Below, piece by piece: positions 1 through 64,000 of a stretch of 64,000 nt of DNA (its first letter is position 1; each line of letters begins with the position of its first letter). The translations under genes were made by a program, and so were the position numbers. The notes beneath the pieces are model-generated. The model worked only from the letters and a program-made list of their open reading frames with translations. It had not been told where the DNA came from and ran no database searches. The stretch comes from Isoetes taiwanensis (lineage: Eukaryota > Streptophyta > Lycopodiopsida > Isoetales > Isoetaceae): positions 16,051,059 through 16,115,058 of the forward strand of contig JAJEKV010000004.1 in assembly GCA_021234155.1 (NCBI GenBank), read 5' to 3'.

Positions 1-510
1 TTTTCGTAGATTCTCCAAGATTCTATGAAGATCCCCCTAGATCCCCTTAGATTCCCTTAGATCCCTTTAGACTTTATGAGGTTGCCCTAGGTTCTCTTAC
101 ATTATATGAGATTCAAAGAGATTCTATAAAGTTTCCCCTAGATACTGTAAGATTTCATCAACATTTTTTTAGATTCCCTTAGATTTTATGAAAATTCCCT
201 TAGATCCCCCAGATTTTAAGAGATTCCCTTAGGCTTGTAAATATTTTCCTAGATTCTCTTATATTTTATAAGATTTTCTTAGATTCTATTAGATTCTTCT
301 GGATTCCTTTACATTTTAGAACTTTTTAGAACATTCTACATTCTAGAACATTCTAAAACTTATTAGAACAATTTGGAACTTTCTGGAAGAATTTTTTTAG
401 ATCCCCCCTAGATTCTCTTATGTTCTAGAACTTTCTAGAAGATTTTAGAACTTTCTAGAGCCTTCCAGAACATTCTAGAACTTTCTTGAACTAGCTAGAA
501 TGTTATAGTC
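1..510. repeat. Degenerate 10-bp-period satellite
   Basis: The first half is built from variants of a decamer close to ATTCCCTTAG and drifts, after about position 300, into variants close to ctTTCtaGAA. Between 421 and 500 the period is exactly 10 with no indel: TTC falls at 423, 433, 453, 463, 473 and 483, and GAA at 428, 438, 448, 468, 478, 488 and 498. No coding potential is visible. The left boundary is cut by the window. Confidence 0.85.
462..491. promoter_or_regulatory. Heat-shock-element-like array inside the satellite
   Basis: Six alternating TTC/GAA pentamers in the nTTCnnGAAn arrangement run without a break here (TTC 463, GAA 468, TTC 473, GAA 478, TTC 483, GAA 488). This matches the known binding pattern of heat shock factor trimers. 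It follows from the 10-bp satellite period, so it may be fortuitous. No gene starts within 1 kb downstream, and a regulatory role is only a possibility. Confidence 0.35.
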
Positions 511-578
511 TATTTTATCTTAATGGGAACATTACCCTTAAGTATATTTAAAACATAAATTATTCATGGAATTAATGT

Positions 579-648
579 TTGGTCTAGTGGTTAGAATGGG
601 GGGCTGGGAGGTTAATGGCTAGGGTTCGAATCCCCCATACAACATAAA
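579..648 (+). repeat. tRNA-derived sequence (SINE head or tRNA pseudogene)
   Basis: An A-box-like stretch starting TGGTCTAGTGG and a perfect B box, GGTTCGAATCC, lie in the order and roughly the spacing of an internal Pol III promoter. The seven bases before the A box (taatgtt) can pair at six of seven positions with aacataa after the B box, like a tRNA acceptor stem. The T stem has two mismatches and no good anticodon stem is visible, so it is unlikely to be a working tRNA. A plant SINE 5' end is the best guess; its 3' end was not located. Confidence 0.55.
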
Positions 649-744
649 CATTTTAAAAGCCTTTTCCTAAGGAATGAGCATTCAACTTGGGCCGTAGGAT
701 CTTGGGCCCGATCAAGGGTCGAGATCTCACCATGTGACAATAAT

Positions 745-1085
745 TAAAGCAACAGAGCCATAGGATCTATTACATATAATTCCCAAAGTCATGTGCACCG
801 TAGGATATGTGCCAAGCCACGTGATCCGTAAGATCTCGGATCGACGATCAGGATCGGATCAACCTAGACCGTAGGATCGATTACATATAATTCCCAAAGC
901 CATGTGCACCGTAGGATGTGTCCCAAAGCAACGTGAGCCGTAGGATCTTGGACCGACGATCAGGATCAGATCAACCTGGATCGTAGGATCGCTTACATAT
1001 AATCGGGAACAAACTCCGAAGCCATCTGAGCCGTAGGATACGTCCCAAAGCCACGTGAGCCATAGGATCTCGGATCAACGGCCGG
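745..1085. repeat. 111-112 bp tandem repeat, about 2.7 copies
   Basis: The marker tacatataat occurs at 771, 882 and 994, giving periods of 111 and 112. Each unit carries repeated short blocks of the type CCGTAGGATC and CACGTGA/GCCGTAGGATC plus gacgatcaggatc. No open frame runs through it. It could be LTR or satellite material. Confidence 0.75.
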
Positions 1086-1137
1086 ATTCAGGAGGACAAA
1101 CATAAGAACATATATATGTTATGATATATTTATACAC

Positions 1138-1288
1138 ATGCGACATCTGGTAGACATCGCAAGGTCACATTTGGGTCACGTTTGGGTCACGTCTGTAGCC
1201 GTCGCATGCGACCTTTGAACTGCGTCGCATGCGACGTGTCTTTAGCGAGGTCTAGGTCATGTCTGTGTCACGTGGCCAGATGTCGCAT
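1138..1288. mobile_element. Short fold-back (MITE-like) element
   Basis: ATGCGACATCTGG at 1138-1150 is exactly inverted as CCAGATGTCGCAT at 1276-1288. Inside, the 12-bp palindrome GTCGCATGCGAC occurs twice (1201-1212 and 1224-1235), and ggtcac/gtcacg words recur. It has no coding capacity. No clear target duplication was found, so classification as a MITE is tentative. Confidence 0.5.
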
Positions 1289-1299
1289 AGACGTGACCA

Positions 1300-2000
1300 A
1301 GACGCCGCTAATTGACCTTTTTGTTGTTGTGTGGGCTTGACTTGGGAGCCAAATAGGTTTAAGGCCTTTAGAACTAGGAACATACTAATAAATGCATCAC
1401 TATTCCTTTAAGCCAAGAATTTACCTACTAGAGAGTACCTTTCCATGATATGCGCAATGGGATGGAAGCTTAAGAACAAGATCATACATCAAGATCATCC
1501 ATAGAACAAGAACATACATCAAAGTTTCGAAGGCAATAGTCCTATATCTACAAAGAACTCTTAAGCTAGAGTAAAGCACGAAATGGGGATGACCCAATAA
1601 TCTTCCATTACCTCCCATTTTCACCCTAATTGGACTCTCTATTCTTGTTTTCCCGTCCTCCTCCATGGACTCTGCTCCACCAACCTCTTACTGTTCCATT
1701 TCAATTATGATATTTGAGCATAAGCGTGCTACAGGTGTCCACTTTGGGAACCTGCCAAAGTACCTATATTGGATACTTCAAAAATGGGTAATTTTTTCTT
1801 GTTCTTTCTATCAAAATTGATTCAAATTTTCAAAATAAAATTCAAAAGCATGTTAACGTTGAAGGTCAAGATAAAGGCAGTACTATTGGAGGTGAAAATG
1901 AACGAATCCAATTTAACACTTATTAGTTATTGAGGCATCACGTAAGTATCCAATACTTTTTTGCATAGCTTTATGGTCCCTACCTTTTTAAGATACATTG
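1300..2000. other. Intergenic sequence without recognisable gene
   Basis: AT-rich single-copy-looking sequence. Short open frames occur on both strands but none shows a recognisable domain, and no repeat stands out. Confidence 0.5.
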
Positions 2001-2479
2001 TAGCATGCTTATTTCCATTTCTCCTTCTTCCTCTCATGATTCTTCTCTATCACCTTCCCATGTTGCCTCTGTTCCACCCTTGCTCTTATCTCCACTCACC
2101 CTATTTACATATGCCATTCCTCGGTCTGGGACAAGATTGTACTTTGCTGCCATAGGAACAACCATAGAACCCAACATATATCGTTAAGCTATTATTGGCC
2201 CTTATCGCAGTAATTGGCTTCAGGCTATGCAGGCCAAAATTGACCTTATTGTAGCTGCCAATACGTAAACCTTAGTTCCTTGCCCCACCAATCATCCCGT
2301 CATGGCCAGCAAGTGGGTTTACAAGATCAAGTACAATGTTCATGGTCACATAAATCGTTTCAAGGCAGGATTTAATCAAATTGAATGTGTGGATCTTGAA
2401 GAGACCTATGTTTCTATTGCAAAAATGGTGTCCATTCGCACTATCCTTGCATTTGCCTCCTTTTAGAATATGTTCTTTT

Positions 2480-2487
2480 TTTTCTTT

Positions 2488-2522
<35 letters not shown>

Positions 2523-4090
2523 AAGTAAGAGGTGTTTTTTCCATTAATTAATTAAAGCCATACAATAGTCTGACTAATGGGAAAAAATTCCACATTAGCA
2601 ACCACCAAACTTAAATAACTTTAGAAGAAAAAATAGTAGTATGTATCTTCAAGTTTATAACAACTTAGCACCAGCTACACCAAGATTCTGTTGCAAATTG
2701 ACTGGATAAACTGCCTTGCCCTCTTTAAGAAAGCAGAAATTGCAAACTCCTGATGTGAGAATAAGTCCAAAAACCTGCATGAACAAAATGCCAAGCAAAA
2801 TGCTAGAGCATGAAGTTAAACAAAAAGAAGATAAGGTATTGAGCATTAGCAGATGACCGTGAAACAGGATTTGGAGGCAAAGGAGAAGGAGATAATCTGA
2901 AATTTGGGAATGGTGTTTTGGCAAAAGGTGGCTCATTGTTGCATTATCTGATCGAAAATGGAATTGTAGACCCAATAGAAGCCCTTATCTGTACCAAATT
3001 TGTAGCTGTTAAATTCTGATCCATTCTCCATAAGCAAGGAATGTATGTCCTCTTTTCCCATCAAGAGAAGCAGTGTACCATATAAGTCAGCCAACATCTT
3101 GTGAGAATAGTATAATTGCTAAGCTGGCTATCTGTCAAAGAGTAGTGGTACATGAACAAGAAATTGAATATGCAGTACATCTGTACGACCTCTCTGCAAT
3201 ATATCCTGACCCAAGATTTTTCATTACTGTTAAGCCTGACCTGGTAAAGTTTGACTTCATCCACTGTTGAATTTGGCCCTGGAGGCTTCAGATCTGTGAC
3301 ATCTGTATTGTTGTTGTACAAGATAACTTCATGGTAGCTTAACATTGTATCAAATTTGTTGCTGCCCTAAAAAGGGGCATTAGAATTGATAACTTGGAGG
3401 TTAGAAACAAAGATATTGAAACCACCTATAAATTTACCAATTGCATCCCATTTCCTGTCATAAGAATCTGCAACTTTACTTTTGTGAGCAGTACCATAAG
3501 CTTCTAAATCCAATTGAAAATTCATCTTAATCCAAAATATGGAAAAGTTTTTATGACCATGCACAATCCTATTCCTTACTTTCCAAATATTCCAAAGAGC
3601 AGTGAACATAATTGTGTTTATGAAAGCATCATTATTTTGAATGCATTTTAACAAGTTAAACTGGTTATGCACACAGAAATAATGGCCAAATTTGCTGTAA
3701 AACCAATTCCAAATTTCAAGAAGCTTGAAACACTGGAAAATATGCTGCAGTGTTTCATCATCAGAGCAGTTAGAATGACATGCAGTCCTAATGGCCGAAT
3801 TTCTCTTAGACAAGGAAACAAGGTTTGGGAGGCTTTTTTTAGCAATCAACCAAACAAAATAATTTACCTTTGGAGGGCAATATGAGTTCCAAATGTTTTT
3901 GAACAGACTATGGCATTCATCTTCTGTGATTGACCACTTTGTCCTGGCTTTAACATGACCTGTCTTGTGATTCAGCCTGGCATAGACTTTACTAACTTTA
4001 TACTTATTAATCCCATTTATTTTCCAAATTAGACCATTACCACTCTCAGCCAGATTAAGGTTATCAGTAAGGATATTTCTGAAATGAAAG
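2480..4090 (-). mobile_element. LINE 3' end inserted into the copia element
   Basis: A run of T at about 2489-2521 is the poly(A) tail of a minus-strand retroposon. An open frame at 3367-3849 (minus) resembles the C-terminal zf-RVT region of plant L1-like LINEs: a cysteine/histidine motif around DETLQHIFQC followed by ALWNIWKVRNRIVHG. Copia coding breaks off just before 2480 and resumes at about 4095 (HQMNVYNVFLES...). The piece is therefore a 5'-truncated LINE copy that landed inside the older copia element. The exact 5' end and target duplication were not resolved. Confidence 0.7.
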
Positions 4091-5330
4091 TAGATTGATC
4101 ATCCCATCAAATGAACGTTTACAATGTCTTTCTTGAAAGCAATCTTCATAAAGAGATGTATCTAGAACAACCTCAAGGCTTCATCTCATCTGATCCACCA
4201 ATAGGTCTGTCATCTCCATGAAGCTCTATATGGTCTTGACAATCTTCTCAATCATTGTACACTTTCCTTGACTCAGTCTTGGTTTTTCATGCAGTACTCC
4301 AAATCCCAGTGTACACTTCCGTCATGATCCCACTTTTTTCTCATCCTATGCTATGTTGACGACTTACTGATTGTGGCAGCCTCTCGCTTTGAGCTTCAAG
4401 TCACCAAGAGTCAGCTTCAAAACCATTTTATGAAAGACCTTGACCCTGGGGGGTTCACCTTTCTGGTGGTGGTATACGTCATCTGCATTCCTAAAGTTGG
4501 ACAAACCCTCCCTTATAAGGATTCCTAATAAAAAAAACCCCCCACTTATATGATTTTAAATTTTCTCAAAATTTATACCCCTATCTTAGATTTACCCCCT
4601 AAGTTTTTCTTAATCATGCTAAACTTATAGCACTTATAGTCAAAAACTTTATGTTGTCATATACCTCTTCCTTAATAATTACAAATTTAACACTCATAAA
4701 ACTTATATAGAGCCTTACATATATGTACAACAATCGATAGTAAAACCACCCCTCCCCACCACTCACATGTTTTATAAGGTTCAATGATGTGGACCCCCGT
4801 TGACCTTGGCTCCATCCACTATTTTCTCAGCATGAAAATATGCTACAACTAGGCATCGGGTTTCTATACCTTCATCGGACCAAGTACTTATCTGATTTGC
4901 TTGCGAAATTTCACCTGTAAGACTACAATCCCACCATCTCTTGCACAATGATCCAGACACTTCTCATTCACTTCAGCATATCCACAACAGATTTTAGTCA
5001 TGCTTAACTTCGCTGCCATTTCAACTAGACCTGATCTTTCTATCCCATTTTGCAAACTTAGCCAATGTTCCACTTCACTTAAAAATGCTTTGTGGCTCTC
5101 TCAAATGTGTACTTCCCTATATCATTGGCACCATCTCTCTTGCCCTGCACTACTCCTCTGTTACTACTACTCCTCTTCATGGTTGTTCTGACGCTGACGC
5201 TGATTGAGCAGGTACTTCTTAAGATCCATTTCAAGATATGTCTTCCTTCTTGCCAGCTCTGCCATAAGCTGGAGCAGCTCCAAACAACGTTGTGTTGCCC
5301 CTTTTAGTACGGAAGTTGAATACGTAGCTC

Positions 5331-5640
5331 TTGCTCATGCCTCTAAGAAAAGTTGTTTGGCTTCATCGTCGCTGCTCAGAATTGCACATTTCCCATTCTT
5401 CTGCCCTCATCCATGTTGACAATCAAGATGCTGCTGCTATTGCTCATAATCCCATCCTTCATTGTCAAGTCAAGCACATAGACATTCAATACCATTTTAT
5501 CCGAATTTTTATCTATGATCAGACCATCCGTCTTGAATATTGTCCCACAAATAATGTGACTGCAGACATCTTCACCAAGCCTCTCCATCGCCTCAAGTAT
5601 AGGAGCTTTATTCAACATCTTGACATGCAAATATTCAGTA
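5331..5640 (+). pseudogene. copia RNase H fragment
   Basis: The longest intact stretch of the copia polyprotein is the RNase H end that would degrade the RNA strand of the DNA/RNA hybrid. It shows VDNQDAAAIAHNP, KHIDIQYHFIR and LEYCPTNNVTADIFTKPL, the usual order in copia elements. Its natural continuation IFS-GGSG resumes after the insert at 6131. Confidence 0.8.
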
Positions 5641-6141
5641 GGGATTATCTTCATGGCAGGAGATCTCCATGGTGAAGCTAAAAAACTCTTTCAATCTGGA
5701 AGTTGCTTTGATGGCATTATCACATCATAGAAAAAAAGGTACAAAGTACAACACATGACTTGACAGACTAGGGACTTTGGTAGGTTTCTATTCCTTCTTT
5801 AGGTGCCATTAGGTTGATAATGACATTGTGGAAGGGGAAGGTGCCACTGGCAACGGTGCAGGTATTATTGATAATCCGGAGTAAGAATTGCTTGTAGATC
5901 CTGCATTGGAATGGAGTTGGCTCTCTCTGTAGTACCTACTCTCTGATAAAGAAAGGAGATTTTCCTTATAGTATCCTAACTGTGGGGAAGACGAGAAGAT
6001 GGCCTCTGTAGTACATGTGCTTTACATCTGCATTCACCCTGTAGAGGGTTCCTATTGTATATATTTTCTATTCTTTAAATACATACATATAATCTTACCT
6101 CAAAAAAAAAAAAAGAAAAAAAGAAAAAAAAAATATTCAGT
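5629..6141 (+). mobile_element. A-tailed retroposon insert with 11-bp target duplication
   Basis: The sequence aaatattcagt at 5629-5639 recurs at 6131-6141. The 491 bases between end in an A-rich tail of about 35 bases (about 6096-6130). This is the signature of target-primed insertion by LINE machinery. No ORF is recognisable, so it is either a 5'-truncated LINE or a SINE-like copy. It splits the 3' end of the copia element. Confidence 0.8.
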
Positions 6142-6429
6142 GGGGGATCTGGATCTCCTTGCTAACATTGAGGGGAGGGTATTGATTGGATTATTCTCTG
6201 CAGTATCAGAGATTCTCCAAAATCAGAAATTCTCCCACGTTTGCAAGCAAGCAGCAACAAGTTCTCTCTTCAGTTACCGCTTTTCATTCACCATTTTGTA
6301 TTTGTGACCTTGAGTTGCCTTCCATTGTTATCTGATTGCTTAATATCATCATTGTATTCTTTTGAGTTGGATCAATATGTCAAAACTATCTTCTGTTTTT
6401 CATTCTCTATTCAACACTAAAGGAGGAGC

Positions 6430-6759
6430 CAATTGATTAGGAAACCAAACCAGTCAAACCGACTAGCCAAGCGCACCAAATCGATGGGAGGCAGCACGAT
6501 AATATCGATGAATAATGAACACTAGTCCAAACAACAATCCAAAGGGGGCGCAGTAAGCTTCTGCATTTTGGAGCTGCCACCTATTCAAACTACTAAGGCG
6601 CACAATGACAAAAGGTGAGAGCATCTTCATGGGAATGTCAAAACTGAATCAGCAAGTCACTTCCAACTGGACCAGTCCAAATAATTAACCAAGACCACCA
6701 AGGTTTGTGAATAGCCCTCACGATTTTATGTCAAAAATAGTACTCCACATTCATGGATA
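6430..6759. other. Intergenic, nothing recognised
   Basis: Short spacer between the copia remnant and the HUH element. No ORF, repeat or structure of note was seen. Confidence 0.5.
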
Positions 6760-6822
6760 GATTATGTAGCCGAAATTTGAAATGGTATTTTTATAACCTA
6801 AGGTTTTCAGTGGTTAGTATGG
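6760..6822 (+). repeat. Left 63-bp direct repeat of the HUH element
   Basis: Begins gattatgtagccgaaattt and differs from the right copy at three positions (one a/g near the start and two near gttttcag). Sequence similarity stops abruptly on both sides, and a small hairpin CGTAT-gaga-ATACG (6825-6838) follows immediately. Confidence 0.85.
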
Positions 6823-7122
6823 GTCGTATGAGAATACGGTAGGAAATGACGGTGGCACTATGGATTCGAAATATGGGAATCTAGGGCTAGCATCTGTGTC
6901 TGGGTTGGTCGAACTGGGAGTTCTCACGTGGTCTGGAGATGGGCATGGCGGAAATGGCGATGGCGGCGCCGGGTATGTGCCTTGGTTCTGCCATTGTTTC
7001 TGTTTTGGGCCACAGAATAAGGAGGGGTCATCTTGGTTGTTCGGAAGGCCATCTCTAGTTTTGTGTCAGTGGATTTCTGTCACAGGTAAGCTGGGTTTGC
7101 TGCTTTTATTTTGTTTGTGATG

Positions 7123-8156
7123 TCTTTGAAGAGAGCAGCGAGGAATGGGAAGGGTGTTGCTTGGTCTGTGCCTCCTTCTCTGAGTTCTTTAAAAATTGGC
7201 TCCTCTAATTCTGGAGAGCCTCAGACTGGGGGACATGCTGCTGGTTGTTCTCTTGGTCAGGATTGGAGTGCCATAGATGTCAGTGTCACCTTGGGTTTGT
7301 CTGGGCAAGATGTGCCCACGAGTTTTTATGATGCCCTTGTTGGCTTTTGCAATCAAAGGTGTTTGGCTGGAGTTGTGGCCATGGAGCGTGGTGCAAGTGT
7401 TGATCACTTGTACTGCCAAGCTGTTTTTAGAGCTCGGTTCAAGAGTCCCAGGGCCATGAATGATGCTATATAACAGGACTTCAATTGGGTTTCAAAGCCA
7501 CCGGGTGTGATTTTGGTATGCAAAGCCCTTAAAAACACTCGCCTTCATTGTTTTGAAGGCATGATTGAGTACTGTATGAAGGATGTTGGAAAAGTCCATT
7601 ATGTTTGTCATCTCCATAATGTGAGTGAAGCTGCTATTGAGAAAGGAAAAGATCTCTATTTGAGATGGGGAGCTGGTGATACGAAGGATCTTGTTGTGCT
7701 TGACAATATTACCTCTTGAATCGAGCTGCACATTTTGTGAATTACCATGGGAATCGTAGGTTGACTATTAGTCTATTGTATACCTTGGCTAGGATGATTC
7801 GATCTGGAAAATGTACCTTGTCTAGTTCCTGGATCATCCCTTCAAACACTGCTCATATCAATGAGCATCGTGTTCGGGCTGCCTGGAGAGTGCTGCTAAA
7901 CCCTAGTCACTGCATGTCGTCCGACATGAGGACGATTCTATTTGGTTTGCCAACAGGCTTTGTGCCTGTGGAGAGGAATGGGCCTAGACGCAGGCGTTAT
8001 TGGGATGATGCTATTTCTGCTGATGAGGAAGACAATAATTTTGAGGATATACATGATGCTTCTTATAGTGCAGATAGCCCTGATGTCGTGATACTTGAGC
8101 CTGGCTTAGATTATATCCCTGTGCATAAGGGTGATCGTACCATGGCTGTTGGCTGA
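7123..8156 (+). pseudogene. Rep-like single-tyrosine HUH endonuclease, two inactivating lesions
   Basis: Conceptual product of about 340 residues that would nick DNA and start rolling-circle type transposition. The metal-binding HUH-type motif is seen as HLYCQAVF (histidine codon 7405-7407; the second His is Tyr, with Gln as in some Rep proteins). The catalytic-tyrosine motif is YCMKD (Tyr codon 7570-7572), like motif III (YxxK) of CRESS Reps. Other well-preserved stretches are CHLHNVSE (about 7600-7625), LYLRWGAGDTKD, SSSWIIPSN and RAAWRVLLNP. The frame has a TAA at 7471-7473 and a shift near 7700-7716, after which it continues in the frame of 7716-8156 into an acidic tail. No helicase domain was seen. 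The start is uncertain; an upstream in-frame ATG at 7111 is possible. Confidence 0.6.
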
Positions 8157-8234
8157 TGAACTTGCTTGGATGTTGGTTGTACAGTTGAGATTTTTTGTTT
8201 TCATGCTTTTGTTTGTTGTATAGCTGCAGGAGTC

Positions 8235-8645
8235 ATGGGGACTGATCCGGAACCAGTTGTTGGCGTGGGCGAGCCTATTGTGTCCTTGCCTGAATCTTTT
8301 ATTTCATCTGCCATAGATGCATCCCATTCCGACCCTGTTGTGTATTCAGCTGAACCAGAGGCAGCATTCTCTGCTCAGGAGTTTATTAATAACGTTATTC
8401 AGGTTGGGACTGAGGCGCATAGGATTGCAGCATCACTGCGTTTGCTTAGGCAGCAGCTTATGGCATTCTACATATCCATTGACAGTGCTATATCTGTTGC
8501 GGAGTGGGAGCACTTGGCTGTGCCTGTTTCTGAATTACACATATTGCGTTCTCATATGAGCCTTGCAAGGGCATTACTTGTGCAGGAGATACATCAGTTA
8601 GATGCGGTGATAAGGCATGCCCAAAGTGGCTCGACTATGAACTAG
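8235..8645 (+). CDS. Second ORF of the HUH element, unknown function
   Basis: An intact frame of 136 codons downstream of the endonuclease, counted from the ATG at 8235 (the frame is open from 8166). The product is acidic and Ala/Ser/Val-rich at its N-terminus. Its second half is leucine-rich and probably helical (about residues 50-130). I recognise no domain. It lies inside the direct repeats on the same strand as the endonuclease, so it may be an accessory protein or may be the detached C-terminal part of a once longer protein. Confidence 0.4.
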   Translation: MGTDPEPVVGVGEPIVSLPESFISSAIDASHSDPVVYSAEPEAAFSAQEFINNVIQVGTEAHRIAASLRLLRQQLMAFYISIDSAISVAEWEHLAVPVSELHILRSHMSLARALLVQEIHQLDAVIRHAQSGSTMN

Positions 8646-8971
8646 TTTATGTTTATGTTTGTGTTTTGTTAGTTTGTTATTTGTATATGAAGTTCATGGA
8701 GGTTGATCTGGAGTTGTGTTATAGTGCTTGCAGGAGCACCTTGGTGTTAGGGAGCTCAACTTCGTTTACCTGGTTGAGTGTCCTTCAACATTGTAAAGTC
8801 TGTTTTGAGTTAATAGACAGTTGTGGTTATGCTGGTTGTGGAAAACGCTTTGTTAATGATTATGAGTAAACTGAAATTGGTTAGGGACCATTATGAGGTC
8901 ACTTTTTATTGATGTTTCATTACGTAAACAAGACTAACTTGTTTGATGCGTTAGTGGGCTTCGGCCCCTGG

Positions 8972-9008
8972 GCATAGCACGCATCCCACAATGGGATGCA
9001 TGCTATGC
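8972..9008 (+). other. Strong hairpin near the 3' end of the HUH element
   Basis: GCATAGCACGCATCCC (8972-8987) pairs with GGGATGCATGCTATGC (8993-9008) at 15 of 16 positions around a five-base loop. Terminal or subterminal hairpins are typical of rolling-circle transposons, where they mark the 3' end. Confidence 0.8.
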
Positions 9009-9011
9009 TTG

Positions 9012-9057
9012 GATGAGCATGGGAATTTATACTGGGGTTCGATTCCCCAGGCTCATT
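9012..9057 (+). other. tRNA acceptor/T-arm-like minihelix with B box
   Basis: CTGGGG-TTCGATT-CCCCAG (9032-9050) is a T-arm with the canonical seven-base loop and contains a B box. It abuts GCTCAT (9051-9056), which pairs with ATGAGC (9013-9018). The two stems would stack like the acceptor and T arms of a tRNA, with 13 bases replacing the rest. It follows directly after the hairpin at 8972-9008. A tRNA-derived fragment or SINE relic is an alternative. Confidence 0.5.
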
Positions 9058-9111
9058 GTAATTTATGTGGTGGCTGTTGCTTGAATTGTGTGACCCAAAT
9101 TATTCTTATGG

Positions 9112-9174
9112 GATTATGTGGCCGAAATTTGAAATGGTATTTTTATAACCTAAGGTTTCCAATGGTTAGTATGG
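9112..9174 (+). repeat. Right 63-bp direct repeat of the HUH element
   Basis: The second copy of the terminal direct repeat, about 55 bases beyond the minihelix. It is followed by an imperfect inverted repeat GGGGT...ATTTGACCCC (about 9180-9214). Confidence 0.85.
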
Positions 9175-10935
9175 CTCTAAGGGGTAAGTCAAATACAATG
9201 GATTTGACCCCATCTTGACTTAAATTCAAGGGCTGAAATTTGATGAGGTGGAATATGTTGTGCAATATGCTTGCATCCAATGGCCCAAAAAAACTTTGAA
9301 ACACCCCAAATGATAATACAAAGGGGTTGTGTAGCAGAGCATCTAGGTGGCACCTCTAGCAAACTGGAGCATGTGAGGTGTGGCCAAAAGGGGTGGCCAC
9401 ATGCATTCTTTGCTGCCTCCACCTCTGTATCTCAATTTGATACAAGAGGGATAACAGAGAGGTGAAGAGCCACATAATCAAGGGGGAAGAGCTTCAGAAG
9501 AGAGGGGGTTCAACAGATTGAACTAGTTTTTGTGGATGCTCCCCTCTGCCAGAGTGGAAGGTTGAAAACTGGCCTCCAACTTCAAGATGGAGGACTCCAC
9601 CTCTGTTTTTGCATCAAATCTGCCATTGACGGCAAAAAGATGATTATGTGGCCGCCCCTAAAGACGCCTATTGCCAGCACCCTCGTTATCAGGGCATCGC
9701 CACCATGGGGCCACCAAGGTGGATGTGGCCATCGTCAGAGGCTACATCGAGCAAACTTGCATGGCATCTATTGGTCCAGCGTGGTGCCGGTCATCCTAGC
9801 AAACTTGCATAGCGTCTATTGGTCCAGCTTGGTGCCGGTCATCCTGCTGACATTGCACACCATTTTCGCCTGGTCATCCATGGCCCGCACTGATGTGGCA
9901 GATCCCCATTTATCAGCCATGACGTCGTTAGGAAGAAGGCCAGGCTCGGCGAAGGCCCGTCCTACGCGGGCAAAGGCACGTTGGATGTGTAGAAATCATT
10001 GTCATGCATACATATCATATGTATCTCGAAACTGAACAACTCTTAAGGAGGTTATTTGGAGTTTGATGGTTATTATTTTGATGCCAATTGCTTGAAATTG
10101 TTGGTTTTGGTTTGATCCATCAACATTTGGACTTGGCTAGTTGCCTTGAGGATTGAATGAAGAATCCTGCTGATTCTGAGCTCTGCTGTTCCCAGCTTCA
10201 ATCCATATGTTGCCAGATTATACCTGCTAAATATTATAATTTTGTCAGACTATCATCTAATTTAAATTTGGTAGCATGTTGCTGATATGCCCGGTAACCC
10301 GACTTTTCATCCCATGATTGGAGCATAACAAGGAGATGCGAGTTAGAGCATATCCTTTTGTCTAGAGTTTGTAAAATTCATTCCAAGCTATTCACTCGTT
10401 TTTCCACTTCAAGTCGCACAGCATGAGCTGCTGCATTGTTTATTCAAGCGTTTCTCTGTTTCTCTAGTGAGGGAGTAATCAGGTTTGCATATCACGGATC
10501 AACTTCCCACCAGACATTTCATGGGTTTAAGCTCCGCCAGCAAATGTGAAGCAATTACGTGCTTAGAAAAACTTATCCTTAGGAAAATGAAGACGAGTCT
10601 TCAGATAGAAACCAACCTCTTCAAGCTTGTAAGCCCCATTACTTTCATTCATCTAGGCAATGAATGTTGTCAAGAACCACCTGCTTCAAGCTTGTAAGCT
10701 CCATTACTTTCATTCATCTAGTGCAATGAATATTGTCAATGGCAAACCACCTGTTGCACTATAAACAGAAATAATAATATTGACCACAACACTTTGAATG
10801 GATTTTACTACAATGAGATAAAGATTACACAGAAAGGCAACGTGCTGTTTGCCCTTATTATTTTACTGCATATGATACACTTGCGTTTTTTCCCTTTGGT
10901 ATTTATATAAGGCCGAAGAATATACATAGAAGGAA
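9175..10935. other. Intergenic with two small tandem duplications
   Basis: No recognisable gene. The 48-bp unit at 9751-9798 is repeated at 9799-9846 with four mismatches, inside an open frame (9532-10035) that I do not regard as real. A 65-bp unit starting cttcaagcttgtaagc at 10619 is repeated from 10684 to 10753. The right end would be the 3' flank of the minus-strand gene that follows. Confidence 0.6.
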
Positions 10936-13110
10936 TCACCTTTCTCGCCTAGCAGATAATATCAACAAATGAGCAATTCCCTGTGTCCACAAATTATGTT
11001 GATAAATGTTTTTGCACTCAAACTCTTGCATGCCAGAGCTTGTCTTGAGACCAAAATAGCGTCTTTGTTCACTATTTTCTAATAGGTTCCTTCCAGGCCA
11101 AGCAGGTATGTCTGGATGCAACTCCAGAAGAACACCTTCACGAATAGGAAAACAAGTGAATCCAAAGATGCATTTAAAGGAATAACAAGTAGAAGGTTCA
11201 ACTTCTCAATTTACAATATTATTAAGATAAACGAGAAATACATGTGGTGAATAGGAGCCATCTTACTTTTTTTGTTAGTCTTTACAGCACCATGCAAAAA
11301 TTTCCTTTGCAGTTTCACAATCACCTGCAAAATGTACAGTCACATTTAAACATTCGAAGTTGGAGACTGCTTTGCCAGTTATTAAGGCTAAGTTGATTTT
11401 ACCTGACCCTGCTTATCCATGTATACATAGACCATTTTCCAGTTTAAATCACCTGAAAGGCATACAGGTTTTGATTGTAAGAAATATGAACTTGGACATG
11501 TAGAAATTGCCAGTAGTAAGCTTACCTCTCTTTGAACGCTTAAGAAACTCACAACCCCTTGCAAGCAATTCTTGTGTATAGTACTCTGCCTCGCTGTCTT
11601 CTGATGCCAGCTCCCCACTAAATCCACTAGAGCTATTTGGTGCTATTTCATATGGTGTAACAGTTGCATAACTCCATGTTTCCTTTGATGTTCTTGCTTT
11701 GAAAGTCGTTGCTCCACGTATTGCTGTCAAGAGATCACATTGCATAAGCAGGTATTCTAGCCAGTAAGTTTGTGTCCTATAATTTCTTAGAGCTTTCAAT
11801 TCAAGAAAACTCATTTGCATGCTATGGCCATAATTTTATTGTTTCCCCTCGTCGGACACATGATTTCAACAAACATCATCCACAAGCACTCACCAGTTGC
11901 AGCAGCTGCAGTGAGTGTCATGACGTCTCCAGCAGTTTTGACATTAACAGCAGAGCTCACAATGGATGAGAGTTGGTCCCGATCAACACCCATATTCTCT
12001 GCTACCTCAACACATTGAGCTGCTACAAGTGATGCGGCAGATGCTACAGCCATGCTTGTACGCGTCAAAGCAGAATCAATTGCAGATCCTGCAGTAGCAG
12101 CTGCAATGGCGGCTACTGCAGCAGCAACTCCAGCAACAGACATAGCTGCATGAAGTTGTGCACTGTGTAACCTGAAGACCTCCTTCCTCCGATCTCTCAG
12201 GTCTTTCAGCCATCTTACTATTGATCTTCCTCGAAAAGGTATCCTTGTTGCAATTATGCTTCTATAGCACTGAGAGCAGAAAAATATCACAGCATTTTAA
12301 ATAAGGCCAATCTTAGTGAAAGCAAGAACAGCCCACACCATATTTCATCCAAAGATCCAGGCTAACACAAACAGCTAGAGAAAATCATGATAGAGAAAAT
12401 CATGAAAGGTAAAATTCTTCAGCATGTTCAAGCAAAGAATAAAATGTGCTACCTGTATGTCATCACTTTCCATTGGTGAGACAGGAGGGCTTGCTGCCAG
12501 AGGATCACTCTGATGGTAAATCAATGGACCACTGCTATGTGATTTTCTTCGAGGATGAAAAATGGACAGTTCCTACAAATAATTGTCTTTCTTATCACAC
12601 AAGTATTTCAGAGTTGTAAAAAACATTGTGTAATTTGCGACTCAACCTTGTCTTTCAGAGCATGCATTCAAGAGCACCAATGCAGGCAGCAAGGCAACCT
12701 AAAAACAACAAAGATCAGAGAATGGAAGAGCTGGAGTGGTTGAAGAATACCGTGGGTTGAAGAATACGTTCCATGACAATTTGGGAAGTGAGTGTTGATG
12801 CGAAAGTAAAAGGCGGAGACTGGAGTTCTTGCTCTGATCCTCCTTCAACCTTGCCAAAACTACTTTCAGCATGTACAATTGCATTATCTGTGGCCTCCTT
12901 TGCTAAAGGGCTACTGTTACCTTTTCCAACTACAGCTAAACTCCAGGACCTTGAAAGGAACTCTAAGGGTTCTTCTGGAATTTCATGCTCTGGATAAGAG
13001 GCTGGAGATGAAAAAAATGTAGGGACGTCTTCATTTATGTTGGCAAGTTGAGAAATGAAACTCTTATCATCATGATTGCAATCCAGCAAACGGTATACTC
13101 CAGCATCCAT
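10936..13110 (-). CDS. FORKED-like / VAN3-binding protein (DUF828 + PH-like domain)
   Basis: Seven coding exons join in frame to 453 residues: 12751-13110, 12453-12572, 11894-12269, 11526-11723, 11403-11452, 11267-11324, 10936-11135, all with GT-AG introns. The family (FKD1, VAN3-binding protein) acts with the ARF-GAP VAN3/SFC at the trans-Golgi and controls PIN1 auxin-carrier placement and vein pattern. Family signs: [13 protein letters not shown] at residues 45-57, HSSGPL and SPPVSP in exon 2, then GRWLKD-type basic segment, [50 protein letters not shown], and a C-terminal PH-like part from about residue 352 ([36 protein letters not shown]). Length and order match the family. No lesion is visible, so it is probably functional. 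Confidence 0.93.
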
Positions 13111-13130
13111 TGACCCAATATTCTTAGAAT

Positions 13131-13825
13131 CTAAATACCAAAGCTTTCAAACTTTCCTTACAACTACGCTCAAATTTAAACTCCGGAAACATCTGCCAAG
13201 AAACATACCCATTAAAGCTCTTTAGCTTCTGTTTCTAGTTCAACCACTCAAAGACAAATAACAGCAATTGCATTACCTCTAGTAAACAGCAGGTCCTCAT
13301 GAATTCATGTAAATCGTTCATCGTGATTCTTCCTGGGTAAAAGCCAGGGAAAACGCACTTTTCTTCAAAAATACCCGCATTATTGAGCCCAGGTAGTAGT
13401 TATAGGTAAATCTCCATCTATCCGTCCACTTCCTCCATCCCGAATCTGCAGGATTATCATATAATTTTACTCCAAAGAAGGTTGGTTGCGCTTTCTTCTT
13501 CAATCATTGGATCAACAATAGGAGCTGTATTTCTAAGCAGCTTAAACCAACTTAAAATAGAGCACCAAACCCTCTTTCCTTGTCCTATCCTCGTTTAATT
13601 TATGCCCTACTTGGACAACCCAAACGAGACAGCCGCGTTCTAGCCCGATTAAAGAACAAACAAGACTTAAACCACCAGAGATAGAATTGCGGGTAATAAA
13701 TAATAATGGGCACACTTTGATAAAACAAAAAACAGATCAGACAAATGGGTATGTCATTTCGATCACATAGACAGACGTAGTTATAAGTCAAGAAGAGCCT
13801 GATCCGATGGGCAGAAAATGCTTAC
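13131..13825 (-). other. Probable 5'-UTR intron of the FORKED-like gene
   Basis: On the minus strand a donor GTAAGC stands at 13825-13824 after a pyrimidine-rich stretch (a likely non-coding first exon, about 13826-13920), and an acceptor-like TATTTAG lies just upstream of the first coding exon. No conserved coding sequence was recognised in between. This is inference from splice-site consensus only. Confidence 0.4.
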
Positions 13826-13946
13826 TTGAAGAGGAGAAAGAAAAGAAGTATTTGGATTGATTCTTGAAGGAAAAGAGGCTGGGTGAAAGGAAAAAAGCGC
13901 AGAGCAGACAGATCTACTGGCAGAATATGAAGGGATGGAGGATATA

Positions 13947-13955
13947 GTGTATAAA
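13947..13955 (-). promoter_or_regulatory. Possible TATA box of the FORKED-like gene
   Basis: On the minus strand this reads TTTATACAC, about 30 bases before the proposed start of the non-coding first exon. It is the only TATA-like word well placed for this gene. Confidence 0.35.
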
Positions 13956-14249
13956 CAGGCTTGGTGGGCCGGAAAACATCAGATTAATCGACAAATTTAG
14001 CCCTGCTACAACTGTTCTTGTCCATTAGAACGGAGCTGCAGATCAGAAAGACAGCTCTGCTCGGAAGACCAAAATTTGGCCACAGAAGCGGCGCCGCCGG
14101 GTTCGCGCGTCCAGAATGCCAACTGCGCCGCCGACACTGGCGGCTCCCAGGCTGCCCAGAACCGTCCGATCTTTCTGACGTGCACGATTTAACGGCTTTA
14201 AATTGCCCCCTCATAAAACAAAATATAGGCTTGTGATATTTCATGATAT

Positions 14250-17200
14250 TGTTGGCCAGGCAAATATATTTCAGATATATGCTAAGGACAAAACCAAATG
14301 TTTATTTTTATGGAATACATTTTTATAACTCTGATCCCCATGTGTTCACACAAGAAGCCATCACCTTGATTTCTGGAATGAAATTGTCGTCGGTTCGCTT
14401 GGCAAATCACTGAGTCAAAGACAAATTCTACTCGTATTTTTGTTGTCAAATTTGCACTGCCATGCCTCTACTTAACACATGTGGATTGATTGGCGAAATT
14501 ATACGACAAATTCTAACGCATATTGTTGAATTGCAAAATTATATAACAAATTCTAGTAGTATTTTTGCCACTAGTACGTAATGCATGTTGTTGAAAGGCC
14601 AAATTATGTGGAACTTCGCATCTAACACATGTTGATTAATGGCTAAAATACGTGAAACTTCGCATCTATAACTTCTATCAGGCAACTTCCCAGTTCTTCT
14701 TATCACTATAGCCAAGGAACCACAACTTGAAACTGTAGGTCCACAAATGGAAGACCTCAACTGTGAATTCAAAAGACATGTCAATGCTCTCCATTTGGTG
14801 GGTCATATATGGTCCCAATGTGTATAAAAAACCCATGTCCACCAAAATTGGCATCATCCTAGTTGACAATGCCATCATTAGGTAAGACATTATTGGCCTC
14901 CATCTCATCTCACGGGTAGCAACAACATGATGACAAAAGTTCATGCCACTTTTGTGCCTCTTCAGATCATATCAATTAAAAGGGCACGCTTATAAGGATA
15001 TTGTTTACACGCATCCGGCGTCAAACATCACAGTTGTGATGTTGTCTTGTGGTCCCAGAAGTAAAAAGAGCAAAATATCAGGTTTCTATTTATTTATTTT
15101 GTATTAATTTATTTTTCAGTTAAGTCCATTTTTATCTGTCTATAATTTAATGTTTCAATAATGATACATATGTATGATAATCCTTGTTTAGTAAGAATCA
15201 TCAAGTAGATTTTGGGGAATGAAGATATTGGCTCTTTAAACCCATCTTTGTTGTCTGTTTAGTAATAAGACTACTGAAGCCATAGTAGACCATATATTAT
15301 GGACTACCAAGTCTGTTTCTAAAACAAGGAGAGAGAGCTTTAAAAATCTATTGACGATGCATGTGCGATCTAGCTTTATAAAACAACTGCCAAAACAAGA
15401 TGAATTAAGTGAAGTGCCTTTTTTATGTCATACCATTGGGGGCATCCCTTTTGGGATATATGATGACTCTTCATAGGGCACACAACCCCTTAGTGCAATG
15501 GTCATCTAGGATCCATTTTGGGAGGAAGGGGGGGAGAGAGAGAGAGAGAGGTAGACAAGAACCTACTAGTCTATGACATGCACACTCAATTCTTTATGCC
15601 TTACATCACTATATCCATCCTCAGCATTAATTGGATTGCATATTGTTTGCAGATGGATCCACTTAAAAGATGCGTGAGGGGTAGAAGAGAGGGGGATTAA
15701 ATTGGATGAAATATTGTTTGGAGATGGATCCATTTAAGAGGTTGTAGAATGGAGATCATTACTTACTCTTTTAAATTTTTGTGGGAAAACTTAATAATGA
15801 ACTTACTTTTAGTAGCAGCCCGAGTTTGGTGTCTACTCCTTACACACTGTTCTAGGACCTCCAAAATACTGAACGCCAGCTCAACCACTTTTTACAATAA
15901 GTGGATAACAAGAAGCAAGAAACTTTACATGTTTAATTCCATGGTTGCCTAATTCTACACGTTTAACTCTAATAGTTGCAAATGCAAATGATGAATCCCA
16001 GCTTCTTGAGTTCCCTTTTGCCAATATGCCTTTTTATTAAGATCCTATATGTCTCATAACTGTCTCAAAGTTAAGACATTAGACTTATGCACTTTGTACC
16101 TATGTAATGAAATCCTTTGTTTTGTTGCATCTGGATGTTTGGTGGTCTCCGTGGACGTTAAAAAAACTATTCTATTCTATTCTATTCTTTACTAGTGGTA
16201 CACTAGTCCTAAAACAAATATGCTTGAGTTTAGATCGCCCAAATTCACATTCAATGTAAGGTGGTTGGGGGCATCTTCTTCTTCTTCTTTAAATTGGTGT
16301 GTTATGGATGCAAAATGCCATAAGCTTCCCCATGGCTACCATATATTCCTTCGGTCTCCATGCAAATCTAGGCTATTCCTTTGGTCTACTCCTCCTCCTC
16401 CTCCTTATATTTTCATAATGTAACTACCATATGAAACCAAGGTCAAGTTGAAGCACGAAACCAAGCTCAAGTTGTTTTATGAAGACCGCTTTTGTGATGT
16501 CCCATACCATAGCAGCCCATTGAAAGGTTAGGTCTTAAAAGCCCCTAAAAAGATCATGTCTTGATATAGGATTGAGGACTTGACTCTTAAGCACTGCTTA
16601 ACCTATGCGACACATAGATTGGCCGGGGTAGCCATCTTAGCGCCATCAAAACCTTGTGCAATCGTTTTAATTTAAACTTTGAGCAAATAGACGAGGCAAA
16701 TAGCATATAAGAAGATGGTAGATGAGTGAAAGGGTCTAGTAATGGACTACTTTAAAAGGTGACATTAGATCTAGTTAGTCTACTTTACAAGAAAATGATC
16801 ATCAATGGACGGTGCCTTAAAAAGGTTGCAAATGGACATATTATTTACAAAGCCCATGGTCAATAAATTGTAACATTTAACACGAATATATTGTAATGGC
16901 CCCTTGGCAAAAAAAAACAAAAGAACACTAGGATTCAAAAGCAATCATCCATGATTGATAGCATGTCTTATGTGGTGAGCACTAAGTACATAAGCATCAA
17001 AAACAACTCTTTCTGCAAATATAAAAACCAAGGCAAAAACTTGAAACAAAATCTGTGTTTGATGCTAAAATTGAATGCTGATGAGCAGTCGAATAGATGG
17101 TATCGAGGAATAGTTTTCATGAGCAATGATGATGAGCAGTGGGATCAATCGGAACGAGGAATATTTTTGATGAGAAATAAGTTAGGTTAAAATTTAGGAA

Positions 17201-19300
17201 GGTAGACATGTAACAAGTGGTGGTTGAGTTGTAGAATCTTGTGGTGTTGTGATGGGCCAGCAGAGTTGTTGAGTGCATGATAGTCATTTTTTGAAATGGA
17301 GTAGGGACCTAAAATGGAAAAGGTGGACATAAAATATTGGGCAAGACGAACAAGCATTAAAAATGGCATGGCGGACACGAATGTCAGCTGTTGGGATGTG
17401 ACGGTTACAGATTCGGGACGGCTGTAAAGGTCCTGCGAAAGAAATCTTAGGCCCGATTTATGCCTTAAAGTTTTAAGCCCTGGAGCTGCCGGATTGCATT
17501 GAAGCTTGAGAAAGCTGCAGCCCGGTCCCATTTCCGCTTTTGGCCCAAATGTGCACCCAAATACCCTTTATTCATTGACACCCAAATACCCCTCTCCATT
17601 TTGATTTTTGCTCCCCCTCTTACTTTATCTTTAAATTTGTATCCCACTAGGCCTAGGCCTCTCTTCTCAAATCCATCTTTGACGAATTTTAGACCAGACG
17701 ACATTTGCCTGTATTACATTGGTACCTTTAAGGAATATTCTCAGATGCCAGTTGTCTTGTACGAAATGTTATAAAGCTATAAAGTCATAACTACCTAACT
17801 CGATTATAATTTCAAAGGATTCCGTGGAAAATCATCCCTTCACTGTGGGCATCAATGTACCAACTACCAATAATATGAGATGGGATGTTGGTAGGCTTAC
17901 CAAAAACATTGGAATCTGTGAAATGGTGATATTCGGGTGCTTTCCTATGGGCAGAAAACCTCCACGTTTCCTTTCCTGAAGGTCTCCTCTGCTATTCCGA
18001 TGTTCCCATGAGCTAAGAACCTGAGTGGCTGAGGTTAAGAACCTCATTTGGAAAGTAATCCCGACGATTACTTTTTGGACCTGGGTCTAACCTCATCCAG
18101 GTCCGTCCGTCCATGGGAAAGCACCCTTAGTGGCAAAACTAAATAAATGTACCACGTAACATGTATATTAGTGCAATGCAAGTGGGCTTCACACAATTTG
18201 GCTATACTAAAAATGTGCATGGGCGGGATGGGGGATTTTTTTAAGGCAATTTGTATGCATATATGTAAGGGTGGGAGATACGTTTTACGTTTGGCCAGTT
18301 TGCGGGTGTGCAAGAGGGCTGGTCAAGGTTGAGAGTAATAAGCCGTAAGTTTATGCTTGAGGTCTCCCTTTAGAACTCGACATTTACTTTAAATATATTA
18401 ATATTTTTTTGGTTCTGGCATTACAGATAGAGATTGTCTGAAGCACCGTACTTGCAATCTTTGAATTTTCATTTTGAAGTTGGTAAAGAGAGTTTAGATC
18501 AATCCTAAAGAAATGCTAGATTTCTTAGGTTCTACTACTTGCAATTAGAGTCATGTTTTTAGGCAGTCCTGACCTTAACAAAAAAGCTATTTGATGTTTC
18601 TAAAAGCTTCAATGCGGTGTTGACCTTAACAAACAATGCAAAGCTATTTGATGTTTCTAAAAGCTTCAATGTGGCGTTGTTGTAAACGCATCACAACTAT
18701 GGGGCTTTCAATAAGATGATGTATAAGAGCCCAAAGTTGGCATTTTGAAAGCCATACGTCCACACCAAGATGCAACATTCCTTATTGTCTTTGATAAATG
18801 CACAATAAAGGGCAAGCTTGAAAAGTTTATATTGCAAGAATTAATTTTGAATGTAGAGAGATTAGAGAACAACGATTCACAGTATTCTTTGATATTATGG
18901 AGTCTATATCATTTTCTCGGTGTGTCATTTTCTTCTATGGTCCATGTAGCGCTCCTCCGTTATATCTGGCAGCCCACCGTATATGGCATAGGATTTCCCC
19001 CATCCAACAGATGTTCCGTCGTATAAGCCCTATGTCTGACTCATGCCGGGGATGGCTATGTAGTTGAGTAGACGATATGGAAGTGTCATCTCGTCCCTTC
19101 CTTTATGAGCTCCTGCATTAGCAGAAGAAAACATACTATTATAAGCACTAACATGACATAAATAGCAATACTACGTCGAACGTACCAATATTCCATCCAT
19201 TGTATCTTCGAAGAATACATCATATGATACATATTATCTATACATACCATGGCTTTTATGCAGCTCTGACTCAAGTGGCAGTCGACTGACGGCTAATCTC
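14250..19300. other. AT-rich intergenic stretch with simple repeats
   Basis: No convincing gene. It holds a (GA)n run at about 15534-15551, a TTCTA pentamer run at about 16168-16190, CTT and CTC triplet runs (about 16275-16292 and 16387-16402), and a 51-59 bp tandem duplication at 18571-18680 (gaccttaac at 18571 and 18622). The short open frames show no domain. Confidence 0.6.
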
Positions 19301-19309
19301 CAATAGCTT

Positions 19310-19860
19310 CAGACAAGGTCATGGCAATGGCCTTCACTGACAATAGACAATGGCTAGAGTTGACCACTCCATCCGTCTCTCCTATGCACACTATACAGAT
19401 AGGCTGAAATAGGCTCTGCCGTGATTGTATCCTTCCGAGACGTAGTCCCACGGTATCACCCGATGGGACTACTCCGATTTCATCTACCAATCTGATGAGG
19501 CAGGAAAGGGGCAAGTCATTTCATGAAGCACAATGGATCCTAGACGACTAGAGGATCATGGCAACACATGTCCATATGAGACTTGAAACTCACCCCTCCA
19601 AATCAAGAGCCAGGGCGACACCTGCAACTTCGTGAGTTAAGACGAAACCTTCGACTAAGAGGGTGTCAGACCCATACCTGGCCCACATGAAGTGATCGAC
19701 TATAGGCCTATTTTGCTAGAAGTATCCTAGTAGCCACGCACAAACCTCCACATCTTCATTGCTCTCGTTATCTGGTGCTCAATCACAACATAGCTTCCAC
19801 AGCCTGGTGGGTTCTATGCACAGTCTAGAATAATAGGGTAAAAGCATGTTAGGTTATGCA
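19310..19860 (+). repeat. Dispersed repeat family A, copy 1
   Basis: Shares a long collinear similarity with 51130-51640 (same strand): blocks such as caatagacaatggctag, gttgaccactccatccg, aagagccagg, acacctgcaac and gtgtcagac occur in the same order and spacing. Part of the same family appears inverted at about 41410-41570. No coding sequence is evident; LTR sequence of a retrotransposon is plausible. Confidence 0.7.
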
Positions 19861-20275
19861 TTAAAAAGTATCATTTAGGAACCACAAAAGTACCTAGAAT
19901 GGTAGCCAGCATTGGATATTGGGTACCTGTGTAATATATCAATAAAAGATACATTTTAGAATTGTTGTATTTATTTTGGCCTCCGATCTGTAGCATCCAC
20001 ACTTGTCCCCACATCAATAGTAAGCTATCTCATTCTCTATTACTGGCCCTTGCTTACCTTGGATTTCTATCTTTTCTTTGACCTGATTCTCTCTGTCACC
20101 TTCTCTGACCTGATTCTCTTTGTCATCTTCCTTCTGCCCATCCAGTGCAGCCTGTCCCTCTCCTTCCTGAGAATCTTGTTCCTCACCCACCTTAATCTCC
20201 ATCGCCACCCTCATCCTTTTTCGACTTTCCATCGTCATCGCGAGTTCTTCCACTATGAAAGCTTTGCAACTCGAG

Positions 20276-20971
20276 TTATATGGATTGGAATTTATACCCC
20301 AATCTTAATGATGAAAAGACTTCATTCCAATAAATTGGGCTAAGACCATAAAGAGAGGTGAAGGCCACACAATAATTGTTTAGATCAGAGATCGAGAGTT
20401 TGGGGTTCCATTTAATGAAGAAAATATGATAATTTTCACATAGCATGGAACCACTGTGAAGAAGAAAGTTTGCTGATCTCCGATTTCCATATCTGATCAT
20501 GCTAAAGGGGTAACTTAGCCAAATAAATAGCATTAGTAGAAAGGCCTTTTTGTAAGGATAGGAGATGGGACCATAAATTAGCAATACTGATTCCAGTTTT
20601 GTTAATTTTTAAAACAACAGCCAAGTTTGAGAGGCATTTCATTTTTTCAAAGACCATGGGGACTTTAAGTAAATATCATGAAAAGTAGCGAGTTTTGGAT
20701 CCCATTTGAAGCCGTTCTTGTTGAAGTGGAAAAAAGACCTGTAGCCGGAGAATTCTTGTCTCCAATAAATTCCTCCTACTAACCAAGATTCTATGATCTG
20801 AATTTCAAAATCTTCGCAGCTTGGAACAAATGTGTATTTTGGGTGGAAGTGATCTTCAGGAAATGTTGGATGAGTTATAAGATTGTCCCAAAGTTGAGAG
20901 GAAGTGCTAGAAAGGAAGCCACAAGTTAATCTGTCTCCATCTATTAGAATGGGAAAAAAATTTATATCCAT
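20276..20971 (-). pseudogene. LINE ORF1-like (DUF4283) fragment
   Basis: Two open minus-strand segments (20639-20971 and 20276-20584) read like the gag-like ORF1 of plant L1 LINEs. The second has a DUF4283-type pattern: IKWNPKLSISDLNN followed by LYGLSPIYWNE. It is broken between the two segments. The adjoining minus frame at 20014-20253 is Glu/Gln/Lys-rich, like the linker in such proteins. No reverse transcriptase follows, so it is an isolated remnant. Confidence 0.5.
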
Positions 20972-20989
20972 ATGTAGCTCATGGAGCCG

Positions 20990-22150
20990 GGAATCAAAGG
21001 AATTGTTAGACTCTACAAGGCTAGCAAACAGATTAAAAGATTAGAGAGTGCAAAATTCAAATTCTCCGAGTAAAATTGGCCAAAAAAGTACTTTGAATGG
21101 AAAAATTGAGAAAGACAAAATTTTCAAGAAAATAGGCGCAAGTCATTTTGTCCTCGACGTTCCCTTTCACAATGGTTCATATCTCACAAATTAGCTACGC
21201 ATCAAAATAAAAATTTCAAAACTTGAAAATTGTGCATATCAATTTTTCCATGCAAAAACGACCCAAGGAGAGAAATCTCTGCTATAAGGAGGATGACCGG
21301 CTTTGCTAATGTGAAGATCATGAGAGGAGAATTTTCCGAATAAAAGAATCGTTGCAGAACTGGATCCGCGGGGGAGAAGCTGAAGCTAAAGAACAGGCAA
21401 GCAGACGTAAAGTCGCCATAACCTGAAGGAGGAAAGGGCAGGATTAGAAAAAGCTTATTCTGGACGGAGCATTACTTCATTCAACCAAAATCTACCAAAT
21501 TCAAACCACGGAAATATGAAGGATTCTTACTACATAGTACTACCATATCTTTCACACATGTATAACCTATAAACCTAATATCACCATTCTGCTTTACTTA
21601 TTAGATGATTTCACTCCTAATGATATATCAAACAGTCTTATACCTATGCCAAGAATGCCCATACAATTTATCCTCTAATGCCATGAAAATGATTAACAAC
21701 CTACTTATATACAAACATGTCTTAGCTCCGTACTCCACTCAACACTTCTAATAGCTTTCTAACTCAGACTATCCATCTTTTCTAAATTGTACATATAATA
21801 GAATTAAATATCATTCTCATAATCTCACGTGATATTAGTAGGCCCATAAGTAATGATTTTTTCCTTTGATCCTTTGATGGTACTATAAGTGAGATCTTTA
21901 CGTCTGCTTCTTTTGCTTAAGCCAGATTTTGCTTCGGGTTTTTTGCAATATGCAATTGCTTCTTGAATTGAGCTTTGAACATCTAGCATATCCTTGGTAG
22001 GTAATGCTTCAACGATGTGAAGACACCCGATTTTAGTATGATGAAAAGTTGTATTCAGTCAATTCTGGAGTGATGATTCATGATCAATGTACATTGTATG
22101 GAACTGAAACAATATCCACAAGTTGTGCAAGCTACTACTATCCTTTATGC
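20990..22150. other. Intergenic, nothing recognised
   Basis: AT-rich sequence without ORFs of note or clear repeats. Confidence 0.5.
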
Positions 22151-22153
22151 AGG

Positions 22154-22475
22154 AGTACAAAATCAACACTATATAGTACATTGCCTCAAATCTTATAGTA
22201 TTTTGCAAATTGTGTTATACAAGATACCAAAATTTGTACAGGCATACCCACAAACGAGGATCTCTAAATGCGGTCTAGATCGAGGAATAAAGGGCATTTA
22301 TGCTCATCCAACAGCTCTCGATGCCCGGAGTCACCCCCCGTGTGAATATGCACCCAAACCAAAGGGGGTTTCAAGGGGGTTTTAATTTAAAATTGTTAAA
22401 TGTAATGGTTTGTGTTAATTAATGTTGATATGTTGGTTGTTATATGAAAAAATTTTTTTGGGCCCTTCGGGCCCT
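22154..22475 (+). repeat. Dispersed repeat family B, copy 1, ending in a hairpin
   Basis: The block from agtacaaaatcaacac to about 22380 matches 46737-46960 on the same strand. Its continuation to 22475 matches 46549-46650 inverted. It contains gtcaccccccgtgtgaat and ends with the hairpin GGGCCC-TTC-GGGCCC (22460-22474). No coding sequence. In the other copy this end is followed by an A run, which suggests a retroposon 3' end. Confidence 0.65.
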
Positions 22476-22789
22476 AACAAAAGGGAGAAAAAAATGTAAA
22501 AGTCATCATAGGATCATACGAATGAATAAAAAACTCAGGATGAATAAACAAATGCTAAATAGGAGTACGAAAGCAAGAATATCTAGCATATTATGAGTAA
22601 GTTGCACGTGAAATATTGGAACTAATAGAAGGTAAAAATAAAAGTATCTAAGAAACTGCAAGATTACTGATAAAAGAATCGCATAATTAGAGTATATGCT
22701 TATCAACTTAACATGATGCCAGCCAAGAGGAGAAAGATTTGTTTCTTTGCCAAGACTTTTAGAAAGATCGTGGTGTATTCTTAGCATTC

Positions 22790-22950
22790 GCATCCACAAC
22801 TTCCATAGAAACATGCACAACTTCTTCTAAAGAGCCATATTTGATAGACATATGAATTAAAGAGTCGTACAAAAAAATCATCTTCAACCCACAATATACA
22901 AGTTTAGAGTGTATCTCCCACCTTTGTTTTTTCAATTGGCACACACACAT
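22790..22950 (-). pseudogene. PPR protein fragment
   Basis: The minus-strand frame contains one recognisable pentatricopeptide repeat stretch: EIHSKLVYCGL, DSLIHMSIKYGSLEE, the usual positions of the IHS..V..G and LI.MY.K.G elements. It is isolated, with no further repeats around it, so it is a relic. Confidence 0.5.
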
Positions 22951-23477
22951 ATTAGCATAATAGCAGGGAACAAAAGATCAAAACATTTTAAACGTAATAA
23001 GATGTATATGTAGTATATGTAGGACCAATTTCGAGATCTCGTGATTCAATCCTACAAGCATGCGATTCGTGTATTTTACACATCAAGCTCGAAACCTTTA
23101 ACATTTTTTTTTTTCTAGTGTATCAAACTTGGAAACATAGGAACTAGAATCATATCCCCATCGGACCCGAATAGCATTTGTCCATTTAAAATATGTTTAA
23201 ATATCTAGAACTTCTTTGCTCGCTAGGTCTTTGTATGATAGTGGTGCAAGAGAGTTAGCAAAAGATGTTCATTACCAGCAATAGGATGTTTTCCATCACA
23301 GACACGCTTATATGGTAAAGGAAACTTGGCATGCGGAGTACATTGAACAAAGATGCCCAAAGATTAAACGCTAAAGATTAAAACGCGTTACACGTAAGAC
23401 ATGAAATGGCTGGCGTGATCCGAATGAAACCGACAGCTTTTAGACTTATACAACACAACTTTGATGCTTCACAAAAT

Positions 23478-23840
23478 CCTTCCAAATACGGGTGAGTAGC
23501 TCATACCCGGGTATGGTCAAGATTTAGATTAGAGCTGAAGCTTTGCCGCTTGTTCTTTGCGGTGTTTCTCAAGAGGGACCAACCGGCCGCTGCGCGATGA
23601 GGAAGATATGAAGTCGCCATCTATTGTAACCTTTGACACCGCTTGCCCCATAGCCTAAAACTTATGTGTATTGGGAAGAGAATTTGCATAGCCAGCCTTC
23701 CAAATACGGTGAGTAGCTCATACACCGGTATGGTCAAGATTTAGATTAGGGTCAAGCTTTGCCGCTTTGTTCTTGCGTGTGTTTCTCAAGAGGGACCTAA
23801 CCGGCCGTTGCGTAATCGTGAAGATATGAAGTTTATTTTC
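23478..23840. repeat. 218-bp direct duplication
   Basis: The block beginning ccttccaaatacg at 23478 (about 145 bases, through gaagatatgaag) recurs at 23696 with scattered substitutions and small indels. The copies are about 90% alike by eye. No ORF is evident. Confidence 0.75.
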
Positions 23841-24367
23841 CTGAAGATGAGCAATCCTACTCCTAAAGAAATTACCTTCACATTCAAAAAAGAAATTAGT
23901 CTAAGATTGTCTGCACTTCAAATTCTACCTCAAATTCTCAGATGATGCATGTGCTATGATTCTCCAGATGCAGATTATAACGATGTTTCCTTTGCCGCTT
24001 TATTCTCGTGATCGTAACCCATCGATGCCATAAGAGATGGAGATGGAGCCTTGTCTCAGCTCTCATGCCGCCGCCGACATAGTTCTAACACCGCCGGACA
24101 TATGTTTTCGATGCTGATGCCCCGCCCGGCGCATCATGCCAAACCGGATGCCCTTTCGGGCCGAGGCAAACGCAACATGGTTTCAGCGCGCCGATGCCTG
24201 CCCTACCTCGCATCATCCCAAACGGATCGCTTAAAACGTTTCTTTTGAAAACCACAAACCTAATATTATCCTAATATTTGAAACCTAAGCTAAAAAAACA
24301 TGCAAACAATAAAAGCCCACAACCACACGATTTTCCCTCTTCTTTAAAATCAATGGCTAACAAATGG

Positions 24368-24485
24368 GTGCACTCTAGAAATACCATTTAGTACGTCCAC
24401 GTGAATACGCCCATGAAATCATATGAAAACCATGCCAAAAAGCGTATAAAATCACAAAAAAACCCCCTCATTATAATGCTACATA
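24368..24485 (-). repeat. Dispersed repeat family C, copy 1
   Basis: About 115 bases match the reverse complement of 44129-44250 at roughly 90%, including ccatgaaatcatat and agcgtataaaatcac blocks. The other copy lies next to the hAT transposase relic, so the repeat may be hAT-related. Confidence 0.7.
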
Positions 24486-25220
24486 TTGATTTGCTTAATC
24501 TGCAATCTCATCATGTTCTACCATTTATGATGTTTCTACTCTTGATAACACCTGCAAGAAAAGCTAATGTACTCCATGAACTTGGTTTGCTTAGTTAATA
24601 GTCATGATCATGATTCTACATACTTATATTCTGTCTTGCATACATACATACATAGGTTTTGAACATGCACTACCAACTAGTCGTTCATCATGTGTGAAAG
24701 CATCTTGCCCTGTAGAGGTAGATAAACAGCAAATTTAAGTTAAGTTCATTTTTGTCTCAAACATGTAGTTGCAGGTGGGTCAAAAAATAATAAAACTAAA
24801 AAAAAAACGAGGGGGAAAGATCTCAGCAAATTATAGATGAAAGAAAGTTGGGTTGTTGAAATGGGCTCATTTGCCATATTTAAAGATAATTTGAGACATG
24901 CATCTGAAACATAAATGAAAGAGAGTTTGTCTGGTCTCATTCCCTAATGCTGCAATTTATCCTCAGGTGTCAACGCTTTGCATATGCACTAGGCATGTTA
25001 TCACCAAAGGAGGGACATCATTCTCAAAATGCAAGATTGGACAGATTTTTCTGCTGTAAAAAATTCTCACCATGCAAAAGGTGGATGTAGATCTTCATCA
25101 GAAGAATTGGAAGCAAACATAACCTAGAATTTTTTACTTGATAAGAAATGAAGACAGCCATCCAAGCCACCAAGCAATCAACAGCGGCATCCAAATAACA
25201 GGTTAAACTAGCTACATGAT

Positions 25221-27715
25221 GTGAACGACGCATTTCAGGATTTCAAGAGACAAAGGCATCTAGACAAAATTCTTAACTCAGGCTGCATTTCTCTCATTCC
25301 CAAGTGTAAGGAACCTTCATCAATTTCGGACTGGCGTCCTATCACCTTGTTGTCTTCTGTGTACACGATCTTTGCCAAAGCTTATGCACAAAAGCTTCGA
25401 GATATTCTTGCTGATTCCATATCCTCTACACAGTCAGGATTTCTGCCACGACGATGCATATTAAGCAATGTAGCTGCTGCCTATGAAGGTGTTTATTGGG
25501 CTCGATTTCAGGGCCATGAAATTGTATATTTAAAGCTGGACTTTGCAAAAGCATACGACAGTGTTGACTGGGCCTTCTTAGAGAAATGTCTCTTACGCTT
25601 TGGTTTTGGTGCATAATTCATAGCTGCTATCATGACCTTCATTATTCTGCTCCCTCTTCTATTCTCTACCAAGGGGAACCCTCAGCATTCTTTCGGGTGG
25701 GTTGTGGCATCCGTCAGGGCTGCCCATTAGCTCCATTGTTATTTATAGTTGTGGCAGAGGTCCTTGCCCAGGTCTTCTCTCTTGTCGCTCAGGAGGGAAT
25801 CTTGCATGGACTTCCTATAAACAATGGGTCGCAGGAGATCTGTAATCAATATGCGGATGACACTTTCCTTTTTTTGAGGGCAGATGAGCAAAATTTGTAG
25901 AATGCCATTTCCTTGTTGGATTTGTTTTCCCTAGCATCTGGTATTTTGTGGGTTGGCAGAAGTGCACAGCACTACGGGCATTGGACTCTCCAGTTCCACC
26001 ATGCGTAACTGCCTATCCACGGAAGATCCTTCCCCGTGCTAAAGCAACCAAACTTCTTGGTATCCCTGTAGGTGTTCATATCTCATCAGGAGATGCTTGG
26101 GAGGCTGTGATTAAGGGCTTGGAAAAGCACCTTTTCTAGTAAGCTTTCCATGGCGGGACGAATCATTGTGGCTAAGTCAGTTTTAAGTAGCGCCCATGTG
26201 TATATGGCTTCGTTCATGTTGGCTCCACAGTCAAAAGTACAACTTGTGAACCTCCTCCATGTCACCCACACCCGACCGATTCCCTTGACCTCCCAAGAGT
26301 GCAGCCTCGTGGATTGTCAGGAACTTCATTTAAGGGGGAACAGGGGAGGATGTTGTTGTCAAAGTCAGTTAGAAAAAGTGCATGTTGCCAAAGCATTTTA
26401 GCGGCCTCGGGATGATCAGTTTTCTTTTGCAGAGCAAGGTGATGATTTGAAAGTTTATTTGGAGAATTTTGAATCAGGTGGATGAGTCCCCGGGGTCCCA
26501 TCTTGTTTATCAGTCTTTGCAAATGTGCATTTCTTTTGGGTCTCCATCTGTTAGACCACTTTTCCCATGTGCTCTATTTTATCCACTGACCGCATACCCT
26601 AATGCATCTCCATTTCTTAGAGGATTGCTAGTTGCATGGGAGACTGTACAATCTCTGTTTCATTTTCACCATCTTGCGCACACTAGCACTACTGCAAGTT
26701 GTTGGTGAATCCATTGGACAGTGGTCCTCTGGTATCTTCAATCCACCCATTGACGCAGCGTCGATGGAGATCAGTAGGTGTGTATATATGATATCTGATT
26801 GGTATAATAATCAAAGGCAGTTGCTGACATGGGAAGAGTTTAGAGCTCAGTTCCTCCTTTTAAGGTGGGATCGGGCTATTTGGCAGAAGGTGTCTTCCTC
26901 CAATAGCATAAGTGGATGATGGATGACCCCCAGCCTTGGGTAGTTCATGAGCGTGTCAAAGCAAATAGGTTGGTGAATTCCATGTACAAGGTCTTGCTTG
27001 CTGCGGACGTCTTGCCTCCTTCATCCAAGTGGCCTTTGGTCATTCCTAGGGATCGGCAGAAAGCAGTATGGAAATAGGTATGGGATAAACTACTCCATCC
27101 CAAAGTATCTGTTTTATGGTGGCAAGTCATTCATCGTTGTCTGCGAGTTAATATCCTGGTGCACAAATTTTGTCCAGAGGTATCTGCACTTTGTCCCCTA
27201 TGTGCACAGAGGGACGAGACTATTGTGCATTGCTTCTTCCTGTGTAGACATGTCAGGCATGCTTGGTTGTGGCTTCAAGGCCCCTTTCGTTGCAATTTGA
27301 ATAGCCAGCAGGTGTTATTACAAGTGGCTGGGAAAATTTGGCAAAAAGGGTGTTTCTTCTGCATGGATCATCTGGTCCATTTAGAAAAGAAGGAATCTTC
27401 TCATATTCAAAGGTCTTACTTGTTCAGATGCACATGTTACCCAACAACAAATTGTCAAAGCATTCAGGTGCTCATGATCAATTGCTAATGAGGTGAAGAG
27501 TCGTATTTGGGAACACTATCTTCAGATTTACACTTACTCATGAGATTTTGCTTGCTCCTCCTACTGTTTGGATGTCGTATTTGAATGGAGTGGTTTTGCT
27601 CTGGTGGACATTCTGTCCACTGAGTTTTTAGTCCCCATTGTACTTTGTAACTTTCTCTGGATAATAAAGGCTCAAGTCCTTCAAAAGAAAAAAAATAAAA
27701 ATAATAACAAGGAAG
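25221..27715 (+). mobile_element. L1-like LINE, 5'-truncated and decayed
   Basis: Reverse-transcriptase pieces follow one another in shifting frames: SLIPKCKEPSSISDWRPITL, FAKAYDSVDWAFLEKC (25221-25616), GIRQGCPLAPLLF and QYADDTFLFLRA (25586-25900), then KLLGIPVG (about 26050). A zf-RVT-type C-terminus follows with VLWWQVIHRC, CPLCAQRDETIVHCFFLC and HAWLWL (about 27090-27290). The 3' end has ataataaaggc (about 27660) and an A-rich tail at about 27685-27715. Endonuclease and ORF1 were not seen, and several stops and shifts make it dead. Confidence 0.85.
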
Positions 27716-30700
27716 GTGTTGCACAATAGCACTTCCAGAAGACAATGCTCCAGACAAGGGGTAAGAAATGCAAGAAGGGACAATACTTTAGGTATTCCGT
27801 TTGATATCAAATAGTGTTCTATAGAGCAGACCAATTTCATGCTTAGCAAGAGCACCAATTCTCAGATCACACTTTGTATTCTTCTTATACTGTCAACGAA
27901 ATCTTAACATGCATGTTGGAGAAGAAGATGAAGACATATATTTAGAGGTTTTCTAATTTTCTTGACCGTACATGAAAAATTAGAGAAATCCAACGACATG
28001 AAATCAATTTAGCTCAGGTGGATATACAGGTGGATAGTCTAGAATTGCAAGATTTTATCTTATTTTTAGCATGTCAGCCCAACCAAGCCTACAAGCTTTC
28101 TTGCAATTCTAGCCTATCCACATAGCACCTCCACCTCACCAAAATCTGAGATGGCATATCCTCCACCTTTAGATCCTCTCTTTTACAAATCAATGGCCAC
28201 GAAAAATTAGAAAATGGCTAAAAAATAATAACAGAATAAGAGCAGGCACTGTATCCTGTATCCCGCGTTTGCAAAAGGAAAGAAAGGAGCTTCAAAGCGA
28301 GGAAACCAGCCTTATTTCTTACAAATGCTGATCAAAAGGGCAACGGATTCATCCAAGTCTTCGATTTGTAGTCGATTTCTTCGACGACAGTGGATTCTTC
28401 CGTAAGTTTTGTGGTGCTTTTCTTTCCTTGCAACAACCGGATGTTTTTCTTCCCATCAGTTTTGGTCCGTATCTCAAGGGGCTGCAGGCCGATTCTTTAG
28501 TATTTGCAGCGATTTCCTCAAGTCATGCAAAACCTAACAGACCAATTTTTGAGCGCTCAGTTCTGTCATGCCCGATATATATTAGGCTTTACATGCTCTC
28601 ACATTTCTTTGCTTCCAATAACATTTTCTTAGACTAAAGTCATATATACTTTTAGAGATACTTGAAAATAGATATTTTCTTCATGCCCTCCATCGAAAAA
28701 TGGGTCAAAGCCTTTAATCCATCAGGAACAAAGGTTAGCAATCTTTTATCTGTCTTTTTACTAAGAAATGGGCTGCTTTTTGTTAAAGTTTGGTAATTTA
28801 TATGCCATCTACAAGGATTTGTATGCCAATGCTGGATTGAAATTTGAAACCATATTTGGTGTGGCGGAATGGCATTCTGAAGGCACAACACATGTATCCC
28901 AGTTAGTTAATGTTTGGTGTTTTTAGGGCAATAGTTGCCATGGCAGTTTTATACTTCGAATACAAGTCGTTGCCCACATTATTGTGTTCTAATAAAAGTC
29001 ATTAGCCCCTCTCTCCCTTTTCACTGAGCATTCATGTTGGTCACATAAGATCGGCTTAGTCAGACCATCTGCTAACTGTTACTCTGAAGAAGAGTAACAG
29101 ATTGATATCTTCAGATAAAGTAGATCAGCATGCTTGCAAATTGTGCTGGTATTGTCACAATACAATGTAGTACCTGTGATCAGAGAGCAGCTACGGTGCA
29201 AAATTTGCATGCTTAAACTTACCAACGTGGTAAGTTGTGGCACAGCTATGATATTTAGCAATTGCAATATTCGAAATAATTCTGTGGCCTCTTAGTAGAG
29301 CTCTTCTTAATCATTTCTTTATCAAAGAATAATGGCTATTTTTTGTGCTCATAAAACAGTCACTGAAATATTCAAGGCACAGCGCTAGCTCCTCCACTTT
29401 GCAAAGCAACCATGGGCACGACGCTAGCTCCTCCACTTTGCGTTGCCACAGCTAGGGATGGAGGGATTGAAACTAGATGCACTTTCTCTTAGCGGCACAA
29501 AACATGGAGAAGTAAGATAGGAAGTCTATTCCCATGCCTAATGTCCCCAATTGACCTGCAACCTACCAGTTGTTTTAGCATGTATTAGAACATAGGACCT
29601 GTCTTAAGAAAAATCAAATGGTTGCTTCAAGCTCAGGTGTGCTCTATTTTGATTCCTTGCAAGTCAAGTACTAAGCAATTTTTCATACTATCAAATCTGT
29701 AAGTCTTTTCATTAGAAGGGGGTGCTTAGAGTATAAGTTTATGTCAAGGTTATGTGATATTAGGCATGCCAGTACTTCACATGTATCTTCCTAGCGTGGA
29801 ATGCAGATAATTTCTATGAGAAATCTACCACAGACTTACAGGCCCAATCCCAAAGGGAATTGGATCCTTTTAGATCCTCCATGAATGGGAATGTCATATT
29901 GTTATTGAAAGGGTTTGTCAGTGGAATGAAATTGCTGTGACAGATTATATTAAGTTATTCTGGTCGCCAACTTCTTTTGTAATTCATTGCCCGAGACTGT
30001 TCTAAAAATAGAGTTGTCATTTTCTCTAGCTTCCAGTTACTGTGAGTGAAGAAATATCTTCTTAGTTGTGCTTTTAGATGTTAAAGATTTGTCTCACTAA
30101 GTTGGATTCCCATCACTGCTTGCTTACCATGTATCCATGAACCAAAGCCCCAAAATGTGGGTACAGGTGAGAATGATTTGCTCCATTCTTGCCAATATGA
30201 TTGGGATGAGAAAACAATACTGCCTAGTGTTACTAGGTATCATAAGGTTGCAGTTCAATCATCAAACTTGGATATAGTTGCCTGAGTGTTTATTGTACAT
30301 TATGTGCCACTTAGACTTATTCCAAGTCCAGATTGTAGATATGATTCCCATGCAATTTCACGTTTGGAGATATTCTTTCCTAATATCACATTGTTGTTTG
30401 ACAAATGTAGATACCCTAAAGATAGCTATCCATAATTTCTGGGCTGAAAAAAATTAGTTTGAAAACTTGGTAGTTATTATTGAAGTTGCTAAATACTCTG
30501 TTTTATTTCTATTTCCTGCATGTCTTCCATTCAAGACAGTGAAATCCAAATGCTTTAATATATGAAACATTTCATGTGTTTTGGGAACTTTTTCTTCACA
30601 GGTTCAGTCATGCAGCATCACAAGAAATTGTCTCTCTTTAAGAGTATTTCTCATTGACACTCCATCTCTAGGCTAACATGTTGTTTGGAACAGACTTGGC

Positions 30701-31480
30701 TAATATAGGTTGCTTGAAAATGAAAAAAATATTAGAATAGAACTTGAGAGTTCAATGTTATTGACTAACGGAAGACTGCGAGAGATTGTGAGAGTTCAAT
30801 CCTACTAACAAAGCTTGTCATTTCACTTGTTATTTTAGTCTTTTAAACATATATTTGTTCTTGGGAAAGATAGCTTTACAGTAAAACAAGCTAGATAGCT
30901 TTGCGAAAATCCATTTAATAAAAGTGAAGCTGCTAGCATGTTTTTTTTGTTCCCATTTTGTAGCAACAATGTTTGTAGAGATATAACAACATGACTTTTC
31001 TCATGTAACAAAATTAGAAGGCTCTAGTATATTTAGAGGATGAAAAGAACTCTTTCGAACGCATTTATGCCCTTGTTCCGGTAAAACACTATTAGAGCTA
31101 TGCATTAGAGACATTTGAAAAGACAAATGGATCCTAAGGTTTCTAGTCTTCGTCCTCACAAACTATTAAGACATTTTGAAAGAAAAAAATTATCCATTTT
31201 GTATTAAGTACATAGTAATCAAACTTGTTTTGGTCTACAAGCTATAACCATGCATGTTTAATTTATTGCCAAGATGAGAAAAACTTAGGTAATCATACAT
31301 GTTTAATTTATCGCCAAGATGAGAAAAACTTGGGTGCCTTATTTAGCCCGTGATAGTTTTTAGCTTGATTGGTGTGTGCCTTTTGCTAGTTTTTTTTTTT
31401 TTTTTTTTTTGGGGGTTGAAGACAAGCCTACTAAACAATGATGTCCTTTTTAATTTGTATGGTTTTAAATATCTACTTTT
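27716..31480. other. Long AT-rich stretch, no gene recognised
   Basis: No ORF with a recognisable domain over 3.7 kb. Around 28260-28400 a less AT-rich segment ends in a good donor-like site (ttcc|gtaagttttg), which could be a non-coding first exon, but I found no partner exon. A T run occurs at about 31391-31412. Confidence 0.4.
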
Positions 31481-31489
31481 GGCTCATTC

Positions 31490-31935
31490 TAATTTTTTTT
31501 TTTTTTGAAGGACGTGAGACTCTTTTTATTGACAAGAACAAAGGCGCAATACACAATGCACAGACAGGAATGAAACCCTAGTGGATAGGCTGACCCAACT
31601 AGGCAAAAACACCCGTCTATGCATAAGAATAACACCGTAAATACATCTGCCAAATTATCTCTTTTTTATCATCAGCTAGAGATGAGCAACGATAAGCTTT
31701 AGTGATCTTCTGCTGAGCACAACGGAGAAGCTGTATCAGAAATGTGTGCACCTTGGAAAATACACAAACGTCGCCTCTGCCAGATAGACCACAAAATCCA
31801 ACTAGAAGCAAGATGAAATGCCCGCTTATGCAAGTTAGGCCAAACAGGAGGATAGAGTGCAAGTAGGATCTCCTGGCTAGTGAGAGACACACTGAAAAGA
31901 GTGAACAACCACGCCCAAGCAAGCCCAAGCATTCT
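31490..31935 (-). mobile_element. Truncated LINE 3' end
   Basis: A T run at about 31491-31506 is the poly(A) tail in minus orientation. The adjacent minus frames carry a LINE zf-RVT-like C-terminus: AFHLASSWILWSIWQRRRLCIFQG-like sequence (see 31699-31932). It is a 5'-truncated copy, shifted in frame near its end. Confidence 0.65.
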
Positions 31936-32699
31936 AATTTCTATGGCTTCATTGAATATTTATCGAATGTTGTATCTGAATATACGATTGTATAAGCAAA
32001 TCCTTATTTCTAGCCGTTCAAATGACGTGTATGACATGTAGTTGCATTGCGCTAGGATGGAGTGTTGCCCTTCATTTGCCACACAAAAAAAAAATTCAAC
32101 TTGTTTTCACAGGCAAAGCTACCAAAAAATAGACATGAAACCCATTGTGGAACTTCAAATCTCTAAAACTTATTGATGGAATTGTGGCCATGGATTGCAA
32201 TGGAGATGAGCAGTCCATGAAGTCCAACTTGAAAATTGGAGTCCTTTTTGTTTCAAACTAACACCGTCTCTTCCCATTTTCTTCCCGCAAAATTTCTTGC
32301 CCTTTGTTTCACTTGTCAGTAATGATGGGTTTTAGGGAAAATTTAAAATCTCTAGTAATTTGTGAAAAATGCCTTGTACTTTTGGGAATTGTCAAAATGC
32401 CCCTACCTTGGGATGGCGATCAAAGACGACCTTGAGATAGGAAGAAGAGATGTGTCAGGCAATTTCAAAGTGATTACATACGAAATGTCTACCAAAAGTT
32501 GTTAACGCAAAGATCCAAGAGCCATGGAAATCTGGTGTAGTTTTAATAAACCTATTTGTCAAAGGAAAGGTTTAACATCTCAGACAATTCTGTAGGAAAT
32601 GCCTCTCCCATTTAATAGTTCAAAGAATTGCTAGCTTTCACATATGGAAAAAGGAAATCTCATCCTTATTGTACAAATATCATTAAAGTGTGATGGTAG

Positions 32700-33570
32700 T
32701 TTCAACACGTGATCATTGTGTCATTAGATTTTAGGGTTGAATGGGATCCCTTTTTGCATTGCAACATCGTTTGGACCATGGTTCTAGGCATTGCATTAGG
32801 CCCGTCTGTTGCTGCAATGTGAGAAACTGCAGAATCTTTGCTGGCTCGTCTGTAAGCATCTAGACATGAGCCTCTACGCGGTCGTAATCCAAACGTAGTG
32901 GAGGCATGTGAGGGTTGTAGCACAGGGGATCCGAACAGTCTGCCAAGCCACTTGCAAGAAAAGTGATTGATGGAATCCACTTCAACGTCTTAGCCAACGT
33001 GACGGTGGGTGACTAGGTGCAAATCTTACTCAACTACTGGCACATAATCCACGACAATGGAGCCGCTTCAGGTTCTCCTGCCTACAAGTGTAGATGGCAG
33101 AGGAGGGCCACTACACTAGACCATTGCAAATGAGCAAGTCTAAGCAACTGCTTGCCATAGCACCCGACCTGCTGGATTCTCAAGCAATCTCTGCAGGGCG
33201 AAGCTGTAATATACGCCCTCTGCCAAGGGGTCAAATTTCGTTAGCTGTTCTATCCTCGTGCGTGCATTAAAGTCTCCAAGCAACATGACACAACCCAACT
33301 ATTTGTGCTGCTATATGTCATCATATAGATCGGCGTACGGATCCAGCCCATCCACATCTGACTGGTGGCAATAGAAGTTAGAATTTGCAAGTCGGAGGTA
33401 GCATACCGCCACAAAGAGAGGGTCAACACTACAATTTTGCACTCGTACGCACAACTAACAATTGTATCTCTCCATCTTGCAGGGAGACTAACGATGGCAG
33501 GGTTGTTCTGTAGTATTAGGCAACCCCCATGTTCCTACTTACCTGTGAACTTATTGAGCAATGAATAGTG
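32700..33570 (-). mobile_element. Endonuclease fragment of the GC-rich LINE family (copy 2)
   Basis: On the minus strand this segment aligns with the endonuclease region of the LINE at 52.0-55.7 kb: DPLFVAVCYL, SDVDGLDPYADLYDDI, then MLLGDFNA and VVDYV. The order is the same as in the main copy (52500-52930). It is full of stops. More similar material may extend to about 33800. Confidence 0.7.
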
Positions 33571-33820
33571 TTGATAACTTGGCGAATCTTGTAGCATATG
33601 CCCAGCATGTTCTCAGGTCTCCATAAGGAAGATGAAATCCACATCCACAGTGATGGAGTAGACTATCTCCCTTGTGCGGAGGAAGCCCCCCCCCAAAAAA
33701 AGGGTTCCACGAGACCATGTGCAAGCACAATTCTTAGGGGCCGACAGATGTAGACTCTCGCAGAGTCACAATAGCAGCATGGCGGCCAATATGAGGGTGA
33801 GGTGCATGAGAAAATATATT

Positions 33821-34024
33821 GGTTTGATTACAACGAATCAACCACTAACAACATGTGCTTTTGGTTTGGTTACAATTGATCAGCCACTAATAACATGTGC
33901 TTTTGTAGACGCCTGCAATTGTGGTACTAAAATCTTATATCATGGTGGTACTTAACCAATGGGCCAGTTATGTCACTAAAATCTTATATCATGGTGGTAC
34001 TTAACCAATGGGGCCAGTTATGTC
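33821..34024. repeat. Two adjacent small tandem duplications
   Basis: A 42-bp unit (ggtttgattacaac...) at 33821-33862 is repeated at 33863-33904. A 49-bp unit (actaaaatcttatatcatgg...) at 33926-33974 is repeated at 33975-34024 almost exactly. Confidence 0.8.
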
Positions 34025-34029
34025 GATTG

Positions 34030-34969
34030 AGAACACATTGGTAGTAATGTGTAAATATTTTTTCCTCAAAGACGGGGTTCTTAATCCTCCATAGTAATGA
34101 TTGTATTATGCTATAAACCTTTTGAAGCCTTTGAACACTTGTTGATGATGGCATTCAAGTTGTCGATGTAAAGAAGCATTAGCTAGAAGGTTTCCTTTGG
34201 TTTTAGCCTGATTAGTAAAATCCCGAGATGGATATTGGTTGTGATTAATCGTGTGCAATATACTTTGTATATGTACTAGATGTAGTCTGGGACTCTGGGT
34301 CCTTCTCACAGAAGAAGATTGCTCATCAAACCTCCTAGCAACATGCTCCAGTAACAATGGACCTTCACACACTGAGATTTCTTTTCAAACTTGGGTGAAA
34401 TTGAAGGATTATTTCATGATTTCGTATACTTCGGTGTTCTACAACATGTTTGCCGCCGCAGATTATCCAGATCAGAATGCCGACCGAAAACAACTGTTAT
34501 CAAAGATGTCAGGGTGGCATAGTTTGACTGCTCTAAAACGGCCTGCATGGATGTCGTGCTACCCGTCTCGGCCTCCATGCAAAAATCGTATCCTATTTCA
34601 TTCCACGTTACAACGATGCTCTCAGCGTTGAGAAATCAAAACATGGAGACGGCCAAGCGCTGAGCCAAATCGAGCTTTCCGACCTCCATGCAGCAGTCCA
34701 TCAGATTACAATGCCGACTGAAAATAGTAAACAATTCCTGATTTTAAAAATGTCAGATGGCAGGCACGGAATGTTTTCCACAGTTTGCCGAAAAGACACC
34801 CACATCTTTTGCCATCAAAGATCAGATCACAAGTCTTCGGACGCTATGTATAGCCAAACGCGGACATCTTGAAAGGAAGTATGTATAAATGTATTTGATC
34901 AAAGAATGGATACACCGTGTAGAAGTTGTTTACAATATTTGTACACAAAATTTGGCGAGTCCCAGGGAC
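34030..34969. other. 3' flank of COP1, nothing else recognised
   Basis: Contains the presumed 3' UTR and downstream sequence of the minus-strand COP1 gene. No separate gene was identified. Confidence 0.5.
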
Positions 34970-37900
34970 TCAAGGAGCTAGAACTAAGACCTTGATGGTA
35001 CCTTGGCTGTTTGCGGCCAGCATAGTGGGGCTCTCGCTTTTCCAGCACACTGCACAGATAAAATGTGATGGATCCTCTTCGGGATCTTCCATGTCAGAGG
35101 ATGTAAATTTGTGACGAGCTGCAGGTCTTGGTAGATCCTAAATTAAAAGTTGGGTGTTAAAAATTTTCTCTCTGATATTCGCACAAGTTTTCCTTATAAA
35201 TCTTACCTTATGATACACAAAGACCTCGTTTGTCTCGCTTCCGCATGCCAAGTATTCGCTACTGACAGTTAAACCAACAAAATTCTTTTCATTGCGGTGT
35301 CCTGACAGAGTCCGCACCTGCATGAAAGATATTTTAGTCTAGTCAGGTTTGCATTAACAAAATTTATTCTTGCTGCTTAACTACTTGGTCCTGGAGTCCT
35401 TTTTAAGTACTGTTTCGACCACTCCAAACCTGTTGCAAGTGCACGTAGACTAATTTATGTTCTGATTACTTACCAAAGATTTCTTTTGCACATCCCAAAT
35501 CCGTAAGGTGCTGTCTGTTGATGCAGATGCAAGTTCATTAGGAGATACGAACTTCACATATGATACAGCCTTGCGATGACCACTGAAGACATGCAATGGT
35601 AGCTTTGAGTTTCGAAGGTCATAGTAGTGAATATTGTGATCGGCAGAACCCACCTACAAAGATTCGTTATACATGTTATTATGTATAATGGTCACATTCA
35701 CAAGCACATAATTCATAGAAATCTTCATGCTTACTGCAATGAAGTTACTTGATCCAGGATTGTACTTGACAGAGCAGATATTTGCTTTCATCTCGATATT
35801 TAAAGCACTAGTTTCTTGTCTCGTGCACCACAATTTTACCTGCAAGTACATGAATTCAGCACTGCAATCCACAGAGCCAAAGCCCAATAATTTAAAAGTT
35901 AGACCAGCCATTTTCTCCTAATGGATGTCACATTTCTAGTTGATATGTCAAGGATCAAGATGTGGATGTGAAGGAACCAGCAGGCATGGCAATGGCATAT
36001 AATTCCATCTTTGGATTGCAAAAATGATAATGCTCTTATAGAAATTTTCCAAATTCAAGCATTGCATGGGCACATTTGCCCAAGTTCAAGATGCGACTGA
36101 AATGTCTGGCTTCATGTCTGCTTAGGAAGGAAGGACAGTAAAATGTAAGGTACCTTAATTTTTTTCTTTGCTAATAATCATAGATTCACTTGCTGCCAGT
36201 AATATTACCAAAAGACTGACATTTTGATAAAACCAACACTATATGTTCTATTAAGGCTACAAACTTGATAGAGACAAATTTATTTGGAATAAGACAGCCT
36301 TGTTTTGGAAGCAATGTGGATAGCTACAAGTTTCTATTGTCACCGGTGTAAACTGTTTTTCTTATTCTGTAATCTGAGATTTCCAAGCAATTTCTTTATA
36401 CTTGATCAACTCTCTGGTAAGCAGTCTGAATACCTTGCCGTCATCACTTCCAGACACCAGCATCGTGGGATCTGTTCGAGAGAAGTCAACACTCCATGCC
36501 CGTTTTTCATGTTCCTCATATTCCATTATGCTCTGCAAAAGATAAGCAAAATTTAGCTTCTTAATTTGATGCAATATGCGATTGCGTGCATTATTCTTAC
36601 TTGACGGGTATTTACATCCCATACAGTGACAATCCCTTCGTAGTCGCTGCTTGCAATATGTCCTTTGATGTACTTGTTCCAAGACAAGCAGCTTAACTTT
36701 GAACGCGTTGGCATTTCCATAACTGGGCAATGTACATCAGCTAACTCATTCACAACCTGCATTAATTAAACAATCCGCCATTAAAAAGAATGTAATTCAT
36801 TGCTTCATTATTAGAGCAGTATGTCAAAACTCCATACAACCTAGCATGTATCCTCAATCATGAGACATAAAGAAGAGGTTACGGAAAAAAAAAAGCTACC
36901 GTAGAAAATTCAAATATCTTTATCCTCCTTGATACTCCGGCAGTGGCAAATAATTCGTCATCTCTGTCAAACTCTATGCTGCAGGCAGCCAATAAAAGAT
37001 TAGTAAGTGCAGGTCAACGAATCTGATATCTAGAAACAACTCTTGAAAGAATCTGTATTACTTTAATCAAGGTCTATCTCACCTAGAAACAAGATTGGAG
37101 GATTGAAAGAGACCTCCATGTCTTAGTTCTGCAACTACTTGCATGCGACTGATAAGGCATTGAATGCGTTAGCGAGCTCATCTTAGGTGTGTGCTTCTCC
37201 AAAGTCAAAAGAGGTAACCACATACCTATAACGAGTGAAACCTGTCAAAATATCTCGGAAGTCGTCTAGGCCAGTACGCTGACTTCCCTGGAACATTCGA
37301 TTCATTGGCTCTGAATTTTCGTCTGCTTCTTTCTTAATGTTGCCTTCTGATGTATGTTTTTCACGATACTTCCGGCACTTTTGCAAATAACAATCTTGTA
37401 ATTGCTCAAACTGTTATACAAGAACATGGATCAGAAAGATGCACGGTGTATTGCAATTATAACAGGATCATACAGTACATCTACATGATTTGTGGTGTAA
37501 AGTGAAATCAAATGGTATCCAACACAGCAGCAGGGACATATCAAGATTTTGAACACTCAATGCCTTTGCTTTTGAGGTGAAACATTCCAAGGTGAAAAAA
37601 CTTCAACTGGTATCAATGCTAATGTATAATGCCGAAGAAGCGAGCATACTCCATGTTGCAAAATGGTTTGAGCCACTCTGAATGATCATTTATTGTCCAG
37701 TTGACAGGTTTGTGGAAACAGCATTCCATGCACATACTGTAAGTCTCTATGCATTGAATACACATTTTATTGCTGCCAGTTATACTAAGCATTACCACTG
37801 CATATTTAAAACAAATGCAGAAGACTAAGCTCTTGGATCTCATGCTTCTTGCCCTAATATGCACTCCAAACATGCATGGAATATTATAAATAACATACAT

Positions 37901-39004
37901 ACACAAACGTGCGAGGAAGTTCATCTTACTTGAGACAGTAATCTTTTCTTTTTGGCTGCTCTTAATCCAGCAGGGGAGGATAAATCTGAATCGAGTGAAT
38001 TATCCCTGGAAAGGCAAACATTGCTCGGATTTTTAGAAGGTGACATGTTGCGGATCTTTCTCTTAAAAATTTTCCTCTGCTCTTGAGCTGGCTCAATTGT
38101 CCCAGACTGACCATTGCGGACAAAAGGTACAATAGCACCACCATTTGATATGTTTGTCAGTGCAGCAGGTCTGTCAAGAGACAACCGCCATTTAGATAAG
38201 TACTTCTCCTTTGATTTGAGAAGTTCTAACCTCTGATTTTCTACCCTTGATATGTCTTCCTTAAGGGATAGCAAGTCTCCTTGTATCTGCAACATGATAA
38301 GAGAAGTCATGTCAATCATAATTTCAAATGAACCCAATACTAATTTATCTAAACATACCTCATTTAATTCTTCCAGTTTCTGGCGTCTCAATCTGCATAG
38401 AAACTCTAGCAGAACTTCAGTGTTAACTTCTGCTTCTTCTTGTTCCATTTTCCGTTTCTTCTGTGCTAGAATTATAAGAAGAGAATCGATCTCTTTTGGT
38501 GACATTTCTGCACCCTGCATGCATTCAGTAAACAAGCATTTATATGCAATGAAACAAGAACAAGCAGGCATAAAATACACAGCAACATACCTGTTGAAGA
38601 ACTAGGCGGAGCTGTTCTGTTGGCGAAGTGGCATTTGTCATTTGACATGTTGATAGCTTTTTTAATATCTACATATCAAAGAATCATCAGTCAGCATGAA
38701 CATAAGCAGGTCTTTCTGCAATTGAATGATCTACCTTATTAAGAGCTATATTCGGATACAATTGACTCGTTGTAAGATAAACTCCACAACAAGGACAATT
38801 CTTTCTGTTGTTCAAATGTGTGGTAATGCAAAGATAACAGAAACTGTGCCCACAGGATGTCAAGAATGTATCTTTCAGCGGCTGGATGCAAATTGGACAT
38901 AGAAAATCCTTATCAGCGTCCAGACGTACGGGATCTTTTTCACGAGTTTCAGTTTCTATGCGTCTGTCTGGAGTTTGGTTCCTTTCTGGGCATACAACGT
39001 CCAT
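34970..39004 (-). CDS. COP1 E3 ubiquitin ligase, complete, 13 exons
   Basis: Exons: 38735-39004, 38591-38668, 38359-38514, 37930-38286, 37226-37410, 37083-37148, 36900-36978, 36601-36756, 36434-36532, 35735-35839, 35474-35653, 35207-35317, 34970-35137; all GT-AG and in frame, giving 669 residues (Arabidopsis COP1 has 675). COP1 works with SPA proteins and CUL4-DDB1 to ubiquitinate light-response factors such as HY5 in the nucleus in darkness. Seen: C3HC4 RING with C36, C39, C51, H53, C56, C59, C70, C73; coiled coil about 120-205; basic nuclear-localisation clusters KRK (243-245) and KKKR (280-283); seven-bladed WD40 from about residue 365, with [77 protein letters not shown] and a final TIKVLVLAP. 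No lesion is visible. N-terminus and the NLS linker are the divergent parts. Confidence 0.97.
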
Positions 39005-40500
39005 CTTAAAGCGATAGGAATGGTAAAGCTATAAAGCTGGTTCCTTCTAGTAGCTCTCTGGGTGTTCATCGGCTCATTTCTTTGCAGTCAAATCCGTCTT
39101 TTGACCGTCAAAATTTTGATCAAACGCTAGATTTCTCTTCTTCAAAACGGATTACAGAAGCCTAACTATAAATTCAATGTTCGAACAGCGACTATGGCCT
39201 GATCAGACTACGATCCTATTCAAATCCTGTTGAGCAGCCAGGCGTTATAAAGAGCCTGGAAAAGTAGAAAACCAACAATTTACAGTTTACAGAACCTTCA
39301 AGGCAGCTTCTAATTGGTACCAAAAAAACAACCCCCACAGACAAAGCCGAGGGAAAAAACTAGCAAGCAAGTACAATTTCCGCAAATGCGAAGCAACCAA
39401 AACAAGAAACTTACGAATATTTTCTAAGAAAGCAAGGAAAACAAGAAACTGACTAATATTTCCGAAGAAAGCAAGAAAAGAGGCAAAACTTACGGTGCAG
39501 GCCAACGCAAGAATTGGATTGATCGGCTGGAAAGAGATTGTCGGAACTGGAAACGCCACAGAAATAGAAGACTGAGCCGAATATGAAATGACCAGAGAGG
39601 AAAGTAGAGGGATCCAAGAGGATAGAAAAGTTGGCCAATACCAAGGAGGATTCTGATGGCGCCATGGACGTGGCTGATTTCCGGTCCTCAATTCGGCCCT
39701 ACCTTACTAAACGGATAGTCGTGGCCCAGAGGGGGCCACATATGTGGCCTTTTCTATGCCACTTATTTTTCCCAGTAACATTTGGAATAGCTCAAACATG
39801 GGGACCACTAATACCTTGATACAAGACATACAATACATACAATATTGGCATATCTATCACCTTCCATACAAACCGCCATTTTTTCACCCTTGACCCCTAG
39901 CTCTGGTCCCCATCAACCTCTTGCCCACTGTCTCTGCATCCAGGCATCTGCTCTATAGCCTACTGCCACACCTTCTTCGACACTGATCTCCCCCTGAAGC
40001 TCCTCCACTCGAGATCCTACTTCCCCTCCGTGTCGCCCTTGTAGCCTCATCTATTATCCTCTCTGTTGGATCTCTAGCCTCATCCATTTTCCTCCTCTCT
40101 CTGCCTCTCTGCTTACGAGAGACTGGACTTGTTTCACCTGCTTTTACATCTCAATATCGTCCATTCATTGGGCAATTTGTTGACCAATGCTATTGTCATT
40201 TAATATGCCCTTGTCTTTTTCCATTGCCACCTCCCACACCTTTGCACATGAAAAAGCAATTTTCGTGCTTGCCTTAGCCTCTTTACGTTTCTACAATCAT
40301 ACTACAAAAGGCAAAGTCACAACTTCCAATACAGTGTGGTATGCATGCATTCCTTGCTTTTGCTTTTTTAAGGTAGCAGACTAAAACTAAATCTGTGTTC
40401 CCCATTAAATATTATTTATTTAATATATGCAATGTTTTCGTAATGCACACACTTATTATGTGGAGGCTTATATTAATATAATATATTGAATGAAAAGATA
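39005..40500. other. COP1 5' flank and intergenic
   Basis: Presumed promoter and 5' UTR of COP1 on the minus strand. The open frame at 39287-39691 (minus) shows no recognisable domain and may lie in the leader or be spurious. Confidence 0.45.
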
Positions 40501-40519
40501 TGTTTGTCAAACATGTTAT

Positions 40520-40755
40520 CACCTTCTAAAGTGATACTTTGGAGGAAGGAATAGCATCAACACGTGAATCATTAGTCTTGCAATTATGATACAATCATGT
40601 AATATGAACTAGGGAAGGTATAGTACATAGAAAATTTGTTATCACAACATCTTGAAGGAAGCAATATCATCAACACGTGAATCATTTCGTCTTGCAATTA
40701 TGATAAAATCATGTGGCACAAACTAAGCTTGATATAGTACAAAGAAAAATTGTTG
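40520..40755. repeat. 113-bp tandem duplication
   Basis: The block containing catcaacacgtgaatcatt occurs at 40555 and again at 40668, with matching flanks (cttgcaattatgata, atagtacaaag-like ends). Two units are visible. Confidence 0.75.
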
Positions 40756-41409
40756 TTACTCGGGAAGTTCCCCGAAACCCTTGTAGCCTACTGGACAAAA
40801 TCCGGATTTAGCTTGACAGATTTGAAAAGTAGGAAAACTTCCGGTTGAAAATAACAAATTTTCTTAGTATTTTCGGAGGAATCGTGGCCCTATGTTGGAG
40901 CTTGCCGAGATAGGTTCAGAACAGTCGAAAAGGTGCTTCTTGAGGGTGAAAATTTTCCCGAACCAAGGTTACCATCAAGAAGGGAGAGAGAAGAAATCAA
41001 GGCATATTCAGCGTCCATTGGTATCTTACTTGGCACACCCTTCAAAAAATCAAGGTATACTCAGGAACTATTGGTATCTTACTTGGCACACCCTTTCGTG
41101 GTGGATATGTATCTTATTCTTTCCTGGGTCATTATCACACATAAGGGTTCTCTAGGATCCAATTTGTTATCTTTTGTTAGCATTAATTTGATAGACGTGA
41201 TTATCATGAATACAACAACAACCATTTAACATTGCATAACTGAAGAATTCAACACTTTAACATACATCTAGTCATACAATGGTCAGACGTTACTTTGGTT
41301 CTGCACCTCTTGTGCTTGAGGAAGGGGAATAGAGACCTAGAGAATTGTAGACGTCCACATGTTTCTAGCTGGATTCCCCATTAATCCCATTACTTTTGAC
41401 ATGTGCATA

Positions 41410-41570
41410 AGAGCCCACCTAGTTATGGATGATGTGTTGTGATTGAGCACCAGACACGGGGGGCAGTGGAAATATATGAGTAGGATCTTGTTGAGCGCGA
41501 CTACTAGGTTCCTTATAATAAATTAAGCTTATAGTCTGTCACCGTGTGTGGCAAGGTATGGGTCTGATAC
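41410..41570 (-). repeat. Dispersed repeat family A, inverted partial copy
   Basis: The words gttgtgattgagcaccag and ggtatgggtctgatacc are the reverse complements of blocks at about 19772-19790 and 19660-19680. The piece is short and diverged. Confidence 0.5.
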
Positions 41571-41899
41571 CAGTGGTGGGAAAAGTTTTTAGTGATACAA
41601 GATATATTCCTACAAACTTAAATTTCTATAGGCAATTCAAAAATTCTACAGGCAATTTCCTAGAAAATTCTTATTGTATCGAAAATGTTCCTACAATGAA
41701 CAAAACATATAGGCAATTCAATAGTTTCTTTTTTTTTTCTCATCCATTCTCGTCTTTAAAATCCTCATTATCTTCTTCACGTCGTCGCTGCGTTTTGTAC
41801 CAAATCTAGTGAAAATGTGCCTGTAATTAGCACTCTGTCTCAAAATCTTGTAGCTCCTATCAAAACATCAGAACCCACCAATGAAATCCTTGTGAGGGT

Positions 41900-44110
41900 A
41901 TCAAATTGATCAATTTTCAACTTATTCCTACGAGTTGTTTTTGATGACGTTCATTCTACTAAAGCCTCGCTCACCTTCTGATGTGCTGGAACATTGCATC
42001 ATACTAATTGTTGCTACCTTCAGCAATTCTGGAAAATCATCCTTTCATAATTCATTTCCTCGTATCATCTGCCAATAATCTAGAAAGCTTTTTCCAGCCC
42101 ATTCTTGTGCTGCCCGAAGGTTCCTTCTGAATTCTGTTTCAAATTCCTTCTTCTCAATAAGTTCCTTAATTTCAGTCCCATCTACCACCAAGATCCTGCT
42201 ATAAGAATCAGCAAGTTGCTCGATTTCAGCGTGACCAAATGCTCAAAGAGCCACCCTTCCTGAAGAAAAATTCATTGGTGACAATATTCGTATCTTGGAT
42301 AATATCTCAACTTCTTCAAGCCTATTGTTCATGCAACTAATTAGCCCTTTTGCAAATTTTTTTTGGAAGTCCAATGCTCGGCAAGGTCAATTCCATCCAC
42401 ATATCGTTGCATATGCTAACCCCTAAACATGTCATCTTTTACAGCGCCTCGAAGCTCGGCTAAATGGCTGTCCTTCTTGCAGCAATAATCTGGGATTATT
42501 GGGTATCCCTTGCTATCCATCTGGCTGCCATTAAGATCAAGTGGTCGATCTACTAAGAAGTCTTCTTTCTTCTATGTCTGCAACTGTATGCTTGGCTAAG
42601 CTTCCAACAACTGTGACATCAATAGTTAGCTTCTAATAAGAACAACTTAGAGTTGTCATATGGCCCAAAATATCTGCTAAAAAAGCTAGAACGTAAATAA
42701 CTTCAAAGCTGGACAATTCATAATACAGATTCATCTTTCTTTCATTTTTTAAGGCCTTAAGAACAGGCTCTAAGTTTACAAAGAGTTTTCTGATAGCCCC
42801 ATGACGGCTAAGCCAATGTGTGCCCTGAATTTTAATCAATCTACTAACATCATAACCAAGTTCTTTTTCTACCTCTACAAGATGATTCAGACGTTTTGAG
42901 CCTTTGCTAAAAAAGGCAGACACTTTGTTAACCATGGCGTCGATCTTGTTGCAAACTTGTTTACACTCTGCTCGTTTCCCTACATCTTCCATGCAAAGAT
43001 TTGTCCTGTGGGCTAAACAATGTATGCTGGTTAGGAATCCATTTACCTGTTTCAACCTGTCTGCAACTCCATTTCGGGGCCCTGTCATAACACGGGCTCC
43101 ATCAGACCCAAATCATCTCCAACCCTGCACCCTTGACTTTCTCCACAATAAGATTGAAAATATGTTCCGCATTACTATCAGTTATCTCATACAACCCAAA
43201 GTAACTCGTTTTCACCAAGTTATCCTCCAAATATGTAGGATACAAAATAACGTTTTTCTGCACACTATAAAATGAGAAATGTGAATAAAATAATTATTTA
43301 AGTTATACATTTTACATCTATATGAATGCACATATAGATACCTTATATAAGTACCTTCGTCCACCATAATCCCAAGAGAATGGGCTCTGTTTTACTTTTT
43401 GTATGACTGTTTCATTCAAGGCTTGAGAGATGCAAGATAGAAAGTTGATGCAGCCTCTTCTATCATTATACAAGCAAGGGATATCTTTGATTCCATTCAC
43501 CCTTTGTATCTTTATCATGACGTCAATTTTGCTAAAGTGGAAGAAATTCTATAATATATGCTGTCCTTAAAAATACAAGAACAGTCTCATCAATACCCTT
43601 ATGCATTGGTGCAATGGCATCGTTCTTGGCTGCACCTTGAGCATATACAGCAGCCTTGTGCTCCTTAGAATTTGCATGACCTATCAATGCACTGGTTTTA
43701 ATATTGTAGCTCCCAATTGTAGCAAAAGCAGAGGTATTTCTCTTATCCAGCATGCAAATCTCACAAAACATGAACCCTGACCTCTTAACAAACTGCATCC
43801 ATGGCCAGGTATCTTTCCAAGAATCCTTCCACTTCAATTTTCTGTCTTCAATATCATCAAAATTTGCACTGTCCTGATCTTCTATTAGATTCTGGTTTGC
43901 ACCTACATTCTCAAAAACTGCTATTGATGATGCTAGCCATCCCTTGTTGAATAATGTGCTTTGCAAGGGATCACTAAACTTCCTCTTGCTAGTGGGCACT
44001 CTGCCCATATCTCTTGCTCTCCAGAATAGTCTGGAATAGAAGAGACACAAAACGTATGCCAATCTGATCTGTTCTTCTTGCTGTGTGTAATAATCAATCC
44101 ATTTTTCCAC
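41900..44110 (-). pseudogene. hAT-type transposase relic (ZNF862-like)
   Basis: Minus-strand segments in order: an N-terminal TTF/BED-like zinc-finger region (WPWMQFVKRSGFMFCEICM, ALIGHANSKEHKAAVY; 43532-44110), a short piece at 43318-43518, a central hAT region (GVADRLKQVNGFLTSIHCLAHR, GTHWLSRHGAI; 42633-43088), and a C-terminal dimerisation-like motif (QCSSTSEGERGFSRMNVIK; about 41948-42006). Such proteins cut and paste hAT transposons, and some are domesticated. Here frameshifts and stops separate the parts, so it is dead. Terminal inverted repeats were not identified with confidence. Confidence 0.7.
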
Positions 44111-44128
44111 TCTTCTCTAATGTACGAA

Positions 44129-44250
44129 TATGTAGCATTATAACAGGGGGTTTTTTTGTGATTTTATACGCTTTTTGGCATGGTTTTTATATGATTTCAT
44201 GGGCGTATTGCACGAGGCATACTAATCAGTATATCTAGAGTGCACACTGG
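44129..44250 (+). repeat. Dispersed repeat family C, copy 2
   Basis: Inverted relative to 24368-24485 with about 90% identity. It starts about 20 bases upstream of the start of the hAT relic reading frame. Confidence 0.7.
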
Positions 44251-45049
44251 ATTCTCATATTCAAATGGCATTTTATCTATGGTTTTGCAATGGTTTTGCC
44301 TTGCATAATTAATTTAATTTTATGGAGGCCATGCAAGCAACGAGGCATTCAACTTTAGGGTTGGAGTTTAGGGTTCGTGGAGAAGGGATTTAGAGGACCA
44401 TTTCTGGCAGTTTTGTTCTCGCTATGGCCACAATTCTCTGATGGCTATTTGGCGATGGCATGAATGTTGTATCACGCTAATGGAGCCCAGGATCAAAATT
44501 TTCTTGTCCGGCATCCAAAATCCTGGACGGGATTCCACCCGCCAATGTCTTGTCCGCCTGCCAAATCATCAGAGAATCGTGAATAGGAGTTGCTTGCTAT
44601 GAACATATCGAGTTCTTGAACAGGTCAGATTCGCTTACAGCAGTTGCTTTGCCATGACCAGGTTTGATTTACAGCGAAATTACAGGACAAGCTTCTGAAT
44701 TCCCCGGCCAAGCTTCTAGGTTTTTACTAGTGAAGGGGATTTAGAGAACCAATAGGTAACGCAAAACCACTTCTGTTAGCAATTCATATGAATTATTCGG
44801 CCCGCAGATGCTTTGGCATATGAATGATCTCGATATTTGATTCAGATTGTGCCAGCAGATTGCCTCGCTTTTTCGTTACCCAAACGTTGAGAAGCTTAGC
44901 CAGAGATGGGCTTAACTGTTGTTGCTTCTATTCATCATCCCCAAAGATCAAGTTTTTGAGTTGTTTGACAATCTCGTACTTACGTCACATGGGAAAACCG
45001 TGTCACTGTGGGGGATGGGCGGGCGTAACGGCGGGTTGAGTATATCTCG

Positions 45050-45955
45050 CATTATTACTAGCTCGTGAATCGGTGCAATGATATCGGGGTATGCTCAACT
45101 GGAAACGTTTTGATGGCGTGCAATGTCTTGGAGATATGCAAGATATGTCAAACCAAGTGAAGTGACATTCCTTCGTCCTTGCTTTGCATGCGACCATGCA
45201 GAGCTTAGTGGATGAAGGACGAAGACACTTCATATCTATGAGGGAGAACCATGGCATCATCTGGGATACTCGTCACTACACGCTTGTATGATTGACATTC
45301 TCGGTCGATCAGGATATTTGCTTGAAGCGGCGAATTTACTCCAATGTATGAAACCAGAGATTATTTATGGAGATCTTTGCTTCTTTTTGTAGAACATATG
45401 GAAATGTGAAGCTAGGTCAAGAGTGCTTTGATCAAGTTATTGAACTGGATTTACACGATGCAAGTGGCTATGTTCTTTATGTCGCATTTACTCGATCTTT
45501 GGTATGGTAAAAGATGCCGAGAAAATTGAAGAACTAAGGTTTCATGCACATGATTGGAAGAAATCTGCCAAGGCATGGATAGAGGTTAATAATAAGGTGC
45601 ATGAGTTTATTGTTGGTGATAAAAGTCACCCTGAGAGTGATAAAATATCTAACATGCTGAAAATGTTAAGTAATAAAATAAAAGAGGCTGGTTATACACC
45701 AAAGCTTAACATGGTATTGCAGCAAATGACAGATGAAGAAAAAGAAGATGCTTTGTGTGGACACTGCGAGAAGTTAGTTGTAGCTTATGGGCTTGTCAGT
45801 ACGCCTCCAGGTACTCTTATATGAGCCACGAAAAATCTTCGAGTGTGCATGGATTGTCATATTGGAGCAGAAACAAGTCCGTCGAAGATGCAGAGCTCGG
45901 CTCCAATATGGCAGGCACATTCTGGCAGGTTCAGCTTTTGCTTTTTTGTTCTTGT
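45050..45955 (+). pseudogene. DYW-type PPR protein, C-terminal fossil
   Basis: Plus-strand pieces in shifting frames give the end of a plant organelle RNA-editing PPR protein. First come AMISGYAQ and KPSEVTFL, then CMIDILGRSGYLLEAANLLQCM-like sequence (about 45275-45350), the E-domain region (EVNNKVHEFIVGDKSHPESD, about 45585-45645; GHCEKLVVAYGLVSTPPGT, about 45762-45815), and after an in-frame TGA (45822-45824) the DYW-domain core KNLRVCMDCHIGAET (45831-45875). The expected zinc-binding C-terminus has lost its frame. At least two other frameshifts occur (around 45110 and 45500). The wording of the E/DYW region recalls fern PPR proteins. Confidence 0.8.
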
Positions 45956-46548
45956 TTTTTTTTCTTGAAGGAGCCTGAGCTCGGGCCTGTGCCCCCGCCT
46001 CGCCTCCACGCCCGCGCTCCAAGTACGCCCTTACCCTTGCTCTATGATCCTGAGCTCATTCATTTTTCAGGTTCTTTTTCCCCTTTCTGTCTACAGTGCT
46101 CCACAAGTAATTTGTTTTTAGTTTCATTCACCTTTTGGGTTCGACAAGTGATTTGTTTTTAGTTTCATTCACCTTTTGGGTTCGGCTATGGACCTTTTGT
46201 GATTCTTTGGAAAAAAGATCTAATACTTCAAGTATTTGAAAACTATAGCATCTCGATTAATCGATTATTATAATACCATATCATGGTTATTTTATTACCA
46301 TTTCATATATATATGTTGTTTCATATTGTATCTGATGTATTATTACAGCATTTATTCACTAAACAACTGCAGGTGCTCCAACTTGGATATTTATAGGAAG
46401 CAAATAGAAATAATCAAACACAATGAAATTGATATTTTATATCACAAGGATTTGTATGTGGAAAGGCCATGATTATTTCATGCTTTTAGAAAGAAAATCA
46501 TAGGAGTTTTGCATGTTTTACATGTTTTCACGTATGTTTTTTTTTTTA

Positions 46549-46650
46549 GGGTCCGAAGGGCCCAAAAATTTTTTAGTATAACAACCAACACATAACTACC
46601 ATTAACATTAATTAACACAACCATTGGGTCCAACACATTTAAATTAAAAT
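46549..46650 (-). repeat. Dispersed repeat family B, inverted end piece
   Basis: Reverse complement of 22381-22475, including the hairpin GGGCCC-TTC-GGACCC (about 46549-46563) followed, in its own orientation, by an A run. This is the tail half of family B. Confidence 0.65.
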
Positions 46651-46963
46651 CCCCCTTAGACCCCCTTTGGTTTGGGTGCATATTCACACGGGGGGTGACG
46701 TAGGGCAGCGAGAGCCCCTATAATTATATTTTGCACGTACAAAATCAACACCATATAGTATTTTGGTTCAAATCTTATAGTATTTTGCAAATCTTGTTAT
46801 ACAGTATAGCAAATTTTGTACTTGCATACCCCACAAACGAGGAACTTTACGTACGGTGTAGATTAAGGAATAAGAGGTGAATATGCCTATCCAACAGCTC
46901 TCGTTGCCCGGAGTCACCCCCCGTGTGAATATGCACCCAAACCAAAGGGGGTCTAAGGGGGAT
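46649..46963. repeat. 315-bp palindrome with 51-bp perfect arms
   Basis: The 51 bases at 46649-46699 are the exact reverse complement of 46913-46963, and similarity weakly continues inward for about 16 more bases. The 213-base spacer matches family B copy 1. The structure equals two family B copies meeting tail to tail. Confidence 0.85.
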
Positions 46964-46999
46964 CGAGCACATTCAAAGGAGGGAAATTAAGGCAGGAAG

Positions 47000-48300
47000 C
47001 GAAATTAAGGGAGGGATTTGGCAGGCCTTTTCTGATCTAAAATCGGCAGTAAAGATCTGTTGTTGCTGCTGCCATCCAAGGCCAAGCTGCCAAGAAGGTC
47101 AAGCTGCAAGCCCTAAAGGCCAACGACCTCGTCCAAAAACGGACCACAAAAAAAAAAACTAGCAGAACTGCAGGGTTGGGAAGAAGGCTAGGCAGTCGGG
47201 CTCGCGTTGGGTTTTGCTTCCGTGGTAATTCGAAGATCGGCGGAAGGATCTCCTAGAAAGCTAATACATGCTTGAATCCAATCGTCGGACAGTGTTAAGG
47301 TGCAACAATTGGGTATTTGATTGAGTGTGAAGCACATCGAATTGTGTTGTTGGTTGAGTGATGAATTGGTTACAATAATAATTACATGTGGGTGCTCCAA
47401 ATTTCGTCGACATGGGCATGCAAATACACGACCTTATCTATTGGGGCACCAAGAAAAAGAAAAACCATCTTTGAAGCGCCTAAAATAGAACTACATTTGA
47501 ACTTCATCCCCTTATCACAAAGGGACCATCGCCCCCAAAATTGAACTTTCAAAACATTAATAGCTTTCATTGTGCTTTTAAAAACCACCCAACTTACCTT
47601 TTCAAGCCTTTTCTTGGGTCATTATGGTTTAAAACCATCAAACTTATTTTTTTCAAACTTGTGTTGGTGTCATTGCTTTGATATTGATATTTAATGTTGG
47701 ATTCTAATGAGGCATGTTTAATGTAATGTAGGTAAACTACAATTGGTTGTTTGGATATGATTTCCATATTGGTCCAAAGATGTTTTCCATTCTAACAATA
47801 GGAATATCATAAAGACAATATTATTATTCATGTGTTGCTTGTATATGATTATCTCGTAAAGGGAAAGCCCAAACAACAAACAATTTGCTAGAAAACATGC
47901 ATTCGATGTGAAATGACTGGAAAACCTGGACACTTATGTGGGGAAAAATTATCATGGTTCTCACAGTTGTCATAGTTAACATCCTGAAGAAACTTCTCTG
48001 AAATCCAATCCATACTTCTGATTGTAGCTACAGGATCAGCCAAGGTTTCAATCTTGGGCCATTGCTAACATTAGGAAGGTTCTATATCGGCCCATTTAGA
48101 TGTATAATTCCAATCGAATGAAAAACAAGACATGTTCAGCATATAAGGACTCCATTCATGAAACAACATACAATCCAAGACATGCCCACCACATTGTCTT
48201 GAACAGACATACTGCTTAGAAGATGGTGGAAATTGATATGAATGGGGCATACAACTCAAACTCATCATTGGAATGGGACACAAATATATCCCGAGCATTG
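47000..48300. other. Intergenic, nothing recognised
   Basis: No gene or clear repeat was identified. Confidence 0.5.
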
Positions 48301-48329
48301 TGACAGTTAGAATTTATAATACAATTGCA

Positions 48330-48545
48330 GTTATGACTATAACATAACAAGGCACTTGAAAACATAACATTATTAAGCTTCAGGTGCTCTTCTTGCATTT
48401 GCTTAAAAAGTACTAGGGCACATGCACCTTGTCCATGTTGCATATCCTGCTATCATTGGACTCCATGATATCATGTCTCTATTTGGCAGCATTTTCAAGC
48501 ATATTATTTGGGATAAAACTATGTCTGAGCATGCCATTTTGTAGA
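48330..48545 (-). pseudogene. PPR protein fragment
   Basis: Minus strand: LPNRDMISWSPMIAGYA, then after a frameshift HGQGACALVLFKQMQEEHLK and VMFSSAL. These are the connecting parts of consecutive PPR repeats (RD..SW..MI.GYA.HG...A..LF..M). Nothing functional follows. Confidence 0.65.
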
Positions 48546-48999
48546 AATAGCCAATCACAATCTTTTTGTAAGCATTTTTCTATACAAATGTGCTTGTCTT
48601 TCTAACATTAACAAAGATACGTAAAACAAAGAACACCATGATGGCCATCATAATTACTTACCTCTAGCAAAATGGTAGCAGAACAAAACCTTCCTTTATA
48701 ACTCCCGATAGTAAAAAGATGTTGCGATGCAAAAATATAACCCTTTGTTTGATTTTGTAGAGTTCAGGAAGCACTCACCTCCGGATATATGGCGCCATTC
48801 AAATTTCGGCAAGCCTAGGGATGGGTAAAGATGGAAACTAGTCTTTTAGCACTGAAACAGAAATACCCTGCCTCTTCTGTACAAACTACAGGAAACAATG
48901 CATTCATCCTTCTAGAGTGCTGCAGAAACAATGGTTGATGCTACTATAACTAGATTTTAGCACACAATACTGGTGAAACTAGTACTCACATTTAATATA

Positions 49000-49325
49000 C
49001 CAACAAAACCAGTTAAAAACCTGATTTAGTTTCAACTCCTCATCAAATTCTTCGTCAGTTGAGTGCTCTTGTTTCTGGTCTGCAGATGAATCTGCCACAT
49101 ACTGCATGCCTTGCTCCATAGTTGCCTGGCCGCTTTCAGCATTTTGAGAGACATATTTGCCTATACAAGCATACTTTTTAGCCTTTGGTGGAGTATTTAA
49201 CTTGTATTTGTCCACAATCTTCAACAAGAACTGCCTGCTAGGGTCTGTATGTTTTCCCCTTGCCTTTTGCACAGTCACGAGATCAAGTCCAGCTCCCTTG
49301 ATTAAATTTATGAGCTCCTGTCTGG
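49000..49325 (-). CDS. Candidate exon of an unrecognised gene
   Basis: A minus-strand frame open for about 110 codons, beginning after an acceptor-like CCTACCAG and ending before a possible donor at KLNQ|GTTTTT. The product is hydrophilic: TRQELINLIKGAGLDLVT at the start is SAP- or BRCT-like in feel, then a basic middle (PPKAKKYACIGKY) and an acidic end (STDEEFDEELK). I cannot name a family. It could be an exon of a nuclear protein or a fragment captured by a transposon. Confidence 0.3.
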
Positions 49326-51129
49326 TAGGATTTGAAGGATATTAAAGCAACTAGGCACAAAATTGCCTCAGAGATTACTGCAAAAAAAAAATAATATTAG
49401 CAGATCATCTCTGTATGTTCAAACTGTGTCGACTTCCCTTCTTTGCAAATTCATGGCTCCACCGATTCAACTGTATTACGTTTTATTTGCAACCAAGTCA
49501 ATTGCTAGCTACCAACTGCAAGACGGTGCACCAAATAACCAAATCGATGCACTGGTTGAGGTGCCAGCCTAAGGACGCTTCCAAGATAATTTGTCTGGAA
49601 TCTTATCTCCAAGGGATAACATATTTTTACATCAATTCAATGTACTCCAGAAGCGTCCTTTCTTCATCTAAAACTACTCTAGCCTATTTTATAGCAGAAT
49701 GCTCTGTACCCAAATAAACCTACCCTGATCCAGCTACATTTGCTTCCACTGCTCGGGCTCACTGGAGCTCCATGTTGCCAAATGATGGGCTCAAAACTCC
49801 TGTGCATGCAAACACAAATCAAATTGCAGAAGAAACCCAGTTGCAAAAGAAATCAAAAAATCAAATTACTCACATTTAAACCCTCGTAGAAGAAATTGCA
49901 GAAGAAATTGCAGCGGACGGGAAACAAGGGTCTGAATATGGCAAAGAATCAAATTGCTGAAGAAATCCATTTGCAGTAGACGGCCATCCATTGGTCATGA
50001 CTCTTCCGTTGCCCTCCGCTGGTCATGCCTCACGAAATGAGAAGGCACAAATCCGAAATGGCCGTGTGATGCTTGAAAAACCTTAAAACAAAGGTCGAAC
50101 CTAACCCTAGCTGTTATCAGCAACCATGAATACTCCGGCAGCCAAATACTTGCTTTTCTAATTTCCCTGACCCTACGATCAGAAAATAAAGAATCGGACG
50201 GCTAAAAATGAAAACAGCTGACGTGGCATGACACATGGCATAGCTGAAAATGCAGGAAAGTGGGCAGGGGGGGTTAGGCAACCCTGCTAACAATATATAA
50301 AGTATTATTAATTGTTTGTTTTGTTTGTCAATATTTTTTGTGGTAGTATTATTATATGTATAGGTAAGAAGGATGTATTTTTATAGGTTTATGTTGCAAT
50401 AGGAAAATATATAGATGAGATATGGATAAAAAAAATTCCTATGTTATGGTCCTTATGGTGTTACAATCGCTACAAACATGTTTCAGTATCTGCAAAGCGT
50501 GCACCGGAGGGATGGATGGAGTGGACAACCTTAGACAATGTTTATGCCAGCCAAGCTCATTGACACGATTCCATGTGTTGATATATGTAGGCCTTGACCG
50601 TCAGTCAACCCACTTGGAGCCTGAACCAGAGTAGGAACCCTTATTTTTGCTACATTATGCATGGTTGATAAATGGCCCACCCTCATGGCGGCATATCATT
50701 TATATGCATTTCTTGTTATGTTGAACCTTATGGCTATATTAAGGGTGATGGATGGTGTGACGCTCCCCGCATACCATACGATGATCCATTGTATATCTCG
50801 TGGGAAATCCCCCATCTAATAGTGTATGTCGTATGGGCCCTTCGTCTACCCCGCTCTTGGGAGACCAGGACACGAGAAGAGGACACAGAGGTCTTATGTG
50901 CCCGTCCCCTATGGGCTCCTATAACAGCGGAAGCAATATATCTACATTAGCACTAGCATTTATAATAACAATCAACTACCACGAAGGGTAGTGCAATCGA
51001 TTTATAGATCCATCTGATACATCAATACATCAGCACATCAACATAGCTCCTACCCAGACTCAGACTCATGGGGAGGTAGACTAGCCGCTGGGTCTCAAGA
51101 TAAAATGAATCAAGTTATGACGATGACTT

Positions 51130-51640
51130 GGGCTGGCAATAGACAATGGCTAGGGTTGACCACTCCATCCGCCCCTCCTGTGCATACCATGCAGATGGGT
51201 TAAATCAGGCTACAATCCCTTAGTATCACCCAACGAGACTACTCTGAGTTGCGTCTTCCCAGCCTGATGAGGTAGGAAGGGTTGCATCTCCCCTTTCCAG
51301 AGTGCAGTGGCTCTATATGCAGCTAGAGGATCGTGGCGACACCCGTCCTTTCCCAACTGAACTCGCCAAAATAAGAGCCAGGATAACACCTGCAACCCTT
51401 GAGAGTCAGAGCTATACCATTGACCCAAGAAGTGTCAGACTCATACTCAGCCCTCTCGAAGTGACGAACTATAAGCCTAGCCCACTACAAGTTCCCAGTA
51501 GCCCCGCTCAGTAGGGGCTCCCCATCTCTCCCCCCTCCCCCTCCCTTCCGGCGCTCCCAGTTCCCTTTGCGTGGTGCTCGGTCATTTCATAGCTTGGGGC
51601 TCTATGCACATGCCGTATATAATAGGAACTAAGGGGTAAA
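51130..51640 (+). repeat. Dispersed repeat family A, copy 2
   Basis: Collinear with 19310-19860. It is preceded at 50650-51010 by further repeat-like sequence (gtgtgacgctccccgcata, cagcggaagcaa) that may belong to the same LTR-type element. Confidence 0.7.
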
Positions 51641-52039
51641 CTAAGAACATCATCTAAATAATGGCTACTAGGTCTTTCCCCCTTCCCAATACAAGAGGTG
51701 CAAACACGAGATCAACCAACGTCAGATATCCATATAACATGATAAATAACAAAAATAACATATAATCCTAATCACATGCATCTATCTTACAGTTAGGGGT
51801 CATCGATTAGGGTCCACGATTTGAACTAAGGGTTCCAGAATGGCTCTACTAGAGACACAAGATCCTAACTCATCTGGAATGCTAACTTCTAGATGATCTA
51901 CTAAAGAATCTACTCAAAATACCTGCTCCAGAGGAATTCTCGCCAGACCCTAGTATCTCCATCACCCTACAGGAGTTTTGGGGTAGATTCCACTCCCCTT
52001 AATGCGCACGTGCTCCTGGGACTATTGTACTAGGTCGTG

Positions 52040-55000
52040 CTGCAGCAGACAATTCCCAAAATAGAGTTAAAAATGCAAAAGTTGAGGTCAAAAACTATTG
52101 GCGCCAGAAATGGTCTAGGTGTAAGGTTTGGCTCTGCCTCCGCTTCTGCTTGTCCGAAGTCTGCCCCCGCAACTCAGTCTGCTCCCGCTGCTGGTCCATC
52201 CATGACACACACTACACAAGCATCTCCGACCGCCCAGGTGGTGGTCTGGAACTGTCGGGGTTTCCCGTGGCAGAAGGGCGATAGCCTCAATTCAGTAGCT
52301 GTGGACATGGACCTCATCTTCCTCATGGAGACATGGGAACACCAGGGCCCACAGTCGCCTCGATCTGCCGGGATACCAAAGCATTTTTGGTGTTCAATGG
52401 TTTATGCGAGGGAGACATGGGCATGATGGGGTTGCCTGCTACTACCGGGTAGCCTTGGCACATTTGATTTCCCTCCAGAAGACCGACAGACATAACCGCT
52501 ACTTGTGGGTCCGAGTGCACCACCCTGATGGCGATCCTCTCTTCCTAGCTGCTTGCTACTTTCCCGCAGAGAGTCCCTTCTATCACGACCACACGGAAGT
52601 GGGCGGGATGGACCCGTATGTCGATCTATATGATGACATACGGAACACAAGCGGATGGGCGAGTCATGCTCCTTGGAGACTTCAATGCGGCGGGCGAGGG
52701 GTGGAACGAGCCATGCGGGTGGACCCCTCGCGGATGGCGTCTTTGCGATTGCGTCCCGCGGCGGCTTACTTTTGCGGCACTCGGATGCCGGTCAGTCACG
52801 CTTTGGCGGAACAATTGCTCCCCGATGTGCGGTATCTTTTGACTGCTCATATGCAATGGCCTACCACAATGGCCCTCTTCCACGGTACATTTGCGGATAG
52901 GACAATCACGGGCGGAACTAGTGTCGTGGATTATGTCATAGTGATTTGCGCGGGATATACACCTTGTCGGCCATTTTCCGCGTCGGCATGGGCCGGTCGG
53001 GGACGAGGAGGCCATTTCGGATCACCTCCCACTCTATGTGAAGGCGGCCTGGCCGACCCCGGGCGGCCCGCGATAGCGGCCTGCTGCCGAGCCTCGGTTG
53101 CGCTTGGATTATGAGCACGCGGAGGGTTCTGCTGACATGCTCGCGAAGCCCTCGACAGTTACGCATGCCCACGGCTGGAGGCGGCAAACCAACCAGGTGG
53201 TTGAGCTCCTCGAGCGAGGCGGGACGAGGTGCTTTGGGAGACCTCCCCATGCCGAGATCGAGGCCGCAAACCTTTCCGCGTAACGGATGGTTTGATCTTT
53301 GAGTGTAAGGAATAAGCGGCGCTTTTCAGATCTCATCGTGGATCGTGGAACGCTGAGCTCGAGGCCACCGCCATTACTGCGCCTTCCTCAAAGGAAACAA
53401 AGGCAAAGATGCCGGGCAAGGCACCGAGGAGAAATGTTGGCCTACTAGGCGCCCACGAGAACTTTCGGCGCGGGGTACTCTGCCCGGAGCCCGGCATAGC
53501 CTCTGGGGAACATCCGCTTGGCGGTGCAATGGGGGCGATACACTGCGCTGACTTTATGATCCCGGGAAACCGCGGACGGATGTGCCCCCACAACATGGCC
53601 CACGGCCCGGTGATCCGCGAAGAAGATGTCGAAGAGGGGCTGCGGCGCTGGCTAATGGGAAGGCGGCAGACTTTGGCGGCAAAGCGGAGTTGCTCAAGTG
53701 GGCAGCCCATGGTGCCGAATCCCTTTGCTGCTTGTTCAGCAGCATGGCGCAAGAAGGGTTTTCCCGGTCATGGACCTAGCGGGGTTGTTCCGATCTACAA
53801 AGGCGAGGGGACCCACATTGTCCAACCAATTACCGAACCATCATGGTGGCTTAGTGTTACCCAAAGGCGGGCGCAGCATTCGCCCGGCGGCGGGGTAACC
53901 CGATGGGCGGCGATGGAAGTCGGGGCAATTACCCAGGCGGAGCTTCCGACCGGGACATTCGACCATTGATCACATCTTCACACTCGGGGCCACAGTGGGG
54001 ACAACGAGAACCGTGGGGAGGACACATCTTCTTGCTTTTGTGGACTTTGCAAAAGCTTTCGACACAGTGCCCTGGGCAAAGTTGTGGGCGAGATTGCACC
54101 ATCTGGGGCTCCCTATGGATCCAGCAGCATTGGAGTTAGGCAAGGTTGTCCTCTCTCACCCACACTCTTTGGACTTTACATTGACCAGTTGGAAGCCTGG
54201 CTTGCTATCAATGGGGGGGACGGTATACAGCTCTTGCACCAGGTCATCCGGCAGCTCATCTATGCGGATGATGTGGACCTCTTGGCCCATACACCAGAGG
54301 GCATGCAGGCACACCTAGATGCCCTGGACACATTCTGCCAGGCGACGAACATGCGTGTCAACCTGGCCAAGACTAAGGTGGTCCTCATATCCTCCTCACG
54401 TCATCCAGCACCTCCGGCGCTCACTCATCAGGGGTATATGGTAGAGGTCACACCCAGCTACAAGTACCTAGGGGTGGAATTTCCGTCCTCCATGTATTGG
54501 GATGCATCCATTAAGCCTTGGGTGACCCGAGGTTGAAAGGTATTTGACGCAATGCAAAATATAGTCGCAGGTGGTTGTATCCTTTGGGGCCACCGGTCAC
54601 ATTTGTTCAGGAACCTTTGGTGGAGCCAGTTCTTCTGTATGGGGTCGAGGTGTGGGGCCCAGTGGTATCTTTGGCGACTTGGAACAACTTAGAACAGTCC
54701 GAAGGCATTTTTTGGCGGGCGGTTGGGGTCAAGCCCTCGGTTCCATATCAGATCTTGTTGCAAGAGACAGGATTTATGCCCCTGCAGCATGCGGCCCTCG
54801 ATAGACACATTGTTTATTTCGAAGGTGGGCGGCATGGGGCGACACTCGGCTCCCGCTTGGCTTCTGTTGTGGCGATGAGCGTAACGACTTCGAGGGCTTG
54901 TTGGAAGGACAAAGAGAGCCCGGTGGGCTGGCTTATTTGGAGCGTGAAGCTGCCACATAAGGTGCGTCGGTGCCTGACGCAGCCGGCGGGATAAATTTGA

Positions 55001-55660
55001 GGGGTACTTGGACTCTTGTTTCCTTGGGAAGCTCTGGGATCACCATGCTCTGGAACAGGTAAAGATGGCACACTACAAACATCACATAAACCCCACCCTG
55101 ATTCGAGGCCCACAGCTCTACCTGCGTTCCCAGTTGCCCATGAAGAAGCGCAGGATCATTGCGTCCATTCGAACAGGGGCCCACCATCTTCGGCTTGAGA
55201 CGGGTCGGTGGGTTGGAGAGCCGCGCCAGGACAGGCTTTGTCAGTGTTGCCCGCTGGGGGTTGTTGAGGATGAAAGCCATGCCTTCCAACACTGTCCAGC
55301 CTATAGTCAGATTCGGTCTCGCTACGTTCTCTTGGTGTGACCTGGTCTGCCCCTGCACGAGCTACTCAGCACGCCGTCAGTTCGATCCCTTGGCTCCTAC
55401 CTCCAGGAGGTTTTGGATCTGCAGACTCACCTCTACCCCCGGGGGTCTACCTGAGGTGCCGAGAATTCATGTGTATATGTATATTTGTACAGCTGCCAGC
55501 AGGCTTGTTGCTGTGACGGTTTTTCCCTCGTAAGGGGGGGTTTTTTAATCCGGGTAGCAACGGGCTTGCTGCACCCGTGTAATTTGGGTCCCATAGGCCG
55601 ATTGGCCTCCGCGAACGATAAAAGAACCTTCCTTCCTTCCTTCCTTCCTTCCTTCCTAGT
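52040..55660 (+). mobile_element. GC-rich LINE with endonuclease, RT and a TTCC tail (main copy)
   Basis: Strikingly GC-rich against AT-rich flanks. In order: apurinic endonuclease start VVVWNCRGF (about 52235), LLGDFNA (about 52669-52689), VVDYV (about 52923); reverse transcriptase with VPIYKGEG (about 53787), LAFVDFAKAFDTVPW (about 54035-54075), RQGCPLSPTLF (about 54138), QLIYADDVDLL (YADD 54261-54272), YKYLGVEF (about 54460); then LLYGVEVWG (about 54628) and a terminal Cys/His motif CQCCPLGVVEDESHAFQHC (about 55239-55295). It ends in (TTCC)n at 55627-55657 rather than poly(A). Many frameshifts and stops make it dead. The RT flavour and tail are unlike the L1-type LINE at 25.2 kb. Confidence 0.85.
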
Positions 55661-55679
55661 AGGTTAGGGTTGACATGCA

Positions 55680-58540
55680 ACACCATGTGACTCCAATAAG
55701 ATGTATCCATATGGCGGGTCACGAATAGGATGGAGCCACGTGGAAATGGTTATATACCTAAAGTTGGCTAAGTTATATATAATTAGCTAGCCATGCCCCC
55801 TCTCACACACTAATATACAAAGGGTACCTTCGCACCAGCCGTCAAGTTAGGATTGGGTTAAGGTTTTAACAGTTTTAGTTTCACACCACAAGTTAGGTTA
55901 GAGTTCCGTTAAGTTATATATTTACTATTTCATTCATTTTCTTAACCTAAAATCCCTAATCCAAACCATCTTCAAACCACTTTACATTAAGTTAACAAAT
56001 TTAACACAAACATAACCCAAAAATAAAAATGAACTGAAAGTTAAAGTGACCTTTGCAGGTTACTTTAATGCTGGTTAGCATGGAGTCCATGGTTGTGAAG
56101 TTGGTTGCGAAGTCGGAGAGGCGTTGAAGCAAAGCTGGCCAAATCTGATCCAATGTCGTTTGGATAAAAAAAAAAAATTTCTGCCTCTTTTGAATCTGTC
56201 ATAGGAAGTAGGTGCCGATGATGCTAGAACAGAATGTTTTCCACAAAATCCCAGCCTCAGAATCCCCTTCTGAGTTCCAAAGCTCTCTATAGCAGAACCA
56301 AATGTGCAATGTGCAGATTTCTTGTTTTTTAAGACTTTCTACCTATTCAGTTCAAGCTCTCTGGCTTGTATCAGGAGTGTTTTGTGATAGCTTATTTTGA
56401 CTGCATAAGACACAAATGACAGATGCAGTTTAAAGGCCTTTAACGTTTATTTCTGAGTTAACAGAAAAGTGGAATCCACTTACGGTTTCTGTCTGAATTT
56501 CATTTTAAGCAAATAGCTGTATCTATTAGCTTCTTTTGGTAGACCAGGTCTGTGTTCTTGGGGCCATTAAAGCATACATAAAATGCTGCTTGATATGCAT
56601 TAATGCTTAGCTCTCTTTATCTACATGTATGTTCAAAGTGGAAGAAATTAAAAGCAAATATCTTAAAATGCCTGAAAAAAGTAAGGTGCATGGAGTTAGC
56701 TTTTTGTGCATTTTATAGATTTGATGCAACTGATAGTTGTATCCAGAGCTAATATAATCCATGCATTCTGGTAAGGGACTCGCAAGGAACACAAAAACCG
56801 GCATAGATAGGCTTGTCATTCATCACAGCAGCAGTATACAATGTTTGAATAATATAGATGGGGAGCTGACCATAGGAACGATGTCGAGCTATCCCATAAG
56901 GAAGAAAGTGTGCATAGGCAGTATAGAAGGGTAGTGGCAACAACTTCTCATTGGGATGAAAAACCCCGCTCTTTCGGGTTTTCGAGGAAAAACCCAATGA
57001 GAAATGGTCGCCAACAACCTTGGATGGTTGCCTGAAGAATCGAAGGAAGTGGGGCGATGGCGTACGCAAGAGGGAGTGAACCTCCAAGACGGCACAATAC
57101 CTTCAAAAGAAATGGAACATATAGAAGGCATCCATTAACAGTTAGAAGAACAAGAACGTGCATGATGGCGAAACGGCAAGCTGCATAACAACAAGGACCC
57201 AAAAAACTGATGTGAATGATTAGTAATGAGGAGAAAATCAACAATACATGGCAGAAGAGAAGATAGCATCACCAGGAGGGTGGAGCGAAAAAGCATCACC
57301 CAACGAGTGGAAGAAAGAACATGATAAAAAAGAAATTTGCGTCACCCTCAGGGTGGAAATAAACAGCATCACCCACAGGTGGAGTACAAGGCAGCACCAT
57401 ACAGGTGTAAAACATGATTATAGCAACACTTGGGGGGTGGACAACAATAAGATATGCATGAACAGAAACACATGTGAAAAACAATAAACAAGCGCCCAAG
57501 CAAATCAGGGCGGGACGGGAGGGAAGCAATGGGCAATGAGAGAAATATTGTTGTGAGAAGACGCCGATAACTGGCCTCGAGTATACTTATATAATGGCTC
57601 CTCCTTGCCCAGAATAGCGATCCGAGGGCTCGGATCGATGCTATTCTGGTAAGGGACTTGCAAGGAACACAAAAACCGGCCGACTACCAGAGAACTTCCT
57701 TAGCTATAAGCCAAGCCGCTGAGAAACATTCAAGTGTTGAGTCGAGTCGTGAATCCCATAGCGAGAGGAAAGATGAATGCCGGGCATGGAACAAATGCAA
57801 CAAGAATTAACCACATGGTCCAAGGCGAAAGTAAGGTTATGACCAAGGATGAGGAGAAGAAGGATGAGAGGTCAAGGTTAGAGTAGAATGCTTGAGGTTG
57901 GTGATATGGCTAGCGAGAACAAAGGATCCAAAAATGAAATATCTTGACAAGGTTGCAATAAGGATGTAAAAAACGTCAATGACAAGGATGGTGTCAATAG
58001 ATCATGTCTGTGATAAATCAAGAGATTGTATAATGCAATAAAAGATGTGCCGAGTCCGAAAAACAAATAAAGAACCCAACCTAACAAGGGCATGCCAATC
58101 AATTCGATCAATATAAAAAGAGCCTTGGCAAGTTCACAATTAGGTGTAAACAAATTAAAAAGATGAGGAACGCAAAAGCATAATGAGAAATAAGAACTAT
58201 AGAGAATGAGTCCAGAAAAGACAACGTAAAACGAGAATGTAGCCAACACAAAACCCATGTCACAAAAACTCAATGGAATGCCAATGCAAATATGTCATAG
58301 CCAGAAAATGAGAATGCAAAACAAGAATGTATCCAATATAGAACCCATGTCGCAGAAATGCAATGAGGTGCAAAATGCAAATATATCATAACTAGAAAAA
58401 GGTGAAATGATAAATGACTATGAGGCGAGACTACCTCCTGAAAGCCTAAAACTGTAAAAAAACGACGACAGGAAAAATTATGTAAACGAGATTTTGCCAT
58501 TTTAGATTTCCATTGCACCTGCGTCTTTGGTCTACATGAT
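55680..58540. other. Intergenic with short direct repeats
   Basis: No recognisable gene. A 40-bp block (ctggtaagggactcgcaagg...) at 56763-56802 recurs at 57641-57680, and a 90-bp tandem duplication lies at about 58236-58410 (aatgta at 58236 and 58326). Confidence 0.6.
57609..57649. other. Hairpin next to the second 40-bp repeat
   Basis: CCAGAATAGC (57609-57618) pairs with GCTATTCTGG (57640-57649), and GATCCG inside pairs with CGGATC. The right arm runs into the 40-bp repeat copy. Confidence 0.6.
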
Positions 58541-58549
58541 AACTATCTC

Positions 58550-58885
58550 TCAAGTTCCAGACAACCAAGAGCTGCACTATGTATAGTTACATCCCATAGC
58601 ATCTATATGTCTATCTATCTGTTGAGATATGATTTATATGTCATTAGCCAATGGCCACAAATTATTGGCTTTTTTCATTCAGCCAAAACCCCAAAAATCA
58701 CGAGTCTCCCATAAACAACCAAAGCAAATAATGTTGTGGCCCAAAGCTGTAATATTGTTCAATATGTATACTCGATCTATGACCATTTGCTAATCACATA
58801 TATAAATCATATATCAATAGATAGATGCGTATGGAGCGAAACTATACATAGAACAACTTTGGACGATCTCGAACTCAGGATTTAA
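58550..58885. mobile_element. Fold-back MITE-like element
   Basis: Arms of roughly 100 bases are inverted copies of each other: CTATGTATAG at 58577-58586 against CTATACATAG at 58842-58851, continuing inward through atctat, atatgatttatat and attagc...aatgg. Small mismatches and indels occur. The inner spacer is about 100 bases and has no ORF. Confidence 0.7.
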
Positions 58886-59239
58886 TTGTTCTAAGAGTTA
58901 TGTGTTACCATTAACCAAGATAATATCATGAGCATGTTATTAAAATGTTATACTTTGCATATATTGCATGCACATATCGCATCACATGTCGCATGTGCAT
59001 GCACAAATGTCTGGCAAAAAAGCATGCCGCATGCGCATGCCAAAAATGGATCTTTGAAAACAGATACATCTGGAAAAAAAGGGAGCCCATCTTTGCGTTA
59101 TGGCATTTTTGGCCACCAAAAAGATTCGAAAAGATCATTCCCGAACCAAACACATGCACTGAACCAAACACATGCACTGAGTAAAGGGACTCCTTAAAAT
59201 GATTATTGCTCCAAAGCATATAACTTAGGTCAAATAAAA

Positions 59240-59780
59240 TGACCATCTTGCTCCCGCTGCCCCTCCTGCTTCCATTATTCCACCTCCTGCTCTTCATCAT
59301 ATACTATCTTTGTGCTGCTATTGCACCCCCGCGAGAGTCAGCATATGCCCCCGCAAATAGGAATGGAGGGGCTTCCCCTGGTAGAAGGGAGATATCTCAA
59401 TTCCATTACTGCGGATATGGATTTCATCTTCTTTGTGGAGACCTGGGAGCATGCAGGGCATAGGCTACTAGATCGGTTGAGCTATTAGCACTTTGGCACC
59501 ATCAGTCTCCTTGCACAAGATAGACAGACACAATTGTTACATATGGGTGTGAGTGCAAAATTGCAATGGCAACCCCCTCTTTGTGGCAGCATGTTACTTC
59601 CCATATGTAGACAGTAACTTCTATCCCTACCACTCAGATGTGGATAGGCTGGATCCGTATGCCGACGATCTATATATGATGACATACAGGAGCACAAACA
59701 GTTGGGGGTAGGGTCATGTTGCTTGAAGACTTCAAAACACATAGGGTATGGTCGCCATGTTTCGCGCACTTAAGAGGCAA
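59240..59780 (+). mobile_element. Endonuclease fragment of the GC-rich LINE family (copy 3)
   Basis: Matches 52160-52700: the Pro/Ala-rich leader, then a segment equivalent to WNCRGFPW...SLNSVAVDMDLIF, and later the DPYADLYDDI and GDFN positions. It stops within the endonuclease domain. Confidence 0.7.
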
Positions 59781-59879
59781 ACACTTGTAGATCGAAACAC
59801 AATTGCGCGCTTTGTCGTCCGCCGGGTGTTTTGAGTACCTAATGACCTGGACTACAACTTTGTAGAACAAATTTTTCCT

Positions 59880-60780
59880 AAAATCGCAAAGGTTGAGAAG
59901 TTATGGCATCTTGAGGGGGGGGGGTCTAGGCTCCCCCGTCGTTAATTCGATGGCCTCATTAGCGTCTTTTCGGATCACGCCATCGCCCGGACCTACGGAC
60001 CCGCTATGGCCGGAGTGTGCCAGCCCGACATGGCAATTAACATTACGTCGTGGTCGGTCTCCCTTGCGAGGCGGTGCAATAATGAGTGCCTTACGATTAC
60101 ACCCTTATTGCCATGCAGAGGCCCCCTCGCCCTCACGGTTGCCGGCTATCGCGCCCTAGGGTAGCAGATATCGTCCCCAAACCGGCCCACCTTCGCCCGA
60201 TTTCCCGGCCTCAATCCTTAAAACCCTTCCTAATTCTCGTATCGATTAAGCCCCTAAATTGCGGGACCGACTACGCTCCGGTTTGCGGTGGGAGGAATTA
60301 GATCATTAAAGCGAAGCTTTTGGATATCGGCTTGATCGGCGGCGCGGAGAACCATCATTCAATCGTTCTTTAAATTCGAGTTCGTTTTTCTCGTGGCGAC
60401 ATTCGGTATTCTTCATTAGCTCCATCAAACCGGCCGCGTACGGCGGAAACTACGCTACCTCTTGGCATGTTTTTTGATGTTTACGGGTTTAATTTAAACA
60501 TGTTTTTCTTGCATTGGGCGAAGAACATGGATCAAGCACTGGCGCACAAGCTTTCGGATGCGGCCCGACACGGGACTTTGCTAGGTCCCAAGGAGAGGGG
60601 ACCCTTCTCCGGCAAACGTCCTGCCCACCGCCGAGTAATGTTCCCGGTCGGTTCGAACACGACTTCAACAACTCCGATTTTCTTTACAATTCGTAATTGC
60701 CTCGTCACACGGGCTGAGGTTACCCGTCTTTGTAGCATCAACCACGCATGTTGAGGTATCTCAGGAGATTGCAACCCAAG
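59880..60780. other. GC-rich segment of unclear nature
   Basis: Directly after the LINE fragment the sequence becomes GC-rich again (CG-rich words, a G run at about 59916-59925). Open frames on both strands show no domain I recognise. It may be diverged transposon sequence. Confidence 0.4.
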
Positions 60781-61919
60781 TTGAAAGGCGTATTTGTGGT
60801 GACCTCATCCTTTGCCCAGTTGTGGTTAGTGAGGATGGCTGCTTTTTTTTGAGCCACGTTGATCATTGATTGCTTCCGGCCTTATGCGCAATGGCTCCCT
60901 TTGGGCGACCTCATTTCTTCACCTCCTCTTTTTTTTTGGTGATAAGCTTCCCTCACACCTCTTTGTTTTGATGTACAATGTGGCCCTGCAGTCGGGCATT
61001 TTTGTGATGGGCCTTAGTGCCAACTTTTTGTATCAGCCCTCGGGCTTCTTTGAATGAATATGATGATTCCCTTGAGTTATTGTCTTAACACGGTTTTCAT
61101 TTACAAATGCAACAGAACTTTCCAAATTGGGCTGATGATCCCCTCCATTTGAAGACCAATGTTTCTTTGTATTACATGTCATGAGAACTGATTTTAATGT
61201 TAGACCAATTTATCAAACTTAAATATACAATGCAAATAATATTTGCTTTCATATTTAATGTTGTCTTTTTGCTACAAGTCTTTGCTACCTTAGTTGTCTA
61301 AGGTCTCATCTATGGTCTCAAATCCTTTGTCTTGACTTCGCCATGTGCAAATGTTAGATGTTAGAATTATATCGGAAATGCTAGTTCTATTAAGCTCATG
61401 TTGTAGACTTAACACACCTGGTTAGTGAAAGTGTTTCCCTCTTGAATCTTGGTGTTGGTACTTGAACCTTCGGACATATTTGCCCTCGGGTTTTGCAAAC
61501 TCCACATCCATTCCTTTGGCAGAGAGATTATGTCCTTTTCCGCCTATTTCGACCATTTCTCGAATGATCCTAGCTTTGTCTATGGCCTTATCCCCCGTCA
61601 TCTTTGGGGTCCGAGAATGTCTTCTTTGCATAACTCACCCAACCTTATGTATCCAACCTCATGGAATTCCGGGGCCAATACACGCATCTTGGTGTGACTC
61701 TCCCTCCCTGTTGACCAAGTCCCGGGTCTTCAATGGTGACTGATTGTACTAATTGAGTTTGGGACGGTCGACCAAAGGCGAGGAATCCTTCTATGCTAAC
61801 TTCACGCACACCACCAACATCTCCCGAAACACGGTGAGTATCCTCCGGGCTACACATAACATTCACTTCATTTTCACTATCACGGTCACTGCATGATCAC
61901 TAGTAAGCTGGTGTGGTCA

Positions 61920-63953
61920 ATCCACTAACTTGCTGAAGTCCGGGATCCATGTTGAATGATGTTCTCAAAATTGGATCCCTGATTGGACTCAACCCTTGCC
62001 TTGCCCTCATTACGTTTTCTAACCTCTAACCTTTTGCTCCTCACCTCATCACTCATTGGTCTCACGCGAATTAAGACTGCTGCAACTCTTGAGATGCCCC
62101 CAGGGGTACATCGGTGCCCTAAGTCTAGCGATAGAGGCTTCAAATTCTGCATCACCTTCTTCCTATTTTCCCTCTCTTCCCTATTACATTTGAGCTCTCT
62201 GGCAGCCTCCTGTCTTTCCAATTTCCTTCTAGCGGTTCGAGGTTTTACATTTGCAACTTGCTCATTCTTTAGTCTTGCTTTGCCTCGGCTCTCCTAGACC
62301 TCTCGGTGACCAAGGCCTCCACGAAGCCATCACTAGAGATATGCACCCTCCCACTTAGGTGCGGGACTACACCTCGATTCCTTGCCCTCGAGGATTGAGA
62401 TTGTTGCATGCAGGCCTGTGATGTCCTCACTTTTGTAGGGAGCTGCACACAAGCATGTCTTTGTTCCAGGTGTCGCCAGTGGAACCACATGTTCTTTGTG
62501 AAGGTTGTAAGGTGCGCTCAATGGCATGATGTTCCCCATCGGTGCATCTTCTTGGTGAGATAGATGCACATCATGTCTTTCAATGTCCACATTGTCAACT
62601 ACATGTTGATGCACTCCAGTAGGCTCTTGGCCACCATGCTCACCAGCAGGGCGTGGCGCCTCCCATAAGGCATGCAAGTCGACCATGTTGAATTGCTCCA
62701 ATTCCTCCTCCTCCAAGTTGGCTGCATTTTCACGGCCCACACTTTGGATAATGCGCTCCATGGGCACTCTTCCAAACCTGCCACTTTTCACGGCACGGCT
62801 TAACTTTGTCCGAGTTGAATGGCCAAATCCCGGTAGCTCTAAACCCCCGCCTTGATGTTGCTAGGTGTGTCCCACGATTCAAGCGCACGTGAAATGAGCT
62901 CGCAATGTCCTCCCTCTTGGTTCGGTCCTCCCTTTTCTAACCATGTAAGAAGATCTCAATCTCTTGAAAGCTGCCTTGAATGGTGCAAAGCATGCAACAT
63001 CCAAAGGTTGTAACCTATGTGATGTGTGGGCTGGAAGTAGAGCAAAATGTATGCCCATTTCCTTAGTTTGCCAAAATCACTTCCGACTCCACATGGCTGC
63101 CATGGCCATCAATATTATTATCGATGTGGCCTTGTTGGAGATACTCCACCGGGGAACCCTAGCAACAAAATGTGACAACCAAGACTTGAACAATTCTCGT
63201 AGTCATCCAAGCCGAGGGCTGCACAGCTTGAATTGCCCCTTCCTCACATCTGGCAATGTTATCTTGCCTCATCTGTGTACCCTTGAATATATACAAATTA
63301 GGTATCCTAAACCCTTCAGCATTTACACATACCAGAATGGTCACCCACTCCCTATTGTTCATGACCACCTCATTGACCCTATGCTCCCCTTTCCTTCCTA
63401 TGATCTTCATGCCCTTCACCTTACCGGCTTGGATGCCGGTCTCATCGGCATTCCGGATCCTAGAGGTAGGAAATTGAACTCGTCATAGATTTGTCTCGGA
63501 CCAAGCATAGAAGTTATCCAGTTCTCTTGTGTTATAGCACGGCGGAGAGACACATCTAGTGTCTCGCACTTCTTAGTGTAACCTCTGGATGCCTCTGTTT
63601 GAACGACTTCCACCATTTACTCCGGGAACCCGGGAATTTCGAGCTGCCCCCTCCATAGCCATCAGGCTTTGCCCTTTCCTTGACGGTGAGAGTGTAACCC
63701 CCATTCCCCGCTTCGGCCTTGGAGTGCCCAATTATTAACTCTTCCTCTTGTAGAGTCGTCGAGATTTGTGGATTACCCGATCACTTTTTGTGAGTTATAT
63801 GGCCATCTGACCAGGTCCCTTATTGTTGATTCACGGGATTCCCGACCTTCTAGATGCCTCTCTAACAGATATACCATACTCACTCACCTCATCCAAGATA
63901 TCCGCCATTTATTCTTCAGTCCACTGCCCTCGTTTGCTTGGCCTCCTTGGCAT
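61920..63953 (-). pseudogene. pogo/CENP-B-like DDD transposase, decayed
   Basis: Minus strand from ATG at 63953-63951 (MPRRPSKRGQWTEE). An N-terminal psq-like helix-turn-helix follows (EYGISVREASRRSGIP), then a second DNA-binding part (WWKSFKQRHPEVTLRS, about 63615). The DDE/DDD catalytic domain shows NADETGIQ (about 63447), REWVTILVCVNAEGF, IPNLYIFKG, IDGHGSH (about 63110) and LLPAHTSHRLQPLDVACF (about 63020). The C-terminus has TPSNIKAG and RATGIWPFN-type sequence (about 62850) and a long charged tail to about 61925. Such enzymes cut and paste Tigger/pogo-type elements. Stops (for example right after WTEE) and several frameshifts inactivate it. TIRs were not found inside the window. Confidence 0.85.
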
Positions 63954-64000
63954 TGTGGGAGATGCAAAGACCGATGCGTGGTGTCCGAGGCGCTTCCTCC

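Follow-up and report, generated by a model that had tools for sequence, protein, structure and literature searches.

Replitrons are recently described jumping genes that are thought to move as single-stranded DNA, and they were reportedly presented by Craig in PNAS in 2023. Helitrons encode an HUH-type protein with two catalytic tyrosines and a fused helicase and carry a hairpin near the 3′ end, and the Reps of CRESS-DNA viruses join an HUH motif and a YxxK-like motif with one tyrosine to a fused superfamily 3 helicase. To our knowledge, how Replitrons move has not been worked out. According to the text of PMC10741241 available to us, Replitrons have been reported in lycophytes, have a size of 0.9-4 kb, carry short direct terminal repeats of 5-11 bp and produce a target-site duplication of 2-8 bp. 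In the available part of PMC13231165, HUH chemistry is common to Replitrons and Helitrons, and the general scheme of the single-tyrosine enzymes consists of a nick, a covalent 5′ link through the tyrosine, strand transfer and rejoining.

Since lycophyte Replitrons are already in print (PMC10741241, in its available part), neither the class nor the host group described here is new, and finding them in the nuclear DNA of a plant is in itself unsurprising. The window, i.e., the whole 64,000-nucleotide stretch of Isoetes taiwanensis DNA analyzed here, very probably contains a dead member of a Replitron family, in which a single-tyrosine HUH gene (ORF1) with a putative Replitron C-terminal domain is followed by ORF2, a small gene whose product is predicted to be helical. 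Like the Replitrons of the texts at hand, this element has a Replitron_HUH domain, a single tyrosine, a length of ~2.56 kb and a lycophyte host, and no helicase was found in it; in addition, it has a 66-bp subterminal copy of its 5′ end, a constrained ORF2 and covarying hairpins. Neither hairpins nor a second ORF are mentioned for Replitrons in the available portions of PMC10741241 and PMC13231165, nor in the papers listed by a further literature search for such an ORF.

The HUH endonuclease gene and its lesions

The features of the first gene are the following:

7120-8156 (+): ORF1, the HUH endonuclease gene, broken; its relatives read through in one frame
7282-7659 (+): Replitron_HUH domain (PF21859; Pfam E 1.5e-18, 67.8 bits, cut-off 28.5)
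7405-7419 (+): HUH motif HLYCQ, degenerate in the window copy (relatives HLH; alignment A2)
7570-7572 (+): candidate catalytic tyrosine of YCMKD, invariant in 14 of 14 rows of A2
7785-7928 (+): weak Replitron_C match (PF21860), below cut-off (Pfam E 0.22, 12.4 bits, cut-off 27)

The original prediction had placed a gene with two lesions at 7123-8156. The gene is real, its start is at 7120, and both lesions were found in the window copy, namely the TAA stop at 7471-7473 and a shift of the reading frame somewhere between 7701 and 7713; the number of lesions is at least three, however, because the second histidine of the HUH motif has also been lost. The motif was thus correctly located at 7405-7419, but it is not intact, since HLH was read in all the 13 other rows of A2 (14 ORF1 rows picked for open frames, with L026 left out because of a stop) and HLY in the window copy. 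At the first base of this second-histidine codon, 22 of 25 family rows carry the majority base. The tyrosine motif reads YC(M/I)KD across A2, with one conserved tyrosine, in agreement with the single tyrosine that had been proposed.

The first part of ORF1 was scanned against Pfam with X in place of the stop, and the strong Replitron_HUH match listed above bears out the Replitron-like class that had been suggested. When the three reading pieces of the window copy were scanned up to E 10, nothing besides the two Replitron domains was detected. Replitron_HUH was matched in 14 of 14 rows of A2, and Replitron_C at E≤1 in 6 of 7 C-terminal rows (best 0.0012). In the three long proteins (L067, L022 and L065) Replitron_C always follows the HUH domain, in this order, and each time scores below the 27-bit cut-off, as it does in the window copy, a point against the Replitron reading; in two of them, L022 and L065, ORF1 can be read as 341 and 340 aa, respectively. 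An AlphaFold model of ORF1 from a single sequence was unusable (pLDDT 32.6), and the matches to PDB obtained with the single ORF1 sequence (best E 0.048) or with alignment profiles (A2, best E 0.15; A3, best E 0.10), as well as a weak Pfam match to Tox-SHH (E 0.026, 4 of 14 rows of A2), were taken as chance.

The dN/dS ratio was calculated on chosen loci (11 for the HUH domain, 5 for the C-terminal part and 10 for ORF2). No ratio was obtained where dS was saturated, and the ratios of pairs whose dS is about 2 or higher are uncertain. For the HUH domain it was 0.13-0.17 between window-type copies and L022/L023, and 0.10-0.11 between L024/L021 and L028. Between families the C-terminal part gave 0.05-0.09, so that the conserved C-terminal part of the original prediction stands, and it is followed by the separate ORF2, which gave 0.09-0.19 against L022 or L026. 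Within families the ratios were mostly higher (0.21-0.54 for HUH and 0.27-0.94 for ORF2), as expected of decaying copies, and one pair, L025-L027, was low (0.03). As judged from these ratios, the HUH domain, the C-terminal part and ORF2 are under purifying selection.

Extent, copies and target sites of the element

The limits of the element were defined by comparison of its copies in the genome (Isoetes taiwanensis assembly, 1,658,258,908 bases in 1110 contigs):

6761-9320 (+): Replitron copy of ~2.56 kb, with a sharp 5′ end and a slightly ragged 3′ end (a few bases)
6761-6825 (+): 5′ terminal sequence (ATTATG...), also present close to the 3′ end as part of a 66-bp direct repeat
9113-9177 (+): subterminal repeat of the 5′ terminal sequence
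9300-9320 (+): 3′ end, a repeat of the (A)CACCCCAAAT type; some copies continue into a second unit

With positions 6761-9320 as the query, the best 40 of 1288 candidates were scored, and 14 of these 40 copies, the window copy included, were full-length (query ≤3 to ≥2541; hand count). The sequence shared among copies runs from 6761 to about 9316-9320. Among the 25 family loci compared over the whole element, 22 start exactly at the position that corresponds to 6761, one starts 2 bases later and two are truncated (hand count). At the other side, 38 family loci were compared (the 25 around the whole element and 13 around the 3′ end only): the end was located ≤8 bases from 9320 in 26 of them, seven stop earlier (hand count), and five (L008, L010, L011, L015 and L019) are without a match to 9175-9320. 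Several copies are extended at the 3′ end by further CCCCAAA(T).

A span of 6760-9174 had been predicted, in which the 66-bp direct repeat (6760-6825 and 9112-9177, 94% identity) was taken for the ends of the element. As the copies run on to about 9320, the repeat at 9112 is subterminal, and its interpretation as termini or long terminal repeats was excluded. In another family, L063, the copy of the 5′ end sits just before the hairpins. Terminal inverted repeats were not found in the element, and no repeat kept at the extreme ends by most of the compared copies was seen by eye; a 10-base stretch that some copies have both in the 5′ part and at the 3′ end was discarded, because most copies do not keep it.

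Some flanks deserve a separate description. In L005, L039 and L040 a near-identical sequence follows CCCCAAAT, and by eye it resembles part of the Replitron 5′ end; it may represent an extended 3′ end, an adjacent element or a duplication, and a BLAST comparison of the L005 3′ flank with the element gave no match. The 3′ flank of L018 is a high-copy repeat, whose copies begin almost exactly at the Replitron junction. In L014, where a second copy is found just upstream, a head-to-tail array as the product of rolling-circle replication was considered, and the case was uninformative because the match breaks off at ~9182 and other DNA precedes the next start.

The Replitron_HUH domain has at least 150 matches in the genome, all above the Pfam cut-off, among the best 150 of 2165 candidates. 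In 141 of the 150 matches listed the matched stretch is without a stop (hand count). Because scoring was confined to the best candidates, the figure of 150 is a minimum and the proportion of open stretches tends to be overestimated. Together with the readable ORF1 of L022 and L065, these open stretches agree, for the group, with the expectation that intact copies exist elsewhere, and the genome-wide search that had been proposed did recover copies at scattered sites that share their start and their end. The gene of the window has at least 42 matches of 85-100% identity, itself included (best 40 of 782 candidates scored). The claim that the window copy must be young was not borne out: it lies 4.3% from the majority of 25 copies (3.3-9.5% for the other 24), and its nearest other full-length copy is 93% identical, among the copies scored. 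In the L063 family, the nearest full-length relative is at 92% and partial ones reach 94%, and there was no sign of very recent bursts in either the window family or the L063 family. At about 1.70-1.83 Mb of contig G000:C1033, at least four full or nearly full family copies lie within about 125 kb, several of them with similar flanks, hence the spread is there due in part to local duplication.

Joined flanks of 14 copies were tried for empty sites, and informative ones were obtained for two, L009 (five places) and L007 (three places). In both of them roughly 30-37 bp of the target were lost, with no duplication, which speaks against the Replitron reading; the 3′ end of L007 is also shortened. 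An apparent 4-base duplication at L009 was contradicted by its own empty sites. For the window copy no empty site was found in the genome. By contrast, when the end of the 5′ flank was compared with the bases near the 3′ end in 16 copies, the number of short matches exceeded that of shuffles in 8 of 8 settings (e.g., 42 vs 29.5), the share of 3000 shuffles that reached the observed value being 0 to 0.0067, and none of the 13 control offsets per setting reached it.

Two other origins of such a gene were weighed with these data. A remnant of a Helitron or Helentron that has lost its helicase part would share with the window element the HUH-type protein, the hairpin near the 3′ end and the lack of detected terminal inverted repeats, and HUH chemistry is common to both groups (PMC13231165, available part). 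The window element family, however, has other termini and one conserved tyrosine in its motif, only Replitron domains were detected in the three pieces scanned up to E 10, in line with the original prediction of no visible helicase, no helicase was matched in L022, L065 or L067 (Pfam up to E 1), and ORF1 of the relatives has its own stop about 65-110 bases before ORF2; hence, we consider this origin highly improbable. The prediction had also kept open a CRESS-type Rep gene, inserted from a virus or plasmid and not part of a transposon, and indeed the HUH motif and the Y-x-x-K pattern of YCMKD, with one tyrosine, resemble the motifs of CRESS Reps. Against it, neither the Pfam nor the PDB sequence searches gave such a match, no helicase was found, and many dispersed copies share their ends. 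Furthermore, a search of viral contigs with short peptide patterns gave 9 pattern matches and no confirmed relative, so that we attach hardly any credence to an inserted Rep gene and retain the assignment to a Replitron family. The same kind of search in bacterial and archaeal genome contigs gave 51 pattern matches, again with no relative confirmed.

The second gene, splice-like sites and 3′ hairpins

Downstream of ORF1, and in the leader, the following features were recognized:

7086-7091 (+): candidate splice-donor-like site CACAG/GTAAGC, upstream of the ORF1 ATG
8228-8229 (+): splice-acceptor-like AG that follows a T-rich tract and lies immediately upstream of ORF2
8235-8645 (+): ORF2, 136 aa, open in the window copy, predicted helical, without known relative
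8956-9055 (+): three hairpins, the third with a tRNA T-arm-like loop (DNA fold and covariation)

ORF2 gave no match in Pfam up to E 10 and only chance-level matches in PDB, and its helical nature was predicted by a single-sequence model (pLDDT 68.5). In the genome, at least 151 matches were reported, with the best 150 of 1706 candidates scored. The L067 clade, which is 43% identical in HUH, carries a different ORF in the ORF2 slot, and this second type has at least 156 matches in the genome from 545 candidates; no homology between the two types was shown (E 0.12). At least 60 of the 150 HUH matches are followed, ≤3 kb downstream and on the same strand, by an ORF2 type (42 by the first and 18 by the second), a lower bound obtained from typed match lists, with 124 rows for the second type. 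The spacing was 0.85-1.21 kb in 56 of these 60, and other placements within 3 kb amounted to 1 and 1.

Of the 28 loci compared, 22 have the donor-like GTAAGC ahead of the ORF1 start codon (hand count), among them L022, L023, L026 and L030 despite their differing leaders, and it is absent in L016, L021, L024, L028, L044 and L045. In other clades (L065, L066, L028, L067 and L068) a donor-like site was not found near ORF1. At the acceptor side, ORF2 is preceded by a T-rich tract and by AG followed by G in 12 of 13 loci compared, L022 being the exception (hand count), and the second ORF2 type has a similar acceptor-like site at its start in all four loci compared. Joining of the donor at 7086 to the acceptor at 8229 would yield the message for ORF2, and the unspliced RNA would serve for ORF1. 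A coding exon upstream of the donor was also considered, given that in 25 copies one frame of this region has 13 stops vs 38 and 58 in the others. The region was treated as non-coding because there is no third-position excess, several copies are open in a second frame too, and it is short in L022-type copies.

The acceptor-like site just before ORF2 would also suit a different arrangement, in which ORF2 is the last exon of ORF1 and both form one longer HUH protein. Three observations argue against such a fusion: the end of ORF1 (..TMAVG, stop) is kept between diverged families, e.g., L022 and L024, the homology of ORF2 in L024, L026 and L029 aligned from the ORF2 ATG, and a shared donor near the end of ORF1 was not seen by eye. 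A fused protein is thus considered unlikely.

The DNA fold of positions 8930-9111 gave a z of -4.51. For the hairpins, 22 of the 40 sources matching the region were aligned, the others being partial (13 sources), incomplete or rearranged (L004, L010, L017 and L036), or L044, which was also left out. In the 22 rows the structure left 95.8% of cells paired, compared with 31.8-48.5% for slid versions. This share is favoured by the use of the window row as the source of the structure, and the kinship of the rows also raises such scores. Two-sided changes were observed in 6 of 30 pairs, a value reached by 3 of 500 shuffles, and in 17 cells, with a shuffled mean of 3.4 and none of 500 shuffles reaching it; the 19 further pair types were less striking (31 of 500 shuffles). 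As read from these compensatory changes in the alignment, the hairpins covary. The loop of the third hairpin fits TTCRAYT, which we take to be the T-loop pattern of tRNA, in 15 of the 20 rows that have sequence at this place (hand count). A tRNA gene in this 3′ part was discarded, since ARAGORN found none in the 64-kb window, and Rfam returned just a T-arm-like piece, that of tmRNA, below the gathering score.

Taken jointly, these features suggest a tentative reading, which we regard as possible and somewhat doubtful, in which the Isoetes Replitrons are a two-gene variant with one leader. The unspliced RNA would give the HUH nuclease, and splicing over the nuclease gene would give the helical partner, whose slot would be filled by two proteins, either unrelated or diverged beyond recognition; the three-hairpin structure, with its tRNA T-arm-like loop, and the second 5′ nick sequence would together constitute the 3′ terminator.

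A possible mode of movement and neighbouring sequences

At the level of sequence, the comparisons described here establish the domain identity, the extent of the element, the constraint on ORF2, the covarying hairpins and the repeat of the 5′ sequence, and from them we infer every step of transposition and the role of ORF2. By analogy, the element would most likely work like other single-tyrosine HUH enzymes. The HUH protein would nick at the sharp 5′ end (ATTATG...) and become joined to the DNA through its tyrosine, and a single strand would then be peeled or copied off as far as the 3′ end. There, the stop might be marked with the help of the hairpins and of the repeated 5′ sequence close by. 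The strand would finally become linked to DNA at a new site, and imprecise stopping would account for the ragged 3′ ends. ORF2 might act as a helper, perhaps for DNA binding or multimer formation. The many open copies, the constrained second gene and the covarying end structure provide direct test pieces for the cut site, the role of the hairpins and the need for ORF2, and some of the unclassified repeat DNA in such plants may consist of Replitrons.

Other open frames were observed in the window. The frame at 5328-5675 (+) contains ADIFTKPL, and presumably it is the end of a copia-type polyprotein. Those at 3367-4098 (-) and 52299-53114 (+), of 243 and 271 aa, respectively, resemble what we take to be parts of LINE-type elements, and the frame at 37921-38601 (-), of 226 aa with a coiled-coil stretch, recalls what we presume to be COP1-like proteins. 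Elsewhere in the genome, L031 and L032 (G000:C1052 and G000:C840) contain two different long rbcL-like open frames, one of them on a small contig, which may represent a plastid insertion or a foreign contig.
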